Shown: positions 1 through 64,000 of the stretch, piece by piece
Position numbering within the stretch: position 1 is the first letter of the stretch
Layout: every line of letters starts with the position of its first letter
DNA from: an uncultured Chitinophaga sp.
Lineage (GTDB): Bacteria; Bacteroidota; Bacteroidia; Cytophagales; Cyclobacteriaceae
Assembly (NCBI GenBank): GCA_902168205.1
Contig: CABHOK010000002.1
Location: forward strand, 186,001 to 250,000
Reading direction: 5' to 3'
Length of the DNA: 64,000 nt
The notes under the pieces: model-generated
Told to the model about the DNA's origin: nothing
Seen by the model: only the letters and a program-made list of their open reading frames with translations
Database searches by the model: none
Position numbers and translations under genes: made by a program

Positions 1-189
1 TGGGATATGCTCAAATGTGCACTCTGCAGTACGGAGACTTCGCACTGGGACGAGCAGAAACGCGCCGAGTATATATTCATCTTTGAAACCCTGGCCCAAC
101 TGATCGAAGCCAGCTATGCATTGGAAGGTTTGTTGGAAAAGAATCCGGAGTTATATTCTATTTGCTGTCAGATCGTTTCGAGAAAGTGA
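1..189 (+). CDS. C-terminal end of an unidentified protein (cut by window edge)
   Basis: The reading frame is open from the first base (W-D-M-L-K...) and stops with TGA at 187-189, so this is probably the tail of a longer gene rather than a 60-residue protein starting at the ATG at position 7. The visible part has four cysteines (CALC near the start, ICC near the end) and an amphipathic middle compatible with helix. I recognise no family. It is followed directly by the inverted-repeat element at about 261-381. No function can be given. Confidence 0.4.
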   Translation, partial: WDMLKCALCSTETSHWDEQKRAEYIFIFETLAQLIEASYALEGLLEKNPELYSICCQIVSRK

Positions 190-260
190 GGATATAGGGA
201 TGGTTAAGAGCGCCTAAGTAGTAAAGGCGTAGAACTGCTACTAATCACCAGTCACAGCTC

Positions 261-381
261 GAAGAGTCCGAAAGTCGGGAAGTCCGGAAGACGGGTAGTC
301 TGTACGCTGAAGTGAATCGCTATACTAAAACGCACCGTCTTCCGGACTTCCGGTCTTCTCATGCTTCCGGACTTCTTTCCG
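261..381. repeat. GC-rich inverted-repeat element (GGAAG-octamer family)
   Basis: The left arm 272-294 is nearly the reverse complement of 335-357 (21 of 23 positions, differing only at TCGG/ACCG near the outer end), with a 40-nt loop. A further partial copy of the right arm follows at 364-381. The left arm is built from octamers of the form TCCGAAAG, TCGGGAAG, TCCGGAAG. The same words recur at 17463-17548 and 21261-21277. The rest of the 190-492 gap holds nothing else I recognise. It looks like a small dispersed non-coding element that could fold into a long RNA or DNA hairpin. Confidence 0.75.
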
Positions 382-492
382 CAGAACCACTCATCCCCAA
401 ATCGCCAACACTCACATCCTCAGTCGATTTTTCGCAAAAAGAAGGCGCCCAATAACGTTGTTTCGTAAGCAGATAGCCATTATCTTTCAATC

Positions 493-1005
493 ATGAACAG
501 CAGGGTATTGGTACTTAATCAGGACAACAGCCCACTAATGGTATGCTCCGTTGAGCGTGCCTTTATTCTGGTGTTCCTCAACAAAAGTGAAATGGTGCGG
601 ACTGCCAATGGGCACAAGCTTCATTCTGTGAGCAAAAGTTATCCAATGCCATCAGTTATTCGTCTCAACCGATATGTTAACGCCCCTTACAAGGGCGTTA
701 ATCTTACCCGGCAGAATATATTCAAGCGCGACAATTACGAGTGCCAATATTGCGGCACAAAAAAGGAACTTACAATCGACCATGTCATACCCCGCGCTCG
801 CGGTGGTGGCGATACCTGGTTGAATCTTGCTACGGCCTGTAAAAAATGCAACGCCAAAAAAGGAGACTATACTCCGGAAGAGGCGAACATGCCGTTGCGC
901 AGAAAACCTCATAAACCCTCTTACTCCATTTTCCTGAAAGACCACATGAACGGTCAGGCAGGCGAGTGGGACTCTTTTCTCACAGGCCATCACGGTCATC
1001 ATTAA
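493..1005 (+). CDS. HNH endonuclease family protein
   Basis: The 170-aa protein carries a complete HNH/zinc signature: C84-Q-Y-C87, then DH at 96-97 followed by V-I-P-R-x-R-G-G, N111, and C116-K-K-C119-N120. The four cysteines form the structural zinc site and DH..N..N the beta-beta-alpha metal nuclease centre. The N-terminal 70 residues (VLVLNQDNSPL..) are the conserved leader seen in stand-alone HNH proteins common in Bacteroidota and Cyanobacteria. The C-terminus is histidine-rich (GHHGHH). The natural substrate is unknown for this family; it is not obviously tied to a restriction system or intron here. The SDR gene starts 17 nt downstream, so co-transcription is possible but functionally unexplained. 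Confidence 0.88.
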   Translation: MNSRVLVLNQDNSPLMVCSVERAFILVFLNKSEMVRTANGHKLHSVSKSYPMPSVIRLNRYVNAPYKGVNLTRQNIFKRDNYECQYCGTKKELTIDHVIPRARGGGDTWLNLATACKKCNAKKGDYTPEEANMPLRRKPHKPSYSIFLKDHMNGQAGEWDSFLTGHHGHH

Positions 1006-1022
1006 TTTTTTAATATTTATTC

Positions 1023-1799
1023 ATGTTTAGTCTTCAAAAGAAAACAGCCGCCATTACGGGCGGAGGCAGTGGCATCGGTAAAGCCGTTGCAGAAGTATTT
1101 GCGCAGCAGGGAGCTGAAGTTTTTATTCTTGATCTTAACAAAGCGGCAGCAGAAGAAGTAGCCAAGGCAATTCAGGCGAAAGGAGGCAAGGCGCATGCGT
1201 TCGCTGTGAATGTAGCAGACAACAAGCAGACAAAAGATGTTGTAGCGGCTATAGCACAACAAGCCGGTCGTGTAGATATACTCGTGAACAGTGCGGGAGT
1301 ATCGCATATAGGACGTTTGGACAATACTACGGAGGAAGATTTCGATCGTGTATTTACGGTTAACGTAAAGGGAGTATATAACATGATGCAGGCTGTTATA
1401 TTCCAGATGAAACAGCAGGGTGGTGGTGTAATTGTTAACCTCGCATCGATTGCCAGCAGTGTAGGTTTACCTGACCGCTTTGCATACTCGATGAGTAAAG
1501 GTGCTGTGCTCACCATGACATTATCGGTAGCGAAAGATTACCTGAAAGATAACATTCGTTGCAATTGTATATCGCCGGCACGCGTACATACCTCGTTCGT
1601 TGATAACTTCATTGCCAAGACTTATCCCGGACAAGAGAAAGAGATGTTCGAGAAGCTTTCCAAAACACAACCGATCGGCCGCATGGGCAAGCCGGAGGAA
1701 GTTGCAGCGTTAGCTTTATACCTTTGCTCAGACGAAGCTTCGTTTGTCACGGGCACCGACTATCCTCTGGATGGTGGCTTTATCCGCCTGAACAATTAA
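1023..1799 (+). CDS. SDR oxidoreductase, probable 2-keto-3-deoxy-L-fuconate dehydrogenase
   Basis: Classical short-chain dehydrogenase of 258 aa: glycine-rich nucleotide motif GGGSGIG at 13-19, NSAG at 89-92, catalytic Ser around 142-145, Y155-S-M-S-K159, and the C-terminal TGTDYPLDGG segment typical of NAD(H)-dependent SDRs. Acidic residues after beta-2 (LDLN) favour NAD over NADP. By position with the FAH hydrolase, lactonase, second SDR, FucP and mutarotase, it fits the oxidation of 2-keto-3-deoxy-L-fuconate to the 2,4-diketo acid in non-phosphorylative fucose catabolism. The substrate is inferred from context only; a rhamnose or other deoxysugar version of the route is possible. Confidence 0.8.
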   Translation: MFSLQKKTAAITGGGSGIGKAVAEVFAQQGAEVFILDLNKAAAEEVAKAIQAKGGKAHAFAVNVADNKQTKDVVAAIAQQAGRVDILVNSAGVSHIGRLDNTTEEDFDRVFTVNVKGVYNMMQAVIFQMKQQGGGVIVNLASIASSVGLPDRFAYSMSKGAVLTMTLSVAKDYLKDNIRCNCISPARVHTSFVDNFIAKTYPGQEKEMFEKLSKTQPIGRMGKPEEVAALALYLCSDEASFVTGTDYPLDGGFIRLNN

Positions 1800-1867
1800 T
1801 AAACCGTGAGCGTACGGATGCAGGTGTTTCTTATGCAGATCGTTTTTAGAAAACTCGCATAAAACTA

Positions 1868-1875
1868 TACATTTG
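1868..1875 (+). promoter_or_regulatory. Candidate Bacteroidota -7 box in the 1800-2065 gap
   Basis: TACATTTG matches the TAnnTTTG -7 consensus of Bacteroidota primary sigma promoters exactly. No convincing TTTG -33 element lies 17-22 bp upstream. If active it would place a start near 1882, giving the FAH gene a leader of about 180 nt. The rest of the 266-nt gap shows no other structure. Confidence 0.25.
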
Positions 1876-2065
1876 TCCTTTCGGTACGCCACTCTCTATA
1901 ACCAAATCAATTAATAACCCAAAAGAACACACGCACACGGGCCTATATTGTTGTTTGTTTGCTTATAGTCAAAATGACTAGCAGTGAATATGAGACAGCA
2001 CTATAAGAATAAATACGGTGTGCTGTGTACAGGAACTGTTTACAACTAACGTCTAATAATAAAAG

Positions 2066-2905
2066 ATGAAATTACTTCGCTTTGGTGAACCGGGCACTGA
2101 AAAACCCGGAGTACTGGTTAACAATGAAATCGTAGATGTATCTGCTTTCGGTGAAGACTTCGGTGAGAAGTTTTTTGAGACAGGTGGTGTGGCGCGTTTG
2201 CAGGAGTGGCTGAAGAAAAATACTTCATTGCCGAAGGTGGGTAAAGATGTACGGATCGGTGCTCCATTTACGCGTCCGTCAAAGATCATTTGCGTAGGAC
2301 TAAACTATACCAAGCACGCGCTGGAGTCGAAGATGGATATACCGAAGGAGCCGATCATCTTCTTCAAATCTACTACAGCATTGGTTGGACCAACCGATGA
2401 TCTGATCATCCCTCGCAACAGTACAAAAACAGACTGGGAAGTTGAGCTTGCAGTTGTTATCGGCAAGAAGGCTTCGTATGTAGAAGAGAAAGATGCTCTG
2501 GACTACGTAGCAGGTTTCTGTCTGCACAACGACTATAGCGAACGCGAGTATCAGTTGGAGCGCAACGGTCAGTGGGTAAAAGGAAAGAGCTGCGATACAT
2601 TTGCTCCGATGGGGCCTTATATAGCAACAACTGATGAGCTGCCAAACTATAACAAGCTGCACATGTGGCTGAAAGTTAACGGACAGATGATGCAGGATAA
2701 TAATACCGATGACATGATCTTTGAAGTGCCGTTCCTGGTAAGCTATATCAGCCAGTTTATGACGTTGCTTCCGGGTGATGTAATATCTACCGGTACGCCT
2801 GCAGGTGTAGGCCTCGGTTTCAAACCTCCTATATACCTGAAGAAAGGTGATGTAATCGAACTGGGTATAGAAGGTCTGGGTGAACAACGCCAGGTAGCAA
2901 AGTAA
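2066..2905 (+). CDS. Fumarylacetoacetate hydrolase family protein, probable 2,4-diketo-3-deoxy-L-fuconate hydrolase
   Basis: The 279-aa protein has the full FAH fold. A small N-terminal domain (1-70) is followed by the catalytic domain beginning KIICVGLNYTKHALES. Metal ligands are visible as E125 and E127 in DWEVELAVVIG and D156 in HNDYSERE; the active-site stretch WVKGKSCDTFAPMGPY and the closing STGTPAGVG are also present. FAH-family enzymes cleave carbon-carbon bonds of acylpyruvate-type substrates. In the fucose oxidation route this step splits the diketo acid into pyruvate and lactate. Flanked by the two SDRs and the lactonase on the same strand. Substrate is inferred from the cluster. 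Confidence 0.85.
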   Translation: MKLLRFGEPGTEKPGVLVNNEIVDVSAFGEDFGEKFFETGGVARLQEWLKKNTSLPKVGKDVRIGAPFTRPSKIICVGLNYTKHALESKMDIPKEPIIFFKSTTALVGPTDDLIIPRNSTKTDWEVELAVVIGKKASYVEEKDALDYVAGFCLHNDYSEREYQLERNGQWVKGKSCDTFAPMGPYIATTDELPNYNKLHMWLKVNGQMMQDNNTDDMIFEVPFLVSYISQFMTLLPGDVISTGTPAGVGLGFKPPIYLKKGDVIELGIEGLGEQRQVAK

Positions 2906-2962
2906 ATCTTTGCTGATTATCTGCAACGATATATAGTATTAAAGTAACACCTATAGCTATAC

Positions 2963-3790
2963 ATGCCTGCTATTGATGCGCACCAGCATTTCTGGAAATA
3001 TAGTCCGGTAAAAGATGCCTGGATTACGGATGACATGAAGATCATTCAACGCGATTTTCTCCCGGAGGATCTGGCGCCTGTGCTGAAAACCAATGGTATA
3101 GATGGATGTGTAGCAGTGCAAGCCGATCAGTCGGAAGAAGAAACCAGTTTTCTTCTTTCGCTGGCGGATAAGTATGATTTCGTAGAAGGAGTTGTAGGCT
3201 GGGTTGATCTGCGTGCCGATAATCTTGCTGAACGACTTTCCTACTTTTCAAAGTATAAAAAGCTGAAGGGGTTTCGTCATATTATACAGGGCGAGCCTGC
3301 CGGCTTTATGAGCGATCGCAAATTTATACAAGGTGTAAAGAAGCTCGCTGATTTTAATTTTACGTATGATCTGCTGCTATACCATCACCAGTTACCCGAA
3401 GCGATTCAGTTTGTGCAGCAGCTTCCGGAAGTACAGATCGTTATCGATCATCTCGCCAAACCATCTATCCGCACCGCAGATATAGCGGCCTGGAAGCGTG
3501 ATACAGCTTCGATTGCTGCATTCAAAAATATACATTGTAAACTATCGGGAATGGTAACGGAAGCCGACTGGAAGAACTGGAAGGCGAATGATTTTACTCC
3601 GTACCTCGATGTGTTATTTACTGCTTTTGGAACGGAGCGAATCCTATACGGATCAGACTGGCCCGTGTGTCTCGTGGCTGCCACGTATCAGCAGCAATTA
3701 TCGATTGCTCAAACGTATCTTTCTACATTTTCGGAGCATGAAAAGACGCTCGTGATGGGTGAAAATGCCAGGAAGTTTTATAATCTTTAG
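2963..3790 (+). CDS. Amidohydrolase, probable L-fuconolactonase (COG3618)
   Basis: 275-aa TIM-barrel metal hydrolase. The metal-binding H7-Q-H9 lies in DAHQHFW at the N-terminus, histidines follow in YHHQLPEA and IDHLAKP, and the catalytic Asp sits in LYGSDWPV near residue 233. These are hallmarks of the COG3618 sugar-lactone hydrolase group. Such enzymes open the lactone formed by an aldose dehydrogenase, here most likely L-fucono-1,5-lactone. The stop codon is only 2 nt before the next SDR gene, so the two are co-translated or at least co-transcribed. 4-sulfomuconolactone or rhamnonolactone hydrolase activity are alternatives within the family. Confidence 0.85.
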   Translation: MPAIDAHQHFWKYSPVKDAWITDDMKIIQRDFLPEDLAPVLKTNGIDGCVAVQADQSEEETSFLLSLADKYDFVEGVVGWVDLRADNLAERLSYFSKYKKLKGFRHIIQGEPAGFMSDRKFIQGVKKLADFNFTYDLLLYHHQLPEAIQFVQQLPEVQIVIDHLAKPSIRTADIAAWKRDTASIAAFKNIHCKLSGMVTEADWKNWKANDFTPYLDVLFTAFGTERILYGSDWPVCLVAATYQQQLSIAQTYLSTFSEHEKTLVMGENARKFYNL

Positions 3791-3792
3791 GC

Positions 3793-4566
3793 ATGGATTT
3801 AAATCTCAAAGACAAAATAGTTATTGTAACGGGCGGTGCGAAGGGCATTGGTGAAGGCATCGTGGAAGTATTGGCGAAAGAAGGTGCTGTGCCTGTGATC
3901 GTTGGAAGAAATGAAGCAGACAATTTAGTCACGCTCAATAAAATTTCAGGAAAAGGTTTTCAGGTAGTAGCAGAGCTTACCGATCCGCAGCAAAGTAAAG
4001 ATGCCGTTGATGCTGTACTACAAAAATATGGAAGGATAGATGGCCTGGTGAACAATGCCGGAGTAAATGATGGCGTTAACCTGGAGAACGGAAGTTACGA
4101 AGCCTTTATGGCATCGCTTCATAAAAACCTGGTACACTATTACCTTATGGCGCATTACGCATTGCCAGCATTGAAAAAATCGAAAGGATCTATCGTAAAT
4201 ATAGGTTCGAAGACTGCTGAAACGGGGCAGGGTGGTACATCTGCGTATGCCGCATCCAACGGTGGCCGCAATGCATTAACGCGCGAGTGGGCGGTTGAAT
4301 TACTGAAGTATGGTATACGTGTAAATGCTGTGATCGTAGCAGAATGCTATACTCCGCTCTATGAAAAATGGGTACAGACTTTACCGAACCCCGAAGAAAC
4401 TTTACAACGCATCACTGAAAAGATACCGCTCGGCAAACGCATGACTACTTCTGAAGAGATTGCAAATGCTGTAGCGTTTTTACTCTCCGATAAATCCAGT
4501 CACACAACCGGACAACTTATCTATGTAGACGGAGGTTATGTGCATCTCGACAGAGCACTGTCCTGA
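3793..4566 (+). CDS. SDR oxidoreductase, probable L-fucose dehydrogenase (YxxxN variant)
   Basis: The 257-aa SDR has TGGAKGIG at 13-20, NNAG at 87-90 and the active-site serine at 139. The catalytic tetrad position is Y152-A-A-S-N156, so the near-invariant lysine of the YxxxK motif is replaced by asparagine. The following GGRNALTREWAVEL and the late AECYTPLY segment are the rest of a recognisable subgroup. It begins 2 nt after the lactonase, which fits a sugar dehydrogenase producing that enzyme's lactone. The fold is intact and in frame, so the substitution looks like a subfamily feature rather than decay. Whether it is an active fucose dehydrogenase is inferred. Confidence 0.75.
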   Translation: MDLNLKDKIVIVTGGAKGIGEGIVEVLAKEGAVPVIVGRNEADNLVTLNKISGKGFQVVAELTDPQQSKDAVDAVLQKYGRIDGLVNNAGVNDGVNLENGSYEAFMASLHKNLVHYYLMAHYALPALKKSKGSIVNIGSKTAETGQGGTSAYAASNGGRNALTREWAVELLKYGIRVNAVIVAECYTPLYEKWVQTLPNPEETLQRITEKIPLGKRMTTSEEIANAVAFLLSDKSSHTTGQLIYVDGGYVHLDRALS

Positions 4567-4610
4567 GGGTCTGAAAAAATTATATAGTCACCTACAACCA
4601 AAACAATACC

Positions 4611-5867
4611 ATGCCGATCGTAAACACCGAAACTATAACCACGAGCGAGTCGGTTACCGCCAATCGTTCTTACCTCATTCCATTTATACTGGTAACAAGT
4701 TTATTTTTCCTCTGGGGACTTGCTAACATAATGAACTCTGCGCTTATCGCACATTTTCAGCCGGTGTTTGAGATCAGTCGTGCACAGGCTTTGTTGGTGG
4801 AAACTGCTTTCTATTTAGGATACTTCACCATTGCTATACCAGCAGGTTTATTCATGGAAAAGTATAGCTATAAAAAAGGTATACTCTTCGGATTGTTACT
4901 CTATGCAGGCGGTGCTTTACTATTTATACCTGCAGCCAAGCTGATGACGTTCGGTTTCTTCCTGGTAGCGCTATACGTTATTGCGAGCGGACTTGCATTC
5001 CTGGAAACAGCAGCCAATCCGTATGTAACTATATTAGGAAAACGCGAAACGGCCGTACAGCGTCTTAACCTGTCACAATCGTTTAACGGTGCCGCGCTTG
5101 TGTTCGGTCCGTGGATTGCAGGTCATTTTATATTCTCCGGTAACGAAGGAGCTATGGATACACTTGCAGCCAAGCAACAAGCTGCTGATGCCGTTATACT
5201 GCCCTATGTAATGCTCGCCGGTATAGTATTGTTTGCTGCGCTTTTGTTCTTTATAACCAAAATGCCGGAGCCTTCCAAAACATCTACCCTGCGTTTTGAC
5301 AAAAGTATATTTAAGGAACGTCACCTGATGTTCGCGGTAATAGCACAGCTTTTCTATGTAGGCGGACAGGTAGGTATATGGGGAATCACTATTAACTACG
5401 TTACCGAGTTGATTCCTGAAACAAGTAAAGAGGTTGCTTCCAAATACTATATGCTTGCCGGTACACTGTTATTCGTGTCAGGCCGGTTTTTAGGAACGTT
5501 CTTTATGACATATATAAAAGATCACAAGCTGTTGACTATATATGCAGCGATTACGTCATCCCTGTGTGTTGTTGGCATTTTTGCACACGGTGAAATAGCG
5601 GTTTACGCCCTGTTGGCAACCAACTTCTTTATGTCGATCATGTTCCCGACTATATTTGGTTTGGGAGTTCGTAATCTTGGTGAGTCAACCAAACTCGGTT
5701 CATCGCTTATTATCATGTCCATTGTGGGGGGCGCGATTCTGCCTCCGTTAATGGGTGTATTTGCTGATACTATAGGTATACAGCAATCGTTGATTATTCC
5801 TGCGTTATCGTTCCTGGTAGTACTGTTCTACGGAGCGAACGGTTATAAATTGAATCACGCCAAATAA
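4611..5867 (+). CDS. fucP: L-fucose:H+ symporter FucP-type MFS transporter
   Basis: 418-aa major facilitator protein with about twelve hydrophobic segments. It begins after a short polar N-terminus with the FucP-like stretch FLWGLANIMNSALI, followed by FYLGYFTIAIPAGLFMEK and the long central loop near residue 220. Length and motifs match the FHS (fucose-glucose-galactose-H+ symporter) family. It imports the sugar across the inner membrane and supplies the oxidation enzymes encoded immediately upstream and the mutarotase 2 nt downstream. Specificity between fucose, rhamnose and related sugars cannot be read from the sequence with certainty. Confidence 0.88.
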   Translation: MPIVNTETITTSESVTANRSYLIPFILVTSLFFLWGLANIMNSALIAHFQPVFEISRAQALLVETAFYLGYFTIAIPAGLFMEKYSYKKGILFGLLLYAGGALLFIPAAKLMTFGFFLVALYVIASGLAFLETAANPYVTILGKRETAVQRLNLSQSFNGAALVFGPWIAGHFIFSGNEGAMDTLAAKQQAADAVILPYVMLAGIVLFAALLFFITKMPEPSKTSTLRFDKSIFKERHLMFAVIAQLFYVGGQVGIWGITINYVTELIPETSKEVASKYYMLAGTLLFVSGRFLGTFFMTYIKDHKLLTIYAAITSSLCVVGIFAHGEIAVYALLATNFFMSIMFPTIFGLGVRNLGESTKLGSSLIIMSIVGGAILPPLMGVFADTIGIQQSLIIPALSFLVVLFYGANGYKLNHAK

Positions 5868-5869
5868 AG

Positions 5870-6208
5870 ATGAAGCGCTATAGCCTTGCACTTGATTTAA
5901 AAGATGATCCTCAACTCATAGCTGAGTATGAGGATCATCATAAAAAAGTCTGGCCAGAAATACTGAAGAGCATTCGCGATGCTGGTATAGATTCCATGGA
6001 AATATACCGTACAGGCAACCGCCTTTTCATGATCATGGAAGTAAACGATACCTTTTCATTCGAGAAGAAATCCAAAGCCGACAGTACCAACCCTAAGGTA
6101 CAAGCCTGGGAAGCGCTGATGTGGAAATACCAGCAGCCCCTCCCGGTAGCCAAACCCGGAGAGAAATGGATCATCATGGAAAAGATCTTCGAATTGCCCG
6201 CTCGTTAG
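5870..6208 (+). CDS. L-rhamnose/L-fucose mutarotase (RhaM family, COG3254)
   Basis: The 112-aa protein has the whole RhaM ferredoxin-like fold: start RYSLALDLKDD, the conserved EDHHKKVWPEI helix containing the catalytic His, MEIYRTGNRLFMIME, and the C-terminal tail PGEKWIIMEKIFEL. These enzymes interconvert the alpha and beta anomers of 6-deoxysugars. Adjacent to FucP with a 2-nt gap, it would supply the anomer used by the dehydrogenase. Members of COG3254 act on both rhamnose and fucose; the neighbours favour fucose. Confidence 0.88.
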   Translation: MKRYSLALDLKDDPQLIAEYEDHHKKVWPEILKSIRDAGIDSMEIYRTGNRLFMIMEVNDTFSFEKKSKADSTNPKVQAWEALMWKYQQPLPVAKPGEKWIIMEKIFELPAR

Positions 6209-6212
6209 TATA

Positions 6213-6220
6213 TACCTTTG
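6213..6220 (+). promoter_or_regulatory. Candidate -7 promoter box for the beta-propeller gene
   Basis: TACCTTTG is an exact TAnnTTTG match; a TTG at 6194-6196 lies 16 bp upstream, slightly closer than the usual -33 spacing. A transcript would start near 6227 and reach the preferred ATG at 6349 after a leader of about 120 nt. Confidence 0.35.
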
Positions 6221-6348
6221 TGTCTCCTCCATGATTTCCTTTGTGCCATGGATTTAAAGTTACTTGTTGCTAAAAAATAACGTTGCCCATTATGGAATCT
6301 TCTTCCCCATTGCATCTTATTCTCAGAAACGGATTAACCTGTTTATCC

Positions 6349-7494
6349 ATGAACAAAACACAAATATTATCGGCAGCCATGGTAATCGTAACATTACATG
6401 CAAACGCACAAAGATGGCTCTCCGTAGGAGGAGGCATTTTGCTTAAAGAGAAACCGGAGGAGACCGAAGTAAAGATCAATGTCGTGCGAGATGATGAGCC
6501 AGAACCGGCTCGCGGCAATGGAACCATCAAAGCCCTCGCAGTTTACAACGGAGCGCTCTACGCAGCAGGCGTATTTAAAATGGCAGGAGGCAAACCTGCT
6601 AACAACATCGCCCGCTGGGATGGAAAAACATGGTCGCCTGTAGATATAGGTATAGATGGCATCGTCATGTCACTATATGTATACAAGAATGAGCTCTATG
6701 CCGGAGGACTTTTTGATAAAGCAGGAAACACATCTGTAAAAAATATAGCGCGCTGGAATGGCAAAACATGGCTACCCGTGGGAGCGGGCATCAATAGTGA
6801 AGTAGCGGTTCTGCAGGTATATAAAGATGAACTCTATGCAGCCGGAAGTTTTACAGAAGCCGGTAACAAACCGGCCAAAGGTATAGCACGGTGGAATGGT
6901 AAAACATGGTCGGGAGCTGGAGCGGGCGTACCCAATGATATATACGCGTTAACCGAGTACAAAGGTGAGCTCTATGCCGGCGGTACGTTTGTACTGGATG
7001 AACAACGCCAGAATTACACAAGCAACCTGCTGAAATGGAATGGCAAAAGCTGGACAGGCGTTGCTGGCTTTAACGGTGCTATAACAAGTCTGGCAGTGAA
7101 TAAAGATAAACTTTGCGTGAGCGGATATTTTAGCCATGCAAACAATACAACGAATGTATCGATGGTGGCAGAGACCGATGGCAAGCATTGGACATCCGTT
7201 GGAAAGGAACCGATAGGATATTATGTAAACCGTGCACGCACTGCTGTACATGTATTATTCTCGTACAATGATTTACTCTATGCCGGTGGCGATTTTGTAA
7301 GTGCACAAAGTAAACCAGCTAATAGTATAGCCAGCTTTAACGGAACAGGATGGACAGCATCCGGTACGGGCGTTGACGGCTCGGTAGGTACATTTGCTGT
7401 ATACAATGGCGAATTATATGCCGGAGGATCCTTTATCAATGCCGGCAATGATGTAGTAAACGGCATTGCCCGTTTGAGCATGGATTCGAAATAG
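6349..7494 (+). CDS. Secreted repeat protein, probable beta-propeller
   Basis: I start the gene at the ATG at 6349 (381 aa), because MNKTQILSAAMVIVTLHANA-Q is a clean signal peptide; the 22 residues upstream in frame would bury it. The mature protein consists of about seven repeats of roughly 45 residues. Each has YNGxLYAGGxF...NxIARWNGKxW: IARWDGKTWSPV, IARWNGKTWLPV, IARWNGKTWSGA, LLKWNGKSWTGV, then a degenerate TDGKHWTSV and IASFNGTGWTAS. This pattern is typical of a kelch/NHL-like propeller. No enzymatic motif, lipobox or T9SS sorting domain is visible, so it is probably periplasmic. Function unknown. Confidence 0.7.
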   Translation: MNKTQILSAAMVIVTLHANAQRWLSVGGGILLKEKPEETEVKINVVRDDEPEPARGNGTIKALAVYNGALYAAGVFKMAGGKPANNIARWDGKTWSPVDIGIDGIVMSLYVYKNELYAGGLFDKAGNTSVKNIARWNGKTWLPVGAGINSEVAVLQVYKDELYAAGSFTEAGNKPAKGIARWNGKTWSGAGAGVPNDIYALTEYKGELYAGGTFVLDEQRQNYTSNLLKWNGKSWTGVAGFNGAITSLAVNKDKLCVSGYFSHANNTTNVSMVAETDGKHWTSVGKEPIGYYVNRARTAVHVLFSYNDLLYAGGDFVSAQSKPANSIASFNGTGWTASGTGVDGSVGTFAVYNGELYAGGSFINAGNDVVNGIARLSMDSK

Positions 7495-7519
7495 AATTAA
7501 CGGATAATTATACATCACG

Positions 7520-7556
7520 ATAACCTCTGTGCGTGGAGCATCAGAGGTTATTTTTT
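7520..7556 (+). terminator. Rho-independent terminator after the propeller gene
   Basis: Perfect 10-bp stem ATAACCTCTG (7520-7529) with CAGAGGTTAT (7542-7551), a 12-nt loop, then six T. It separates the propeller gene from the TetR-fabF unit. Confidence 0.85.
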
Positions 7557-7621
7557 GCTGTCCAAAGACTTGTTGAATGGATTTTATCGTGCTCATTATC
7601 AGTGGATAAGAATAGTTATTT

Positions 7622-7651
7622 GTAAAAATATACCAATTGGTATATTTTTAC
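7622..7651. promoter_or_regulatory. 30-bp perfect palindrome, probable TetR operator
   Basis: A perfect dyad of 15 nt per arm, centred between 7636 and 7637, with core ATATACCAATTGGTATAT, ends 7 nt before the TetR start codon. TetR-family repressors typically bind such dyads and autoregulate. A NemR-like ACC..GGT core is consistent with the regulator's C-terminal similarity. The site should control both the regulator and the fabF gene behind it. Confidence 0.8.
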
Positions 7652-7658
7652 GGCCAAT

Positions 7659-8249
7659 ATGACCAAGGGCGAACGCACCCGGCAACACATTATCGAAAAA
7701 ACAGCGCCTCTCTTTAACAAGAAAGGGTTTGATGGAACATCATTGTCGGATCTTACGGAGACAACCGGACTTACAAAAGGCGCACTCTATGGTAATTTTG
7801 CTGACAAGGATGAGATCGCGTTGGAAGCATTCAAATACTCCATCCAAAAAGTAAAAGAGGTAGCACGGGCAAAAGTAGCCAAAGCCGATACATGCAAGAA
7901 GCAATTGTTTGCACTTTTTGATTTCTACGGTGAGTATGTGTTCGATCCGCCTATACCGGGTGGATGTCCCATGCTAAATATGGCAATTGAAGCTGATGAC
8001 CACCGTACGGCTATGCGCAAAGTGGTAACGAAAGAATTGATGGACACCATAAGCTTTATAACATCACTGATAGAAAATGGTATAAAAGCAGGCGAATTCA
8101 AAAAAGATACTAAATCAAGCGAAATTGCTTACACGCTCTTTTGTTCTATAGAAGGAGCGCTTATGTTTGCGCGCGTGGAAAAATCAGACGAACCGATGAA
8201 GATCATCATTCGTCATTGCAAGAACTTAATTAATCAAATAAGTAAATAA
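7659..8249 (+). CDS. TetR/AcrR family transcriptional repressor (NemR-like)
   Basis: The 196-aa protein has a canonical N-terminal TetR helix-turn-helix (residues about 5-50: RTRQHIIEKTAPLFNKKGFD, then LTKGALYGNFADKDEI). A C-terminal ligand domain contains GGCPMLNMAIEADD near residue 105, a segment shared with NemR-type repressors, where the cysteine can matter for electrophile sensing. It lies directly behind a perfect 30-bp palindrome and 7 nt ahead of fabF, so it almost certainly regulates itself and the ketosynthase. The ligand is unknown; a fatty-acid-related or reactive electrophile signal is a reasonable guess. Confidence 0.88.
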   Translation: MTKGERTRQHIIEKTAPLFNKKGFDGTSLSDLTETTGLTKGALYGNFADKDEIALEAFKYSIQKVKEVARAKVAKADTCKKQLFALFDFYGEYVFDPPIPGGCPMLNMAIEADDHRTAMRKVVTKELMDTISFITSLIENGIKAGEFKKDTKSSEIAYTLFCSIEGALMFARVEKSDEPMKIIIRHCKNLINQISK

Positions 8250-8256
8250 AAGAAGT

Positions 8257-9507
8257 ATGCAACAACGCAGAGTAGTCGTTACAGGTATGGGAACTTTGTC
8301 ACCACTGGGTAATACTGTGGGCGAGTTCTGGAATAACCTGATTAACGCCAAGAGTGGTTCAGCACTTATCACAAAGTTCGACACCACAAAATTCAAGACC
8401 AAGTTTGCATGTGAATTGAAAGGGTACGACCCGTTGAATTATTTTGAAAAAGCAGAAGTAAGAAAGCTTGATCCCTTCGCACAGTATGCATTGGTGAGCA
8501 GCGACCAGGCTATAAAAGATTCAGGTCTTGATCTGAATGCTATTGATAAAACACGTGTAGGTGTTATCTGGGGTTCCGGTAACGGAGGCTTCTATACTTT
8601 TCAACAGGAAATTATAGAGTATGCGAAAGGTGATGGTACGCCGCGCATCAATCCATACTTTATACCGAAGGTAATTGTAGATATAGCAGCCGGATGGATC
8701 TCCATAAAATATGGTTTTATGGGATTGAACTTCTCAACGGTATCGGCATGCGCTACATCCAACACAGCGATCATTGATGCGATGAACTATATACGCTGGG
8801 GTAAAGCAGAAATTATAGTAGCCGGTGGATCGGAAGCCGCTATTAACGAAGCCGGTATAGGAGGGTTCAGCGCATTGAAGGCATTGTCTACACGTAACGA
8901 TAATCCGGCTGCTGCATCACGTCCGTTTGATGTAGATCGCGATGGCTTCGTAATGGGCGAAGGTGCGGGTGCATTGATACTCGAAGAATACGAGCATGCT
9001 AAACGCAGAGGTGCACGTATATATGCAGAAGTTGCAGGAGGAGGTATGTCTGCCGATGCATATCACTTAACGGCTACACATCCCGAAGGTGCCGGTGCTA
9101 TGCTGGGTATGAAATGGGCGTTGGAAGATGCCAACCTGAAACCGGAAGATGTTGACTATCTCAATCCACACGCTACATCAACACCGGTAGGTGACGAGAG
9201 CGAGATGAAGGCTGTCTCAAAATTCTTTGGCGATCACGCGAAGAAGCTGCACATCAGTGCAACAAAATCAGCTACAGGTCACTTGCTCGGTGGTGCAGGT
9301 GCAATTGAAGCGATCATCAGTATAAAAGCAATCGAGAACGGAATTATACCGCCAACGATCAACACACAACAACTCGATCCTACATTGCCACAAGGACTAA
9401 ATATAGTATTAGGCTCCAGTATAAAGAAAGATATAAACGTAGCGATGAGCAATACGTTCGGTTTTGGCGGACATAACGCTACTGCTGTGTTTAAGAAAGT
9501 ATCGTGA
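8257..9507 (+). CDS. fabF: Beta-ketoacyl-ACP synthase II (FabF/KAS II)
   Basis: 416-aa condensing enzyme of full KAS II length. The catalytic triad is visible as C165 in VSACATSN, H305 in NPHATSTPVGD and H342 in ATKSATGHLLGGAGA, with K337 in the ATKS motif; the C-terminal NTFGFGGHNA glycine loop is intact. It elongates acyl-ACP with malonyl-ACP in the cytoplasm. There is no acpP next to it, so it is probably an accessory copy rather than the housekeeping one. The 7-nt spacing to the TetR gene and the shared operator suggest regulated expression, perhaps to adjust membrane lipid chain length. Confidence 0.9.
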   Translation: MQQRRVVVTGMGTLSPLGNTVGEFWNNLINAKSGSALITKFDTTKFKTKFACELKGYDPLNYFEKAEVRKLDPFAQYALVSSDQAIKDSGLDLNAIDKTRVGVIWGSGNGGFYTFQQEIIEYAKGDGTPRINPYFIPKVIVDIAAGWISIKYGFMGLNFSTVSACATSNTAIIDAMNYIRWGKAEIIVAGGSEAAINEAGIGGFSALKALSTRNDNPAAASRPFDVDRDGFVMGEGAGALILEEYEHAKRRGARIYAEVAGGGMSADAYHLTATHPEGAGAMLGMKWALEDANLKPEDVDYLNPHATSTPVGDESEMKAVSKFFGDHAKKLHISATKSATGHLLGGAGAIEAIISIKAIENGIIPPTINTQQLDPTLPQGLNIVLGSSIKKDINVAMSNTFGFGGHNATAVFKKVS

Positions 9508-9530
9508 TAAGTTATTGGGATCTGCTGGGA

Positions 9531-10883
9531 TCAGAAGCGAAGTGTGAAGACAGTTCGCACTTCTGGTTCTGATTCCACAGTAATAGAACCATTATGCATT
9601 TGCATAATCTGCCGCGACAGGCTCAGGCCAATACCTGAGCCTGTTCGTTTGGTAGTATAGAAGGGAACAAAGATGTGATCAATTGCTTCTTTAATTATAC
9701 CCTGTCCGTTGTCGATAACTTCAATCAATATAGCCGAGCCATCGTAGCGGCCTATCAGTTCAAGTGCGGGGTGTTCGGTTTCTCCCAGGGCCTCAATAGC
9801 ATTCTTCAGCAGGTTGATTAACACCTGTTCAATCATTTCAAGATCGGCCTGTATAGTCAGGTATTCTGAACTGCACTCTACGCGAAAGTTGATGTTCGTC
9901 TTTTTCAATTCAGTCTTCATCAACTGGGCAACGTGTTCCAGCAAACTCTGTAGCCGTACCGTTGCGAGCTTGGGCTTAGGCAGCGAAGTATATTCGCGGT
10001 ATGCGTCAATGAATTTGATGAGACCTTTGCTTCGGTTCTCAATCGTACTTAAACCTTCACGAAGATCTTCTGCACCTTCTTCCTTCAATTCATAATGATT
10101 GCCCATTTTCTCCATGTCATGATCCAAAATCTCGCGCAGGGTAGAAGTGAGCGAAGATATAGGGGTAATGGAATTCATGATCTCATGGCGCAATACACGC
10201 GTCAGGTTTTGCCACGCTTCGAGTTCCTGCTTCTGTAATTCCGGTTGAATGTTTTGGAGCGTGATCAGTCTCACATCCGTTCCCCGAATGCGTAACTCAG
10301 TGGACTGTACCGTTAGGTATAGTTCGTTACTGCCTTTATAAAGTTCACTCTTGCCCGGCTCTACACTATTAATAGAATGATATAGCTTGGGATTGATCGC
10401 GATGAGTTCATTGATATTCTTGATGGATGTAATCCCCATGAATCGCTTCGCATTCGCGTTAATCAATTGCACATTCCCGTCAATATCAAATGAGAGTATA
10501 CCGGTGCGTACCTGTTGTACAACGGTGTTGAGGTATTGGCCGTGTTCTTCTTTTTCAGACCGTGCCTTGCGGAAAGCCTCGAGCACTTCGTTGAAAGCTT
10601 CATTCAGATCTTTGAAACTTTTGCCGAGTTTATTGTCGGAGGCAAAACCGGAAATGAAATCAGAATATTTTACAGATTCGAGGAAGCGTGTAAGCTTACG
10701 GTTTGTCTGACTGACAAATCGAAAAATCTCTACAAGCTGTAGCACGATGATCGTACCCATGAGCATGGCAGCGAATAACATGTTCGGTCTTACGACCATG
10801 TACATGAATAGCGCCATGGTTAATCCCAACATGACCACGCGCAGAATAACGCGGGTACGAAAATCTTTAAAGCCGAAGTTCAC
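9531..10883 (-). CDS. NtrY-like membrane sensor histidine kinase
   Basis: 450 aa starting at GTG (10883); no ATG lies in a sensible place upstream. Two hydrophobic segments occupy residues 12-50, followed by a HAMP-like linker and a PAS domain (VRTGILSFDIDGNVQLINANAKRFMGI). The kinase core has H-box LRHEIMNSITPISSL, N-box LINLLKNAIEAL, G1 EVIDNGQGI and G2 GSGIGLSLSRQI. It should autophosphorylate and pass the phosphate to the sigma54 response regulator encoded 97 nt upstream in the same transcript. Too short a periplasmic loop is visible for ligand sensing outside; the signal may be membrane-borne or cytoplasmic. Confidence 0.9.
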   Translation of the reverse strand: MNFGFKDFRTRVILRVVMLGLTMALFMYMVVRPNMLFAAMLMGTIIVLQLVEIFRFVSQTNRKLTRFLESVKYSDFISGFASDNKLGKSFKDLNEAFNEVLEAFRKARSEKEEHGQYLNTVVQQVRTGILSFDIDGNVQLINANAKRFMGITSIKNINELIAINPKLYHSINSVEPGKSELYKGSNELYLTVQSTELRIRGTDVRLITLQNIQPELQKQELEAWQNLTRVLRHEIMNSITPISSLTSTLREILDHDMEKMGNHYELKEEGAEDLREGLSTIENRSKGLIKFIDAYREYTSLPKPKLATVRLQSLLEHVAQLMKTELKKTNINFRVECSSEYLTIQADLEMIEQVLINLLKNAIEALGETEHPALELIGRYDGSAILIEVIDNGQGIIKEAIDHIFVPFYTTKRTGSGIGLSLSRQIMQMHNGSITVESEPEVRTVFTLRF

Positions 10884-10980
10884 TGAATGCGATTCGAAAA
10901 TTACCGGTTCAAAGTTCCAAGTTAAAAGAATACTTGTTCGTTTCTACTATCACAACATGAAACTTTGAACGTGATGCAGG

Positions 10981-12363
10981 TTAAAGTCCATACTTTTCCA
11001 ATCTCCGGTATAATGACGATCGTGTTAGCCCTAATTCTGTTGCCGCCTGCGTAATGTTACCGTTGTATTTTTTGAGCACTTTACGGATGAGCAGTTTTTC
11101 GACTTCTTCAAGGTTATATTGTTCGAGACTCAGTTGTCCGTCTTCTTTGCCAGACGAAGGTGTGAAGTTGAAATCCTCCGGCTGCAATACACTGCTGTTG
11201 CTCAGAATCACGGCACGTTCAATAGCATGCTGTAATTCGCGAATGTTACCTGGCCACGGGTGCTTGTGCATGCGTGTCATGGCACCTTCGCTGATCTTCG
11301 TTACACTCTTGTCGTACTTCTGCGCATAGTATTTCAGAAAGTGTGTGGCCAGTAAAGGTATATCTTCAAAGCGCTCGCGCAGTGCCGGTATCTCGATCTC
11401 AATGGTGTTTATCCGATACAGCAAATCCTGGCGGAAGCGATTCTCTTTTACCATTTCATAGAGCGGCATGTTGGTAGCGCAGATAAGGCGGATGTTGATT
11501 GGTGTGTCTTTGTTCGAACCTACGCGACTAACTTTTCTGTTCTGTAATACTGTGAGGAGTTTCGCTTGCAGCGGCATGGATAAATTACCGATCTCATCCA
11601 GGAAGAGTGTACCGTTGTTGGACAATTCAAATCTCCCTGCGCGATCTTCTTTCGCATCAGTGAAGGCACCTTTCTTATGACCGAAGAGTTCGCTTTCAAA
11701 AAGTGTTTCGGTGATAGAACCGAGATCAACGCCTACAAAGTTTTCATTCTGTCGGGATGAATTTTTATGGATAGCACGAGCTATGAGTTCCTTACCAGTA
11801 CCATTCTCTCCGAGGATCAATACATTCGCATCGGTACGTGCCACGCGATCAATCGTCTGAAATATTTTCTGCATAGCAGCACTCTGTCCAATGATCTCGC
11901 TGAACCGGTTGTTCAGCGCCTGGTTGATCTCGTGATTTTTTATCTTGAGATTTTCAATTACATCGCGCGATTCCCGAAGCCGCATAGCCGAATATAGTGT
12001 AGCGAGTAATTTTTCATTTTCCCACGGCTTCAAAACAAAATCCGTAGCACCTGCTTTTATAGCCTTAACCGCCATCTGTATATCTCCATACGCTGTGATC
12101 AATACAACTACTGACGATGGATCGATTTGCAGGATGCGTTCAAGCCAGTAATATCCTTCGCTGCCGCTGCTTACATCTTTGGTAAAGTTCATGTCGAGCA
12201 GTATAACATCGTAATCCTCATTCCCCATCAATGCGGGTATAGCTTCCGGATTTTTCTCAATATCCACCTGAGCAAAATGTCGCTTCAGGTGCATCTTCGC
12301 GGCTTTTAAAAGGTCTTCATTATCGTCAACGATCAGAATCTTACCTTGCTTGGTCTCAGACAT
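10981..12363 (-). CDS. Sigma54-dependent response regulator (NtrC/AtoC-like)
   Basis: 460 aa in three domains. The receiver has acidic pair D13-D14 and phosphoacceptor D57 in VILLDMNF. The AAA+ activator domain has Walker A GENGTGKE and the sigma54 loop as GAFTDA rather than GAFTGA, a tolerated variant. A C-terminal Fis-type HTH reads NITQAATELGLTRSSLYRRL. It opens sigma54 promoters after phosphorylation by the kinase encoded next. It is transcribed divergently from the MacA/LolD efflux genes, and the 402-nt spacer contains a 16-bp palindrome and a sigma54-like -24/-12 sequence, pointing to that operon as a target. Confidence 0.92.
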   Translation of the reverse strand: MSETKQGKILIVDDNEDLLKAAKMHLKRHFAQVDIEKNPEAIPALMGNEDYDVILLDMNFTKDVSSGSEGYYWLERILQIDPSSVVVLITAYGDIQMAVKAIKAGATDFVLKPWENEKLLATLYSAMRLRESRDVIENLKIKNHEINQALNNRFSEIIGQSAAMQKIFQTIDRVARTDANVLILGENGTGKELIARAIHKNSSRQNENFVGVDLGSITETLFESELFGHKKGAFTDAKEDRAGRFELSNNGTLFLDEIGNLSMPLQAKLLTVLQNRKVSRVGSNKDTPINIRLICATNMPLYEMVKENRFRQDLLYRINTIEIEIPALRERFEDIPLLATHFLKYYAQKYDKSVTKISEGAMTRMHKHPWPGNIRELQHAIERAVILSNSSVLQPEDFNFTPSSGKEDGQLSLEQYNLEEVEKLLIRKVLKKYNGNITQAATELGLTRSSLYRRLEKYGL

Positions 12364-12593
12364 TATCTATAGGGTTTAAAATTAAGGTCAAAGTATATAT
12401 ATACCCTCACACTACGCACCGTCTACACGCCACAGTCAACATACACAACTGCCCACGTATCCACGTAAACACATAAGGATTCGTCCGCTAGCGGGCAAAG
12501 CGTGTACCGAAACCGTTACACCGTTAAAAACTGTGAAAAACACGTTTCTGAGCATTTTTTAAAGAAAATTGTCCGTTCGCATCCGGACACACA

Positions 12594-12609
12594 CGTTCAC
12601 ATGTGAACG
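12594..12609. promoter_or_regulatory. 16-bp palindrome, candidate enhancer site for the NtrC-type regulator
   Basis: CGTTCACATGTGAACG is a perfect 16-bp dyad. Its centre is about 86 bp upstream of the start predicted from the sigma54-like element at 12661-12677, a normal distance for an upstream activating sequence bound by a Fis-type HTH dimer. A second short dyad (GTGTA..TACAC) lies at about 12507-12527. Confidence 0.5.
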
Positions 12610-12660
12610 AGAACTGTACAGCAATAATGTTGAATTCAAGTCAAATTCGCATTCTGGCGC

Positions 12661-12677
12661 TTGGCACACTTGTTGGC
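12661..12677 (+). promoter_or_regulatory. Candidate sigma54 (-24/-12) promoter of the efflux operon
   Basis: TTGGCACACTTGTTGGC resembles the TTGGCAC-N5-TTGC consensus. The -24 half is perfect, while the -12 half reads TTGGC, so GG and GC are one base further apart than ideal. It sits about 100 nt upstream of the adaptor gene, between it and a divergently encoded sigma54 activator. Confidence 0.4.
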
Positions 12678-12765
12678 TTGCTGCCAGTGTCCGCGATGTA
12701 TAGTGAACGTAATCGGGTGACACGATTATCGGAGAAATATAGCGGCGACTTATAACTCAATACGA

Positions 12766-14013
12766 ATGGACAAACAGATTAAGAAGAAAAAGTGGACGAT
12801 AAAACGTCTTGCCACCTACGGTGGAATTTCCGTGTTAGTAATTTTTGTAGCGTATCAGCTCATCTTCGCTGACAGACGACAAAAACTAAAGATCGAGAAA
12901 GACAAGATTACGATCTCAACGGTTGGCCGCGGTGTATTCCAGGAATTTATTCCGCAGACCGGTACTGTTGAGCCAAGTCGCACGGTATATCTCGATGCCA
13001 TTGAAGGAGGAAAAATAAAACGCGTAGTGGCCGAGAGCGGTGCTATGCTGAAAGAAGGAGATATAATTTTAGAATTAAGCAACCTTAACCGCGAATTGGA
13101 TGTCTTAAGTCAGGAAGCGCAGTTGAGCGAAAGTATAAACCGTAACCGTGATACCCGTTTGGCTATTACGCAAAACGACTTGCAACAGCGGCAAACACTG
13201 GCGCTCATTCAAAGTCTTTTGGCGACTTTAGAGCCGCAGTATAAACGTGAAAAAACTTTGTACGAGAAGAAGCTGATTTCCAAGCAGACTTTCGAAAAGA
13301 CAGAGGCTGACTATAATTATAACCTGGAGCGTTGGAAGATTACGTACGAGGCGTATCGAATCGATTCGATCGATCGTATCCGTCAGCTTCGTAACATCAA
13401 CCACCTGGAAAGCCGTATGAGCCAGAACCTGGATGGTGTAGGAAGAATTCTGGATAACCTGGTGATTCGCGCTCCCATCGATGGACAGTTATCTCGTCCG
13501 CAGCTGGATGTTGGACAAAGTGTAACGCCGGGTCAACGTTTAGGACAGGTGGATATCGTAGGAAGTTATAAAGTTCGTGTGCCGATAGATGAACTATACT
13601 TGCCACGCATCACAACCGGATTACATGCTACAACAACGTTCAACAATAAGGACTATAAACTGGAGATCATGTATATATATCCTACGATTGAGAACGGTAG
13701 ATTCTTTGTAGATATGAACTTTGTTGGTGAAACACCTTCTGGTATACGCAGAGGTCAGTCCCTTCGACTGCGTATTGAATTAGGACAGTCTTCAGAAGAG
13801 TTGTTGTTGCCGGTAGGCGGATTCTATAAAGATACCGGTGGTAACTGGGTATTCGTAATGGACAGCGAGAACCGCGCAGTACGCAGAGATATAAAACTGG
13901 GCAGAAAGAATACCGAACACTTCGAAGTGCTGGAAGGCTTGCAGCCGGGTGATAAAGTAATCACCTCATCATACGAAAACTTTGGCGACAGCGAGGTATT
14001 GTTACTGGACTAA
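12766..14013 (+). CDS. Periplasmic adaptor subunit of an efflux system (HlyD/MacA family)
   Basis: 415 aa with a cytoplasmic basic start (MDKQIKKKKWTIKRL), one membrane anchor (residues 14-30), and a lipoyl half-motif (GTVEPSRTVYLDAIEGGKI..). A coiled-coil hairpin of about 120 residues, the second lipoyl half (VIRAPIDGQLSRPQLDVGQSV), and beta-barrel and membrane-proximal domains ending GDKVITSSYENF complete it. Such adaptors link an inner-membrane ABC transporter to a TolC-like outer-membrane channel. The LolD-type ATPase follows 92 nt downstream and two FtsX-type permeases after that; no TolC homologue is in the window. Confidence 0.88.
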   Translation: MDKQIKKKKWTIKRLATYGGISVLVIFVAYQLIFADRRQKLKIEKDKITISTVGRGVFQEFIPQTGTVEPSRTVYLDAIEGGKIKRVVAESGAMLKEGDIILELSNLNRELDVLSQEAQLSESINRNRDTRLAITQNDLQQRQTLALIQSLLATLEPQYKREKTLYEKKLISKQTFEKTEADYNYNLERWKITYEAYRIDSIDRIRQLRNINHLESRMSQNLDGVGRILDNLVIRAPIDGQLSRPQLDVGQSVTPGQRLGQVDIVGSYKVRVPIDELYLPRITTGLHATTTFNNKDYKLEIMYIYPTIENGRFFVDMNFVGETPSGIRRGQSLRLRIELGQSSEELLLPVGGFYKDTGGNWVFVMDSENRAVRRDIKLGRKNTEHFEVLEGLQPGDKVITSSYENFGDSEVLLLD

Positions 14014-14105
14014 TTGTAACTTTTATTTAAAATAGGAGTACTATTAACGACTATAAAACTTAATTGATAAACCGAACATCATAACCACAATAAAATAAAC
14101 CTGCC

Positions 14106-14795
14106 ATGATCAAACTTAAAAATCTTGAAAAAGTCTACACGACAGAAGAAGTAGAAACAACCGCGTTAAACAACATCAACCTCGAAATTAAAGAGGGAGA
14201 GTTTGTGGCCATCATGGGCCCGTCTGGTTGCGGAAAGTCAACGTTGCTCAACATCCTGGGTTTATTGGACAATCCTTCAGGCGGTGAGTATTATTTTGGT
14301 GAACACGAAGTAGCTAAATACTCTGAGCGCCAGCGTGCGCAACTTCGTAAAGGCTCTATCGGTTTCGTATTCCAGAGCTTTAACCTCATTGACGAACTTA
14401 CTGTATTCGAAAATGTAGAGTTACCACTGTTGTATATGAAAGTGCCTGCGGCAGAACGCAAGCAGCGCGTTGAAGAAGTACTCGAGCGCATGAACATCAT
14501 GCACCGCAGAAACCACTTCCCGCAGCAGCTCTCCGGTGGTCAGCAACAACGTGTGGCTATATCGCGTGCCATTGTAGCAAAACCAAGAGTGATACTGGCC
14601 GATGAACCTACCGGTAACCTGGACTCTGCCAACGGTGAAGAAGTAATGAAGCTCCTGTCTCAATTGAATGAAGAAGGAACAACCATCGTAATGGTGACTC
14701 ACTCACCGTATGATGCAAACTATGCACACCGCATTGTTAACTTGTTCGATGGTAAAGTTGTAACCGAGAACATCAAGGAACATTTCCATATTTAG
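14106..14795 (+). CDS. ABC transporter ATP-binding protein (MacB/LolD type)
   Basis: 229 aa ATPase with Walker A GPSGCGKST (residues about 38-46), Q-loop FVFQSFNLI, signature LSGGQQQRVAISRAI, Walker B VILADEPTGNLD and H-loop VMVTHS. The short length and the DNPSGGEYYFG segment are typical of the MacB/LolD/FtsE group that powers mechanotransmission permeases. It would pair with the FtsX-type permeases at 15084 and 17642 and the upstream adaptor. A strong hairpin terminator lies between this gene and the first permease. Confidence 0.92.
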   Translation: MIKLKNLEKVYTTEEVETTALNNINLEIKEGEFVAIMGPSGCGKSTLLNILGLLDNPSGGEYYFGEHEVAKYSERQRAQLRKGSIGFVFQSFNLIDELTVFENVELPLLYMKVPAAERKQRVEEVLERMNIMHRRNHFPQQLSGGQQQRVAISRAIVAKPRVILADEPTGNLDSANGEEVMKLLSQLNEEGTTIVMVTHSPYDANYAHRIVNLFDGKVVTENIKEHFHI

Positions 14796-14897
14796 TCTCA
14801 GGTATACCGCTTCTTGCTATACCCTTTAAACCGAACAGGACGTAGCAGCCAGTTGATCGTGGCGGTCAACCACTGGCGATACTCCTTATAAGTATAC

Positions 14898-14926
14898 AGC
14901 CCGGCAAAACCAGCCGGGCTTTTTTT
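14898..14926 (+). terminator. Rho-independent terminator inside the efflux locus
   Basis: Stem AGCCCGGC (14898-14905) with GCCGGGCT (14913-14920), 7-nt loop, followed by an unbroken T run. It would end or attenuate transcripts leaving the ATPase gene before the permease gene. The remaining 14796-15083 spacer holds nothing else clear. Confidence 0.85.
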
Positions 14927-15083
14927 ATTGACCGGAAGTGAACACGGGGTTGTACAGTTCCGAATGGTATACTGTGCGAAATAAGCTATAGATGCACTTT
15001 TATGCAGTGGCATATTTATTGGCCGATGCATGCAACCTCTCATCAGGGATGGTAGTCTTATAACCAATTCGACCCTTAACCCC

Positions 15084-17456
15084 ATGATAAAAAACTATCT
15101 CCTCATCACTTTGCGTAGTATGATGAAGAATAAACTCTTCATCCTGATTAATGTGTTCGGTCTCGCCATTGGTATTGGCTGTTGTATTGTAGCGTACTTC
15201 AACTGGGAGTTTGATACTATATTTAATACCCATCACGTGCATGCTGACAAGATATACCGTGTTAGCCAGGTGCGTGAATTTGAAGGCACCGAACGACTTT
15301 ATGGATATACTTCGTTGCCGATGGGCCCCACCGTTCGGCAAAATATACCCGATGCTGAGAAGGTAACAAGACTAAATCGCTCCTGGTCTAATTTCAAAGT
15401 GGAAGACAACTTGTTTCCCGGTGGTATAGCCTATGTTGATCCTGACTTCTTCGAGATGTTTTCATTCGAATTTATCCATGGCCAACCTGCCGATTTGAAG
15501 GATAAATCAAAAGTATTTTTAAGCGATGAACAGGCGAAGCGCCTCTTTGGCAGTACAGATGTTGTGGGTAAACAACTTACGCAAGTGCTCGGCACAGAAC
15601 TAAAAGAATTTACGGTAGGCGGTGTATTTAAAAAGCAGCCACAGAGTTCAAGTTTCCGCTTTCAGGCCTATATGCACTTCGATAACTTCTTTGATGATGC
15701 AAAAGATGTAAAGGAAACGGATTGGAAAACATGGACAACAATGTTCGTCATGATTCCCAACCCGACACGCGTAAATGCTATACATAAACAGTTACAGGCT
15801 TACCGCGAGAACAACAATAAAGTTCGTGAGGATTTTATAGTAAAGGAGTATGTGCTGGATCCATTCGTAGGAATGGCACAGCGTGATGAGATAAATGATA
15901 CCTGGAATGAGACATGGGACGCCAACCCGCGCTCGGCTGTATATGCGCCTACCATTATGGCGGTGCTGGTATTGCTGATCGCCTGTTTTAACATGACCAA
16001 TACATCTATCGCTATATCTTCCCGAAGGCTGAAAGAGATTGGTATACGAAAAGTAATGGGTAGCATGCGGGCGCAGTTGATTGTGCAGTTCATTGGTGAA
16101 ACCATGTTTATATGTTTTCTCTCGCTCGTGATTGGACTTTTTCTCGGTGAAGTATTACTGAATGCGTGGAACTCGCTGTGGGAAGAAATGAAACTCACGT
16201 CACACTATATAGATAACCCCGGATTTGTATTATTTCTCGTTGCTGTACTGTTGTTTACAGGCTTGATTGCAGGCAGTTACCCAGCATTCTATATCAGCAG
16301 TTTCGAACCTGTAGGTATATTAAAAGGTAAACTGAAGCTTGGAGGTACCAACCTGTTTACACGTGTACTTCTTTGCCTGCAATATGCTATATCGTTGTTG
16401 GCTATTGTCTGTTCAATTGCTTTCTACCAGAATTCCAAATACCAGCGTGATTTCGATCTTGGCTTTAATGAAGAAAGCGTTATTATAGCATACGTTGAAA
16501 ACGGGAATGAATATGAAACGTATCGCAATGCATTGGTGCAGAATAAAGATATACTTTCGGTAGCCGGCTCAAAACACAGTATATTTTCACAGCGCTATAA
16601 GGATCCTGTAAAGTATGAATCCAAACAGTTTGAGGTGGATATCATTGACGTAGGCGATGATTACCTGAAAACCATGGGACTGACATTGACTGAAGGTCGT
16701 GACTTCCAGAAAGACTCTGAAACAGATCGTAAAGAGTCGGTGATCATCACACAAAAAATGGCCGATATATTCAAGTGGGAGAAACCGCTAGGAAAAGAAA
16801 TTCTCTGGCACGACACGGTAAAGTTATATGTAGTAGGGGTAGTGAAAGATGTATATACGGTAGGGCTATGGGCACAAATGGAACCGATGATGATTCGGTA
16901 TACCAACAAGGAACAATACACCCACGTTATTGTAAATGCTCCCATCGAAAAGTTAACGGCAGTGAACGCCTTTATGGAAAAAGAATGGAAACAGATTTTC
17001 CCAAACAGACTTTATAACGGCCGCTATTTATACGAAGAAATGAAGGAAGCCTTTACTGTAAATGATAATATAGTGAAGATGTTTATCTTCCTGGGAATAG
17101 TAGCGATGATCCTCTCGGCAACCGGATTGTTCACGCTGGTATCACTGAATATAATCAAGAAGATGAAAGAAATAGGTGTGCGGAAAGTATTGGGTGCATC
17201 GATTGTAAACATTACCCGCATCATTAACACGGAGTTTGTGATTATCCTGCTGATCGCCTCGGTATTGGGTTGTGCCCTGGGATATTTTATGGTAGATTTA
17301 TTAATGGGCAGTATTTGGGATTACTATCAAAGCACGACAATGATCACGTTTATAGTTTCGATCGTGGTGATGTTTGTGATCTCGGCTGTAACGATCGGAT
17401 ATAAAGTTTTCAGTGCAGCCTCGATGAATCCGGTGAATACGTTGAGGGACGAGTGA
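15084..17456 (+). CDS. FtsX/MacB-type ABC transporter permease
   Basis: I prefer the ATG at 15084 (790 aa), since MIKNYLLITLRSMMKNK is the standard start of this Bacteroidota permease family; the 18 residues before it are atypical. Architecture: first TM helix (FILINVFGLAIGIGCCIVAY), a MacB periplasmic domain, and a three-TM FtsX block with the coupling motif RLKEIGIRKVMGS. A second TM/periplasmic half follows, then a final FtsX block with KMKEIGVRKVLGAS. The C-terminus MNPVNTLRDE is also family-typical. Probably works with the ATPase at 14106; substrate unknown. Confidence 0.9.
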   Translation: MIKNYLLITLRSMMKNKLFILINVFGLAIGIGCCIVAYFNWEFDTIFNTHHVHADKIYRVSQVREFEGTERLYGYTSLPMGPTVRQNIPDAEKVTRLNRSWSNFKVEDNLFPGGIAYVDPDFFEMFSFEFIHGQPADLKDKSKVFLSDEQAKRLFGSTDVVGKQLTQVLGTELKEFTVGGVFKKQPQSSSFRFQAYMHFDNFFDDAKDVKETDWKTWTTMFVMIPNPTRVNAIHKQLQAYRENNNKVREDFIVKEYVLDPFVGMAQRDEINDTWNETWDANPRSAVYAPTIMAVLVLLIACFNMTNTSIAISSRRLKEIGIRKVMGSMRAQLIVQFIGETMFICFLSLVIGLFLGEVLLNAWNSLWEEMKLTSHYIDNPGFVLFLVAVLLFTGLIAGSYPAFYISSFEPVGILKGKLKLGGTNLFTRVLLCLQYAISLLAIVCSIAFYQNSKYQRDFDLGFNEESVIIAYVENGNEYETYRNALVQNKDILSVAGSKHSIFSQRYKDPVKYESKQFEVDIIDVGDDYLKTMGLTLTEGRDFQKDSETDRKESVIITQKMADIFKWEKPLGKEILWHDTVKLYVVGVVKDVYTVGLWAQMEPMMIRYTNKEQYTHVIVNAPIEKLTAVNAFMEKEWKQIFPNRLYNGRYLYEEMKEAFTVNDNIVKMFIFLGIVAMILSATGLFTLVSLNIIKKMKEIGVRKVLGASIVNITRIINTEFVIILLIASVLGCALGYFMVDLLMGSIWDYYQSTTMITFIVSIVVMFVISAVTIGYKVFSAASMNPVNTLRDE

Positions 17457-17462
17457 TGGGGA

Positions 17463-17548
17463 AGTCCGAAAGTCGGGAAGACCGGAAGACAAAAGCTTGG
17501 AAGTCCGGAGGACTGAAAGAAAAGTGGAAGGTCTCAAACTTTCGGACT
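17463..17548. repeat. GC-rich GGAAG-octamer inverted-repeat element
   Basis: AGTCCGAAAGT at 17463-17473 is the exact reverse complement of ACTTTCGGACT at 17538-17548. The interior repeats TCGGGAAG, ACCGGAAG and GTCCGGAGG units. This is the same vocabulary as the element at 261-381, here directly behind a permease stop codon and filling half of the gap to the next permease. Confidence 0.7.
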
Positions 17549-17641
17549 AAATTACTTTCAAACTTATTTATAACTTCACTGTAACCTCGATTACTTCAAA
17601 AGCGTCACATATAAAATCACTAAGCCGCTAACTATATCTCT

Positions 17642-20044
17642 ATGTTAAAAAACTATTTCAAGGTAGCGTTTCGGAATATTCTGAAGCACAAGTTCTTTTC
17701 ATTTATCAATATCCTGGGAATGACGATCGGGGTAACAGCCTGTCTGCTTATCATTCTATACGTGTCGGATGAACTGAGCTTTGACAAGTTTCATACTAAG
17801 GCAGACCGTATGTACCAGGTTGGTTTGCACGGAAAGATTGCCGGACAGGAGATATATACTTCAACAACATGTCCACCGATGTCGGCAGCGCTTGTGGCGG
17901 ATATTCCGGAGATAGAAGAATCCACGCGGTTAGACGGTTATGGATTGGCGGCCATCAAGTATGGCGAGAAAGCGTTTACAGAAGAAAAGATCTTTTATGC
18001 AGACTCTAACTTTTTTCAGTTTTTCAGTTTCAAACTTTTGGAAGGAGATGCCAAAACAGCGTTGAAAGAACCCAACTCCATTGTCTTTACTACCAGTCTT
18101 GCGAAAAAATATTTCGGTAATGAATCTGCTATCGGTAAACTGGTTACGGTTGGTAATGATAGCACTACGTATAAAGTTACCGGTATAGCTGAAAATGCAC
18201 CGACTAACTCGCACGTTATTTTTACGGCACTGATCTCGGCAAGCTCTGCTGAACATTTAAAGCGGACTATCTGGCTTAACAACGGTATGTATACATATTT
18301 CATTCTGAACAAGAATGCGAAGCTTGAAGACGCTGTAAAGAAGTTTGATAACCTTGTGGTGAAGTACGTTGGTCCTGAGATAGAACGGTTCATGGGTGTT
18401 TCGTTGAAGAACATGAAAGAGCAGGGCGGTGCCTATGGATACTTTGCTGAAAAAGTTACGGATATACATTTGCGTTCAAAAGCGCAGCATACTATAGAGC
18501 CACCCGGTAACATCACGTATGTATACTTCTTTGCAGGGATCGGTATATTTATCATCATCATCGCTTGTATCAATTTCATGAATCTTTCTACAGCACGTTC
18601 TGCGGGAAGAGCAAAGGAAGTTGGCTTGCGTAAAACATTAGGTTCGCTGCGTGGACAGATGATCGGACAATTTCTCGCGGAGTCGATGATCTATAGTCTC
18701 ATTACTGTAATACTGGCGTTGGCCACCTGCTATTTCCTGTTGCCATTCTTTAATACACTGGCCGGTAAACAACTGGGCATGGGTATATTTCTGACGCCTG
18801 CATTTATCGTGGGTGTAGTTTTACTCGTGTTGTTTGTCGGACTGATCGCAGGTAGCTACCCGGCATTTTACCTGACGTCCTTTAATGCTGTGGAGGTATT
18901 GAAAGGTAAAGTTCGTGCCGGTATGAAGAGCGGAGGCGTGCGCAGTACACTCGTGGTTTGCCAGTTTGCGTTATCTATATTCCTGATCATTTTCACAACG
19001 GTGGTATACCAGCAGATCACGTTCATGCAGGAGCGTAACATGGGAATCGACAAGCACAACGTATTGGTTATACGCAATACGTCACGTTTGGGCACTAACC
19101 GCGATGCGTTCAAGAACTCTTTGAACGATCTTACAGGGATTGTAAAATCAAGCTATACCAATAACAACTTCCCGGGTGTTAACAACACAACGGTGTTTAA
19201 ATCGGCAGGCTCGGAGCAGGATCATATCATGGGATTGTATTATGCCGACTATGATCACATGGACGTTCTGAAGTTCGAACTGAAGGAAGGGCGTTTCTTC
19301 TCGAAAGATTTTCCTTCTGATTCATCTGCTATCATTCTTAACGAAGCAGCTGTAAAAGAATTCGGATTCAACAATCCTTTACAGGAAGAAATACTTTACA
19401 ACGACAGTGGTACACCTTTGCGCTACAAAGTGATTGGTATATATAAGGACTTCAATTTCGAGTCGCTGAAGTTTAAAGTGCGCCCACTTGCGATCATGCT
19501 TACTAAGAATGCGAACCAGTTGATGGTACGTTATGAAGGTAATTCGAAGAATGCACTGGCATCGATCGAAAAACTTTGGAAGACCCAGGCACCAAACGAA
19601 CCGTTCGACTATAATTTCCTGGATGAAAACTTTGATGAACTGTTTCGTGTAGAGCAACGCATGGGCCAGGTGTTTAGTGTATTTTCAGGACTCGCTATAT
19701 TTATAGCGTGTCTTGGATTGTTTGCACTCGCAGCCTTTACAGCAGAGCAACGCACCAAAGAGATTGGTATACGTAAAGCGTTAGGTGCATCGCCTGTAGG
19801 TCTCGTTGTTTTGTTGTCGAGAGAATTTACCAAGCTCGTACTGATCGCTTTTGTACCGGCCGCAGTAGCAGCCTGGTTTATTGTTGACAGCTGGTTGAAT
19901 GGCTTCGAATATAGAATAGACATTGACCCGCTCGTATTTATAGGCAGCGGTGTTATAGCCATTGTTATAGCATGGCTTACGGTAAGCTATCAGTCAATAA
20001 AAGCAGCTGCAACGAACCCGGTAAATTCGCTTCGTTATGAATAA
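17642..20044 (+). CDS. FtsX/MacB-type ABC transporter permease (second copy)
   Basis: 800 aa with the same two-half architecture as the preceding permease. It starts MLKNYFKVAFRNILKHKFF, with first TM FINILGMTIGVTACLLIILY and a periplasmic MacB domain. The coupling motif GRAKEVGLRKTLGS lies near residue 325, and a second half ends in EQRTKEIGIRKALGAS and TNPVNSLRYE. The two permeases are diverged paralogues rather than a recent tandem duplication. Both may share the single upstream ATPase, or form alternative complexes. Substrate unknown; an antimicrobial, lipid or peptide efflux role is typical of the family. Confidence 0.9.
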   Translation: MLKNYFKVAFRNILKHKFFSFINILGMTIGVTACLLIILYVSDELSFDKFHTKADRMYQVGLHGKIAGQEIYTSTTCPPMSAALVADIPEIEESTRLDGYGLAAIKYGEKAFTEEKIFYADSNFFQFFSFKLLEGDAKTALKEPNSIVFTTSLAKKYFGNESAIGKLVTVGNDSTTYKVTGIAENAPTNSHVIFTALISASSAEHLKRTIWLNNGMYTYFILNKNAKLEDAVKKFDNLVVKYVGPEIERFMGVSLKNMKEQGGAYGYFAEKVTDIHLRSKAQHTIEPPGNITYVYFFAGIGIFIIIIACINFMNLSTARSAGRAKEVGLRKTLGSLRGQMIGQFLAESMIYSLITVILALATCYFLLPFFNTLAGKQLGMGIFLTPAFIVGVVLLVLFVGLIAGSYPAFYLTSFNAVEVLKGKVRAGMKSGGVRSTLVVCQFALSIFLIIFTTVVYQQITFMQERNMGIDKHNVLVIRNTSRLGTNRDAFKNSLNDLTGIVKSSYTNNNFPGVNNTTVFKSAGSEQDHIMGLYYADYDHMDVLKFELKEGRFFSKDFPSDSSAIILNEAAVKEFGFNNPLQEEILYNDSGTPLRYKVIGIYKDFNFESLKFKVRPLAIMLTKNANQLMVRYEGNSKNALASIEKLWKTQAPNEPFDYNFLDENFDELFRVEQRMGQVFSVFSGLAIFIACLGLFALAAFTAEQRTKEIGIRKALGASPVGLVVLLSREFTKLVLIAFVPAAVAAWFIVDSWLNGFEYRIDIDPLVFIGSGVIAIVIAWLTVSYQSIKAAATNPVNSLRYE

Positions 20045-20200
20045 TGTATAGGCGTGTGTTTATACATTGAAAATGTAGATCAATGAAAAAAGAGGCTTTT
20101 TAGAGTGTATTCGCAGTTTTTTTTCGTCAATATTAAGTTTTTGTTAACTGAATAATACTTTGGTAATACATGGTTAATTTAGTGCATCAACAGATATTTT

Positions 20201-20476
20201 ATGGACAAGACAAAGACATCTAAAAAGGCGTTGCAAGGCCTCATCAATGATTCACTGCGTGAGGCTATCAGCAGCCTGGAGTTACCAGAGGCAGGTAAGA
20301 AAGTGAAAAAGTTACTGCACCGTAATTCCAAAAAGCTTGCTTCTGTCTATGCCGACATCCTGAAGCGTGAAGAAAAAAAGAAAAAGAAAGCTGAGAAAGG
20401 TGTTGAAAGCAACGCGAAGAGCAAAGGCAAAAAAAGCAAGAAAGAAAAAACAGGTAAAACAGAAGTTGTAGCATAA
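20201..20476 (+). CDS. Small lysine-rich protein
   Basis: 91 aa, about a third lysine. The N-terminal 50 residues could form two helices (LQGLINDSLREAISSLELPE, KKVKKLLHRNSKKLASVYADIL). The C-terminal 40 are a low-complexity Lys/Ala/Gly/Ser tail (KREEKKKKKAEKG.., KSKGKKSKKEKTGK) resembling histone-H1-like tails. It has its own terminator 23 nt downstream, which supports it being real. The tail could bind DNA or RNA, but no defined family is recognisable. Confidence 0.65.
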   Translation: MDKTKTSKKALQGLINDSLREAISSLELPEAGKKVKKLLHRNSKKLASVYADILKREEKKKKKAEKGVESNAKSKGKKSKKEKTGKTEVVA

Positions 20477-20498
20477 TATATACTTCCCGAACAACCTG

Positions 20499-20538
20499 AA
20501 AACGACCCCGGCTTTTAACCGGGGTCGTTTTGTTTTTG
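20499..20538 (+). terminator. Rho-independent terminator
   Basis: Perfect 13-bp stem AAAACGACCCCGG (20499-20511) with CCGGGGTCGTTTT (20519-20531), 7-nt loop, T-rich tail. It ends the lysine-rich protein's transcript. Confidence 0.92.
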
Positions 20539-20625
20539 TGTAAAATTCAGAATAGCAGTATAGCAAGAACCAGGTTTTTATAGTGAAAGTCAACACGCAT
20601 CTTTACATTCGCTATATAATAGTGT

Positions 20626-21213
20626 ATGGAATCATTGTATAATATTTTGCCAAAGGATGGTGATGTGAATTTCTTTCCGCATTTGTTCACGGAAGAGGAG
20701 AGCGATGTGTATCTCAACGATCTGCAACATGAAATAGAGTGGAAGCAGGAGCCGATCACCATCTACGGACGCACCGTGATGCAGCCACGCCTGACTGCCT
20801 GGCACGGTGATTCCGGTAAAATATACGCTTACTCAGGCATCACCATGCAACCGCGCGCGTGGACACCTGCGCTGCTAAAAATAAAACAACGTATTGAAAC
20901 TGTAAGCCCGGTTGTCTTCAACAGCGCCTTGCTAAATCTTTACCGCGATCAACATGACAGTATGGGCTGGCATCGCGACAATGAAAAGGAGCTCGGTATA
21001 AATCCTGTTATAGGCTCTGTAAGCTTTGGAGCCACGCGCACATTTCAGTTTCGTTACTATACCGACAAAAGTCTCAAGCGATCACTCGAACTCGCACATG
21101 GAAGTTTTCTGTTAATGCAAGGTAAAACTCAACACCACTGGGAGCACAGTCTGCCAAAACGATCAGCAGCGAAAGGGGTGCGGGTTAATATTACGTTTAG
21201 GGTTATTAAGTGA
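20626..21213 (+). CDS. AlkB-like 2-oxoglutarate/Fe(II) dioxygenase
   Basis: 195-aa protein of the AlkB (ALKBH2/3-like) group. The iron ligands are H and D in MGWHRDNEKEL near residue 113-115 and the distal His in QHHWEHSLPK. The 2-oxoglutarate-binding arginines are in GVRVNITFR, and the nucleotide-recognition lid contains MQPRLTAWHGD and YAYSG. Such enzymes oxidatively remove alkyl lesions such as 1-methyladenine and 3-methylcytosine from DNA or RNA. It stands alone between two terminator-like regions, not in an adaptive-response operon. Confidence 0.9.
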   Translation: MESLYNILPKDGDVNFFPHLFTEEESDVYLNDLQHEIEWKQEPITIYGRTVMQPRLTAWHGDSGKIYAYSGITMQPRAWTPALLKIKQRIETVSPVVFNSALLNLYRDQHDSMGWHRDNEKELGINPVIGSVSFGATRTFQFRYYTDKSLKRSLELAHGSFLLMQGKTQHHWEHSLPKRSAAKGVRVNITFRVIK

Positions 21214-21260
21214 GTTGCTCGCTACTGGCTGCTCGGGTGAAGATGGAAGTAAGGAGTAAG

Positions 21261-21277
21261 AGTCCGGAAGTTGGGAA
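21261..21277. repeat. Fragment of the GGAAG-octamer repeat family
   Basis: AGTCCGGAAGTTGGGAA shares 13 or more positions with the arms at 272-294. No matching inverted arm is visible nearby, so this looks like a decayed copy. The rest of the 21214-21473 gap shows nothing recognisable. Confidence 0.45.
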
Positions 21278-21473
21278 ACAGGTGGAGGTTGAGTGCTATA
21301 TGTTTGATGTAAGGAGGGAAACTGATCTATAGATATAGCTCAGGACTTTTGTTTGTATACTTATTGGGGAAAATATACCAGGTACTCATTCTAACTTTTT
21401 ACTCCTGGCTATTTACTTCTTTAATAACGGAGTCATCTGGTTAAGCGAAATCAAACCAGCAGCTCGCAGCTAA

Positions 21474-22184
21474 TTAAGCTCGCATTAGCGCCTTATATCG
21501 TTCGCGGTCCTGCAGGTACTCGAAGATGATTACGTTCGAGAGGATCATGAGCATGCCGTAGAAGGTATCTTCAAAAGGTATAGTGCCGATGCGTATACCG
21601 AGGTTCTCATCGTTGTTATACCATACTACTTCGCTTTCTATAAAAGAACCGGTGAGTATACCGTTGATAAGGAAGAAAGGTATGAGTGTAAAGCCGTATG
21701 CAAAATAGAAACGTCCCATATAGCGGGGGCGTAGTTTCAGCATCTGGTATGCAAGCAGTAACCCCAGCAGTACAAAGGTTATCCCGGTATATACTTTTTC
21801 GAAATAGAACATGCCCATTACCAGCAGTACAATAATCAGCGCGCTGGAGATTAACTCCTGGTGCGGAAAAAGATAATCTTTCTCGATCAGGTAGCTCAGT
21901 GCGAAATAGGAGAACACACAGGCATACGGTATACAGATAAAGAACAGGATCTCTTCAATCGGCAACACACCAATATATATACCGGAAACGTATCGCGGAT
22001 TAAATCCCCAAACACCTATATGTGTAAAGATCTCATCCCACACCACGAAGAACACTGCAGTGATGAGTATAGCCGGAAAAAGATATTTCCATTTTTTGTA
22101 AAACGGAGCTTTGGAATAAAAACTGAACAACAACGGAAACAGGAGAGCAAAAATATCGAGTGTCAGGTATAAATACTTTTCCAT
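21474..22184 (-). CDS. crtYcd: Lycopene beta-cyclase, fused heterodimeric type (CrtYcd-like)
   Basis: 236-aa polytopic membrane protein with about seven helices and two lycopene cyclase domains in tandem. The first contains VWDEIFTHIGVWGFNPRY and LPIEEILFFICIPYACVF, the second the weaker copy NDENLGIRIGTIPFEDTFYG. This is the CrtYc/CrtYd family of Actinobacteria, Bacteroidota and fungal CarRP, unrelated to FAD-type CrtY. It closes both ends of lycopene to beta-carotene. It is the last gene of the carotenoid set, separated from crtZ by 168 nt, so it may also have its own promoter. Confidence 0.9.
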   Translation of the reverse strand: MEKYLYLTLDIFALLFPLLFSFYSKAPFYKKWKYLFPAILITAVFFVVWDEIFTHIGVWGFNPRYVSGIYIGVLPIEEILFFICIPYACVFSYFALSYLIEKDYLFPHQELISSALIIVLLVMGMFYFEKVYTGITFVLLGLLLAYQMLKLRPRYMGRFYFAYGFTLIPFFLINGILTGSFIESEVVWYNNDENLGIRIGTIPFEDTFYGMLMILSNVIIFEYLQDRERYKALMRA

Positions 22185-22352
22185 GAATACAGAATGGCGA
22201 TCGGTTGATTAATCGGGCCAGCAACAGTGAATGGGTATCCTTGCAGGTAGTCCATTCCCGTTAGCTTAAAGATAATTTTTTAATTTTTCTCAAAAGGGGT
22301 GATGCTCAGATTTTATGCAGATCATCACGCATAATGTGCGTTTGCTGCACGC

Positions 22353-22847
22353 TTATTGGGTTTCCTGACGGTCTTTGCGAAAAGAAAATTTCTTCGGCTC
22401 GTATTTTTTCGGGGCGTATAAGAAGCCGAACGCCTCACATCCTTTTCGGGTATGCTTGCTGTGATGAACGTAGTGTGCGTTGATCATACGCTGCAGATAC
22501 TTGCTCTTTTTCTCCGGACGCCAACGGATACGCTGGTGCACAATGATATCATGAAACACCAGGTAGAACATGCCATAGAGAAAAATACCAAAGGCTACTG
22601 CCAGCATATAGGGACTATAGCGTACCAACGAAAAGTAATAGAACAAAAAGATAGAAGGAATACTGAACACGAGGGCGAACAGATCGTTGCGTTCGAGTGC
22701 CTCGTCATGTACGGTATGATGCGAGCGATGCCACGTCCACAGGAAGCCGTGCATGATATATTTATGCGTGAACCAGGCAACAAACTCCCAGAACAGAAAA
22801 GTGCCGATGGTAATGAGCGAACAAAGCAGCAACGTGATCCAATCCAT
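22353..22847 (-). CDS. crtZ: Beta-carotene 3-hydroxylase CrtZ
   Basis: I start at the ATG at 22847 (164 aa): it follows the upstream stop codon by one nucleotide (TGA-T-ATG), whereas the longer frame to 22916 would overlap the neighbour. The four histidine clusters of the fatty-acid-hydroxylase superfamily are intact: HKYIMH, HRSHH, HDIIVH and HYVHH. They bind a di-iron centre at the membrane surface. The enzyme adds hydroxyls to both beta-rings, giving zeaxanthin. No ketolase (CrtW) is present, so zeaxanthin or a derivative is the expected end product here. Confidence 0.92.
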   Translation of the reverse strand: MDWITLLLCSLITIGTFLFWEFVAWFTHKYIMHGFLWTWHRSHHTVHDEALERNDLFALVFSIPSIFLFYYFSLVRYSPYMLAVAFGIFLYGMFYLVFHDIIVHQRIRWRPEKKSKYLQRMINAHYVHHSKHTRKGCEAFGFLYAPKKYEPKKFSFRKDRQETQ

Positions 22848-22848
22848 A

Positions 22849-23334
22849 TCAAGCAGTCTTACGAATGGTTTCTCCGGCAGGAAAGTGCTTTTGAAGCACA
22901 GCATGCCGATAATCAAAAATAGTATTTAAGGTTCGCTCAACAAATACTGCATTTGCCAATCGTCCGATAAATCCGAGTGGTACAGCGTAATGTACATCGT
23001 CTTCAACCTCAACACCATTTTTTACTTCTTTGAAATGATGTTGATGGTGCCACCATGCATAAGGACCGAAGCGTTGTTCATCAACAAAATAATGAGGCTC
23101 CTGCACGTGCGTTATCTCGGTTGTCCAACGCACGCGTACCAACGGGAATATTTTTATTTTATAGTTGATCACCTGCCCTGCGTAGGTCTTGTCGCTTCCC
23201 GATACCGAAAGTATTTCGAAGTGCATATCAGGTGGTGTGATCTTCGCGAGGTTACGAGGCGATGAGAAGAATTCCCACGCCTGTTGCAGTGAGATCGGCA
23301 ATACCTGTGTACGTTTTAATCGATATACTTTCAT
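22849..23334 (-). CDS. SRPBCC (START-like) ligand-binding protein of the carotenoid operon
   Basis: 161-aa soluble protein of the SRPBCC/polyketide-cyclase-like fold. The start is VYRLKRTQVLPISLQQAWEF, with SSPRNLAKITPPDMHF, then the strand region RWTTEITHVQEPHYFVDEQ and FGPYAWWHHQHHF. The last helix is IFDYRHAVLQKHF. The fold makes a hydrophobic pocket. It is fused translationally to crtZ (1-nt gap) and recurs in Bacteroidota carotenoid clusters by my general knowledge, but no reaction is assigned. A carotenoid-binding or cyclase-assisting role is only an inference. Confidence 0.82.
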   Translation of the reverse strand: MKVYRLKRTQVLPISLQQAWEFFSSPRNLAKITPPDMHFEILSVSGSDKTYAGQVINYKIKIFPLVRVRWTTEITHVQEPHYFVDEQRFGPYAWWHHQHHFKEVKNGVEVEDDVHYAVPLGFIGRLANAVFVERTLNTIFDYRHAVLQKHFPAGETIRKTA

Positions 23335-23412
23335 GTCGGTAATATTTTAAAGCACTTCTGCATGCATGCGCATTGTATAATAACACCAAAGCGTGTGATT
23401 TTGTTAGACGTA

Positions 23413-24744
23413 CTATACATTTACATCGAGCGCTGCCTTATAAGTTTTGAGTACGCGTTCGCGCGCAGTTTTATGTTCAACAATCGGAGCAGGGTAATCA
23501 TCTGTATCCACTTCGGGCACCCACATGCGTATATACTTCCAGTCGTGATCAAACTTCTCCGTTTGTAGTTCCGGATTGAATACGCGAAAGTAAGGTGCTG
23601 CATCACACCCCGAACCGGCAGCCCATTGCCAGCCACCGTTGTTGGAGGCAAGTTCATAATCAAGAAGTTTTTTGGCAAAGTATGCTTCTCCCCAGCGCCA
23701 GTCAATGAGCAGGTGTTTGGTAAGAAAGCTAGCAACGATCATGCGCACCCGGTTGTGCATAAAACCCGTTGCATTCAGTTCGCGCATGCCTGCGTCAACA
23801 ATCGGGTAGCCTGTTTTGCCCTCACACCATTTCTCAAATTGTTCAACATCATTTTGCCAGGCTATATGATCGTAGGCCAGACGAAATGAATTGGACACAA
23901 CATGTGGAAAATGGTAAAGGATCATGGAATAGAATTCGCGCCAGATCAGTTCATTGAGCCATACTTCATTTTTCTTTTTCGCTACCTGCACCAGCTTGCG
24001 TATACTTACTGTACCAAAACGAAGATGTATACTGAGTCGCGTGGTTCCTGCTATAGCAGGATAATCCCGTTGCTTGTGATATTTTTCAATCACAGATGTT
24101 TTGATCATACGCTCCGGAAATACAGTCTTCACATCTTTAAATCCTATATCTTGTAATGTGGGAATGGAAAGCGGTTTGGTTCTTTTAAAATGGTTAAAGT
24201 ACTTCTGAGTCGGATAACTCTTCATGTAAAAGGCATTCAACGTTGCTTTCCATTTCTTACTGTAAGGTGTAAATACCGTGTAGGGCTCGCCATTGTCTTT
24301 CACCACTTCCTCTTTTTCAAAGATCACCTGGTCTTTAAACGTTTTAAAGACAACGCCTTTTTCTTCGAGTATAGCGCGCACGGTCTCATCGCGTGTTAGG
24401 GCATAGGGTTCGTAATCGTGATTGGTATATACTGCTTTCGGACGAATGCTTTTATAAAAATGCACCGGGTCATCATATACAACGAGTAACGAAGAGCCCA
24501 GGTCAGTAAGCTGGTTCTGCAAATGCAGTAACGACTCACGTATAAAAACAACGCGTTTGTCTTCTTTGTCTTCGAGGTCGTTGAGAATTACAGTATCGAA
24601 AATAAAAACCGGGAGTACGTTCTTGCTTTCTTTCAGCGCATGGTATAAAGCAGCATTGTCTTCGAGGCGCAGATCTCTCCTGAACCACATCACGGTGGTG
24701 TTCTGGTCAATAACATCTTGTACTATCGTTGATTTAGACTTCAT
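23413..24744 (-). CDS. phr: Deoxyribodipyrimidine photolyase (class I CPD/cryptochrome family)
   Basis: 443-aa protein with the N-terminal antenna domain (VMWFRRDLRLEDNAALY) and the C-terminal FAD domain. The latter contains TTRLSIHLRFGTVSIR, LIWREFYSMILYHFPH, ELNATGFMHNRVRMIVASFL and the diagnostic WRWGEAYFAKKLLDYELASN, then GGWQWAAGSGCDAAPYFRVFNP. These residues match CPD photolyases rather than (6-4) or DASH forms. It splits UV-induced pyrimidine dimers using blue light. Its place inside a carotenoid operon under a B12 photoreceptor fits light-induced photoprotection. The 86-nt upstream gap carries a TTGTTTAAT motif shared with the sigma-factor promoter region. Confidence 0.92.
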   Translation of the reverse strand: MKSKSTIVQDVIDQNTTVMWFRRDLRLEDNAALYHALKESKNVLPVFIFDTVILNDLEDKEDKRVVFIRESLLHLQNQLTDLGSSLLVVYDDPVHFYKSIRPKAVYTNHDYEPYALTRDETVRAILEEKGVVFKTFKDQVIFEKEEVVKDNGEPYTVFTPYSKKWKATLNAFYMKSYPTQKYFNHFKRTKPLSIPTLQDIGFKDVKTVFPERMIKTSVIEKYHKQRDYPAIAGTTRLSIHLRFGTVSIRKLVQVAKKKNEVWLNELIWREFYSMILYHFPHVVSNSFRLAYDHIAWQNDVEQFEKWCEGKTGYPIVDAGMRELNATGFMHNRVRMIVASFLTKHLLIDWRWGEAYFAKKLLDYELASNNGGWQWAAGSGCDAAPYFRVFNPELQTEKFDHDWKYIRMWVPEVDTDDYPAPIVEHKTARERVLKTYKAALDVNV

Positions 24745-24830
24745 GTCTACTCTTTTTTAAACAGTAAATACCATTCCAATTGCTTAACAGTCGGGTGGTA
24801 GTATTGTTTAATGAGAAAACAGAATTGTTA

Positions 24831-25346
24831 TCAGTTAGGAAGCAGTGTGAGTTCCGGGTGGCGGATGATCAGCTTGAACCAGTATGTATAGTGGTCAGGA
24901 TTATCAGCAATATCTTTTTTGAGCGCTGCTATATCCACAAATTTCCACGCTTCTACTTCTTCAGTATTAATCACCGGGTCGCCATCAAATATAGCGGTAT
25001 ATACATAGTCGAGCTCGTACTCGGTCAACCCGTGATCGAGCGTAGCTTTATAGATAAACTTGTAAGCGAACTCTGTTTGCAGATCAATTCCCATTTCCTG
25101 TTTTAGCTTTCTGCGTGTAGCATCTTCCATGCTTTCTTCGGGCAGCGGATGGCTGCAGCAGGTATTGGTCCACAAACCACCGCTGTGATATTTGGAGGTT
25201 GCACGTTTCTGCAGCAGTATTTCTCCTTTGGAATTGAAAAGCAAAATAGAGAAAGCCCTGTGAAGTACTCCTTTTCTGTGAGCTTCCAGTTTTTCCATGG
25301 TGCCCACAATATTGTCCCGCTCATCTACCAGAATAACTTTTTCCAT
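24831..25346 (-). CDS. idi: Isopentenyl-diphosphate delta-isomerase type I (Nudix)
   Basis: 171-aa Nudix-fold isomerase with LHRAFSILLFNSKGEILLQKRA, the catalytic-cysteine segment GLWTNTCCSHP and the metal-ligand stretch DHGLTEYELDYVY. It interconverts IPP and DMAPP, feeding isoprenoid chain growth. The start overlaps the crtB stop (TGATG), indicating translational coupling and a dedicated supply of precursor for carotenoids. Confidence 0.93.
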   Translation of the reverse strand: MEKVILVDERDNIVGTMEKLEAHRKGVLHRAFSILLFNSKGEILLQKRATSKYHSGGLWTNTCCSHPLPEESMEDATRRKLKQEMGIDLQTEFAYKFIYKATLDHGLTEYELDYVYTAIFDGDPVINTEEVEAWKFVDIAALKKDIADNPDHYTYWFKLIIRHPELTLLPN

Positions 25347-26191
25347 CAGAGCATGTTAAGTTGATGTTTCACGTATGAATAGGCGAGGAGTCTTGCTTTA
25401 TGTCGGTTACGGATCCGGATACGATTCTGCAATACATTTTCAGAAGGTGTATTCCGTATCTTTTTAAAGAGCGCAAGATAATAAACATACGCCACATAAA
25501 CTCCGAAACGAGCCGAACGCGGAAGTTGTTTTATACCGATATAGCCCTGGTAAAAATCCTGTGCAATACTTTCTTCAATTTTTCTTTTACAGTCGTCATT
25601 GAATTGATGGAGGTCTAACCCCGGAAAGTAGGAGCGGCCCATTCCGATAAAGTCTGCACGCATATCGCGGAGGAAATTTATTTTTTGAAACGCTGAACCC
25701 AATCGCATGGCGTAAGGCTTCAGCTTGTTGTATAGTTCTCCGTTGCCGTTACAGAATACGCGCAGGCACATTAATCCTACCACTTCGGCAGAACCAAGTA
25801 TATATTCCTGGAAAGTATCTTCATTGTAATCCTTGCGATGCAAGTCCATTTCCATGCTGTGCAGGAATTGTTCTATGAGTTCGTCTTCAATCTGAAAACG
25901 GTTCACAGTGTCCTGGAAACTATTAAGAATCGGATTGAGACTTATCTTCTCGCGAATGGCGCGGTAGGTATCTTCCTTAAAGCGTGCGAGTAGTGTGGCT
26001 TTATCGTGATCGTGAAAGGTATCAACAATCTCATCGGCAAAGCGCACAAAGCCATAGATTGCGTACACCGGGTCGCGAAGCTCTTTGGCCAGACAAAATA
26101 TACCCAACGAGAACGAAGTACTATATATATTGGTCGTTATACGACTACACCGGATGGAAACTTTGTCGAAGAGTTCCTTCATACATTTCAA
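25346..26191 (-). CDS. crtB: Phytoene synthase
   Basis: 281-aa squalene/phytoene synthase. The first Asp-rich site is in VRFADEIVDTF (DEIVD), the second in FQKINFLRDMRAD (DMRAD); EVVGLMCLRVF precedes the latter as in characterised CrtB. It condenses two GGPP to phytoene. It sits 2 nt behind crtI and overlaps idi by one nucleotide. No GGPP synthase gene is in the window, so that must come from elsewhere. Confidence 0.92.
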   Translation of the reverse strand: MKCMKELFDKVSIRCSRITTNIYSTSFSLGIFCLAKELRDPVYAIYGFVRFADEIVDTFHDHDKATLLARFKEDTYRAIREKISLNPILNSFQDTVNRFQIEDELIEQFLHSMEMDLHRKDYNEDTFQEYILGSAEVVGLMCLRVFCNGNGELYNKLKPYAMRLGSAFQKINFLRDMRADFIGMGRSYFPGLDLHQFNDDCKRKIEESIAQDFYQGYIGIKQLPRSARFGVYVAYVYYLALFKKIRNTPSENVLQNRIRIRNRHKARLLAYSYVKHQLNML

Positions 26192-26193
26192 TT

Positions 26194-27669
26194 TTACTGT
26201 TCCTGAATTTTGCTGATGAGTTCACGTGCCACTACTTCACCCGAGATTATGGAGGGCGGTACCCCGGGGCCCGGTACCGTGAGCTGTCCTGTATAAAACA
26301 GATTACTTACTTTTTTGTTAACGATAGATGGTTTAAGATTTGCCGTTTGTAGTAAGGTGTTGGCGAGTCCATATGCATTGCCTTTAAAAGCATTATAGTC
26401 TTCTATAAAATTGTTGTGCGCATAACTTCGCTTGTATACAATGTGGTTGCGGATAGTCTGTCCGGTTAAATGTTCAAGCCTGGTGATTATGTTGTCAAAA
26501 TATTTTTCGCGAATCGCTTCAGAGTCTTGCAGGCCAGGCGCAACCGGCAGCAGTATAAATATATTTTCATGTCCTGCAGGAGCTACGGTAGCATCGGTTT
26601 GCGAAGGACATGAAATATAGAACTGCGGTGCAGAAGGCCATTGAGGCCGATCATATATTTCGCGTGCGTGTTGTTTGAAATCCTGATCGAAGAACAGTGT
26701 ATGGTGCAGTAACCCGTTCAGCTTTTTATTGATGCCCAGGTAAAATATCAGGCTCGAAGGCGCCATTACTCTTTTCTGCCAATATACTTCACTATACCTG
26801 CGATGAGTAGCCGGCAATAAATGCTGTTCAACATGATGATAGTCTGCGCTGGCAACAATATAGTCGAACGGACGAAACGTTCCGTTTATCCTCAATCCCT
26901 TTGCCTTTACAGCATTCATTTCAAGTCGCTCAACGTTGCTGTTGAATTCGAACGTAACGTTCAGCGATCGCGCCAGCGCCACCATGCCTTCTATTATTTT
27001 ATACATACCGCCCTGTGGGTACCACGTGCCCAGCGCCATGTCGGCATAGTTCATCAGGCTATAGAGTGCAGGTGTTTTCTCTGGGGTAGCCCCCAGAAAC
27101 AATACGGGAAATTCGAGAAGCTGAATCAGTTTTTCATTTTTGAAAAACTTTCGGATATAGCTTGCTATAGATTGAAATACATGCAGTCGTAAAGCACCCT
27201 TCAGCAGATCGATGTCCATAAACTCGCGGAGTGACAATCCGGGTTTATGCACGAGGTCGTTTATGCCGATATCGTATTTATACTTTCCTTCTTCCAGAAA
27301 CTGCAGCAGTTTTTTACCGCTTCCGGGTTCGATCGTTTCAAATAATTTACAGAGCGCATCTATACCGGCTGGTATATCGAGTACATCATCTTTACTATAT
27401 ACGATGCGATACGAAGGATCGAGTCGTTGAAGCGTATAGTAGTCAGACGCCTTCTTACCGAAATGATTGAAGAAGTTTTCAAAAACATCGGGCATCCAAT
27501 ACCAGCTTGGCCCCATGTCGAAGGTAAAGCCGTTTGCCTTGAACTGACGCGCTCTGCCTCCGGGCGAATCGTTCTTTTCAAACAATGTTACAGCGTGTCC
27601 TTCCCGGGCAAGATAACACGCTGCCGATAGTCCCGAGAATCCTGAACCTATAATTGCAATACAACTCAT
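26194..27669 (-). CDS. crtI: Phytoene desaturase/dehydrogenase
   Basis: 491-aa FAD-dependent desaturase with the N-terminal dinucleotide motif IGSGFSGLSAACYLAREG and the following LFEKNDSPGGRARQF. FDMGPSWYWMP is typical of bacterial CrtI, and the C-terminal carotenoid-oxidoreductase signature TGQLTVPGPGVPPSIISGEV is present. It introduces the double bonds that turn phytoene into lycopene. It is the first biosynthetic gene after the ECF sigma gene (28-nt gap) on the same strand. Confidence 0.93.
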   Translation of the reverse strand: MSCIAIIGSGFSGLSAACYLAREGHAVTLFEKNDSPGGRARQFKANGFTFDMGPSWYWMPDVFENFFNHFGKKASDYYTLQRLDPSYRIVYSKDDVLDIPAGIDALCKLFETIEPGSGKKLLQFLEEGKYKYDIGINDLVHKPGLSLREFMDIDLLKGALRLHVFQSIASYIRKFFKNEKLIQLLEFPVLFLGATPEKTPALYSLMNYADMALGTWYPQGGMYKIIEGMVALARSLNVTFEFNSNVERLEMNAVKAKGLRINGTFRPFDYIVASADYHHVEQHLLPATHRRYSEVYWQKRVMAPSSLIFYLGINKKLNGLLHHTLFFDQDFKQHAREIYDRPQWPSAPQFYISCPSQTDATVAPAGHENIFILLPVAPGLQDSEAIREKYFDNIITRLEHLTGQTIRNHIVYKRSYAHNNFIEDYNAFKGNAYGLANTLLQTANLKPSIVNKKVSNLFYTGQLTVPGPGVPPSIISGEVVARELISKIQEQ

Positions 27670-27697
27670 GAGCGACCAAATCTCTACAGGAAGTTAC

Positions 27698-28198
27698 TTA
27701 ATATCCTTGTAATCTTTTCTGAATTTCCTTACGGGCATGAAAGATTCTGTTCTTTACGGTACCGATCGGGATGTTCAGATGTTCTGCTATCTCATGATAT
27801 TTATACCCGGAAGTATACATTTTGAAGGGCGTGAGGAATTCATCTTTTACATGATTCATGTTACGCCATATCTCTTTAAACTCCAGGCTTTCCTGCGGCC
27901 GGTTGAAGGTATGCTCTTCTTCAACCTGCAGGAAGTATAGGTCTTTTGTAGTGTCATTCGAAGTGCGGGCGCGTTGCGTTCTGCGATAATTATTAATGAA
28001 TGTGTTTCGCATAATCGTAAAAAGCCAGCCTTTCAGGTTTGTGTCTTTCCTGAATTTATCACGATACATCAGCGCTTTCAACATCGTATCCTGTACGAGG
28101 TCATGCGATTCTTCCCGGTCATTCGTAAACCTCCTGGTAAACGACTGCAGTGTGCTCCTTAATCCGGCAATTTCAAGCGTGAATTCAGAGGTAGTCAT
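27698..28198 (-). CDS. ECF RNA polymerase sigma factor of the carotenoid island (LitS-like)
   Basis: 166-aa sigma70-type ECF factor. Region 2 is RRFTNDREESHDLVQDTMLKALMYRDKFR with KGWLFTIMRNTFINNYRR; region 4 is FKMYTSGYKYHEIAEHLNIPIGTVKNRIFHARKEI. No anti-sigma gene accompanies it. It heads the crtI-crtB-idi-phr-SRPBCC-crtZ-crtY series and lies just downstream of a CarH/LitR-type gene. This is the regulator-sigma-carotenoid order known from Streptomyces LitR/LitS. It may be controlled by transcription alone, through light relief of the MerR repressor. Confidence 0.9.
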   Translation of the reverse strand: MTTSEFTLEIAGLRSTLQSFTRRFTNDREESHDLVQDTMLKALMYRDKFRKDTNLKGWLFTIMRNTFINNYRRTQRARTSNDTTKDLYFLQVEEEHTFNRPQESLEFKEIWRNMNHVKDEFLTPFKMYTSGYKYHEIAEHLNIPIGTVKNRIFHARKEIQKRLQGY

Positions 28199-28201
28199 AT
28201 A

Positions 28202-28295
28202 TGTTTAATTATATGTTTGAAATGTTAAACAAAACTAAACCATAAAACTGATAAAGTCCATTATTGTTTAATTAATTAATTAAAATATTAAACAA
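28202..28295 (-). promoter_or_regulatory. Promoter and repeated TGTTTAA half-sites upstream of the ECF sigma gene
   Basis: On the minus strand TAGTTTTG (28237-28230) matches the TAnnTTTG -7 box exactly; no -33 element is evident. Half-sites related to TGTTTAA occur at 28202, 28214, 28224 (inverted, overlapping the -7 box), 28265 and 28287 (inverted). The pair TTGTTTAAT (28264-28272) and ATTAAACAA (28287-28295) is a perfect inverted repeat around a TTAA-rich spacer. This is the natural place for the CarH/LitR-type regulator encoded next door to bind. Confidence 0.5.
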
Positions 28296-28365
28296 AATAT
28301 TATGCCTGAAATAGCTCTAAACGCCCTTTCGAGGGCTTTGGGTGAGTTTTTTTTAAAAAAAAGGA

Positions 28366-29235
28366 TTAATCCTGCAACAGCGTTTTCAGCTCCAAAGCGG
28401 TTGAAAAGAACCGAATGTTTTTTATGGAAGTATTTTGTAAATGCAGGATTTGCATTCCGGAGGCATAGATCGCTACAGCAGGAAAATCGAGCGCCAGCTT
28501 TTCGAAATACTGCTCCATGTTTTTCATCGGAGAGATCAGGGAAGTTATCAGTATTTCCGGATGATGTGTTTGTATAACGCTTACCAGGTCTTCGTGGGGT
28601 ACATTTTGCCCCAGGTAGTATGTTCTATAGCCGAGCATTCGCGCGAGGTAATGATTGAAGAGCAATCCTAACTCATGCATTTCGCCTTCCGGAAGAAACA
28701 GGACAACCTTTCTCGCAGCTTTGGAAGGAATCTGCAACCCATCGATAGCCACTATAATTTTCTGCCGGATAAGATTAGACATGAAGTGCTCATGTGCCGG
28801 TGTAATGTGTTTGGCCTGCCACAGTATACCGATCTTTTCGAGAAAGGGATATATAATTTCAGTAACAGTTCGTTCAAACCCGTAGCGCAGTATAATCGTG
28901 CTCAGTACTTTTTCAAAAGCTTCTTCCTCCATATCGATCATCGCGAGGATGAGCTGATCGATATATACACTGGTGTCACTCTTAACTTCACTGATCTCTA
29001 AAACCTTCCGGTTCATTTCTGCCATGCTCATGTCGGCAATGTGCGAGATCTTGATGCCATTATTATTGAGAAGCGATACGTTGATGATCTTTTTCAGATC
29101 GTCATCCGAATAGAAGCGAATGTTGGTGGTAGTGCGTGAAGGCTGGATGATCTTATGGCGCTTTTCCCAGATGCGAATGGTGTGCGCTTTAATACCTGAT
29201 AGCTTTTCAAGCTCTTTGATTGAATACTTGCCCAT
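28366..29235 (-). CDS. CarH/LitR-type B12-dependent MerR photoreceptor regulator
   Basis: 289 aa in three parts. An N-terminal MerR winged HTH (YSIKELEKLSGIKAHTIRIW) is followed by a four-helix B12 cap domain with the diagnostic W139-x9-E149-H150. A Rossmann-type cobalamin domain has E185-x-H187-x-x-G190, giving the cobalt-ligand histidine. These are the residues by which CarH binds adenosylcobalamin, tetramerises on DNA in the dark and falls apart in light. The adjacent ECF sigma gene, crt genes and photolyase fit that role. The -7 sequence TAGGTTTG at 29254-29247 (minus strand) could be its own promoter. Confidence 0.92.
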   Translation of the reverse strand: MGKYSIKELEKLSGIKAHTIRIWEKRHKIIQPSRTTTNIRFYSDDDLKKIINVSLLNNNGIKISHIADMSMAEMNRKVLEISEVKSDTSVYIDQLILAMIDMEEEAFEKVLSTIILRYGFERTVTEIIYPFLEKIGILWQAKHITPAHEHFMSNLIRQKIIVAIDGLQIPSKAARKVVLFLPEGEMHELGLLFNHYLARMLGYRTYYLGQNVPHEDLVSVIQTHHPEILITSLISPMKNMEQYFEKLALDFPAVAIYASGMQILHLQNTSIKNIRFFSTALELKTLLQD

Positions 29236-29313
29236 CTCAATCTTTACAAACCTAAAACCAACGGAAATGAAAAATGTTTTTTGCCACGCGCATAAATTTT
29301 AATTTTATTTCCA

Positions 29314-31767
29314 ATGGCCATAGATCGTGTAAAAGTAGGAAAAGATTGGTTTGAAGCGAGAGGATGGAAACCTTTTCCGTTTCAGGTAGAAGCCTGGGAG
29401 GCCTATCTCGATGGCTATAGCGGATTGGTGAACGCGCCCACCGGCAGTGGTAAAACCTATTCGCTCCTGATGCCCGTTATGCTGGAGTTTATCCGAAACA
29501 ATCCTGACTATAAAAAGCAAAAGAACAATGGGCTGCAGGCCATCTGGATCACCCCGATACGTGCACTGTCCAAAGAAATAGAGCTGTCGGCGAACCGGTT
29601 GATCGAAGGACTTGAACTGCCCTGGAAGGTTGGCGTGCGCTCGGGCGATACATCGGTAAAGGAACGTGCCCGGCAAAAAGAAAAACCACCGGAGCTACTC
29701 ATTACAACACCAGAGAGTCTGCATTTGCTGTTGGCCCAAAAAGGCTATCACGATTTTTTCAAAGAGCTGAAAGTGCTGGTAGCCGATGAGTGGCACGAAC
29801 TGATGGGCTCCAAACGCGGTGTGCAGGTAGAACTGGCGTTGTCGCGACTCAAGCGCATAGCACCTGCGTTGCGGGTGTGGGGTATATCGGCAACCATTGG
29901 CAACATGGATGAAGCACTGCAGGCATTGCTGGGTAATTATTACTACGAGAAGAAATATAGTGTGATACGCACCGACATCGAGAAGAAGATCGAGATTGTT
30001 TCGATACTGCCCGATTCGGTTGACAAGATGCCATGGGCCGGGCACCTCGGTATACATCTGCTGCAAAAAGTTGTCGATATAGTAAAGGACAGTAGTACCA
30101 CGCTCATCTTTACCAACACCCGGTCTTTCGCGGAGATATGGTACCAGAAGATGCTGGACAAAGCGCCCGAGCTTTCCGGACTTATGGCGATGCACCATGG
30201 CTCCATTAGTCAGGAGTTACGCAATTGGGTGGAAGATCAACTGCATGAAGGTAAACTGAAAGCTGTAGTGTGTACCTCCAGTCTTGATCTCGGTGTGGAC
30301 TTTCGCCCGGTGGAAACCGTGATACAGATTGGCGGACCAAAAGGAGTTGCTCGCTTTTTACAACGAGCCGGTCGAAGCGGCCACCAGCCTGGTGCCGTAA
30401 GCCGTATATACTTTGTACCGACACATTCGCTGGAGCTGATGGAGGCGGCCGGTATACGCGAAGCAGTTCGAAAAAAAATTGTGGAAGATCGCTTCCCCTA
30501 TATCCGTTCGTTCGATGTACTCATGCAATACCTCATTACACTTGCTATATCGGAAGGATTTGAGCCCAACGAGATCTTCGAGGAAGTAAAGGGTACTTTC
30601 AGTTTTTCATCCATGAGTGAAGATGAATGGTTGTGGATATTAAATTTCATTACCACCGGTGGCGATTCGTTGCAGGCCTATGATGAGTATAGAAAGGTAA
30701 TTGTAATCAATGGTATATACAGGGTAGAGAACCGCGCTATAGCGATGAGGCACCGTCTTTCAGTCGGCACCATCGTGGGCGATGCTTCCATGTTTGTACG
30801 GTTTGTTTCCGGTAAATATTTGGGAACGATCGAAGAGTATTTTATTTCGCGCCTGTCGCCCGGCGATGTATTCTGGTTTGCCGGCAGAAATCTTGAACTC
30901 GTACGCATCAAGGAAATGGAGGCGCAGGTACGCAAGACCAACCGAAAATCGGGAGCTGTGCCTTCGTGGCAGGGTGGACGCATGCCGTTGTCTTCGCAGA
31001 TGAGTGAACTGATCCGCAATAAACTCGATGAAGTTGTACAGGGTATAGAGACGGATGTGGAGATGAAATTTCTGAAACCTGTATTTGACCTGCAACGCGA
31101 CCGCTCGCATTTACCCGGCAAAAACGAATTTCTGATCGAGTATTTTCAAAGTGATGAAGGGTACCACGTACTCATGTATCCGTTTGAAGGACGTTTCGTG
31201 CACGAAGGCATGGGCGCGCTGGTGGCACATCGTATCGCACAAATACAACCCATTACTTTTTCCATCGCGATGAATGATTATGGTTTCGAGTTATTGTCTG
31301 ATCAGCCTATACCAATCGAAGAAGCCGTAGAGACCAACGTATTGGGAAGCGATGATCTGATGAAAGATATACAAGCCAGTATAAATTCTACCGAGATGGC
31401 GCGCAGAAAATTCAGAGATATAGCCGCTATATCCGGTCTCGTATTCAAAGGCTATCCCGGCAAACCCGTTAAAGACCGACATCTGCAGTCAACATCACAA
31501 CTATTCTTCAACGTGTTTAATGATTACGATGCCCACAACTTATTACTGCGCCAGGCATTCGATGAAGTAATGGACTTTCAGTTAGAAGAAGCACGCCTGC
31601 GAAAAGCACTCGATCGTATAGCTCACCAGAAAATTATCATCACACATCCCGAGAAACCAACACCATTCGCCTTCCCCATCATGGTAGACCGCATGCGCGA
31701 AAAACTAACCTCCGAAAAAATAGAAGACCGAATCCGGAAGATGGTGATGCAGTATGATGAGCACTGA
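29314..31767 (+). CDS. Ligase-associated DNA damage response DExH-box helicase (Lhr-like)
   Basis: 817-aa superfamily 2 helicase with Walker A NAPTGSGKTYS (residues about 46-56), motif II ADEWHEL, motif III GISATIG, motif IV FTNTRSFAE, motif V TSSLDLGVDF and motif VI FLQRAGRSGHQ. The C-terminal half has the Lhr-core winged-helix/beta-barrel region. The DEWHEL form is typical of the bacterial ligase-associated helicase family, which usually sits beside an ATP-dependent ligase and a metallo-beta-lactamase-like exonuclease. Neither partner is in this window, so the module is split. It is divergent from the B12 photoreceptor gene and close to the photolyase operon. Confidence 0.9.
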   Translation: MAIDRVKVGKDWFEARGWKPFPFQVEAWEAYLDGYSGLVNAPTGSGKTYSLLMPVMLEFIRNNPDYKKQKNNGLQAIWITPIRALSKEIELSANRLIEGLELPWKVGVRSGDTSVKERARQKEKPPELLITTPESLHLLLAQKGYHDFFKELKVLVADEWHELMGSKRGVQVELALSRLKRIAPALRVWGISATIGNMDEALQALLGNYYYEKKYSVIRTDIEKKIEIVSILPDSVDKMPWAGHLGIHLLQKVVDIVKDSSTTLIFTNTRSFAEIWYQKMLDKAPELSGLMAMHHGSISQELRNWVEDQLHEGKLKAVVCTSSLDLGVDFRPVETVIQIGGPKGVARFLQRAGRSGHQPGAVSRIYFVPTHSLELMEAAGIREAVRKKIVEDRFPYIRSFDVLMQYLITLAISEGFEPNEIFEEVKGTFSFSSMSEDEWLWILNFITTGGDSLQAYDEYRKVIVINGIYRVENRAIAMRHRLSVGTIVGDASMFVRFVSGKYLGTIEEYFISRLSPGDVFWFAGRNLELVRIKEMEAQVRKTNRKSGAVPSWQGGRMPLSSQMSELIRNKLDEVVQGIETDVEMKFLKPVFDLQRDRSHLPGKNEFLIEYFQSDEGYHVLMYPFEGRFVHEGMGALVAHRIAQIQPITFSIAMNDYGFELLSDQPIPIEEAVETNVLGSDDLMKDIQASINSTEMARRKFRDIAAISGLVFKGYPGKPVKDRHLQSTSQLFFNVFNDYDAHNLLLRQAFDEVMDFQLEEARLRKALDRIAHQKIIITHPEKPTPFAFPIMVDRMREKLTSEKIEDRIRKMVMQYDEH

Positions 31768-31878
31768 GAATTAGAAAATTGAAAAATTGAAAGATTTAAG
31801 AAATTGGAAAATTATAACATTACAAAATTGAAAAATTACAAAGCGTGGAGTCTACTTAATTTTTCAATCTTCCAATCC
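31768..31878. repeat. AT-rich inverted-repeat element without gene
   Basis: 31768-31792 pairs with 31854-31878 at about 19 of 25 positions. The interior is runs of GAAAAATTG / GAAAGATT. The element starts immediately after the helicase stop codon and ends at the stop of the minus-strand gene that follows. The arms closely resemble the ends of the IVP-bearing element at 40184-40726, so this looks like an empty or deleted relative. Confidence 0.65.
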
Positions 31879-32118
31879 TTACACAAGTCCATTGAGATAT
31901 AGATTGAACTCAAGCGGGCTTGCTTCTTCGAATTCGTCTGCTTTCAAATCTTCAAATATACCTTCATCAAATTCAAGTTCGCGTAGCTCGGCATGGCCTT
32001 CCGCATCTACGGTTATTTCAGATCCTGTGTAAAGTATCGGGTTAACTTTTACGAGGATCTTGACACCTTCTATTTCTTTTTTGAAATACTGGTGAACGAT
32101 GTTGCTGCCTTTCGCCAT
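31879..32118 (-). CDS. Small conserved-looking hypothetical protein
   Basis: 79 aa, strongly acidic in the C-terminal half (ELEFDEGIFEDLKADEFEEA) after a basic start (MAKGSNIVHQYFKKEIEG). Codon use resembles neighbouring genes and the start lies 18 nt from the divergent GNAT gene. I do not recognise a family. No membrane segment, cysteine pair or catalytic motif is visible. Confidence 0.6.
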   Translation of the reverse strand: MAKGSNIVHQYFKKEIEGVKILVKVNPILYTGSEITVDAEGHAELRELEFDEGIFEDLKADEFEEASPLEFNLYLNGLV

Positions 32119-32136
32119 TCTACTTTTATTTGATCA

Positions 32137-32697
32137 ATGATTCGACTTGATTTACCAGAGCAGTTCACAACAGAACGATTGCTCCTTCAGCGGCTAAGGT
32201 ACGAAGATGCCGAGGAAATTTTTTATACCTATGCCAGCAAACCGGAAGCAACCCGCTATATGTCGTGGCCAACGCATCAGCATATTGAAGACACACGTAC
32301 ATTTTTACAATATGCGGTATGGGCGTGGCAGGAGGGAACCGACTACAGTTATAGCATTCGCCTCAAAACCAACGGGCGGTTAATCGGCAGCATTGGCATC
32401 ATGAACGAGCACGGTAAAATACAGTTCGGGTATATATTAAGTCCCGTGTGGTGGAACAATGGTCTTGCCACCGAAGCCTGTACGTACATCATGCGCATGC
32501 TTCGGCAGCAGAAAGGTATATTTCGCATCAGCACCTTTGTAGATGCCGAGAATATAGCTTCCGCAAGGGTGCTCGAAAAATGTGGATTGATAAAAGAAGC
32601 GAGCCTTGCCAACTGGATGCGGTTTCCCAATCAGCAAAATGAACCGAAAGATTGTGCCGTATATGTACTTCCGCTTAAGGAGTCAGCAGATCTTTAA
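32137..32697 (+). CDS. GNAT family N-acetyltransferase (RimJ/RimL-like)
   Basis: 186-aa acetyltransferase of the RimJ/RimL subgroup: TERLLLQRLRYEDAEEIF at the N-terminus, IRLKTNGRLIGSIGIM, the acetyl-CoA region WWNNGLATEACTYIMRM, and the late ARVLEKCGLIKEA motif. Typical substrates are protein N-termini, amino acids or antibiotics; nothing here narrows it. Its 3' end overlaps the convergent HD-membrane protein gene by 23 nt. Confidence 0.88.
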   Translation: MIRLDLPEQFTTERLLLQRLRYEDAEEIFYTYASKPEATRYMSWPTHQHIEDTRTFLQYAVWAWQEGTDYSYSIRLKTNGRLIGSIGIMNEHGKIQFGYILSPVWWNNGLATEACTYIMRMLRQQKGIFRISTFVDAENIASARVLEKCGLIKEASLANWMRFPNQQNEPKDCAVYVLPLKESADL

Positions 32698-33910
32698 GTG
32701 AATACGGTTGATAGTATAACATCGTCAGGATCAGGAAGGTCACGATCGAAGCCACAAACCCGAACATAAATATAGTATACGACAGGCGGATGAATTTATA
32801 CTTCTTGGCCAGTACTTTCCCGAGAAAGTATATATCCTTTATCATACTGCCATAGAGATAATCGTAATCCTTCATCATCTCGCGCATACCCCACTCGTAG
32901 TCTTTCAATGCCATGTTGTGAAAGTTACCGAAGAAAAGCAGGTTTGTTTTTTTATTCAGAATGTCCTCACGGGTAAATTTACCTTCGGCAATGTTTGGTC
33001 GTGTAGCCAGAATAGCCATGACGATGGCTGTGAGACATGTAAACACCAGGATAAGCGTAGGCACTACCAGGTGTGGAAAATCTTCAAGTTTACGGAAGAG
33101 CACGCTGACAACGATGGATAGTATAATAGTGTTGATCGAGATCATGATGTTCGCCTTCGTATCCGCCATACCGCTCAGGTTGATGTGGTTCTCCAGCGTA
33201 GTGCGGAACATTGTTTCTATACCGCGATCCGGACGTGAATTCTTATCCAGTTTTTTACGAAGCTTTTCTATTTCCTTCTCCATCTCTTGCAGCCCTTCGT
33301 TCTTTGAAGCTTCAGGCTTTAACTCGTTCTTTAGTCTTTTGATATTTTGTTTCTTCAGCGGTTGTAAAACATTTTTGCCGTAGGCCGTAAAGAACTCGTG
33401 GTTCTTCATAAACTTCAGATTAGCCTGAAGCCACTCGTCATCGGAAGCAAAGTGTACATTCTTAGTGATGGCGATTTCTTCGCGCAGTCGCTTGGCGCGT
33501 TCGCGAACATCCGTCTTGGCAAGGTGGTGAAGATCGGCATCGCAGAGTACTTCGCCCATAATGTCCTGCGGAGCTTGCGGCATTACCGTTGCCAGGATCG
33601 TGCGCTGTACATCTTCGGCTTTCTTCTCCGAAGCATTCCAATCGCGCAGCAATTTAACAGCAATGGTGGCCGACTCTTTTTCATGATCTTTAGGACCGTT
33701 CAGATAACCGATGTCGTGCAGCCACGCAGCGATCAGTACAGTCTCCATCTGGTCGTTTGTAAGATTGGAAGCAGCACCAATTTCCTGAGCCGCCTGTGCT
33801 ACCTCTTGCGTGTGGCTGAAGTTGTGATATACACAGGTTTTTGGCAGTTTATTACAAAGGATTTCTTCGGCATAGGCTTTAGCTTTCCGAACCAGTTCCG
33901 TTTCAATCAT
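32675..33910 (-). CDS. HD-domain phosphohydrolase fused to a Pycsar-effector-like transmembrane domain
   Basis: I start at ATG 33910 (411 aa); the longer frame begins with a TTG. Residues 10-170 form an HD phosphohydrolase: H29, H33, H65-D66 in AAWLHDIGYL, H76, and D124/D126 in CDADLHHL. A coiled coil (KEIEKLRKKLDK) links it to a C-terminal DUF5706/Pycsar effector-type region. That region has TM helices TKANIMISINTIILSIVVSVLF, VVPTLILVFTCLTAIVMAILA and IFMFGFVASIVTFLILTML. In Pycsar phage defence a related membrane domain is triggered by cCMP/cUMP. No nucleotide cyclase is in the window, so the input signal and a defence role are unproven. Confidence 0.85.
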   Translation of the reverse strand: MIETELVRKAKAYAEEILCNKLPKTCVYHNFSHTQEVAQAAQEIGAASNLTNDQMETVLIAAWLHDIGYLNGPKDHEKESATIAVKLLRDWNASEKKAEDVQRTILATVMPQAPQDIMGEVLCDADLHHLAKTDVRERAKRLREEIAITKNVHFASDDEWLQANLKFMKNHEFFTAYGKNVLQPLKKQNIKRLKNELKPEASKNEGLQEMEKEIEKLRKKLDKNSRPDRGIETMFRTTLENHINLSGMADTKANIMISINTIILSIVVSVLFRKLEDFPHLVVPTLILVFTCLTAIVMAILATRPNIAEGKFTREDILNKKTNLLFFGNFHNMALKDYEWGMREMMKDYDYLYGSMIKDIYFLGKVLAKKYKFIRLSYTIFMFGFVASIVTFLILTMLYYQPYSLKDLLTP

Positions 33911-34033
33911 ACCATTAGTCGAACATAAACCTAAAACTAACAAAATTTATATTTAGTTTGATGGAGAATAGAATAGTGAAGTATTACCTGGCAGAATTAT
34001 GCAGTTCTGCTCTTCTTTAATTTAGTTTGTGTC

Positions 34034-37000
34034 ATGATTAGACTTCGACTCGCTAATTTTCTATTATTCCTTCTTATCAGCTCTCCGCTCTACCCTCAGC
34101 AACAGAGCTTTAACCTCTATATGATCGGGGATGCCGGAGAACCAACCTTACCAACGAACGGCCTGCGCGAATTATTACAAAAGAAGTACGATCCGGCTGT
34201 ACCTTCGGTGGTAATTTTTCTGGGAGACAATATTTACCCCAAGGGACTCCCGGCACCCGATGAACGCGGACGCCAGCAGGCAGAAACGATCCTGAAGGCT
34301 CAGCTCAACCTGCTGCAGGGATTTAACACGGATGTATACTTTATACCCGGCAACCACGATTGGAAAAAAGGACATGCTGACGGCTGGCAACAGATAACCC
34401 ACGAGGAAGCGTGGATCGATTCGCTTCATAACGAACATATACACTTTCAACCCGAGGGCGGGTGCCCTGGTCCGGTGGAAGTTCCGCTGAGTAAAGATGC
34501 TGTGCTGGTAATTATAGACTCACAATGGTTTTTGCATCCGTGGGATAAACCGGAAGGTGACGACAGTCCCTGCGAAGTAAAGCGTCCGGAAGATGCCGTG
34601 ATACAACTGGAAGATATATTCAACCGGAATATAGGGAAGCGGGTTATCGTAGCGGCTCACCATCCGCTCTATACATATGGTGAACACGGAGGTGTATTTA
34701 CCTGGAAAGACCACTTGTTTCCGCTATTGGACCTCAACCGAGACCTATATATACCGATGCCGGGCATCGGCTCGATATACCCACTATACCGAAAATTTAT
34801 AGGTGATATACAAGACACGCCACATCCCATCTACAAACGCTATATCCAGGTGATGTCGCAGTTGCTGAAGAAGTATCCGAATACCATATATGTAAATGGT
34901 CATGAACATGCCTTGCAGTATGTCTGGAAGGACAGTGTACACTATGTTACCAGCGGATCGGGCTCTAAATATACTTTTGTAAAGCAGAAGGGATATGCCC
35001 GCTTTGCCTCGCCTGCTATGGGGTTTGTGAAGATTAATGTTTCCGGCGGAGGCGCTTCTTCGATTGATTACTTTGAGATTGGTAAAGAGCAGCCAGTCTA
35101 TAATGTTCAGGTAAAAGCCGAAGTAAATCCGACAGCACCGGGAGAACAGTCGTTACCGGATTTTTCAAAAACAGTGCGCGTGCATGCCAGCGACCGTTAC
35201 CAGGCTGGTAAATTTCATAAAAAGATATTGGGAAAAAATTACCGCGATGAATGGCGACAGGATATCGATGTGCCGGTATTTAACATTGGTGCCATTGGCG
35301 GAGGATTGAAGATATTGCAGAAGGGTGGAGGTATGCAGACGCTGTCGCTGCGCCTCGCAGATTCGTTGGAACAAGAGTATACATTACGCTCGATCGAGAA
35401 ATTCCCGGAGAAAGCTGTGCCGGAGATGTTACAGAAAACATTTGCTGCAGATCTTGTACAGGACCAGATATCGGCTGCACACCCGTATGGAGCTTTAACG
35501 GTAACGCCACTCGCAGAGGCTGCGGGTATATATCATACCAACCCGGAAGTAGTATATATACCAGATGATCCGCGCTTTGGAATCTACCGGAAGGAGTTTG
35601 CCAATACACTGATGCTGTTCGAGGAACGTCCCGCAGGCGATGCCAGCAATAAGCCGTACTTCGGAAATTCAAAGAAGATTATCAGCACCGATAAAGTATT
35701 GGAGAAGCTAATGGAAGACAACGATAATTATGTTGATCAGGAGTTTGTACTGCGTTCGCGTGTTTTTGATATTGTTATAGGAGACTGGGATCGTCACGAT
35801 GATCAGTGGCGCTGGGCATCATTCAAGGAAAAGAAAACAGAATACTATCGTCCTATACCGCGTGATCGCGACCAGGCATTGTTTGTGAGCGATGGTATAC
35901 TGGCCAAAGTATGGAGCCGTAAGTGGGCATTGCCAAAGTTTGAAGGCTTTCACGATGAAGTACGGTGGGCACCCGGCTTCATGTTCAACGCACGTTACTT
36001 CGACAGAAGTTTTCTCAATCAACCATCGGCTGCACAATGGCAGGAGCAGGCGAAGGGCGTACAACAATCATTGACAGACGAAACAATTGAGGCTGCTGTA
36101 AAGCGATTGCCTGCGGAGATATATAAACTGCATGGCGAAGAGATTGCCCGTAAATTGAAATCGCGCAGAGATCATTTGCCGGAGTATGCACAGGAGCACT
36201 ATAAATTCCTGGCGCGCGAAGTGGATGTAACGGGCTCCGACAAGCGTGAGTACTTTGATGTGCAGCAGGAACCCAATGGCGATGCAAGGGTAAGTATATA
36301 TAAGATCAGCAAGTCAGGCGAACACACCTCCAAAATATATGAACGTAAATTCCTGGCGAACGAAACCGATGAGGTACGCCTCTATGGTTTTGGTGGCGAT
36401 GATATATTTAGTTTTTCCGGCGAGGGTAAAGGAAAGATCAAGGTGCGTGTAATCGGTGGCGATGGTGGTGACTCTGTACGAAACAATGCCACGATAAAAG
36501 GCTGGCGACAACCATATAAAATATACGATGTGCCCGCAGGTATAGCCATTAACAGCAAGCGACACCTCGCTGATAAGACTTCCAACGATGCGGATGTAAA
36601 CCTGTACGATCGCAGGGCATTTCGATATCCTGTACTAGCACCGCTTGTTTACGGTACTTTTAACTATGACGATGGCATATTCCTGGGTGGAGGTTTTCTG
36701 TATACCAAGCATGGCTTCCGTAAGTTTCCGTTTAAGACACAGCATTTGTTTTTGTTCAGTTATGCTCCGCTCACCAGTTCCTATAACTTCAAGTACGATG
36801 GTCGCTTCTCGCAGGTATTTGGCAAATGGGGCGTAGCGTTAGACTTCGATGTAAAAGCGCCTAACTTCGTAAACAACTTCTTCGGCTGGGGTAATGAGAC
36901 AGTATTTAATGACGAGTTGGATGATGAACCTCAATACGAAGATCAGCTCCGGAGCTCTATTGATTACTATCGTATACGCCTCCAGCAGATAGACCTGCAA

Positions 37001-37744
37001 GCTATGCTTACACGTCCCTTCGGTAGTTCCGGTCTTTTTAAAATCGGTCCGGTATACCAGCGCGTAGAGATCGAAAGGCCTACCAAATCACCACGGTATA
37101 TTGCCGAGTATGCGGCCACCCTGGATGAACCACTGTTTGAAGTATCCAAAACATTTGCAGGACTTCGTACCGAGTGGCTCATCGATAAACGCGATAACCG
37201 TATACTCACAACACGCGGAGTGGTATTGAATCAGTCATCAACAGTATATAAAGGTCTGGAGTCGCGCGCGCATGATTTCACTTCGCATAACGCGTCCGTT
37301 GCGTTCTATCAGTCGTTCAGACTTCCGGCCCGTGTTACCTTTGCGCTTCGTGCCGGTGGCGGTATCAATACCGGTAAATATGAAATATACCAGGCACAGA
37401 TACTCGATGGTAAAACAGAACTTCGCGGCTTCCGTAAAACACGTTTTTATGGCGATCGCGATTTCTATAGCAACAATGAAGTGCGTTTAAAAATCGCCAG
37501 CTTCCGCTCCTATATATTCCCGGCATCGGTGGGTATAAATGGTTTCTTCGATGTAGGGCGGGTATGGTATAAAGACCCCAGCGGTAAAGATCCCAGCACA
37601 GCCGATGGTACATCCAGCGTATGGCATAAAGGATACGGGGGAGGAATATGGGTTACACCATTTAATTTAACCGTGCTCGCTGCTGAACTGGCGCACAGCA
37701 AAGACGGCAACATGTTTTACATACGACTCGGCTTCCTGTTCTAG
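34034..37744 (+). CDS. Metallophosphoesterase fused to an outer-membrane beta-barrel
   Basis: 1236 aa with a signal peptide (FLLFLLISSPLYPQQ). Residues 25-320 are a calcineurin-like phosphoesterase: MIGDAGEP, GDNIYPKG, GNHDWKKGH, AHHPLYTYGEHGG and NGHEHALQY supply the dinuclear metal ligands. A middle region (about 380-850) has VIGDWDRHDDQWRW. The last 350 residues are beta-rich with alternating aromatic strands and end in F (IRLGFLF), as in Omp85/surface-antigen barrels. The protein is thus probably anchored in the outer membrane with the phosphoesterase facing outward or into the periplasm. Substrate unknown. A terminator follows 36 nt after the stop. Confidence 0.85.
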   Translation: MIRLRLANFLLFLLISSPLYPQQQSFNLYMIGDAGEPTLPTNGLRELLQKKYDPAVPSVVIFLGDNIYPKGLPAPDERGRQQAETILKAQLNLLQGFNTDVYFIPGNHDWKKGHADGWQQITHEEAWIDSLHNEHIHFQPEGGCPGPVEVPLSKDAVLVIIDSQWFLHPWDKPEGDDSPCEVKRPEDAVIQLEDIFNRNIGKRVIVAAHHPLYTYGEHGGVFTWKDHLFPLLDLNRDLYIPMPGIGSIYPLYRKFIGDIQDTPHPIYKRYIQVMSQLLKKYPNTIYVNGHEHALQYVWKDSVHYVTSGSGSKYTFVKQKGYARFASPAMGFVKINVSGGGASSIDYFEIGKEQPVYNVQVKAEVNPTAPGEQSLPDFSKTVRVHASDRYQAGKFHKKILGKNYRDEWRQDIDVPVFNIGAIGGGLKILQKGGGMQTLSLRLADSLEQEYTLRSIEKFPEKAVPEMLQKTFAADLVQDQISAAHPYGALTVTPLAEAAGIYHTNPEVVYIPDDPRFGIYRKEFANTLMLFEERPAGDASNKPYFGNSKKIISTDKVLEKLMEDNDNYVDQEFVLRSRVFDIVIGDWDRHDDQWRWASFKEKKTEYYRPIPRDRDQALFVSDGILAKVWSRKWALPKFEGFHDEVRWAPGFMFNARYFDRSFLNQPSAAQWQEQAKGVQQSLTDETIEAAVKRLPAEIYKLHGEEIARKLKSRRDHLPEYAQEHYKFLAREVDVTGSDKREYFDVQQEPNGDARVSIYKISKSGEHTSKIYERKFLANETDEVRLYGFGGDDIFSFSGEGKGKIKVRVIGGDGGDSVRNNATIKGWRQPYKIYDVPAGIAINSKRHLADKTSNDADVNLYDRRAFRYPVLAPLVYGTFNYDDGIFLGGGFLYTKHGFRKFPFKTQHLFLFSYAPLTSSYNFKYDGRFSQVFGKWGVALDFDVKAPNFVNNFFGWGNETVFNDELDDEPQYEDQLRSSIDYYRIRLQQIDLQAMLTRPFGSSGLFKIGPVYQRVEIERPTKSPRYIAEYAATLDEPLFEVSKTFAGLRTEWLIDKRDNRILTTRGVVLNQSSTVYKGLESRAHDFTSHNASVAFYQSFRLPARVTFALRAGGGINTGKYEIYQAQILDGKTELRGFRKTRFYGDRDFYSNNEVRLKIASFRSYIFPASVGINGFFDVGRVWYKDPSGKDPSTADGTSSVWHKGYGGGIWVTPFNLTVLAAELAHSKDGNMFYIRLGFLF

Positions 37745-37780
37745 GATAAGGTATATATAGCTTTGTCATAAAAATAAAAT

Positions 37781-37807
37781 ACCCGGAGCACATGCTTCGG
37801 GTTTTTT
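37781..37807 (+). terminator. Rho-independent terminator
   Basis: Stem ACCCGGAGCA (37781-37790) with TGCTTCGGGT (37793-37802), including one G-T wobble, followed by six T. Closes the phosphoesterase gene. The remaining 37808-38013 gap shows nothing further. Confidence 0.8.
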
Positions 37808-38013
37808 AGTATAAAAATCATCCGATGCATTGATCAATTCTACGGATGTGTTTAACCATTGCATGTTTTTTTATTTTGCGAGTATCCGAAATGGTATTTA
37901 GTTTATTCGCTATTCTATTGTTGGGAGAACTATAGTTAACAATTGCCCTTTCTGAGTGGATTGGGCAGTTGGCATAATGGTTGGTTATATACTACACAAA
38001 CAAATAAAAAAGT

Positions 38014-38265
38014 ATGGCTGGTGTAGTGTGGCTCCTGGATAATTATAGTGAAGATGTGATTACCGGACTGGAAGTTAAGGGTTACGTTGTTCGAAGATTT
38101 TCTGCTCAGAATCAACTCCCAATGCAATATGATGAGCGCCCCGATATGATTTTCTTCTCCAAATTAACGGCTGAAACAGCAGGTTTCTTTACCAAAATCT
38201 ACCAGTTTTATCCGGGAGTGTTGGCCATGAGTGTTCCTTCGTTGTTGCCGGCAGAAGAGAAATAA
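38014..38265 (+). CDS. Small hypothetical protein
   Basis: 83 aa (starts MAGVVWLLDNYSEDVITGLEV). The pattern VVWLLDN..GLEVKGYVVRRFS..DMIFFSK..FFTKIYQFYPGVLAMSVPSL resembles the beta-alpha alternation of the first half of a receiver-like fold, but no phosphoacceptor context can be assigned. Codon use is ordinary. It could be a genuine orphan or a truncated receiver. Confidence 0.45.
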   Translation: MAGVVWLLDNYSEDVITGLEVKGYVVRRFSAQNQLPMQYDERPDMIFFSKLTAETAGFFTKIYQFYPGVLAMSVPSLLPAEEK

Positions 38266-38353
38266 CATCCTGAACTGGGATTTGGTGGCGTTTCTTTGTC
38301 TCATTGTTAGACTGACAATGGCGTTGGAATAATTGTAAATTTTTTGTCTGGTA

Positions 38354-38384
38354 TTTGTAATCAATAAAGACTTTACTATTATTG
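38354..38384 (+). promoter_or_regulatory. Candidate promoter of the thx-trp transcript
   Basis: TTTG at 38354-38357 (-33), 19-bp spacer, then TATTATTG at 38377-38384 (-7; 7 of 8 matches to TAnnTTTG). The predicted start near 38391 gives a leader of about 17 nt to the thx ATG. No comparable promoter is visible between thx and the trp leader. Confidence 0.45.
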
Positions 38385-38407
38385 CCGCATCAATTTCAAC
38401 TAAATTC

Positions 38408-38587
38408 ATGGGAAGAGGAGATAAAAAATCCAAAAAAGGTAAGCGCACAAAAGGCTCTTATGGCGTTACAAGAAGTAAAAATGCTATCAAAGCTCGTTTG
38501 AAGAGAGCAACTTCTAAAAAAGAAACATCAGAAGCTGGCGCAGCTCCTGCTAAAAAAAGAACACCTGCTAAAAAGAAAGCAGAGTAA
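38408..38587 (+). CDS. thx: 30S ribosomal protein bTHX
   Basis: A 59-aa, very basic protein that ORF finders tend to miss. The N-terminus MGRGDKKSKKGKRTKGSYG corresponds closely to the known bTHX signature (MGKGD-KKS-RGK-KGSYG), a small peptide that sits in the head of the 30S subunit. After residue 24 it carries an Ala/Lys/Thr tail (KKRTPAKKKAE) absent from the shortest homologues. The stop codon is only 7 nt before the trp leader peptide, so transcripts from the thx promoter run straight into the trp attenuator. Confidence 0.88.
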   Translation: MGRGDKKSKKGKRTKGSYGVTRSKNAIKARLKRATSKKETSEAGAAPAKKRTPAKKKAE

Positions 38588-38593
38588 TAGAAC

Positions 38594-38650
38594 ATGATAC
38601 AATTCAATAACATAGCTTGGTGGTGGCATATATCGAAACTCGATATGTGA
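38594..38650 (+). CDS. trpL: trp operon leader peptide with three consecutive Trp codons
   Basis: The 18-codon frame encodes MIQFNNIAWWWHISKLDM and stops with TGA at 38648-38650. Three TGG codons in a row (38618-38626) are extremely unusual by chance and sit directly upstream of trpE. The Trp codons immediately precede the first arm of an RNA hairpin (38627-38635). The stop codon falls at the start of the antiterminator arm. This is the geometry of ribosome-mediated attenuation: stalling at Trp codons exposes region 2, while reading to the stop masks it. Confidence 0.93.
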   Translation: MIQFNNIAWWWHISKLDM

Positions 38651-38717
38651 ACAGCCTTTTTATGTTAAAGCGATAATGCCGAAGGCCTGCTGTTCACCAG
38701 CAGGCCTTCTTTTTTTA
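38627..38717 (+). promoter_or_regulatory. Trp attenuator (pause, antiterminator and terminator stems)
   Basis: Three alternative stems are visible. 1:2 is CATATATCG (38627-38635) with CGATATGTG (38641-38649), 9 bp with one wobble. 2:3, the antiterminator, is GTGAACAGC (38647-38655) with GCTGTTCAC (38689-38697), 9 bp perfect. 3:4, the terminator, is GAAGGCCTGCTG (38681-38692) with CAGCAGGCCTTC (38698-38709), 12 bp perfect, followed by eight T. 2:3 and 3:4 share 38689-38692 and cannot coexist. The terminator would also end thx transcripts. trpE starts 55 nt after the T run. Confidence 0.92.
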
Positions 38718-38771
38718 TTTAAACGTAACTGATCGTACCTGAACAAGCCGATCGAAAAATATAAACCGAAC

Positions 38772-40172
38772 ATGAAGTATACATTAACGACCTACACCAA
38801 GAAGCTTCTGGCCGATACACTCACACCTGTTAATATATATCTGAAACTCCGCGATGTGTTTGCAGGCAGCATTCTCCTCGAAAGTTCAGATTATCATGGT
38901 CATGAAAACAGTTTGTCTTTTATATGCTGCGATCCAATCGCATCGTTCCAGGTTGTAGATAACGAAGCCTCCATTCAATATCCGGATGGCGCAGCCGAGC
39001 ACATCAAAATCTCAGGTGTAGGACACGTTACTTCATTGCTCGAAGACTTCAGAAATAAATTTGATGTTCAACAACAGGCAGGTTCCAAGTATCCTAACTG
39101 CGGACTCTTCGGATATATGTCATACGATGCCGTTCGGTTCTTTGAAACGGTAACGATCGACCAGAAGAAAAAGATGATACCGGATGTGATCTATAAACTA
39201 TACCGGTATGTAATTGTTGTCGATCACTTCTCCAACGAACTGAGTTTGTTCGAACATTCGCATCAATCCATTACACCGAGCTCGCTCGACAGAATTGAAC
39301 AGATCATTTTCAGCAATCGCTTCTCCACCTATAAGTTTTTATTGATAAATGGTGAAGAATCTAATTTTACCGATGAAGAGTTCCTTAAGGTAATCGAGAA
39401 AGGTAAGGAGCATTGTTACCGTGGCGATGTGTTCCAGATCGTTCTCTCCAGAAGATTTCAGTGCGGCTTTAAAGGAGACGAGTTTAATGTATACCGCGCG
39501 TTGCGTTCCATCAATCCATCGCCTTACCTGTTTTATTTTGATTATGGTAATTTCAAGCTGATCGGCTCGTCACCGGAAGCACAGCTGCAGGTGAAAGGAG
39601 GCAAAGCACATATATACCCTATAGCCGGTACATTCCGCAGATCCGGTAACGACCAGGAAGATGCAGCCATTGCCGAACGCCTTGCTGCCGATGAAAAAGA
39701 AAATGCTGAGCACGTAATGCTTGTAGATTTGGCACGCAACGATATGAGCAGAAATGCTTCGAGCGTACACGTAGAAGTGTTCAAGGAAATTCAATACTAC
39801 TCACACGTTATACACCTCGTGTCAAAAGTTACCGGTACATTGGCAAACGACTCTTCTATAATCGGAATGGCAGCCGATACATTTCCGGCCGGTACATTAT
39901 CCGGTGCACCCAAGCACATGGCCATGACACTGATCAATAAATACGAAAATACAAACCGGACGTTTTACGGAGGTGCCATCGGATTTATAGGCTTTGACGG
40001 ATCGTTCAATCACGCCATTATGATTCGTACATTCCTAAGTCATGAAAATAAACTGATATACCAGGCAGGAGCCGGAGTAGTATCCAAATCACAAGCCGAA
40101 AGTGAGTTGCAGGAGGTGAATAATAAACTCACTGCGCTGAGGAAAGCAGTGTTGATGGCGGAGAAGATTTGA
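38772..40172 (+). CDS. trpE: Anthranilate synthase component I
   Basis: 466-aa chorismate-utilising enzyme. The N-terminal tryptophan-binding motif LLES (35-38) with the downstream serine (SLSF) indicates feedback inhibition by Trp. The catalytic domain contains GDVFQIVLSRRF, PSPYLFYFDY, GSSPEAQL, PIAGTFRR, VMLVDLARND and AGTLSGAPKHMAM. It makes anthranilate from chorismate with ammonia from TrpG. It is the first structural gene behind the attenuator. Unusually, the partner trpG is separated from it by an inserted four-helix-bundle gene. Confidence 0.95.
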   Translation: MKYTLTTYTKKLLADTLTPVNIYLKLRDVFAGSILLESSDYHGHENSLSFICCDPIASFQVVDNEASIQYPDGAAEHIKISGVGHVTSLLEDFRNKFDVQQQAGSKYPNCGLFGYMSYDAVRFFETVTIDQKKKMIPDVIYKLYRYVIVVDHFSNELSLFEHSHQSITPSSLDRIEQIIFSNRFSTYKFLLINGEESNFTDEEFLKVIEKGKEHCYRGDVFQIVLSRRFQCGFKGDEFNVYRALRSINPSPYLFYFDYGNFKLIGSSPEAQLQVKGGKAHIYPIAGTFRRSGNDQEDAAIAERLAADEKENAEHVMLVDLARNDMSRNASSVHVEVFKEIQYYSHVIHLVSKVTGTLANDSSIIGMAADTFPAGTLSGAPKHMAMTLINKYENTNRTFYGGAIGFIGFDGSFNHAIMIRTFLSHENKLIYQAGAGVVSKSQAESELQEVNNKLTALRKAVLMAEKI

Positions 40173-40183
40173 TGGGATTGTCG

Positions 40184-40726
40184 AAGATTGGAAAATTTTA
40201 AGATTGGAAGATTTGTTAAGATTAAAAGATTTTAAGATTGAAAGATTAAAAAAAGGCCTCTTGAAATTTTTAATAAATCAAAAATTAAAAAGTTATGGCG
40301 AGGATTGAGCGGTTTGAGGACTTGGAAATTTGGAAAGAGGCCGTTGCAATAGGGTTGGATATATATGGTATAACATCAAGAGGAAAATTGGAAAGAGATT
40401 ATTCATCGAAAGATCAACTTCGAAGAGCTGCTATATCGGTGTCGAACAATATAGCGGAAGGCTTTGAGTATAATAATAACAATGTATTTATGCGCTTCCT
40501 AGGATATGCAAAAGGATCAGCCGGAGAATTACGAAGCAACCTCTTCGTACTAAAAGAAGCCGGTATAGTACCACAAGATGACTACGAACGTCTACACAAC
40601 AAACTAATCACCGCGTCAAAAAGTATAAAAGGATTCATTAACTATCTGGACGACTACGAATCCAAAAAGAAAAACAACAAACAAAAATAATTTTACAATT
40701 TTCTAATCTTAAAATCTTCCAATCTT
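40184..40726. mobile_element. Inverted-repeat-bounded element carrying an IVP-family gene, inside the trp operon
   Basis: The 36-nt left end (40184-40219, starting AAGATTGGAAAATTTTAAG) and the right end (40691-40726) are imperfect reverse complements with about 31 of 36 matches. Further AAGATTGAAAGATT-type units follow the left end. Between them lies one gene of the 23S-rRNA intervening-sequence protein family, in the operon's direction and without a terminator. No transposase and no clear target duplication are visible. The two ends would pair in the trp mRNA and enclose the gene in a long hairpin. Confidence 0.65.
40295..40690 (+). CDS. Four-helix-bundle protein (23S rRNA intervening-sequence protein / S23 family)
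   Basis: 131 aa with the family's helix pattern and motifs: FEDLEIWKEAVAIGLDIY, SSKDQLRRAAISVSNNIAEGFE, FLGYAKGSAGELRSNLFVLKEAG and a basic tail KKKNNKQK. Members were first found in Leptospira and Coxiella 23S rRNA insertions; the fold is shared with the Avd protein of diversity-generating retroelements. The cellular role is unknown. Base composition is more AT-rich than the flanking trp genes, and inverted repeats flank it, both arguing for insertion. The family being basic and pentameric in Avd suggests nucleic-acid binding. Confidence 0.88.
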   Translation: MARIERFEDLEIWKEAVAIGLDIYGITSRGKLERDYSSKDQLRRAAISVSNNIAEGFEYNNNNVFMRFLGYAKGSAGELRSNLFVLKEAGIVPQDDYERLHNKLITASKSIKGFINYLDDYESKKKNNKQK

Positions 40727-40740
40727 ATAATTCAAAAGAG

Positions 40741-41307
40741 ATGAAATTACTTGTTCTCGATAATTACGATTCATTTACATACAATCTGGTACATATAATA
40801 CGAGAGTTAGGATACGCTGTGGATATTTTTAGAAACGATAAGATCAGCGTGGCAGACGTAAAGAAATATGATAAGATATTACTATCTCCCGGGCCGGGTA
40901 TACCGGATGAAGCCGGTATTATGAAGCAGGTAATTCGCGAGTATGGCGCCTCCAAAAGTATACTAGGGGTTTGTCTCGGTCATCAGGGGATAGGAGAGGT
41001 ATACGGTGCCAAACTATATAATATACCCAAGGTGCTGCACGGAGTAACGTCCGTAGTAGAAGTGAAAGATTCTTCTGATTATCTTTTTAAAGGTGTAACC
41101 GAAAAATTCCAGGCGACACATTACCACTCGTGGGCTGTATTGCCGGAGAGCTTTACACCAGACCTGAAAATTACGGCCGTGAATGATGAAGGTTTGGTGA
41201 TGGCATTACAACATGCGAAGTATGATGTGCGAGGCGTGCAGTTCCACCCTGAGTCTGTTATGACACCGGAAGGTCCGAAGATGATCGCGAACTGGCTGAA
41301 GCATTAA
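40741..41307 (+). CDS. trpG: Anthranilate synthase component II (glutamine amidotransferase)
   Basis: 188-aa class I glutamine amidotransferase: VLDNYDSFTYNLVHIIRELG at the start, oxyanion region LSPGPGIPDEAG, nucleophile Cys in GVCLGHQGIGE, and the His/Glu pair in VQFHPESVMTPEG. It supplies ammonia to TrpE. No phosphoribosyltransferase fusion. The preceding 50 nt are the right arm of the IVP element, so trpG may rely on transcription through that element. Confidence 0.95.
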   Translation: MKLLVLDNYDSFTYNLVHIIRELGYAVDIFRNDKISVADVKKYDKILLSPGPGIPDEAGIMKQVIREYGASKSILGVCLGHQGIGEVYGAKLYNIPKVLHGVTSVVEVKDSSDYLFKGVTEKFQATHYHSWAVLPESFTPDLKITAVNDEGLVMALQHAKYDVRGVQFHPESVMTPEGPKMIANWLKH

Positions 41308-41366
41308 TATTCCGATGTCGAACACCCAACCAAGTCCAAGTCCTGATTGCTAAATTCTAATAAAGA

Positions 41367-42353
41367 ATGAAACATATATTAAACGAACTTATCGATCACC
41401 GCTCGCTTACCAAAGAAACCGCGAGACAAGTATTGGTTGATCTTGCTACAGGTAAATATAATCCGAGTCAGACAACTGCGTTCATGACGGTATATATGAT
41501 GCGCAGCATAACAGTAGACGAGTTGCAAGGCTTTCGCGATGCCATGCTGGAGTTGTGTCTGCCTGCTAAATTTGATCAACCCGTCATGGATGTGTGCGGT
41601 ACGGGCGGTGATGGTAAGAATACATTTAATATATCCACGCTTTCATCGTTTGTTGTAGCGGCAGCCGGTCAGCCGGTTGCCAAGCATGGTAACTACGGTG
41701 TTTCATCGGCCTGCGGATCTTCCAACCTGCTTGAATACTTCGGTTATAAATTTACCAGCGATGTAGATGAACTGAAGCGCAGCCTCGATCGCTCCAACAT
41801 CTGCTTTATGCATGCACCGTTGTTTCATCCGGCGATGAAAAATGTAGCACCGATACGGAAAGAGCTTGGCGTAAAAACATTCTTTAACATGTTGGGACCG
41901 ATGGTAAACCCAGCGTTCCCGAAACGACAACTCGTGGGTGTATTTAGCCTGGAGCTGGCGCGACAGTATGGATATTTATACCAGAACACCGATAAAGATT
42001 TTGTGATCCTTCACTCCATTGACGGCTATGATGAAGTATCACTTACCAGTGCATTCAAATATTTCTATAACCAGGGTGAACGCCTGGCTACTCCTGCTGA
42101 TCTTAATTTACCCCAACTAAAATACGAAGACCTGAAAGGTGGCGATACCGTAGAGGAGTCTGCCAAAGTATTTATGAAAGTATTGGAAGGTAAAGGAACG
42201 GCAGCGCAAAATGCAGCGGTGATTGCCAATGCAGGCATGGCGTTATACGCAGGCCATCAGCAGGATGGATTGCCCGCAGCTTTGCAACGCGCGAAAGAAG
42301 CGTTGGAGTCAGGCAAGGCACTTCAGTCGTTTAAGAAACTTGTACAGCCTTAA
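41367..42353 (+). CDS. trpD: Anthranilate phosphoribosyltransferase
   Basis: 328-aa enzyme of the nucleoside phosphorylase-like fold. The PRPP/Mg motif DVCGTGGDGKNTFNIST, then KHGNYGVSSACGSSNLLE, FMHAPLFHPAMKNVAPIRKELG and FNMLGPMVNP are all intact. It transfers phosphoribose from PRPP to anthranilate. Third trp structural gene, 59 nt after trpG. Confidence 0.95.
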   Translation: MKHILNELIDHRSLTKETARQVLVDLATGKYNPSQTTAFMTVYMMRSITVDELQGFRDAMLELCLPAKFDQPVMDVCGTGGDGKNTFNISTLSSFVVAAAGQPVAKHGNYGVSSACGSSNLLEYFGYKFTSDVDELKRSLDRSNICFMHAPLFHPAMKNVAPIRKELGVKTFFNMLGPMVNPAFPKRQLVGVFSLELARQYGYLYQNTDKDFVILHSIDGYDEVSLTSAFKYFYNQGERLATPADLNLPQLKYEDLKGGDTVEESAKVFMKVLEGKGTAAQNAAVIANAGMALYAGHQQDGLPAALQRAKEALESGKALQSFKKLVQP

Positions 42354-42390
42354 TTAACGTTTTACAGATATATACCAACACACCAAACGC

Positions 42391-43203
42391 ATGAATATTC
42401 TCGATAAGATCATTGAACAAAAACGCAAAGAGGTAGAAGAGCGAAAAAGCCTGTACCCGGTAAAACTGCTGGAGAAAGGAATTTACTTTTCGACACTGCC
42501 GGTTTCGATGAAGAAATATATACTGCGCGAAGACAAGACCGGTATCATTGCCGAGTTTAAGCGGCAGTCGCCATCCAAAGGTACAATCAACGCGCATGCT
42601 TCGGTTGAACGTACATCTATAGGCTATATGCAGGCCGGTGCTTCAGCACTCTCTGTACTGACAGATAAACAATTTTTCGGTGGTACGAATGATGACCTGA
42701 TGATTGCGCGGAAATTTAATTTCTGCCCGATTATCCGTAAAGATTTTACGATCGATGAATATCAGATTGTCGAAGCAAAATCCATCGGGGCCGATGCTAT
42801 ACTGTTGATTGCTGCTGTACTCGAACCGAAGCAAGTAAAAGAGTTAACCGACTTTGCACATACGTTTGGGCTGGAGGTGTTGCTGGAAGTACACGATGAA
42901 GATGAATTGAAGCGAAACCTGGAAGCAGGAGCGGACCTGATCGGTGTTAACAACCGTAATCTGAAAACATTTGAAGTCGGCATCGAAGTATCGAAACGAC
43001 TGGCATCGCTTATACCCGATTCGGCAGTAAAAGTATCTGAGAGTGGAATTTCTTCGGTGGATACTATACTTGAATTAAAGAAGTATGGCTACCGCGGATT
43101 CCTGATGGGAGAGAACTTTATGAAACACAGCAGACCCGAGCAAGCTGCCATGGAGTTTATGGACGAACTCCGAAAAACAGAAGGACTTAAACTAAATGCA
43201 TAG
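42391..43203 (+). CDS. trpC: Indole-3-glycerol phosphate synthase
   Basis: 270-aa TIM barrel. The N-terminal helix ILDKIIEQKRKEVEERK is characteristic. IIAEFKRQSPSKG (catalytic Lys), ALSVLTDKQFFGG, PIIRKDFTIDEYQI, LEVHDEDELKR, GVNNRNLKTFEV and SESGI follow in order. It cyclises CdRP to indole-3-glycerol phosphate. Separate from trpF, unlike the enterobacterial fusion. Confidence 0.95.
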   Translation: MNILDKIIEQKRKEVEERKSLYPVKLLEKGIYFSTLPVSMKKYILREDKTGIIAEFKRQSPSKGTINAHASVERTSIGYMQAGASALSVLTDKQFFGGTNDDLMIARKFNFCPIIRKDFTIDEYQIVEAKSIGADAILLIAAVLEPKQVKELTDFAHTFGLEVLLEVHDEDELKRNLEAGADLIGVNNRNLKTFEVGIEVSKRLASLIPDSAVKVSESGISSVDTILELKKYGYRGFLMGENFMKHSRPEQAAMEFMDELRKTEGLKLNA

Positions 43204-43225
43204 TATATAACTATAGTTATCGTAT

Positions 43226-43852
43226 ATGGAGGTGAAGCTGAAAGTTTGTGGAATGCGGGATGCAGAGAATCTGTTGAGTGTAGCGGCATTGCGACCAGAC
43301 TATATGGGCTTTATCTTCTATCAAAAATCACCACGCTTTGTCGGGGAAGACTTTCAGGTACCGAAATCTTTTCCGGCTGATATAAAAAAGGTAGGTGTGT
43401 TTGTAAATGAGACACCTGAAAAAATGCTTGCTATAGCCCGCATGTTGCAGCTTGATTATTTGCAGCTGCATGGAAATGAATCAGTAGAAGTTTGTGCTAC
43501 CATCAGGCAGGCAGGCATTGGTGTTATCAAGGTTTTTTCAGTAGGCGATGATTTTGATTTTGCAGTAACAAAGCCATATCAATCTTCAGTCGATTTCTTT
43601 TTGTTCGATACAAAAGGTAAATACTACGGAGGAAACGCGCAGGTATTTGATTGGACTGTGCTAAATCGATACGATCAACAAATACCATTCTTCCTCAGCG
43701 GAGGCATCACACCCGACAATGTTATAAATATAGCATCGTTAAGGATTATGAACCTTCATGCATTGGACGTAAACAGCGGAGTAGAGATACAACCCGCGCT
43801 CAAAAGCGTTGAAAAGCTAAACACACTCATTACACAAGTATCGATACTATAA
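43226..43852 (+). CDS. trpF: Phosphoribosylanthranilate isomerase
   Basis: 208-aa TIM barrel isomerase with the general-base Cys in KVCGMRDAENL, YMGFIFYQKSPRFV, KVGVFVNETPEKM, LQLHGNES, and the phosphate loop FFLSGGITPDNV with LDVNSGVE. It performs the Amadori rearrangement before TrpC. Short spacing (22 nt) to trpC. Confidence 0.94.
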   Translation: MEVKLKVCGMRDAENLLSVAALRPDYMGFIFYQKSPRFVGEDFQVPKSFPADIKKVGVFVNETPEKMLAIARMLQLDYLQLHGNESVEVCATIRQAGIGVIKVFSVGDDFDFAVTKPYQSSVDFFLFDTKGKYYGGNAQVFDWTVLNRYDQQIPFFLSGGITPDNVINIASLRIMNLHALDVNSGVEIQPALKSVEKLNTLITQVSIL

Positions 43853-43937
43853 ATCGTGGACACGTGCATAGATCACACTCACATCACCATCACACCAATC
43901 GTGTAACCAGTAGCCAGTAACCAGAAGCTTTAAGAAT

Positions 43938-45119
43938 ATGAAATATACAGTTGACCAACGCGGATACTACGGACAATTCGGGGGTGCATACATCCCTGAA
44001 ATGCTATATCCCAATGTAGAGGAACTTCGGAATAAATATCTTCAGATCATTCAGAGCGATGACTTTAAGAAGGAGTTCCAAGACTTGCTAAAGAACTATG
44101 TAGGACGCCCTACGCCTTTATACCATGCCGCACGCATGTCGGAGAAATATGGCGCCAAAATATACCTGAAGCGCGAAGACCTTTGTCATACCGGTGCACA
44201 CAAGGTAAACAATACCATAGGACAGATCCTGCTGGCGAAACGCCTGGGCAAAGAGAAGATCATTGCCGAGACAGGTGCCGGTCAGCACGGTGTTGCAACG
44301 GCTACGGTATGCGCACTGATGGGTATGGAATGTGTCGTATACATGGGCAAGGTTGATATGGAGCGGCAACGCCCCAACGTAGAACGTATGCGCATCCTGG
44401 GAGCAAAGGTTGTACCTGCCCTGAGCGGCAGCATGACATTGAAAGATGCGACCAACGAAGCGTTACGTCACTGGATCAACAATCCAACCGATACACACTA
44501 TATCATTGGTTCTGTTGTAGGTCCGCACCCGTATCCGGATATGGTGGCGAGATTTCAATCGGTGATCAGCGAAGAGATGAAAAAGCAATTGCAGGAAGAG
44601 ATCGGTAATCCGTTCCCTGACTATGTATTTGCCTGCGTAGGTGGCGGCAGTAATGCAGCCGGTGCATTCTATCATTTCCTCGATGATGAGCATGTAAATT
44701 TAGTGGGTGTGGAAGCGGCTGGTAAAGGTGTTGACTCAGGCGAGTCTGCGGCAACAACCGCGCTTGGAAAAGTAGGTGTACTGCATGGCAGTAAGATGTT
44801 GCTGATGCAAACTGAAGATGGACAGGTAGTGGAACCTCATTCCATATCGGCAGGTTTGGACTATCCCGGAATAGGTCCGATGCATGCACACTTGTTTGAG
44901 ACAGGCCGCGTAAAATTTGTAAGCGCTACCGATGATGAAGCGATGAAAGCCGGCATCGAGCTGGGTAAACTGGAAGGAATTATACCGGCTATAGAATCCG
45001 CTCACGCATTGGCTGCACTTAATCAGTTTGAATTTGATAAGGATGATGTTGTGGTCGTTAATCTTTCCGGAAGAGGCGATAAAGACCTGGAGACCTATAT
45101 CCGATGGGGTAAATATTAA
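43938..45119 (+). CDS. trpB: Tryptophan synthase beta chain
   Basis: 393-aa PLP enzyme of the TrpB1 type. The PLP lysine is in [10 protein letters not shown], the substrate loop [13 protein letters not shown], the phosphate-binding loop GGGSNAAG, and the late region [11 protein letters not shown] and LSGRGDKD. It joins indole to serine in an alpha2beta2 complex with TrpA, encoded 52 nt downstream. Confidence 0.96.
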
Positions 45120-45171
45120 CAGTATACTATTTATCCGAAATCTTCAGTCTTAAACATCAACCTCAGAAAAA

Positions 45172-45948
45172 ATGAAAAACAGAATAACCGAACTATTCGC
45201 TAAAAAGAAAGGAAATATATTAAATGTATACTATACGGCTGGCTTCCCGGCTTTGAACGATACGGTACGCATAGCCCAGGCGTTGGAGAAGGCTGGTGCC
45301 GATATCATTGAGATCGGTATACCGTTTTCCGATCCGGTTGCCGATGGACCTACCATCCAGGAGAGTAACAAGATCGCGCTTGACAACGGCATGACATTAC
45401 ACCTGCTGCTGGAGCAGGTAAAGGAGATACGCAAAACCGTATCGCTCCCTATTATACTCATGGGCTATATCAATCCCGTGATTCAATATGGTGTTGAGAA
45501 GTTTGCCAAAGATGCTTCTGCATTGGGAGTGGATGGTGTTATTATACCCGACCTGCCGCTGCATGAGTTTGAGGAACAGTATAAAGCACTTTTCAAATCG
45601 CTGAACCTCTGCAATACGTTTCTGATATCACCCACAACATCGGAAGAGCGCATTCGCAAGATTGATGCTGCCACAGAAGGATTTATATATGCGGTATCAG
45701 CATCCAGTATAACCGGTGCCAAAGGCGATTTCTCTTCTGAACAAGTGCAGTATTTTGAACGTCTGCAGAACCTGAAACTGAAGAATCCGTTCCTGATCGG
45801 ATTCGGTATATCCAATCATTCAACGTTTGCCAAAGCCTCGCAGTATAGTGCTGGTGCTATTGTAGGGAGTGCTTTCATTAATTTGTTGCGCGAAGCGAAA
45901 GATATATCGGCTGATGTTGATGCATTCGTCAAGTCACTGAAAAAGTAA
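45172..45948 (+). CDS. trpA: Tryptophan synthase alpha chain
   Basis: 258-aa TIM barrel. Catalytic Glu is in DIIEIGIPFSDPVADGP and catalytic Asp in LGVDGVIIPDLPLHE, followed by FLISPTTSEERI, SSITGAKG and IGFGISNHSTFAKA. It releases indole from indole-3-glycerol phosphate and channels it to TrpB. Confidence 0.95.
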   Translation: MKNRITELFAKKKGNILNVYYTAGFPALNDTVRIAQALEKAGADIIEIGIPFSDPVADGPTIQESNKIALDNGMTLHLLLEQVKEIRKTVSLPIILMGYINPVIQYGVEKFAKDASALGVDGVIIPDLPLHEFEEQYKALFKSLNLCNTFLISPTTSEERIRKIDAATEGFIYAVSASSITGAKGDFSSEQVQYFERLQNLKLKNPFLIGFGISNHSTFAKASQYSAGAIVGSAFINLLREAKDISADVDAFVKSLKK

Positions 45949-45998
45949 AACCCAAATCCCAATAAAACCCAACTACAAACCTAACGTCTACCCGTGCT

Positions 45999-47009
45999 AT
46001 GATCATTCAACTAAACCCAACGATCGCACCTCCGGACAGAGAGGCTATCATTACGAAAGTAAAAAGTCTGGAGTATAAAACTACCGAGGTAAAAACGCAG
46101 AAAGGTTCTTACCTCGTAGCTATCGGTAAGAAAGATTTTGACATTCGCCAGCTCGGACATTTGCAAGGCATTGCCGATATACATCGTGTGTCTGACGACT
46201 ATAAACTTGTCTCACGCAAGTGGAAAGTTGGTCGCACACATATTGATCTCGGTGATGGTGTTGTGATCGGTGACGGAAACCTGTCGATCATGGCAGGTCC
46301 GTGTTCCATCGAGAACGAAGAGCAGGTACAAAGAACAATCGATCACCTGGTAAAGAACGGTGTCCGCATTATGCGCGGTGGTGTATTTAAACCCCGCAGC
46401 TCTCCGTATGCTTTCCGTGGACTTGGTATAGATGGTTTGAAGATGTGGTATACACTTGCAAAGAAGGCCGGTATAAAAATTATCACAGAGGTAATGCAGG
46501 TAAGTCAGATTGCCGAGATGTATGATTACGTTGATGTATTCCAGGTAGGTGCACGCAATACACAAAATTTTAACCTGCTGGATGAACTCGGCAAAGTTGA
46601 CAAAGCGGTGATGATCAAGCGTGGTATATCCGGCACGATAGAAGAGTTATTGTATTCCGCAGAATATGTATTTGCTGCGGGCAATGAAAAGCTGATTCTG
46701 TGCGAGCGTGGTATACGCACGTATGAACGTGCAAGCCGAAACACACTCGATGTAAATGCTATACCCATTCTGAAAGAGAAAACACATTTGCCTGTGGTGG
46801 CTGATCCATCGCACGGTATAGGCATTCGTGAATTTGTAGAGCCGGTAGCACTCGCGGCCGTAATGGCGGGAGCCGATGGTATTATTTATGAAACGCACCA
46901 GGAGCCCGAGAAAGCTGCATCAGATGGACAACAGACGTTGGACTTTGAGGAGTCGACTAACCTGATCAATCGTCTGAAGAAGACATCTACACTTTTGCAG
47001 AGCTTCTGA
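45999..47009 (+). CDS. aroF: 3-deoxy-7-phosphoheptulonate (DAHP) synthase, AroF/type I-beta
   Basis: 336 aa with an N-terminal ferredoxin-like regulatory domain (residues 1-70) and a TIM-barrel core. The core shows SIMAGPCSIENEEQV, KPRSSPYAFRGLGIDGL, VFQVGARNTQNF, MIKRGISGTIEEL and VVADPSHGIG. It catalyses the entry step of the shikimate route, and its N-terminal domain often senses an aromatic end product. Being the last gene of the trp operon, it links precursor supply to Trp demand through the attenuator. Confidence 0.93.
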   Translation: MIIQLNPTIAPPDREAIITKVKSLEYKTTEVKTQKGSYLVAIGKKDFDIRQLGHLQGIADIHRVSDDYKLVSRKWKVGRTHIDLGDGVVIGDGNLSIMAGPCSIENEEQVQRTIDHLVKNGVRIMRGGVFKPRSSPYAFRGLGIDGLKMWYTLAKKAGIKIITEVMQVSQIAEMYDYVDVFQVGARNTQNFNLLDELGKVDKAVMIKRGISGTIEELLYSAEYVFAAGNEKLILCERGIRTYERASRNTLDVNAIPILKEKTHLPVVADPSHGIGIREFVEPVALAAVMAGADGIIYETHQEPEKAASDGQQTLDFEESTNLINRLKKTSTLLQSF

Positions 47010-47030
47010 TTTTTTTCAATCTATACTATA

Positions 47031-47074
47031 CGCGGCAGCAAGGTATATATCATGCCTTGCTGCCGCGTTTTTTT
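47031..47074 (+). terminator. Rho-independent terminator of the trp operon
   Basis: Perfect 13-bp stem CGCGGCAGCAAGG (47031-47043) with CCTTGCTGCCGCG (47055-47067), followed by seven T. It lies between the convergent trp operon and aminopeptidase gene. Confidence 0.95.
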
Positions 47075-47075
47075 A

Positions 47076-48944
47076 TTACTTCAAAAGTTTATCTAAACTA
47101 TTAACCGCCACGAAATGGTAGTTAGGACGCGCTTTGGTATAAATGGAAGTTGCGAGCTTTTTACCCTCTGCCGTTTTGATAAGTTCACTATATAAAGGCA
47201 TCAGGAATTTTCTACGACCGGTGTTGGTCAGGAACGTTTCAATTTTCGGATATACTTTTTCATAGCCGTTACGAATAGCAATCACGCCCCATGCTGTGAT
47301 GATCTCAGAGTTGCCCGACTCGGTAAATTTACCGAGTTTATCAAGTGAAACCATCTGCTGCTGTGTTAATGTATCCGGAAGGTTTTTGAGGAAGTGCAGC
47401 CATTCATGTGTACTCCATTTTGATGTTGCCTCCGTTTGTATAGCCTTACCGGATTTCCATTGCGTTAAGGTTTCGTCCACTTTTGTAAAACGATCCGCTA
47501 CCGGTGTCGGGCAATAGGAGGGGAGCCCTTCGGTATATATCCAGTCGTTGAATAAAGAATCGGGTAACGCTATGGTAAATTTGGATTGGTAGTAATTCTT
47601 GATAAAAGGAATGAACTCTTCCGTTGTCATCACTTTAAACGCATTCTGCGTGAAGTAATCTTTAACAAACTGATCGAACTTCTCGCGGCCGTTTTGCTCT
47701 TCGATCGTGCGCAGAAAATAATAGCCTTTGTTATAGGCAATGGTAGTTACACCATCATCCGGATTACGATCGTCAAGGTTTAGTTTCAGTTTGGTATCGG
47801 CAGCGTGCCCTTCATCCGTTAATGATTTTATTTCTTCTTTTACTTCCTGCAGGTTTAGAGACGCAAGCATTTCGGCATAGTCCTTACCATATAGTTTTTC
47901 CATGATTCGCGTTTCGAAATATACCGTGAAGCCTTCGTTCAGCCAGAAGTCATTCCAGGTAGCATTTGTTACCAGGTTGCCAGACCAGCTATGCGCAAGC
48001 TCATGTGCAATGAGCGATGTGAGGGAACGATCGCCCGCCAATATAGTCGGTGTCGCAAACGTAAGCCGTGGATTTTCCATGCCCCCAAATGGGAAGCTTG
48101 GAGGTAGCACCAATACATCATAACGTTCCCATTGATATTTACCATAGAGCGCTTCCGCACCGGCAATCATTTTTTCAAGATCAGCAAACTCCCATGCGCA
48201 AGTATCTACCAGCGAAGGTTCAGCATATATACCACTGCGCTCGCTGATAGGGGTGAAAGCAATATCGCCAACCGACAACGCCAGCAGGTACGATGGTATA
48301 GGTTGCTTCATGGAGAAAGTATATATACCGGTCGCATTTTTGATTTGCGGGTTAGAGGCACTCATCAAGGCCAGCAGATCTTTGGGTACTGTAACTTCTG
48401 CATCGTAGGTAAAGCGCACACCAGGGGAATCCTGGCAAGGTACCCAGCTTCTCGCTAATATAGCCTGTGATTGTGTGAAGAGGAACGGATGTTTTTTACC
48501 TGCCGTCTGTTGTGCACTTAACCACTGCAATGCCTCTGCCTCCGGACTTGTGTGATAGGTGATGGATACTTCCGTTGTACCCGGCTTCAGCATTACCGCG
48601 AGTGCCTGTCCCAGCGTTGAATCAGCATCGGCCAATCTATACTCTGTGGGAGCATCGTTGTTGAGCGTTACTTTTTCGATGGAGAGTCCCTTGGTATCAA
48701 AGGTTATCAGATCAGCGTCTGCATTGGCTTCAATCGTCCAGGTAGCCACAGCGTTGATGATCTTCTTATCAAAATCAACAGCGGCTTTCCAGTGCAGATG
48801 TTTTACGCGGGCTTCGGCAGGTTGTGCGTATGAGTGCGGATCAGTTGGCTTCATTACAGTTTCAGTTGTTTTTTTAGGTTGGCAAGCGATTAACAGGTAC
48901 AATACAAGTACATAACTTAGTTTTGTGATGATCTTAATCTTCAT
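47076..48944 (-). CDS. M1 family metallo-aminopeptidase, lipoprotein (LTA4-hydrolase-like)
   Basis: I start at ATG 48944 (622 aa), since the longer frame begins at TTG and places the signal peptide internally. From there KIKIITKLSYVLVLYLLIAC is a lipoprotein signal with lipobox LIAC. The M1 signature is complete: GGMENPRLTF, zinc site HELAHSWSGNLV with the third ligand in NEGFTVYFE. The C-terminal helical domain (LTA4 hydrolase C-domain-like) is present, as in bacterial aminopeptidases related to LTA4 hydrolase. Likely outer-membrane- or periplasm-anchored peptide trimming. Confidence 0.92.
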   Translation of the reverse strand: MKIKIITKLSYVLVLYLLIACQPKKTTETVMKPTDPHSYAQPAEARVKHLHWKAAVDFDKKIINAVATWTIEANADADLITFDTKGLSIEKVTLNNDAPTEYRLADADSTLGQALAVMLKPGTTEVSITYHTSPEAEALQWLSAQQTAGKKHPFLFTQSQAILARSWVPCQDSPGVRFTYDAEVTVPKDLLALMSASNPQIKNATGIYTFSMKQPIPSYLLALSVGDIAFTPISERSGIYAEPSLVDTCAWEFADLEKMIAGAEALYGKYQWERYDVLVLPPSFPFGGMENPRLTFATPTILAGDRSLTSLIAHELAHSWSGNLVTNATWNDFWLNEGFTVYFETRIMEKLYGKDYAEMLASLNLQEVKEEIKSLTDEGHAADTKLKLNLDDRNPDDGVTTIAYNKGYYFLRTIEEQNGREKFDQFVKDYFTQNAFKVMTTEEFIPFIKNYYQSKFTIALPDSLFNDWIYTEGLPSYCPTPVADRFTKVDETLTQWKSGKAIQTEATSKWSTHEWLHFLKNLPDTLTQQQMVSLDKLGKFTESGNSEIITAWGVIAIRNGYEKVYPKIETFLTNTGRRKFLMPLYSELIKTAEGKKLATSIYTKARPNYHFVAVNSLDKLLK

Positions 48945-48991
48945 ACCTTCGAATTTATAAGACAAACTACTATATTTTTTATTGAACGACT

Positions 48992-49342
48992 ATGACCGTA
49001 TACGGAATTAAAAATTGCAACACCGTAAAGACTGCACTCGACTGGTTGAAGAAGCACAACATAGAGTTCGAGTTTCACGATTACAAAACAAAAGGCATTA
49101 ACGATGCGCGTTTAAAAGACTGGAGCAAGCAGGTAGGATGGGAGAGTCTGGTAAACAAGCGTGGCACCACCTGGCGTCAGTTGGACGAAGTCACACAAGC
49201 CGGTGTGAAGAATGAATCATCTGCCGTAGCACTAATGAAAGAGAAGACCAGCGTAATTAAACGCCCGTTGATCGAGCACGATGGAAAAGTATTGGCGCTT
49301 GGCTTTGACGAGCAGGAGTATAAGAAGGTATTTAACAAGTAA
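48992..49342 (+). CDS. Spx/ArsC-family thioredoxin-fold protein (YffB-like)
   Basis: 116 aa, small thioredoxin-like fold: TVYGIKNCNTVKTALDWLKKH at the N-terminus, KDWSKQVGWESLVNKRGTTW, and the C-terminal KRPLIEHDGKVLALGFDEQEY with the KRP cis-proline region. Only one cysteine (NCNT) is at the active site, as in YffB-type proteins rather than CxxC Spx of Firmicutes. Arsenate reductase activity is doubtful for this group; a glutathione- or thiol-linked redox role is possible. Confidence 0.88.
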   Translation: MTVYGIKNCNTVKTALDWLKKHNIEFEFHDYKTKGINDARLKDWSKQVGWESLVNKRGTTWRQLDEVTQAGVKNESSAVALMKEKTSVIKRPLIEHDGKVLALGFDEQEYKKVFNK

Positions 49343-49362
49343 ATCTTATTTGAAAATCTGCT

Positions 49363-49571
49363 ATGTGTGATAAAGAACTAACTGACTTAAGAGCAATTAT
49401 TTCAAAAGGCCAGAAGACTTTGGTGCATGGATTGAAAATTTGTCTGGAGTTTACGGTGCAGGAGAGACGGTAGCAGAAGTCAGGGAGAATCTTGCGGCTG
49501 GGCGCATTATATTAAACACAATGAAGTCCACTGTGTGGTTAAAGAACGTGATGTATAAATTTATATACTAG
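49363..49571 (+). pseudogene. Frameshifted relic of a HicB-family antitoxin gene
   Basis: From ATG 49363 the frame reads MCDKELTDLRAIISKGQ. One missing base near 49410-49413 shifts it into the frame FGAWIENLSGVYGAGETVAEVREN, which continues to TAG at 49569-49571. Joined, these give the N-terminal half of a HicB-like protein (..xAxxENxxGVYGAGETVxEVxENL). The C-terminal HTH half is missing and replaced by unrelated codons. No hicA toxin is nearby. It occupies most of the 309-nt gap between the Spx-like gene and the tRNA. Confidence 0.6.
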
Positions 49572-49608
49572 TTGTATAGCTGTCTTTTAAGTATAGTATT
49601 AAAAACAA

Positions 49609-49648
49609 AAAAGCCACTTACTCGAACATCTGTAAGTGGCTTTTTTTT
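49609..49648. terminator. Bidirectional Rho-independent terminator
   Basis: Perfect 13-bp stem AAAAGCCACTTAC (49609-49621) with GTAAGTGGCTTTT (49632-49644), 10-nt loop. T runs exist on both strands: eight T on the plus strand and a T-rich tail on the minus strand after the tRNA. Confidence 0.92.
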
Positions 49649-49651
49649 AAG

Positions 49652-49725
49652 TGGGCCCAGCTGGGCACGATCCAGCGACCCCCTGATTATGAGTCAGGTG
49701 CTCTAACCAGCTGAGCTATGGGCCC
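49652..49725 (-). tRNA. tRNA with CAU anticodon (Ile2 or elongator Met)
   Basis: 74-nt cloverleaf: acceptor GGGCCCA/TGGGCCC, D stem GCTC/GAGC, anticodon stem CCTGA/TCAGG with loop CTCATAA, variable GGGTC, T stem GCTGG/CCAGC. The discriminator is A and no CCA is encoded. The T loop reads ATCGTGC instead of TTCRANY, so the 54-58 pair is A-T rather than T-A. The GGTCGCTGG stretch resembles tRNA-Ile2, but CAU alone cannot separate lysidine-modified Ile2 from Met. It is followed by a strong terminator and flanked by no other RNA genes. Confidence 0.93.
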
Positions 49726-49819
49726 AAAATTGGACTGCAAACGTAATGTTTTCTGTAAGTTTTCCAAAGGCCGAAGGGCAAAAAAATATCAAAATGATAG
49801 GATGTGGGGTGGGGCAGTC

Positions 49820-49851
49820 AAAAAAAAGAGGCCCGTTCGTGTCAGGCCTCT
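49820..49851 (-). terminator. Rho-independent terminator of the CHASE3-GAF gene
   Basis: On the minus strand the stem GAGGCC (49850-49845) pairs with GGCCTC (49833-49828) and is followed by eight T (49827-49820), 25 nt after the stop codon. Confidence 0.85.
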
Positions 49852-49875
49852 CTTCACAAGCAAGATCAATTATAA

Positions 49876-51456
49876 CTACACCTGCGCCATCAGGTGAACG
49901 TTCTCGGCTTCAGCGCGTTTGCGTGCCATGGCTTCCTGCGTGGCAACGAGCTCTTCCATATTCTGACGCAGCTCTTCTTCGGTGGCGCGCATTTCTTCGG
50001 CCTGCTGTTGTGAAGTTGCCAGCAGCAATTTCATTTGCTCGGTTGTCCTTGCGCTCTGTAAAGCAGAGGCTACAAACTCGCCAGCCTTCTCCATGAAGAG
50101 TACCTGGTGCTTCTCAAATTTTTCGAGGCCGGCTATTTCGATGATGGCTTCGATCTTATCATTGTATTTCATCGGTACAATCAGAACACAGCTTGGCGTT
50201 GTCTCACCCATGCCCGAAGTGATATAGGTATATCCCTGCGGCAGTTTGGTTAACATCGTAGTTTCTCCTTCCAGGAAAGTCTGGCCGATCAAACCTACCC
50301 CTATATCAATTCTGCGCTCTACAAATTTCTTCCGGTCGTATGCATGGCAGGCAGCAAGTTCCAGGTACTCATTTTTGCCTTCATCATTTTTCAAAACAAA
50401 TAATCCACCTTGCAGCGCACCCATATATTTAGTCAGGAACCTTACAACTTCGTCTGCCAATACCGTCAGGTTGCCTTGATTGTTTCGTACGGTTTCTGAA
50501 ATTTTAGTAAGGCCTTCATTACTCCATAAACGCGTCTCTTCTTCGCGCTTCATTTGGCGTAACTGATCTCTCATTTTAGTCAGTCGTCCGGCCAGGTTTG
50601 TTTCGTTTAGTGCCTTGTTCTCTTCATTCAGCGTTGCCCACTCCGTGGCATAGTTGCCATCGGCAATGTGTTCTATAAATTCACTGGCATGCTGCAGGTT
50701 TCGGATTGAATTCTCAACGAGTTCCTGGTGATCATTAACACGTATAGATGTGCCCGGGTTGAAGACATACTTCCGGTTGTTCTCTTCCAGGTCGGTGAGT
50801 AATTTTTGTCGTGAGCGATTGTCGTTCTTTATTTTGATCACGATAAATACAAGTGTTGGCAGTCCCACCAGAAGCAGAAAGAACTGCAGGTATAAATTAT
50901 TTCTGACAGCCGCCTGGTAACTCTCTTCTGCAGCGAGACTTTTTGCTTTTTCAAATTCAATGATCTTTCCGCCAATCTCATGCGTACGACTCCAAACGGT
51001 CATGCCACGGTCTTCCAGCATCATACTTTTGAATACTTCTGTACTGTCGAGTTTTGCCATCTCGATCATCTTCATATTGAAATCAACATACTCGTGGTAT
51101 ATTTTCTGAAGCTCTTTTATTCCGGATACATCGTAGCCTTCTTTGGCAAGTCTCTGTTCTATACTTTCAAAATGCGGCCACAGATAATTGATTGAGTTGG
51201 AAGTAGGCGTAAGCAATATTTCCTTCTTGCTAAGACCGTACGCTCTTACACCCAGGTCTATATTATTCAGAAATGTTATCAGCTTCTCTATATCTTTTAT
51301 CATTGCGTCTGATTCTTCCCGTATAGTGTTGTTCGTAACAATGGTTTCTTTATTCTGATACATTAACACGATGTTTATTACCAACAACGTAGCGATCAGA
51401 CTGATGGAGAATAAGATTATGTTCTTCCTGAGATAACGTTCAATTAAATTTTTCAT
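49876..51456 (-). CDS. CHASE3-GAF membrane sensor protein without output domain
   Basis: 526 aa. TM1 is FSISLIATLLVINIVLMY. The periplasmic CHASE3-like helical domain spans about 35-185 (IDLGVRAYGLSKKE), and TM2 is YLQFFLLLVGLPTLVFIVIKI. A HAMP-like linker precedes a GAF domain at about 320-470 (EYLELAACHAYDRKKFVERRIDIGVGLIGQTF). It ends in a coiled coil (QQQAEEMRATEEELRQNMEELVATQEAM). No histidine kinase, cyclase or methyl-accepting domain follows. In related Cytophagales proteins this coiled coil leads into further PAS or kinase modules. It may act through a partner. Confidence 0.85.
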   Translation of the reverse strand: MKNLIERYLRKNIILFSISLIATLLVINIVLMYQNKETIVTNNTIREESDAMIKDIEKLITFLNNIDLGVRAYGLSKKEILLTPTSNSINYLWPHFESIEQRLAKEGYDVSGIKELQKIYHEYVDFNMKMIEMAKLDSTEVFKSMMLEDRGMTVWSRTHEIGGKIIEFEKAKSLAAEESYQAAVRNNLYLQFFLLLVGLPTLVFIVIKIKNDNRSRQKLLTDLEENNRKYVFNPGTSIRVNDHQELVENSIRNLQHASEFIEHIADGNYATEWATLNEENKALNETNLAGRLTKMRDQLRQMKREEETRLWSNEGLTKISETVRNNQGNLTVLADEVVRFLTKYMGALQGGLFVLKNDEGKNEYLELAACHAYDRKKFVERRIDIGVGLIGQTFLEGETTMLTKLPQGYTYITSGMGETTPSCVLIVPMKYNDKIEAIIEIAGLEKFEKHQVLFMEKAGEFVASALQSARTTEQMKLLLATSQQQAEEMRATEEELRQNMEELVATQEAMARKRAEAENVHLMAQV

Positions 51457-51692
51457 AAAGCCACTCCGAATTTTTATCTGTTATTTTATTTTTTTCTTTT
51501 TATACTTCGATTGGTATATATACCTTCGATTACGGACATAGTGCTGTCAGGAATGTTGATCTAAAATTATAGCGTAATAGTACTGTGAGACTGTTCTATA
51601 GGCCCAAGAGGTAATTCACGATTTGTGATGGGTGTGCGGTTAGTTGCTTGCAAAAGTCTAACATTAACAGCAAGGTATATTTATGCAAATGA

Positions 51693-51914
51693 AGCGTACA
51701 ACATCATTGTAAGGTTCAGCATGCTTTTGAAAAAAGATATAGCAATTGTACGTCTTGCTACAAAAGATCTGCTCCGTGGATTTACGTAGTAGCAGCTCCG
51801 TATATCGGTCATTTGGCATTCAAGACATTTCAGGAAAATGTCTTTGCAGGTTATTTCATACCTGACGGAGAATAACAGAAGAAGCGCTTCGCCGGTTAGT
51901 CGAAGCGCTTCTTC
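51693..51914 (+). other. Possible gene relic ending in a strong hairpin
   Basis: The 490-nt gap 51457-51947 has no complete gene. An open frame from 51693 to TAA at 51873-51875 ends VAAPYIGHLAFKTFQENVF.., without a usable start. Two nucleotides after it begins a perfect 14-bp hairpin, GAAGAAGCGCTTCG (51878-51891) with CGAAGCGCTTCTTC (51901-51914), followed by only a weak T run. It could be a decayed gene with its terminator or a small RNA. I recognise no homologue. Confidence 0.35.
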
Positions 51915-51947
51915 TTTAAAAATAGGACAACTATATTTTTGGGATTT

Positions 51948-53075
51948 CTAAATCACAAATTCTTTTGCTCGCACGAGATTAGCATCGAGTGATTCTTTAC
52001 CAAACTTTCGGAGCATCCGGTAGTGGGATGCAAGTGCTGTGGTGAAAGAAATATTTTCGTGATACGGTAATCCATATTCCGAAGCTGTTTCTTTTACAAT
52101 CACTGATAGTGCGGGATAATGTGTATGACAAACTTTCGGAAACAGGTGATGTTCAATCTGCATATTCAGGCCGCCACAGAAAAAGTGCGTAAAGAAATTA
52201 CGAACACCAAAGTTAGCGGTGGTACGCATCTGGTGAGAGGCCCATGTATCTTCCATTACGCCACCTGTATCCGGTTCAGGAAATTCGAGTCCTTCAACAA
52301 TGTGCGCAAGTTGAAAGACCAGTCCTAATACAAACCCCTTTGCCATCTGCATGCATACAAACCCGATGATGAATTGCCACCAGGTAATGGATTCGATCAA
52401 TAACAATGGCAGCACGATCACCAATCCATAGTATACTATCTTAAAGAAAAAGAGCTTGAAGAGTTCGATGCGTGGATGACGTGGCGTAGCGTGGCAACCG
52501 ATTCTATCCTGGAAAAATTTGATATAGTCTTTCGCAAAGATCCATGCAAGACTGGCCATGCCATAGAGTAAAAATGCATAGTAATGTTGATAGCGCTGAA
52601 TGGGTAAAGGAGATTCCTGCGGGCATACACTCACAAGACCGGGAGCAACCACAAGATCATCGTCATGTTCATGAATATTGGTGAAGGTATGATGCACGAG
52701 GTTGTGCGAGATCTTCCAATTGTAAACATTGGCTCCGATGAGGTGAAACACAGAGCCCAGCGTTGTATTAACAAACGAACTTTGAGAGTATGAACCGTGC
52801 AGCGCATCATGACAAACATTGAATCCGATAAAGGCAGAGAAAACACCCAGGCTGATTGCCATCAGAAACATGGCCCATACCGGAAATGTATCGGAAAGAA
52901 TAAGCAGGTACAGACTTAATGTACCGCCCAGAAAAAATATGGTTTTGAAAACCATGAGACTATCTGCGTGTCTGGAAATACCATTGCTGGTGAAATAATG
53001 ATCAGCGCGTTCTCTTACTTTGGCATAGAAACCACTATGGTCTCTGGTGAATTTTACTTGTTCATTTGGTCTCAC
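51948..53075 (-). CDS. Membrane fatty acid desaturase
   Basis: 375 aa with the three histidine boxes of acyl-lipid/acyl-CoA desaturases: HDALHG, HNLVHH and the last box QIEHH (QxxHH form, in MQIEHHLFPKVCHTHYPAL). The last is typical of front-end (linoleoyl-CoA/delta-6-like) enzymes. No fused cytochrome b5 domain is present. Four or more hydrophobic helices separate the boxes. It introduces a double bond in membrane fatty acids using di-iron and O2. Regiospecificity cannot be deduced. Divergent from the ECF sigma gene across a 216-nt spacer. Confidence 0.9.
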   Translation of the reverse strand: MRPNEQVKFTRDHSGFYAKVRERADHYFTSNGISRHADSLMVFKTIFFLGGTLSLYLLILSDTFPVWAMFLMAISLGVFSAFIGFNVCHDALHGSYSQSSFVNTTLGSVFHLIGANVYNWKISHNLVHHTFTNIHEHDDDLVVAPGLVSVCPQESPLPIQRYQHYYAFLLYGMASLAWIFAKDYIKFFQDRIGCHATPRHPRIELFKLFFFKIVYYGLVIVLPLLLIESITWWQFIIGFVCMQMAKGFVLGLVFQLAHIVEGLEFPEPDTGGVMEDTWASHQMRTTANFGVRNFFTHFFCGGLNMQIEHHLFPKVCHTHYPALSVIVKETASEYGLPYHENISFTTALASHYRMLRKFGKESLDANLVRAKEFVI

Positions 53076-53291
53076 AGGTGCAGGTTGGACTATTTAGCAG
53101 CGTTAACACTACGCTATAATTTGTATAAGGTAAAACAAATTTTGACGTTAACCATATTTCTTTACCCTTTATTTTACAATGTGCGCTACCCAGCGTGTTT
53201 ATAGAGGTTTGTGTCGCTGTATAACGGTCGTTGGTATATATTATTTTAATATCTTTAGGCTTATTCTGGCTATATAAGATCTACCCCAATC

Positions 53292-53813
53292 TTGACAGAC
53301 AAGAACCTAAATACATTCGAGCAACTATTCCGGGAGCTGTTCAAGCCTCTGTGCAGCTTTTCGTTGAAGTATGTTGGCGATTGGGACGAGGCCAAAGGCT
53401 TGGTGCACGATGTCTTTGTCACAGTCTGGGAAAAATTTGACACATTTCCTTCTGATACTAATTACAAAAGTTATTTATATACCGCGGTGCGTAACCGAAG
53501 TCTCAATTATATACGCGACCGGAAGAAACACAGCATACTGGAGCATGTAAAAGAAGAAGATTACACCGAGGTAAATACTACGCTGGAGACTTCAGAACTT
53601 GAACAACACATCGAACTGGCCATTCAATCACTTCCCGAAAAATGCCGGATGGTGTTTGAACTGAATCGTGTGGAAGGATTAAAATATGCGCAGATCGCAG
53701 ATAAAATGGGAATCTCCATAAAAACGGTGGAGGCGCAGATGTCCAAAGCGCTTTCTGTTTTACGGGAGCACCTGGGCGAATTTCTGATGTTAATATTTTT
53801 TATGTTTCAATAA
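53292..53813 (+). CDS. ECF RNA polymerase sigma factor (FecI/sigma-70 family)
   Basis: 173 aa beginning at TTG (53292). The next upstream in-frame codons run into a TAG at 53256-53258 and contain no ATG or GTG, and the translation TDKNLNTFEQLFRELFKPLCSF is the expected family start. Region 2 is YVGDWDEAKGLVHDVFVTVWEK; region 4 is QSLPEKCRMVFELNRVEGLKYAQIADKMGISIKTVEAQMSKAL. The last residues (EFLMLIFFMFQ) are hydrophobic, as often in Bacteroidota FecI homologues. It is followed by fecR and a TonB receptor, so it should be activated through the FecR anti-sigma when the receptor binds its ligand. Confidence 0.92.
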   Translation: MTDKNLNTFEQLFRELFKPLCSFSLKYVGDWDEAKGLVHDVFVTVWEKFDTFPSDTNYKSYLYTAVRNRSLNYIRDRKKHSILEHVKEEDYTEVNTTLETSELEQHIELAIQSLPEKCRMVFELNRVEGLKYAQIADKMGISIKTVEAQMSKALSVLREHLGEFLMLIFFMFQ

Positions 53814-53839
53814 GGGTAAACGAAAGTTAATGTGTTTTA
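53814..53839 (+). promoter_or_regulatory. Candidate ECF sigma promoter of the fecR-receptor operon
   Basis: ATAAGGGTAA with GGGTAA at 53814-53819, a 12-nt spacer and GTGTTTTA at 53832-53839. The same two blocks with identical spacing occur at 58415-58440 ahead of the lipoprotein gene. Position between the sigma stop codon and fecR fits a self-directed target of this sigma factor. Confidence 0.7.
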
Positions 53840-53855
53840 AAAACAGAATACGTGC

Positions 53856-54881
53856 GTGAAAGATGATTTCAACGATAGTGTAAAAGAGCTGATAACAAAA
53901 TATCTGGCCGATGAAGCTTCCTCGGAAGAGACGCGTGCGTTGCAAGACTGGATCACGCAGGCTCCCGAGAATGAGCGTCAGTACCTGGCCTATAAACGAG
54001 TTTTTGAACTGAGCCAGCAACACTATGCGCAGAAAGCCGAAGACACACACACGGTAGATATTGACCAGGAGTGGAACCACTTCATGAATAATATTCGTGA
54101 ACGAGCGGCTGAACCTGAAGCTAAGATTCGTACACTGGAGAAACCATCCTATAGCGTGTGGTATAAATTGGCAGCGGCTGTATTACTTTTTGCAGTTTCA
54201 GGGTGGATCATTATGCGATTTGTTACCGGCGGCAACGATATGACCTATCAAACCGCATCAAATACCATGACCGTAAAATTACCCGATGGATCGCAGGTAA
54301 TCCTCAATCGTAATTCCGAGTTGTCCTATTCAGCATCTTTTGATGATGAGAACAGAACGGTGATTCTGAAAGGAGAAGCGTTCTTTGAGGTAACACCGAA
54401 TCCGCAGAAACCCTTTATTATCCAAGCGAATGATGCGCGTGTAGAGGTAGTGGGAACATCTTTCAATGTACTGGCGTATGATAGCCTGGGTGAAGTAGAG
54501 GTAGTGGTACAATCCGGAGTGGTAAAGCTTACCGGGGCAGATCGTAAAGCAGAAGTAAAACTGCAGGCAGGCGATAAAGGTATATATAGCAAGACTTCAC
54601 ATCAACTGAGTAGCGGTATAAATAAAGATATCAATTTCCTTTCCTGGAATACGCGCAAACTCGTTTTCACCGAAGACGATCTTCGTACAGTCGTGGCAAC
54701 GTTGAATAAAACGTATCATACGAATATATCCATCGCAGCTGATGTACCGGCTTCGTGTGTCGTAACGGTTACGTTTGATCAGCAGTCACTGGAAGCTGTG
54801 TTGAATGTACTGGAGACTACACTCAATCTTACACTCCGCACCAGCGGAAACCAGATCGAAATTACAGCAGCAGGATGCTAA
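53856..54881 (+). CDS. FecR-type transmembrane anti-sigma factor
   Basis: 341 aa beginning at GTG. The cytoplasmic anti-sigma helices (ITKYLADEASSEETRALQDW) carry a conserved tryptophan. One TM helix follows (WYKLAAAVLLFAVSGWIIM), then the periplasmic FecR domain with KLPDGSQVILNRNSELSYSASF, RTVILKGEAFFEVTPNPQKPFII and VVGTSFNVLAY. A C-terminal DUF4974/STN-interacting domain closes it. It holds the ECF sigma inactive until the STN domain of the TonB receptor signals. It overlaps the receptor gene by 7 nt. Confidence 0.93.
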   Translation: MKDDFNDSVKELITKYLADEASSEETRALQDWITQAPENERQYLAYKRVFELSQQHYAQKAEDTHTVDIDQEWNHFMNNIRERAAEPEAKIRTLEKPSYSVWYKLAAAVLLFAVSGWIIMRFVTGGNDMTYQTASNTMTVKLPDGSQVILNRNSELSYSASFDDENRTVILKGEAFFEVTPNPQKPFIIQANDARVEVVGTSFNVLAYDSLGEVEVVVQSGVVKLTGADRKAEVKLQAGDKGIYSKTSHQLSSGINKDINFLSWNTRKLVFTEDDLRTVVATLNKTYHTNISIAADVPASCVVTVTFDQQSLEAVLNVLETTLNLTLRTSGNQIEITAAGC

Positions 54882-57511
54882 CATTTTTTGAAGGAAGAAG
54901 AAAGTTTACGCTTGCCTGGCTTGTGGTGCCAGCGATGTTTTTATTTCTGAACGCATCTGCGCAGAACAGTTTACCCGAAGTATCGATCAGTATAGATGCC
55001 CACGGTACATTGGCTGAGTTGTTGGAGATCATTGCTAAGAAAAGTGGTGTTCGCTTCTCCTACAATCCCAAAAAAATTCCGGCTGATGAAGTTACGCGGT
55101 ATACTGCCGTGAACAAAACCGTGAGTGCAATTCTAAAAGATATTTCCGAACGCTTTGGTATAAAATATACCCTCGTGGAAGGACAGGTAATTCTGAAACC
55201 TGATAAACGACCGGACAAACCTGCTGCTTCGGTATATACATTAAGCGGCACGATAAAAGATGCCGGTAACGGTGAAGCATTGATTGGCGCAACTGTATTG
55301 ATCAAAGAATTACAGACGGGAACTATTACCAATGCATTCGGTTTTTTTTCGATCACCATACCAAAGGGGAAATATACTGTATCGAGTTCGTTTCTTGGCT
55401 ATAAAGATCATTTGGCAACGGTAGATCTAAGCACGTCCATTCAGCAGGATATTACGCTGGATGAAGAACTGCCGGTGCTGGAAGAAGTAGTGGTGAGCAA
55501 TGAATTGCCGGACGTAGTGCAGGAAATTACTTCGGGCAACACGCACGTGCGACCGAAAGCTGTAGAAGAGCGGCCCGCACTCTTTGGGGAAATGGATGTT
55601 GTTAAGTCGCTTGAATCTATACCGGGAGTAAAGCTGCATGCTGACGGTTCAACCTTTTATTATGTGCGCGGAGGAAACCGCGATCAGAACCTGGTGTTGA
55701 TAGATGATGCCCCGATCTATAACCCGAGTCACATGCTCGGTTTGTTTTCAACCATCATTCCCGATGCAGTCAATGATATGACGTTGTATAAAGGCGAGAT
55801 GCCTGCATCACTCGGTGGACGTTTGTCTTCCGTACTCGACATCCGTACGAAGAAAGGAAATGATCAAAATGTAGAAGTGTGGGGAAGCACCGGACTGATA
55901 TCAACGAAGCTCGGTGTGGAAGGTCCGTTTCGTAAAGATGTGAGTTCGTTCCTGGTATCGGCACGTGCATCAACGTTGAAGTGGATCGTGCAGAAAGTAG
56001 ATGATGATATCAGGCAATTTGATTTCTATGATTTTACCACGAAAGTAAATGTGCGCATCAATCCGGGTAACCGTATTTTCTTTTCATTCTATACCGGTGC
56101 CGATAATTACTTTGATACCGACAATGGTATATCATGGTCTAACACAGCCGGCACACTGCGATGGAATCACTTGTTCACAGACCGATTGTTCATGAACACT
56201 ACAGTGGCGTTGGCCGGGTACGATTATTTTTTGCATTCTGATACCAAAACCAACACACGCTGGACTTCCCACATATCCAACCTGAATGTAAAATCAGATT
56301 TCAGCTACTTCATCAAACCGCAGAGTGAATTAACGTTTGGACTGGGTATTAACGGATATAATTTTAATCCGGGTAACCTCAAGTCTGATAGTGCGATCAC
56401 TTCCGTGCCTTCGCTCTCCGTACGTAATTCGGTAGAGCTTGTGCTATATGCTAATCATGAATTGAAACTAAATGAGAAGTGGGGTGTAAATTATGGCGCT
56501 CGTTTCTCGCTATGGTCCAATACAGGCGAGGCTTTTGAATTTGTTTTTGATGAGAACAGAAACCCGATCGATACTTTATACTATGCGAAAGGTGATGACT
56601 ATAAGCAATATGTAAATATAGAGCCACGCCTTACCGTAAGTTACCTGCTGAATGAGAATGCGTCAATCAAAGCAAGCTATGCGCGCAATGCACAGAATGT
56701 ACACCTGATCTCTAACTCCATCAGCCCGTTTACTTCACTGGAAGTTTGGTTGCCGAGCAGCATCAACATCAAACCACAGATCGCCAACCAGGTTTCACTT
56801 GGTTACTATAGATCGTTGCCGCACGCAGGTACCTCGCTTACAGCCGAAGCATTCTATAAAAAGATGGAGCACCAGATCGACTACAATGCGCATGCTGAGA
56901 CATTGTTGAATCCGTTGCTGGAGCGTGAACTGCGCTTTGGTACGGCAACTGCGTATGGTATCGAACTGCTTGCCAAAAAAGATGTTGGCCGACTCCGCGG
57001 CTGGGCCGGGTATACCTACTCACGCGCAAAACGAAAATTTGCAGATATAAATGAAGGCAAAGTATATAATGCTTTTTACGACAGACCTCACCAAGTGAAC
57101 CTGATGGTAGCATACGATATATCGCTTCGCTGGAACGTTGGTTTGAACTGGACATACTCTACCGGTGCACCGTTTTCTTCACCAGTAAGTTTCTACTGGT
57201 ATAATGGTGAGGAGGTGCCAGTATATGGACAGAAGAATAATGATCGCTTGCCGGATTATCATCGCCTGGATATGTCGGCTACATTCAAGCTGAATAAAAA
57301 TCCGGAGAAAAGATTTCAGCATAGTGTCTCATTCTCCGTATATAATCTTTATGGTAGAAAGAATTCGCTCTTTGTTAACTATAATAAAGTTGAAGACAGC
57401 AATGGAGAATTGCATATACCTTCCAATTTACAGGATGCCAACCGGGTAACGTCACACTTCTATATGTTTCAGTTTACACCATCGATAGCGTATAACTTTA
57501 AATTTTTATGA
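54875..57511 (+). CDS. TonB-dependent receptor with STN signalling domain
   Basis: 878 aa: signal peptide (LVVPAMFLFLNASAQ), STN/secretin-like domain at about 30-95 (LAELLEIIAKKSGVRFSYNP), carboxypeptidase-like beta-sandwich at about 125-200 (LSGTIKDAGNGEALIGATVLIKE), plug (ESIPGVKLHADGSTFYYVRGG, then DDAPIYNPSHMLGLF) and a 22-strand barrel ending FTPSIAYNFKFL. The STN domain passes substrate binding to FecR. Fitted with DUF4249 rather than SusD, so it is not a classical polysaccharide-utilisation pair. The ligand is unknown; a siderophore, peptide or vitamin complex is possible. Confidence 0.92.
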   Translation: MLTFFEGRRKFTLAWLVVPAMFLFLNASAQNSLPEVSISIDAHGTLAELLEIIAKKSGVRFSYNPKKIPADEVTRYTAVNKTVSAILKDISERFGIKYTLVEGQVILKPDKRPDKPAASVYTLSGTIKDAGNGEALIGATVLIKELQTGTITNAFGFFSITIPKGKYTVSSSFLGYKDHLATVDLSTSIQQDITLDEELPVLEEVVVSNELPDVVQEITSGNTHVRPKAVEERPALFGEMDVVKSLESIPGVKLHADGSTFYYVRGGNRDQNLVLIDDAPIYNPSHMLGLFSTIIPDAVNDMTLYKGEMPASLGGRLSSVLDIRTKKGNDQNVEVWGSTGLISTKLGVEGPFRKDVSSFLVSARASTLKWIVQKVDDDIRQFDFYDFTTKVNVRINPGNRIFFSFYTGADNYFDTDNGISWSNTAGTLRWNHLFTDRLFMNTTVALAGYDYFLHSDTKTNTRWTSHISNLNVKSDFSYFIKPQSELTFGLGINGYNFNPGNLKSDSAITSVPSLSVRNSVELVLYANHELKLNEKWGVNYGARFSLWSNTGEAFEFVFDENRNPIDTLYYAKGDDYKQYVNIEPRLTVSYLLNENASIKASYARNAQNVHLISNSISPFTSLEVWLPSSINIKPQIANQVSLGYYRSLPHAGTSLTAEAFYKKMEHQIDYNAHAETLLNPLLERELRFGTATAYGIELLAKKDVGRLRGWAGYTYSRAKRKFADINEGKVYNAFYDRPHQVNLMVAYDISLRWNVGLNWTYSTGAPFSSPVSFYWYNGEEVPVYGQKNNDRLPDYHRLDMSATFKLNKNPEKRFQHSVSFSVYNLYGRKNSLFVNYNKVEDSNGELHIPSNLQDANRVTSHFYMFQFTPSIAYNFKFL

Positions 57512-58287
57512 GCATGCGTTATACCATATTGTATTTCCTGTTGTGTACCTCGTTGATAGCTTGTGAGGAGGCTACAAATTTTCCGCTTACAACAGACAAC
57601 TCCAATCTTGTGGTGGTAGAAGGTATCCTGACAAATGAAAATATTAACCACCGCATCAAACTTACACGGCCCTATAAAACGCAAAACGAAATTCCGGAGG
57701 CGATTACCGGAGCTGTAGTTACATTGAATGATGAAAGTGCATCGTATATACTTACCGAGTTGCCCGCAGGATCGGGCGAATACTATACACCTCAGATGCG
57801 AGCCGTTACCGGAAGAGTATATACGCTTACCATTGCACACAATAAAAAGGAATCTACCGCGCAGGATAGTGCCGTTCCGGTAGAAGCTTTGGATGCCATT
57901 CAGTATAAAAAAGCCGGGGATCAATATGAACTTGTATTCGCTCCTTCCGGACAAGATCCGAACTTTATTGAATACACTATAGTAGAGAATAACACCGCTG
58001 CCGGCCGACTGGTATATTATGATTTAAAGACGCTGGATGTAAATGAAATTTACAAACCGGATAAAGAGGATTTTGCATTTGCTGCAGGAACAATTGTTAT
58101 CCGCAGGAAATATTCTGTGAGCGAAGTGTATCGGGCATTTTTACGATCCATGCTTTCAGAAACGGAATGGCGTGGTGGCGTATTCGATGTGCAGCGCGAT
58201 AATGTCTCTACCAACCTCAGCGATGGTGCTGTTGGTTTCTTCGCAGTATCTACTGTTGTGGCAGATACTACCGTGATCACGGAATAA
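57508..58287 (+). CDS. DUF4249 domain lipoprotein
   Basis: 259 aa, overlapping the receptor stop (ATGA). Signal RYTILYFLLCTSLIAC-E with a clear lipobox. VVEGILTNENINHRIKLTRPY and the beta-sandwich GAVVTLNDESASYILTEL are the hallmarks of the DUF4249 family, which regularly follows STN-type TonB receptors in Bacteroidota. It probably sits on the outer membrane next to the receptor, perhaps capturing the ligand. Slightly short for the family. Confidence 0.88.
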   Translation: MSMRYTILYFLLCTSLIACEEATNFPLTTDNSNLVVVEGILTNENINHRIKLTRPYKTQNEIPEAITGAVVTLNDESASYILTELPAGSGEYYTPQMRAVTGRVYTLTIAHNKKESTAQDSAVPVEALDAIQYKKAGDQYELVFAPSGQDPNFIEYTIVENNTAAGRLVYYDLKTLDVNEIYKPDKEDFAFAAGTIVIRRKYSVSEVYRAFLRSMLSETEWRGGVFDVQRDNVSTNLSDGAVGFFAVSTVVADTTVITE

Positions 58288-58414
58288 TTAGATTCATTCT
58301 TATCTTTTTAATTGAGGGCGATGATAACTTCATCGGTGGAATTCTATTTTTCCCTAAAAATCGCAGGGAAAAGCGGTTTTCTCTGGTTTCTAAAAATTTT
58401 TAAAAATGACATAA

Positions 58415-58440
58415 GGGTAACTGAATATCCGCGTGTTCTA
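58415..58440 (+). promoter_or_regulatory. Second copy of the ECF sigma promoter motif
   Basis: ATAAGGGTAA with GGGTAA at 58415-58420, 12-nt spacer, GTGTTCTA at 58433-58440. It differs from the 53814-53839 copy by one base in the conserved blocks. It lies 82 nt upstream of the lipoprotein ATG, in an otherwise featureless 234-nt gap. Confidence 0.7.
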
Positions 58441-58521
58441 GGTATGAAAGGCAGATTAACCACCTGTCTTGCTAATGAAACAAGAAACCAAAAACACGAA
58501 CATTAATTAAACACTAGAAAC

Positions 58522-59631
58522 ATGAAGACCACAAAACTGATCTCTTTTGTCCTATGCACAGCAGTTTCGTTCGCCCTTTTGTTGACATCCTGTGAACCTA
58601 ACCAGGACGTAACCAACGATGAAGATATACTCCCTACATCGTTCAGTGTAGATATACCAGCCTCAATTACCAGCAGCAACACCAATGGAAGAACAGCCAG
58701 TGATACTGTCAATGGAAATGATGTATACATTAACCTCGGAACATTTATAGCAGTAGGAGAGGCTTCTTCGCAATTGGTAGAAGAATTTATAGCCGGCATC
58801 CGCAGGTATAAAATAGATCGCGTTATGTCCATCACGTATGTTGGCGAAGACGACAACCGTGTTAAGAACCTGGTAGTATTGTCCAATGTATCTTTCGAAG
58901 GAAAAGAGTGGGACTACGAACTTACGGTTACTGATGCGGACTCCGAAGGTGAAGCCGATGGCGGTAAAGCATTGCAGATCTTCTGGAATAAATCCAGCAC
59001 AGTAGCAGGTATAGCCATCATTAAACCCTATAACTGCGACCGAACTAAAAATGCCAATGCTCCGGATGCCATGTTCCGCATAGACTATAGCGAAGCCGGT
59101 GAACTGGGCTACGATGCGCAGATGGAAGTAAGCATTGCCGGTTTACCAGTAGGCAGTCCGTTGGAACAGCCCTATGCTATCAACTCGCTGCATATGTTTG
59201 CCGGTAAAAAAGGCGATGTTGTAGATGTATACGGTAACAGCAATCACCCGAACGCTATATTACTGACCGGTAACGCAGGCTTTAACTGGGCGTTTGTTGC
59301 TTCGGGTAACGATCCTGCAAATATAGGTGTGGCCGAAGTTGGCTTGCCGCCCAGCACACTGGATTCTGATGATCGTGCCGTACTGCTGAAAGAGTACTCG
59401 ATCAAAAATGTATTCACAAACGAGATCACGGCTGTATGGCCAGGTATTGATCAGGACTTGCTGGCCGCATATCTCTCCACCACAGCTGCTCCCGGATATT
59501 TCAACAACCATGGATTTATATCGGGTGGTAAATCGCCTGGCGCTGCATGGGATGTACTTGCCAAGCGACTGGATTCACTGAGTCCGTACAATCCGAAAGA
59601 GACCAGCAACCTGACGCTTACGTTCAAATAG
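58522..59631 (+). CDS. Lipoprotein of unknown function, probable member of the sigma/FecR regulon
   Basis: 369 aa. Signal LISFVLCTAVSFALLLTSC-E with lipobox LTSC, then an acidic linker (NQDVTNDEDILP) and a beta-rich body without recognised domain. Residues such as IFWNKSSTVAGIAIIKPYNCDR and AGKKGDVVDVYGNSNHP show no catalytic pattern; a single late cysteine is in YNCDR. The shared ECF promoter motif and position behind the receptor-DUF4249 operon suggest a partner protein for the same surface ligand. Terminator follows. Confidence 0.75.
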   Translation: MKTTKLISFVLCTAVSFALLLTSCEPNQDVTNDEDILPTSFSVDIPASITSSNTNGRTASDTVNGNDVYINLGTFIAVGEASSQLVEEFIAGIRRYKIDRVMSITYVGEDDNRVKNLVVLSNVSFEGKEWDYELTVTDADSEGEADGGKALQIFWNKSSTVAGIAIIKPYNCDRTKNANAPDAMFRIDYSEAGELGYDAQMEVSIAGLPVGSPLEQPYAINSLHMFAGKKGDVVDVYGNSNHPNAILLTGNAGFNWAFVASGNDPANIGVAEVGLPPSTLDSDDRAVLLKEYSIKNVFTNEITAVWPGIDQDLLAAYLSTTAAPGYFNNHGFISGGKSPGAAWDVLAKRLDSLSPYNPKETSNLTLTFK

Positions 59632-59685
59632 GATTTTCCCAGGTGATCTGAGCGCACAGGCAAAAGTACGTTTCCGAAAACCGAG

Positions 59686-59713
59686 CCTCTGGTGAATGCC
59701 AGAGGTTTTTTTA
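59686..59713 (+). terminator. Rho-independent terminator
   Basis: Stem CCTCTGG (59686-59692) with CCAGAGG (59699-59705), 6-nt loop, followed by seven T. Ends the lipoprotein transcript. Confidence 0.85.
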
Positions 59714-59815
59714 TTTGAATGGCGGGCTGAATTCCGTTTGTGGCGATTAAAAGAAAAGTTTCCGGAGGATAGCCAGCTTTTCTTATTTTAGCGCTCTGTA
59801 TCAAACCAACGTTTT

Positions 59816-60448
59816 GTGGCGCAGGATTCTTCTATCAAAAATCTCATCTTCGATCTGGGGGGTGTCATATTGGATCTTTCAGTCGAACGAACCTTGCAAT
59901 CTTTTGCAGATATATCCGGTCTCAAAAAAGAGCGGGTAAAAGAATTGTTTATCTCGTCAAAAGGTTTTCTCGATTATGAGAAAGGTGAAATTGAAGATGG
60001 AGAATTCCGTTCGTTCGTACGCGACCTATATTCAGTGCAGACCGATGACGATGCACTGGATGCAAGCTGGAACGCGATGCTACTCGGTATACCGCAACAG
60101 AAGCTGGATTTGTTGCTGAGTCTCAAAGAGAAATTCAATGTATACCTGCTGAGCAATACCAACAACATTCACCTGAACTATATCAACGATAAGATTATGA
60201 CACCGGTATTCGGTGAAGCATCGCTCGATCGTTACTTTCATAAAGCGTACTATTCACATCACATGAAGAAACGCAAGCCGGACGCGAATATCTATGAGCA
60301 GGTGCTGGATGAAAATAATCTGAAGCCACACGAAACTCTCTTCCTGGATGACAATGCCGATAATATAGCAGGAGCGAACGCACTGGGTATACGTACGGTG
60401 CATGTTGTTACACCTGATCACATAATAGCGTACTTCAATGGCAAGTAA
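59816..60448 (+). CDS. HAD-superfamily hydrolase (YihX/epoxide hydrolase N-like)
   Basis: 210 aa from a GTG start (no ATG nearby). HAD motif I is degenerate but present as IFDLGGVILDL, with nucleophile D in FDLGG. Motif II Ser/Thr is in VYLLSNTNNIH, motif III Lys in KKRKPDANIYEQVL and motif IV in LFLDDNADNI. The GGV form places it in the subfamily of YihX-type sugar phosphatases and epoxide hydrolase N-domains. Its 3' end overlaps the next gene by 11 nt, suggesting coupling. Substrate unknown. Confidence 0.87.
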   Translation: MAQDSSIKNLIFDLGGVILDLSVERTLQSFADISGLKKERVKELFISSKGFLDYEKGEIEDGEFRSFVRDLYSVQTDDDALDASWNAMLLGIPQQKLDLLLSLKEKFNVYLLSNTNNIHLNYINDKIMTPVFGEASLDRYFHKAYYSHHMKKRKPDANIYEQVLDENNLKPHETLFLDDNADNIAGANALGIRTVHVVTPDHIIAYFNGK

Positions 60449-61604
60449 CAGGCGTACAGTACTTATTCAGATCGGCTTGTTTATTGTTACCTTCATTACA
60501 ACCACCCTGGCCGGTGCGGAGTGGTGTTATATGAAGTCACTCTTCGTAGGTACAAAAAGTGGTGGTGTAGACTTTAACACCGCATATACATGGAACGACT
60601 TTCTCCGCGGAATGGAGTTCTCAATTCCGTTTCTGCTGATATTAACCGTGCATGAGTTCGGACATTACTTTACAGCCATGTATAATAAAATACGGGCTTC
60701 ATTACCATATTACCTTCCGTTCCCGCCTAACCCAATTCTGCCTTCTATTGGTACGTTGGGAGCTGTTATTCGCATTGAAGATCGTGTGCGCTCGAATCGC
60801 GAACACTTTGATATAGGTTTAGCCGGACCGCTGGCAGGATTTATAGTTGCATTAGGCATCGTGATTTATGGTTTTGCTACATTGCCATCTGCCGAGTATA
60901 TATTTACCATTCATCCAGAGTATAAACAGTTTGGTTTGAACTATGCCGATCATGTTTACAAGACGGAGTATACCCAAGGTAAAACAATGGACTTCCAGGT
61001 TGGACCTACTTTACTGTTTACTATTTGCCAGAGTTTTGTTACGGACAAGGCACGTATTCCCAATCCACATGAGATGATGCATTACCCGTTATTACTTGCC
61101 GGATTTATTGCACTCTTCTTTACCAGTATGAATTTACTGCCTATCGGTCAACTCGATGGGGGGCATGTAACGTACGGTCTATTCGGTTCGCGCGGACATA
61201 AGATCATCGCTTCTGTATTCTTTGTGTTGCTGATCTTTTATTCAGGTCTCGGTTTAATAAAAGTTACCACACCCGTTGAGACATTGTTGTGGGCGGTGCC
61301 GCTTCTGATTTTATTCTACTATACATGCTTTGGCGCTTTGAAACTGTTGAAGCGCGATCGCATCATGTATGCGCTTATTATGTTTGCTGTGCAACTTGTA
61401 CTGAGCTGGGCTTTCCCGGCAGTAGATGGCTACTCAGGTTGGATATTATTCGGTTTCATTGTAAGTCGTTTTGTAGGCATTGAACACCCGCCAACCGAAA
61501 TACAGGAACCACTCGATACGAAGCGTGTTATACTCGGCTGGCTTACCTTATTGATCTTTATACTTTGCTTTAGCCCTACACCGTTGTTGATTGAGATACG
61601 GTAA
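60438..61604 (+). CDS. Site-2 protease family intramembrane metallopeptidase (M50)
   Basis: 388 aa polytopic protein with the zinc motif H72-E-F-G-H76 in TVHEFGHYF and the second ligand in LLPIGQLDGGH near residue 240, the LDG variant of the NPDG box. Six or more TM helices; a central segment with GLAGPLAGFIVALGIVIYG. No PDZ domain is seen. Family members clip membrane-bound regulators such as anti-sigma factors. The FecR encoded 6 kb upstream is a conceivable target, but nothing links them directly. Confidence 0.88.
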   Translation: MASNRRTVLIQIGLFIVTFITTTLAGAEWCYMKSLFVGTKSGGVDFNTAYTWNDFLRGMEFSIPFLLILTVHEFGHYFTAMYNKIRASLPYYLPFPPNPILPSIGTLGAVIRIEDRVRSNREHFDIGLAGPLAGFIVALGIVIYGFATLPSAEYIFTIHPEYKQFGLNYADHVYKTEYTQGKTMDFQVGPTLLFTICQSFVTDKARIPNPHEMMHYPLLLAGFIALFFTSMNLLPIGQLDGGHVTYGLFGSRGHKIIASVFFVLLIFYSGLGLIKVTTPVETLLWAVPLLILFYYTCFGALKLLKRDRIMYALIMFAVQLVLSWAFPAVDGYSGWILFGFIVSRFVGIEHPPTEIQEPLDTKRVILGWLTLLIFILCFSPTPLLIEIR

Positions 61605-61797
61605 CGATTTTTTCAATGTATAGATATCACCTCGCCGGATGCGCTCATTAATCAATTCGGGGTATTCACTGGTGATACACTTATTTGCTAATATTGCTAT
61701 GTAAAAGAAAAGCAACCTGGATATCGTTAAGCGAATTTGTCCCAGGCACTAACTATACCGGGCGCTGACGATACGTATTCGGTGCAGCTGGTTTACT

Positions 61798-63738
61798 TTA
61801 CCGCACAACAATCTTATGCGCGATAACGGAATTTCCTTTGCGAACTTTAAGGATATATAGTCCGGGTGAGGTTTGCTGCAGGTTTACCTTTTGTTGTTCG
61901 CTGCTATATTCCTGAACGATGAACGGAATAGATTGTCCTGCCAGGTTGATAACCTGTACAAGTTCGGTTTTGCTGTCAATATAAAACTCTCCGTTATTCG
62001 GGTTGGGATATGCCTGGATCGTAACAACTTCTTCCGGAATGCCCACCGGGTTATCAACACCTTTTCCAAATAGCGGACGAATCATGAGGCTTCCGTTTAC
62101 ATCGGTGTTCTGATACCAGCCACCGCCTACATCTACAAAAATACGATCAGCCGTGTTGTTGTTATAATCAAGGCCGATGCGTACTGAAGGTGAAGTATAG
62201 CCTATATAAAAACGGTTTTGTACGCGCACAGTTTCGAGTATATTAACACGCTGAAATTTGTTTACAGCGTTTTGTACTTTCAACGTATAGCTTGAAATGG
62301 TATAAAGCGGATCTCCCGGCATACCATTGTTATCTTCGTATACAGCGAAATTTACCAGTGGGTTACTGGTGAGCCCGAAGTCAGGGAAGTACACATCAAA
62401 GCCTGCCAGCGTATCAACATCATCGGTTAACATGTCAAAGGCGTACGCGAGTTTATCGGTAGTTGTGTTGAGACGTGCTGAAAATTCGGCTGTGCCGTCA
62501 TCGTAAGCGTAGTAATCTTTTAGCCTGTACGTTGTCGTAAGTGTATCGTTGATGCGGAAGTCAACAGGCAGAAAGCCCGGGCGGCCGCTATCAAGGTTAT
62601 CACCGCTGATAACTTTCACTTGCAGGTCTATATCAATCGAATCAGCCGTAGGACTGAATTGTTGAGGATCGCTTGTGTCAGGTTTATTTTCGATTCGTAC
62701 GCGGGCGCGTTCTGACGGAGCCATCAACCCTCCGTTTGGACCAACACCACCGGTGCCGAAGAGAATAGTATGATCGTTTGCTGCACCGCCTGTATAGTTT
62801 CGGAAAGTCATATAGGCTTCGTACCCGATCGCAATCTCAACCACTGCCTTCTTTAAATTCTTTACATCAAACTCAACACTATCAAAGGCACTCTGCTTTC
62901 TGAAATGCTCCAGCGGTACAGCGGTATATCTTCCGAAAAGCTGTGTAGCCTGCGATGCCACTGAACGATCCGGAAACGACAAGCTGCTTAATGTTCTGTT
63001 CTTGTTCAGGTATATATAGTCTATATTCCAGGTATCGAACGGCCCGGATTTACGACCAAAGTTCTGAAAGCGGAACTGAAAATTTTTGTGGAAGAAAAAG
63101 CGGTCGCCCGTGTTGGGTATTTGTATAATGGTATCGTAGAACTCCGTGCGGCTCAGGGTAGTTTTGGGTACGATCGTCATAACAATTGCCCAACTGCTAT
63201 CGCTGTCGCGCATTTCGAGTTGAAGAAAATCATTCGGATCCGGTGGCTCGCCATTTCCCTGCCACTGGTATGCAAAGCTGAGGTAAACCGTGTTACGTTC
63301 AGCAACGGCTACTTTAGCTTCACTCAGGTCGATCGGTTGTGATACCAGGCTATCGCGGTAGCCGTTCGCGAGTATATCAGCCGAGTAGGGAAGACCTTCT
63401 TCATTCAGACCATCGAAGGTCGCTACATTTATACTCGGAGCGTTTACACCAATGCCACGGTTTATCCATACACTCTGGCTGTTTACCCAAATGGAATCCA
63501 GCGGATCGTTAGCCGTTGTATCATTCGGATCATCTACCGGGGTGAAAGAGAAGTCATCCCAGAACGGAAGCGACAAAGGAGTTGTTGCTTGCGTGCGTGC
63601 AGCCGGTGAGCCAATACGCGCTTTAGTATGGTTGCGTATTTTTCGCTGGGTAGCGTCCAGCATCAGTTGCCCCAGCCCTTCCGTTGTAACGAGGAGTGAA
63701 GCAAACAGAAGGAGTATATAGAATTTAGAAGACCTCAT
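61798..63738 (-). CDS. Secreted protein with type IX secretion (T9SS type A) sorting domain
   Basis: I start at ATG 63738 (646 aa), giving signal peptide SSKFYILLLFASLLVTTEGLG-Q; a longer frame would overlap the PASTA gene's 3' region. The body is beta-rich with several Asp/Asn-rich loops (DDPNDTTANDPLD) and no catalytic motif. The last 75 residues are a T9SS CTD: IQAYPNPNNGEFYI, VQVINLAGQSI, and LQQTSPGLYILKVRKGNSVIAHKIVV. The protein is exported to the cell surface or medium by the gliding-associated secretion system. Function unknown. Confidence 0.85.
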   Translation of the reverse strand: MRSSKFYILLLFASLLVTTEGLGQLMLDATQRKIRNHTKARIGSPAARTQATTPLSLPFWDDFSFTPVDDPNDTTANDPLDSIWVNSQSVWINRGIGVNAPSINVATFDGLNEEGLPYSADILANGYRDSLVSQPIDLSEAKVAVAERNTVYLSFAYQWQGNGEPPDPNDFLQLEMRDSDSSWAIVMTIVPKTTLSRTEFYDTIIQIPNTGDRFFFHKNFQFRFQNFGRKSGPFDTWNIDYIYLNKNRTLSSLSFPDRSVASQATQLFGRYTAVPLEHFRKQSAFDSVEFDVKNLKKAVVEIAIGYEAYMTFRNYTGGAANDHTILFGTGGVGPNGGLMAPSERARVRIENKPDTSDPQQFSPTADSIDIDLQVKVISGDNLDSGRPGFLPVDFRINDTLTTTYRLKDYYAYDDGTAEFSARLNTTTDKLAYAFDMLTDDVDTLAGFDVYFPDFGLTSNPLVNFAVYEDNNGMPGDPLYTISSYTLKVQNAVNKFQRVNILETVRVQNRFYIGYTSPSVRIGLDYNNNTADRIFVDVGGGWYQNTDVNGSLMIRPLFGKGVDNPVGIPEEVVTIQAYPNPNNGEFYIDSKTELVQVINLAGQSIPFIVQEYSSEQQKVNLQQTSPGLYILKVRKGNSVIAHKIVVR

Positions 63739-63775
63739 CGAAGAGGTCTTTTTAAGATTGCTTGTGGAGTAACTA

Positions 63776-64000
63776 TTACAATTCTTCGCTATCATCATCT
63801 GAAGGTACGGATTCGGGTTTACCTATCCATAGATCAACGACATCACCTGCCTTAATCTTTTCTCCGGCCTCGGGTATTTGTTTTATTACTACGGGCGTTA
63901 TGCCAACGGTATCATCTTCAAGCGTCACAGTGCCTACATTCAGGTTAGCCCCGAGAATATACACTTTTGCATCTTCAAATTCCTGTCCTACCATGTTGTC
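63776..64000 (-). CDS. PASTA-domain protein, truncated by the window edge
   Basis: The visible 74 or so residues (..MVGQEFEDAKVYILGANLNVGTV, then TPVVIKQIPEAGEKIKAGDVVDLWIGKP) form one PASTA domain and an acidic C-terminal tail ending DDDSEEL. The frame stays open to the window end, so the N-terminal part with probable TM helix and further PASTA repeats is missing. PASTA modules bind peptidoglycan-like ligands or act as spacers. It lies 37 nt upstream of the T9SS protein on the same strand. Confidence 0.82.
   Translation of the reverse strand, partial: DNMVGQEFEDAKVYILGANLNVGTVTLEDDTVGITPVVIKQIPEAGEKIKAGDVVDLWIGKPESVPSDDDSEEL

Follow-up and report, generated by a model that had tools for sequence, protein, structure and literature searches.

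A probable ribosome-mediated trp attenuator of the Bacteroidetes leader-peptide kind, apparently carried on the thx mRNA

The stretch of DNA analysed here (the window, 64,000 nucleotides) contains, between the ribosomal protein gene thx and trpE, what is most probably a ribosome-mediated trp attenuator of the Bacteroidetes leader-peptide kind. The attenuator has apparently lost its own promoter and would be carried on the thx mRNA. We assign this reading a probability of about 0.87. A conserved ORF with tandem Trp codons precedes the biosynthetic operon, and an intrinsic terminator lies between this leader and trpE. In the folding models, an antiterminator that excludes the terminator is freed, if imperfectly, by a ribosome on the control codons. 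An attenuator at this site had been proposed in an earlier, sequence-only reading, and the proposal is supported by conservation, by shuffle-tested pairing of strands 2 and 3, and by folds in which the ribosome is masked. That reading did not mention that the leader lies 6 nt behind thx without a promoter motif of its own.

Organization of the leader region

All elements lie on the forward strand. The thx gene (38408–38587) encodes the 30S ribosomal protein THX of 59 amino acids. Residues 1–25 match the TIGR04560 equivalog model at 38.8 bits against a cut-off of 26, and the ORF has no Pfam match. The Trp leader peptide ORF (38594–38650), encoding MIQFNNIAWWWHISKLDM followed by a stop codon, starts 6 nt after the thx stop codon. 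Three tandem Trp codons, TGG TGG TGG (38618–38626), constitute the sensor, as judged from the sequence and its conservation.

The minimum-energy fold contains an extended 1:2 structure (38608–38667), in which 38608–38615 pairs with 38660–38667 and bases within the Trp codons (38619–38624) pair with bases in 38651–38656. Its inner hairpin, between 38627–38636 and 38640–38649, is seen both in the fold and in the pairing of aligned sequences. The extended structure is predicted to bury antiterminator strand 2 (38647–38660) when no ribosome is present. Strand 2 contains the leader stop codon TGA (38648–38650). The bases at 38647–38655, GTGAACAGC, are the exact reverse complement of 38689–38697, and five more pairs extend the antiterminator to 14 bp, formed by 38647–38660 with 38681–38685 plus 38689–38697 across a 3-nt bulge. 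Strand 3 (38681–38697) comprises the 5′ arm and the loop of the terminator and is identified as the partner of strand 2 by the ribosome-masked fold and the shuffle test. The intrinsic terminator (38681–38716) is a perfect 12-bp hairpin, with 38681–38692 being the exact reverse complement of 38698–38709, a TTCAC loop and a T7 run.

A base-by-base check confirms the leader, the three TGG codons, the 9-bp antiterminator and the 12-bp terminator where the sequence-only reading had placed them. The run after the hairpin consists of seven T (38710–38716), not the eight that had been counted. The stems had also been described as mutually exclusive. The short 1:2 stem does pair, at nine positions (38627–38635/38641–38649) including one G-U, but it shares just 3 nt with the antiterminator strand, which leaves the two almost compatible. 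The short hairpin was therefore dropped as the element that excludes the antiterminator; it is the longer 1:2 structure of the minimum-energy fold that buries strand 2.

The 124-nt stretch folds at −46.9 kcal/mol, compared with a mean of −25.15 kcal/mol for shuffled sequences (z −6.06), and none of 200 shuffles folds as low. The sequence TGGTGGTGG occurs once in the window (0.21 expected) and at least once in 20 of 100 shuffles, and by itself is weak evidence for a leader. The sequence GCNTGGTGGTGGCAY, encoding AWWWH, has a single occurrence in the 7.3-Mb genome. The decisive evidence for the leader is conservation.

The first gene 3′ of the terminator is trpE (38772–40172; PF00425, PF04715). 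It is followed by ORFs for trpG, trpD, trpC, trpF, trpB, and trpA (40741–45948; PF00117, PF00591, PF00218, PF00697, PF00291, and PF00290), and a DAHP synthase gene also follows on the same strand. From their order and strand, we infer that all the trp genes are co-transcribed. A gene for a four-helix-bundle protein of the 23S rRNA intervening-sequence protein (IVP) family (PF05635) is located between trpE and trpG, at 40295–40690. Elsewhere in the same genome, on the reverse strand of the hisG region (L174), an ORF encoding MNNNITSGLHHHHHGNNTMRGTAF and ending in a stop codon contains five adjacent His codons and is followed by a strong hairpin and T5. This hisG leader is probably a His attenuator.

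Conservation of the leader upstream of trpE

The sequence-only reading had suggested looking in relatives for a conserved W-rich mini-ORF upstream of trpE. Such an ORF is widespread, and the lack of a conserved mini-ORF or stems that the same reading had set as a refutation is not what the relatives show. Of 166 distinct Bacteroidota loci, a non-random sample, 159 have an ATG-started leader with adjacent Trp codons (WW) in the 800 nt preceding trpE; three adjacent TGG codons are present in 149 of these leaders and two in 10. The 166 loci comprise the 80 best TrpE matches and 90 loci from the window's own genome and relatives, less four duplicates on the same contig (L004 = L084, L155 = L007, L157 = L008, and L149 = L038). 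Forty of the later loci were mostly taken one per genus from the listed matches, and a further 20 were picked among listed near relatives. Three of the 166 loci have less than 800 nt of upstream sequence, and two (L085 and L086) share a leader region but come from different genomes.

Among the 80 best TrpE matches, which are from titled genomes, 76 have an adjacent-Trp mini-ORF within 450 nt of trpE, and two of the other four (L030 and L039) have one farther upstream, at −500. Inspection by eye reveals WWW leaders that start with TTG or GTG in L044 and L052, and no leader upstream of trpE in L013 and L136. Also by eye, the Trp run is interrupted in L115 (WHW), L129 (WYW), and L016 (one W), each still with a hairpin and a T run. 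Leader-peptide control of trpE appears nearly universal among the sampled Bacteroidota loci, bearing in mind that they are not a random sample.

A strict scan finds a terminator in 132 of 143 loci with a leader. These 132 derive from a first set of 150 loci, seven of which lack an ATG-started WW ORF and 11 more of which lack a strict terminator. They are the basis of the pairing and masking counts given below. Two duplicate pairs are still counted doubly in these 132 loci, in the 150-locus thx counts and in the promoter-box counts for 98 and 36 loci; all duplicates are removed from the 166- and 53-locus counts.

Nine loci contain two WW ORFs, with a sound terminator after each in three (L113, L125, and L131). 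In L113 and L125, two complete leader–terminator modules are arranged in series before trpE, each with its own antiterminator pairing. The pairing is weaker in the first module of L131. The first terminator is weak in L060 and was not found in L071, and the two WW ORFs of L114 appear in one scan only.

Alternative pairing and predicted switching

The 2:3 pairing, between the stretch from the Trp codons to the terminator and the terminator 5′ arm plus loop, beats 95% of the locus's own dinucleotide shuffles in 97 of 132 loci, where about seven are expected. With duplicates removed, the count at p ≤ 0.05 is 95 of 130. The pairing reaches p ≤ 0.01 in 50 of the 132 loci and is not significant at 0.05 in 35.

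The effect of the ribosome was modelled by cutting the RNA just after strand 3, leaving out the bases that the ribosome covers, and folding the remainder. In minimum-energy folds of the window, the RNA without a ribosome forms the long 1:2 structure and no antiterminator. The 14-bp antiterminator forms when Trp codon 1 or 3 is in the A site. With the stop codon in the A site, the antiterminator is absent and only weak local pairs are left. Partition-function calculations over the 132 loci give a mean of 5.2 expected 2:3 pairs without a ribosome, 13.0–13.2 with the ribosome on the Trp codons, and 3.4 with it on the stop codon. The corresponding values for the window are 5.5, 13.2 to 13.3, and 7.6; in this model, the last value is above that of a clean switch. 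In 55 of 132 loci the ribosome-free RNA still has at least five expected 2:3 pairs, as does the stop-codon state in 29 of 132. In agreement with the classical model, strand 2 and the leader stop codon overlap in 108 of the 132. The masked folds thus yield the predicted switch that the sequence-only reading had described, in which a ribosome at the Trp codons or at the stop codon selects between the stems.

The equilibrium fold of the full transcript contains the terminator in all three states tested (no ribosome, ribosome at the third Trp codon, and ribosome at the stop codon), so the switch must be kinetic. An outcome decided by timing is accepted for known attenuators.

Covariation was analysed in two alignments. 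Alignment A1 consists of 22 sequences with the window's antiterminator type. Alignment A2 consists of 12 sequences with another antiterminator, in which GATCGG or GAATCGG faces CCGATC or CCGATTC. In A1, the 1:2 hairpin is paired in 91.4% of cells, with two-sided changes at two of nine pairs (10 cells, against 5.4 in shuffles). The A1 terminator is paired in 99.6% of cells, with two-sided changes at three of 12 pairs (9 cells, against 2.8 in shuffles). All eight scored pairs of the A1 antiterminator are formed in all 22 sequences (100%), and seven of the eight never vary. Since the window's antiterminator type is nearly invariant, covariation says nothing about this stem. Where the terminator shares sequence with the antiterminator (A1 columns 98–101), the 5′ side is invariant and the sole change, from G-C to G-U in five of 22 sequences, is on the 3′ side. 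An invariant 5′ side is expected if this side must serve both stems.

The antiterminator of A2, although wholly different in sequence, also shows two-sided changes; it is paired in 92.9% of cells, with six two-sided cells against 2.5 in shuffles. The A2 1:2 hairpin has 12 two-sided cells against 4.7. The A2 terminator has five against 3.0, a number reached by 54 of 500 shuffles, and therefore shows no clear excess. Counted by pairs, two-sided changes stay inside the shuffle range for the 1:2 hairpin of both alignments and for the antiterminator and the terminator of A2, so the support for covariation comes from the cell counts, the A1 terminator, and the slid controls. Compensatory changes, which the sequence-only reading had named as a check on both stems, are thus present in the 1:2 hairpin and the terminator, with a slight excess in the A2 terminator, but the antiterminator of the window's type is nearly invariant.

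The thx gene and the predicted promoter

The predicted sigma-A promoter of thx (38354–38384) is composed of a −33 TTTG (38354–38357), a spacer of 19 nt, and a −7 box TATTATTG (38377–38384). The part of PMC9723704 consulted gives a TAnnTTTG box at −12 to −5 in F. psychrophilum, and this position places the predicted transcription start at about 38389.

In 36 of 150 loci, and in all 20 of the further near relatives, thx is the gene immediately preceding the leader. It is farther off in eight of the 150 (39–218 nt away or, in L115, before a leader that lacks WW), and no thx was found in the up to 800 nt upstream in 106. Across the 53 distinct loci of the window's clade, the distance from the thx stop codon to the leader start is −4 to 28 nt if the first in-frame ATG is taken and −4 to 18 nt if the nearest usable one is. 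The two ORFs overlap by 4 nt in L165. In a quickly built, midpoint-rooted tree of 106 TrpE sequences, the tight thx form (35 loci) occupies one side of one branch, with an SH-aLRT support of 100; the tree excludes the later 40 and 20 loci, and the long rows L007 and L008 meet in it. The leader is in the frame of thx in 39 of the 53 distinct tight loci though the gap varies in length, and the shared frame may be a relic of an in-frame joining event.

The distribution of promoter motifs differs between loci with and without a tight thx. Of 98 loci without thx, 80 have the Bacteroidota −7 box TANNTTTG at a distance of 20–110 nt 5′ of the first TGG (10.1 expected). So do two of seven loose loci (0.6 expected), as against none of 36 tight loci (0.3 expected) and none of the 20 added tight loci; L065 and L076 were dropped from this count for want of sequence. 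The two-box motif TTTG-N18-20-TANNNTTG occurs within 100 nt upstream of thx in 51 of the 53 distinct clade loci (0.22 expected). None of the 53 has it in the interval from the thx start to the first TGG or in that from the Trp codons to trpE, although the single box TANNTTTG is found in the latter in four. Since the two-box motif lies upstream of thx and in neither of the two later intervals, the simplest reading is that the clade's trp operon uses the thx promoter. Termination at the attenuator probably also marks the end of the thx mRNA.

For the 83 motif-bearing loci outside the tight-thx clade, two of them loose, the median distance from the end of the −7 box to the leader ATG is 12 nt, and 77 of them fall within 5–20 nt. 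The distance is 5–10 nt in 37 of the 83, for example in L011 and L012, and the leader mRNA of these 37 is predicted to be nearly leaderless. If the box occupies −12 to −5, the median distance corresponds to a predicted 5′ UTR of about 8 nt.

The same attenuator might instead have kept a promoter of its own inside thx and be translated independently, the tight spacing being due to compaction only. All promoter assignments were made by motif, so a box-less promoter within thx would be missed, and the thx frame kept in 39 of 53 gaps could be a relic of ancestry rather than a sign of coupling. The two-box motif was nevertheless found upstream of thx and not between the thx start and the leader's Trp codons, as described above, and gaps of −4 to 28 nt leave little room 3′ of thx. 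We consider a retained promoter unlikely. For a leader carried on the thx mRNA, termination–reinitiation from thx would fit the spacing, the overlap in L165 included.

Proposed mechanism

From these features, we infer a response to Trp, co-transcription with thx, and reinitiation at the leader. As the promoter motifs suggest, RNA polymerase would start upstream of thx and transcribe thx and then the leader. The ribosome that reaches the leader would probably be one that finishes thx and restarts 6 nt on. When Trp-tRNA is plentiful, the ribosome would run to the stop codon; because this codon lies inside strand 2, the terminating ribosome would mask strand 2. The terminator could then fold, and the transcript would end as thx plus leader. 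When Trp-tRNA is short, the ribosome would stall on the three Trp codons and open the 1:2 structure. Strand 2 would capture the 5′ arm and loop of the terminator ahead of synthesis of the 3′ arm, allowing transcription to proceed into trpE and onward. Without a translating ribosome, the 1:2 structure would stay closed and termination would follow.

The leader could also act as a ribosome-arrest peptide that senses free tryptophan, as TnaC does, and not by stalling that depends on Trp-tRNA. Within a group, the Trp run has conserved neighbouring residues (AWWWH for the window's clade, TWWWN for many Flavobacteriaceae), as an arrest peptide might require. Across groups, however, little is common beyond the Trp run (AWWWH, TWWWN, YWWWH, IWLWW, and AWYWH), and the C-terminal parts differ. 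The local conservation of residues is explicable by the RNA stems that the codons also encode, and the stop codon lies inside strand 2 in most loci, which suits the classical model. An arrest peptide is accordingly regarded as improbable, well below a promoter retained in thx.

That the hairpin is an ordinary thx terminator, with a chance WWW ORF and a trpE promoter further on, is contradicted by conservation and was rejected. It is true that thx ends 6 nt before the ORF, the hairpin is a good terminator, one shuffle in five yields TGGTGGTGG, and a lone TANNTTTG precedes trpE in four of 53 clade loci. Yet 159 of the 166 distinct loci retain the WW leader, 100 of them (counted with one duplicate removed) with no thx found upstream, the 2:3 pairing is significant in 97 of 132, and the two-box motif is absent between the Trp codons and trpE in all 53 clade loci.

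Ribosome-mediated attenuation by the leader is the reading that is retained. Within it, we see an even chance that the attenuator forms the 3′ end of a ribosomal-protein unit, with thx supplying the promoter and, by termination–reinitiation, the ribosomes. If so, each round of thx synthesis would also test the charging of Trp-tRNA, and Trp synthesis would be tied to ribosome production. A ribosome would also get onto the leader in time without a Shine-Dalgarno site. Leader-peptide control implies coupled transcription and translation in bacteria that are said to lack Shine-Dalgarno sequences, as is stated for F. psychrophilum in the part of PMC9723704 consulted. The thx arrangement is a naturally occurring case in which to examine whether an attenuator leader can receive its ribosome from a gene that has just been translated.

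Comparison with known systems

The attenuator is of a known kind. The main claim of the sequence-only reading is right, and it is not new. The reading had left open whether such an element is documented for this lineage. The kind is documented for the phylum as Rfam RF01692 (Bacteroid-trp, "Bacteroidete tryptophan peptide leader RNA"), which Weinberg et al. 2010 (PMC2864571) include in their Table 1. The arrangement with thx is the part that was not found in print: among the open-access papers listed, none connects thx with trp or covers this attenuator in the window's order, Cytophagales.

RF01692 and the window's element are from the same phylum, occupy the same site before trpE, and share the order of their parts (UGG run, stem, and start of the terminator). 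In a 241-base scan, all 131 positions of the model (1–131) align to the window with the UGG codons in register, at 27 bits and an E-value of 0.35. The score is below the gathering cut-off of 49 bits. RF01692 has no match at E ≤ 1 in the 6-kb scan, and none in the window's genome under stricter filters. The cut-off is passed at the equivalent place by L011, L064, and L080, which are three of 16 related loci scanned. Under the stricter filters, 13 of 59 genomes, the window's included, have a match at E ≤ 1 and one passes the cut-off; by coordinates, weak matches of G002, G005, G006, and G025 lie at trpE. The public RNA model recovers few of these elements at its cut-off, 3 of 16 loci and 1 of 59 genomes, despite near-universal leaders in the sampled loci. 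The window's form differs from RF01692 in the sequences of its stems and in its position behind thx without a −7 box of its own.

Attenuators are also noted in F. psychrophilum, with Bacteroid-trp upstream of the trp operon (PMC6414381) and clues for leader-peptide attenuation of amino-acid operons (PMC9723704), as far as the consulted parts of these papers go. This species belongs to another order of the phylum, and those parts mention neither thx nor the window's order.

A T-box or another described RNA family was considered and rejected, there being no such match among the two matches at E ≤ 1 in 36000–42000 or the 10 at E ≤ 10 in 38560–38800. The latter 10 do not include RF00513, the enterobacterial trp leader (trpL). 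The window resembles enterobacterial trpL in its short leader, its tandem Trp codons, its 1:2, 2:3, and 3:4 stems, and a stop codon near strand 2. It differs in having three Trp codons instead of two and in a leader ORF that follows the stop codon of another gene.

Near-leaderless trpL is known from other phyla, for example in Sinorhizobium. The loci outside the tight-thx clade resemble it in their very short predicted 5′ UTR. The window's clade represents the opposite arrangement, with the thx ORF ahead of the leader on the predicted transcript.
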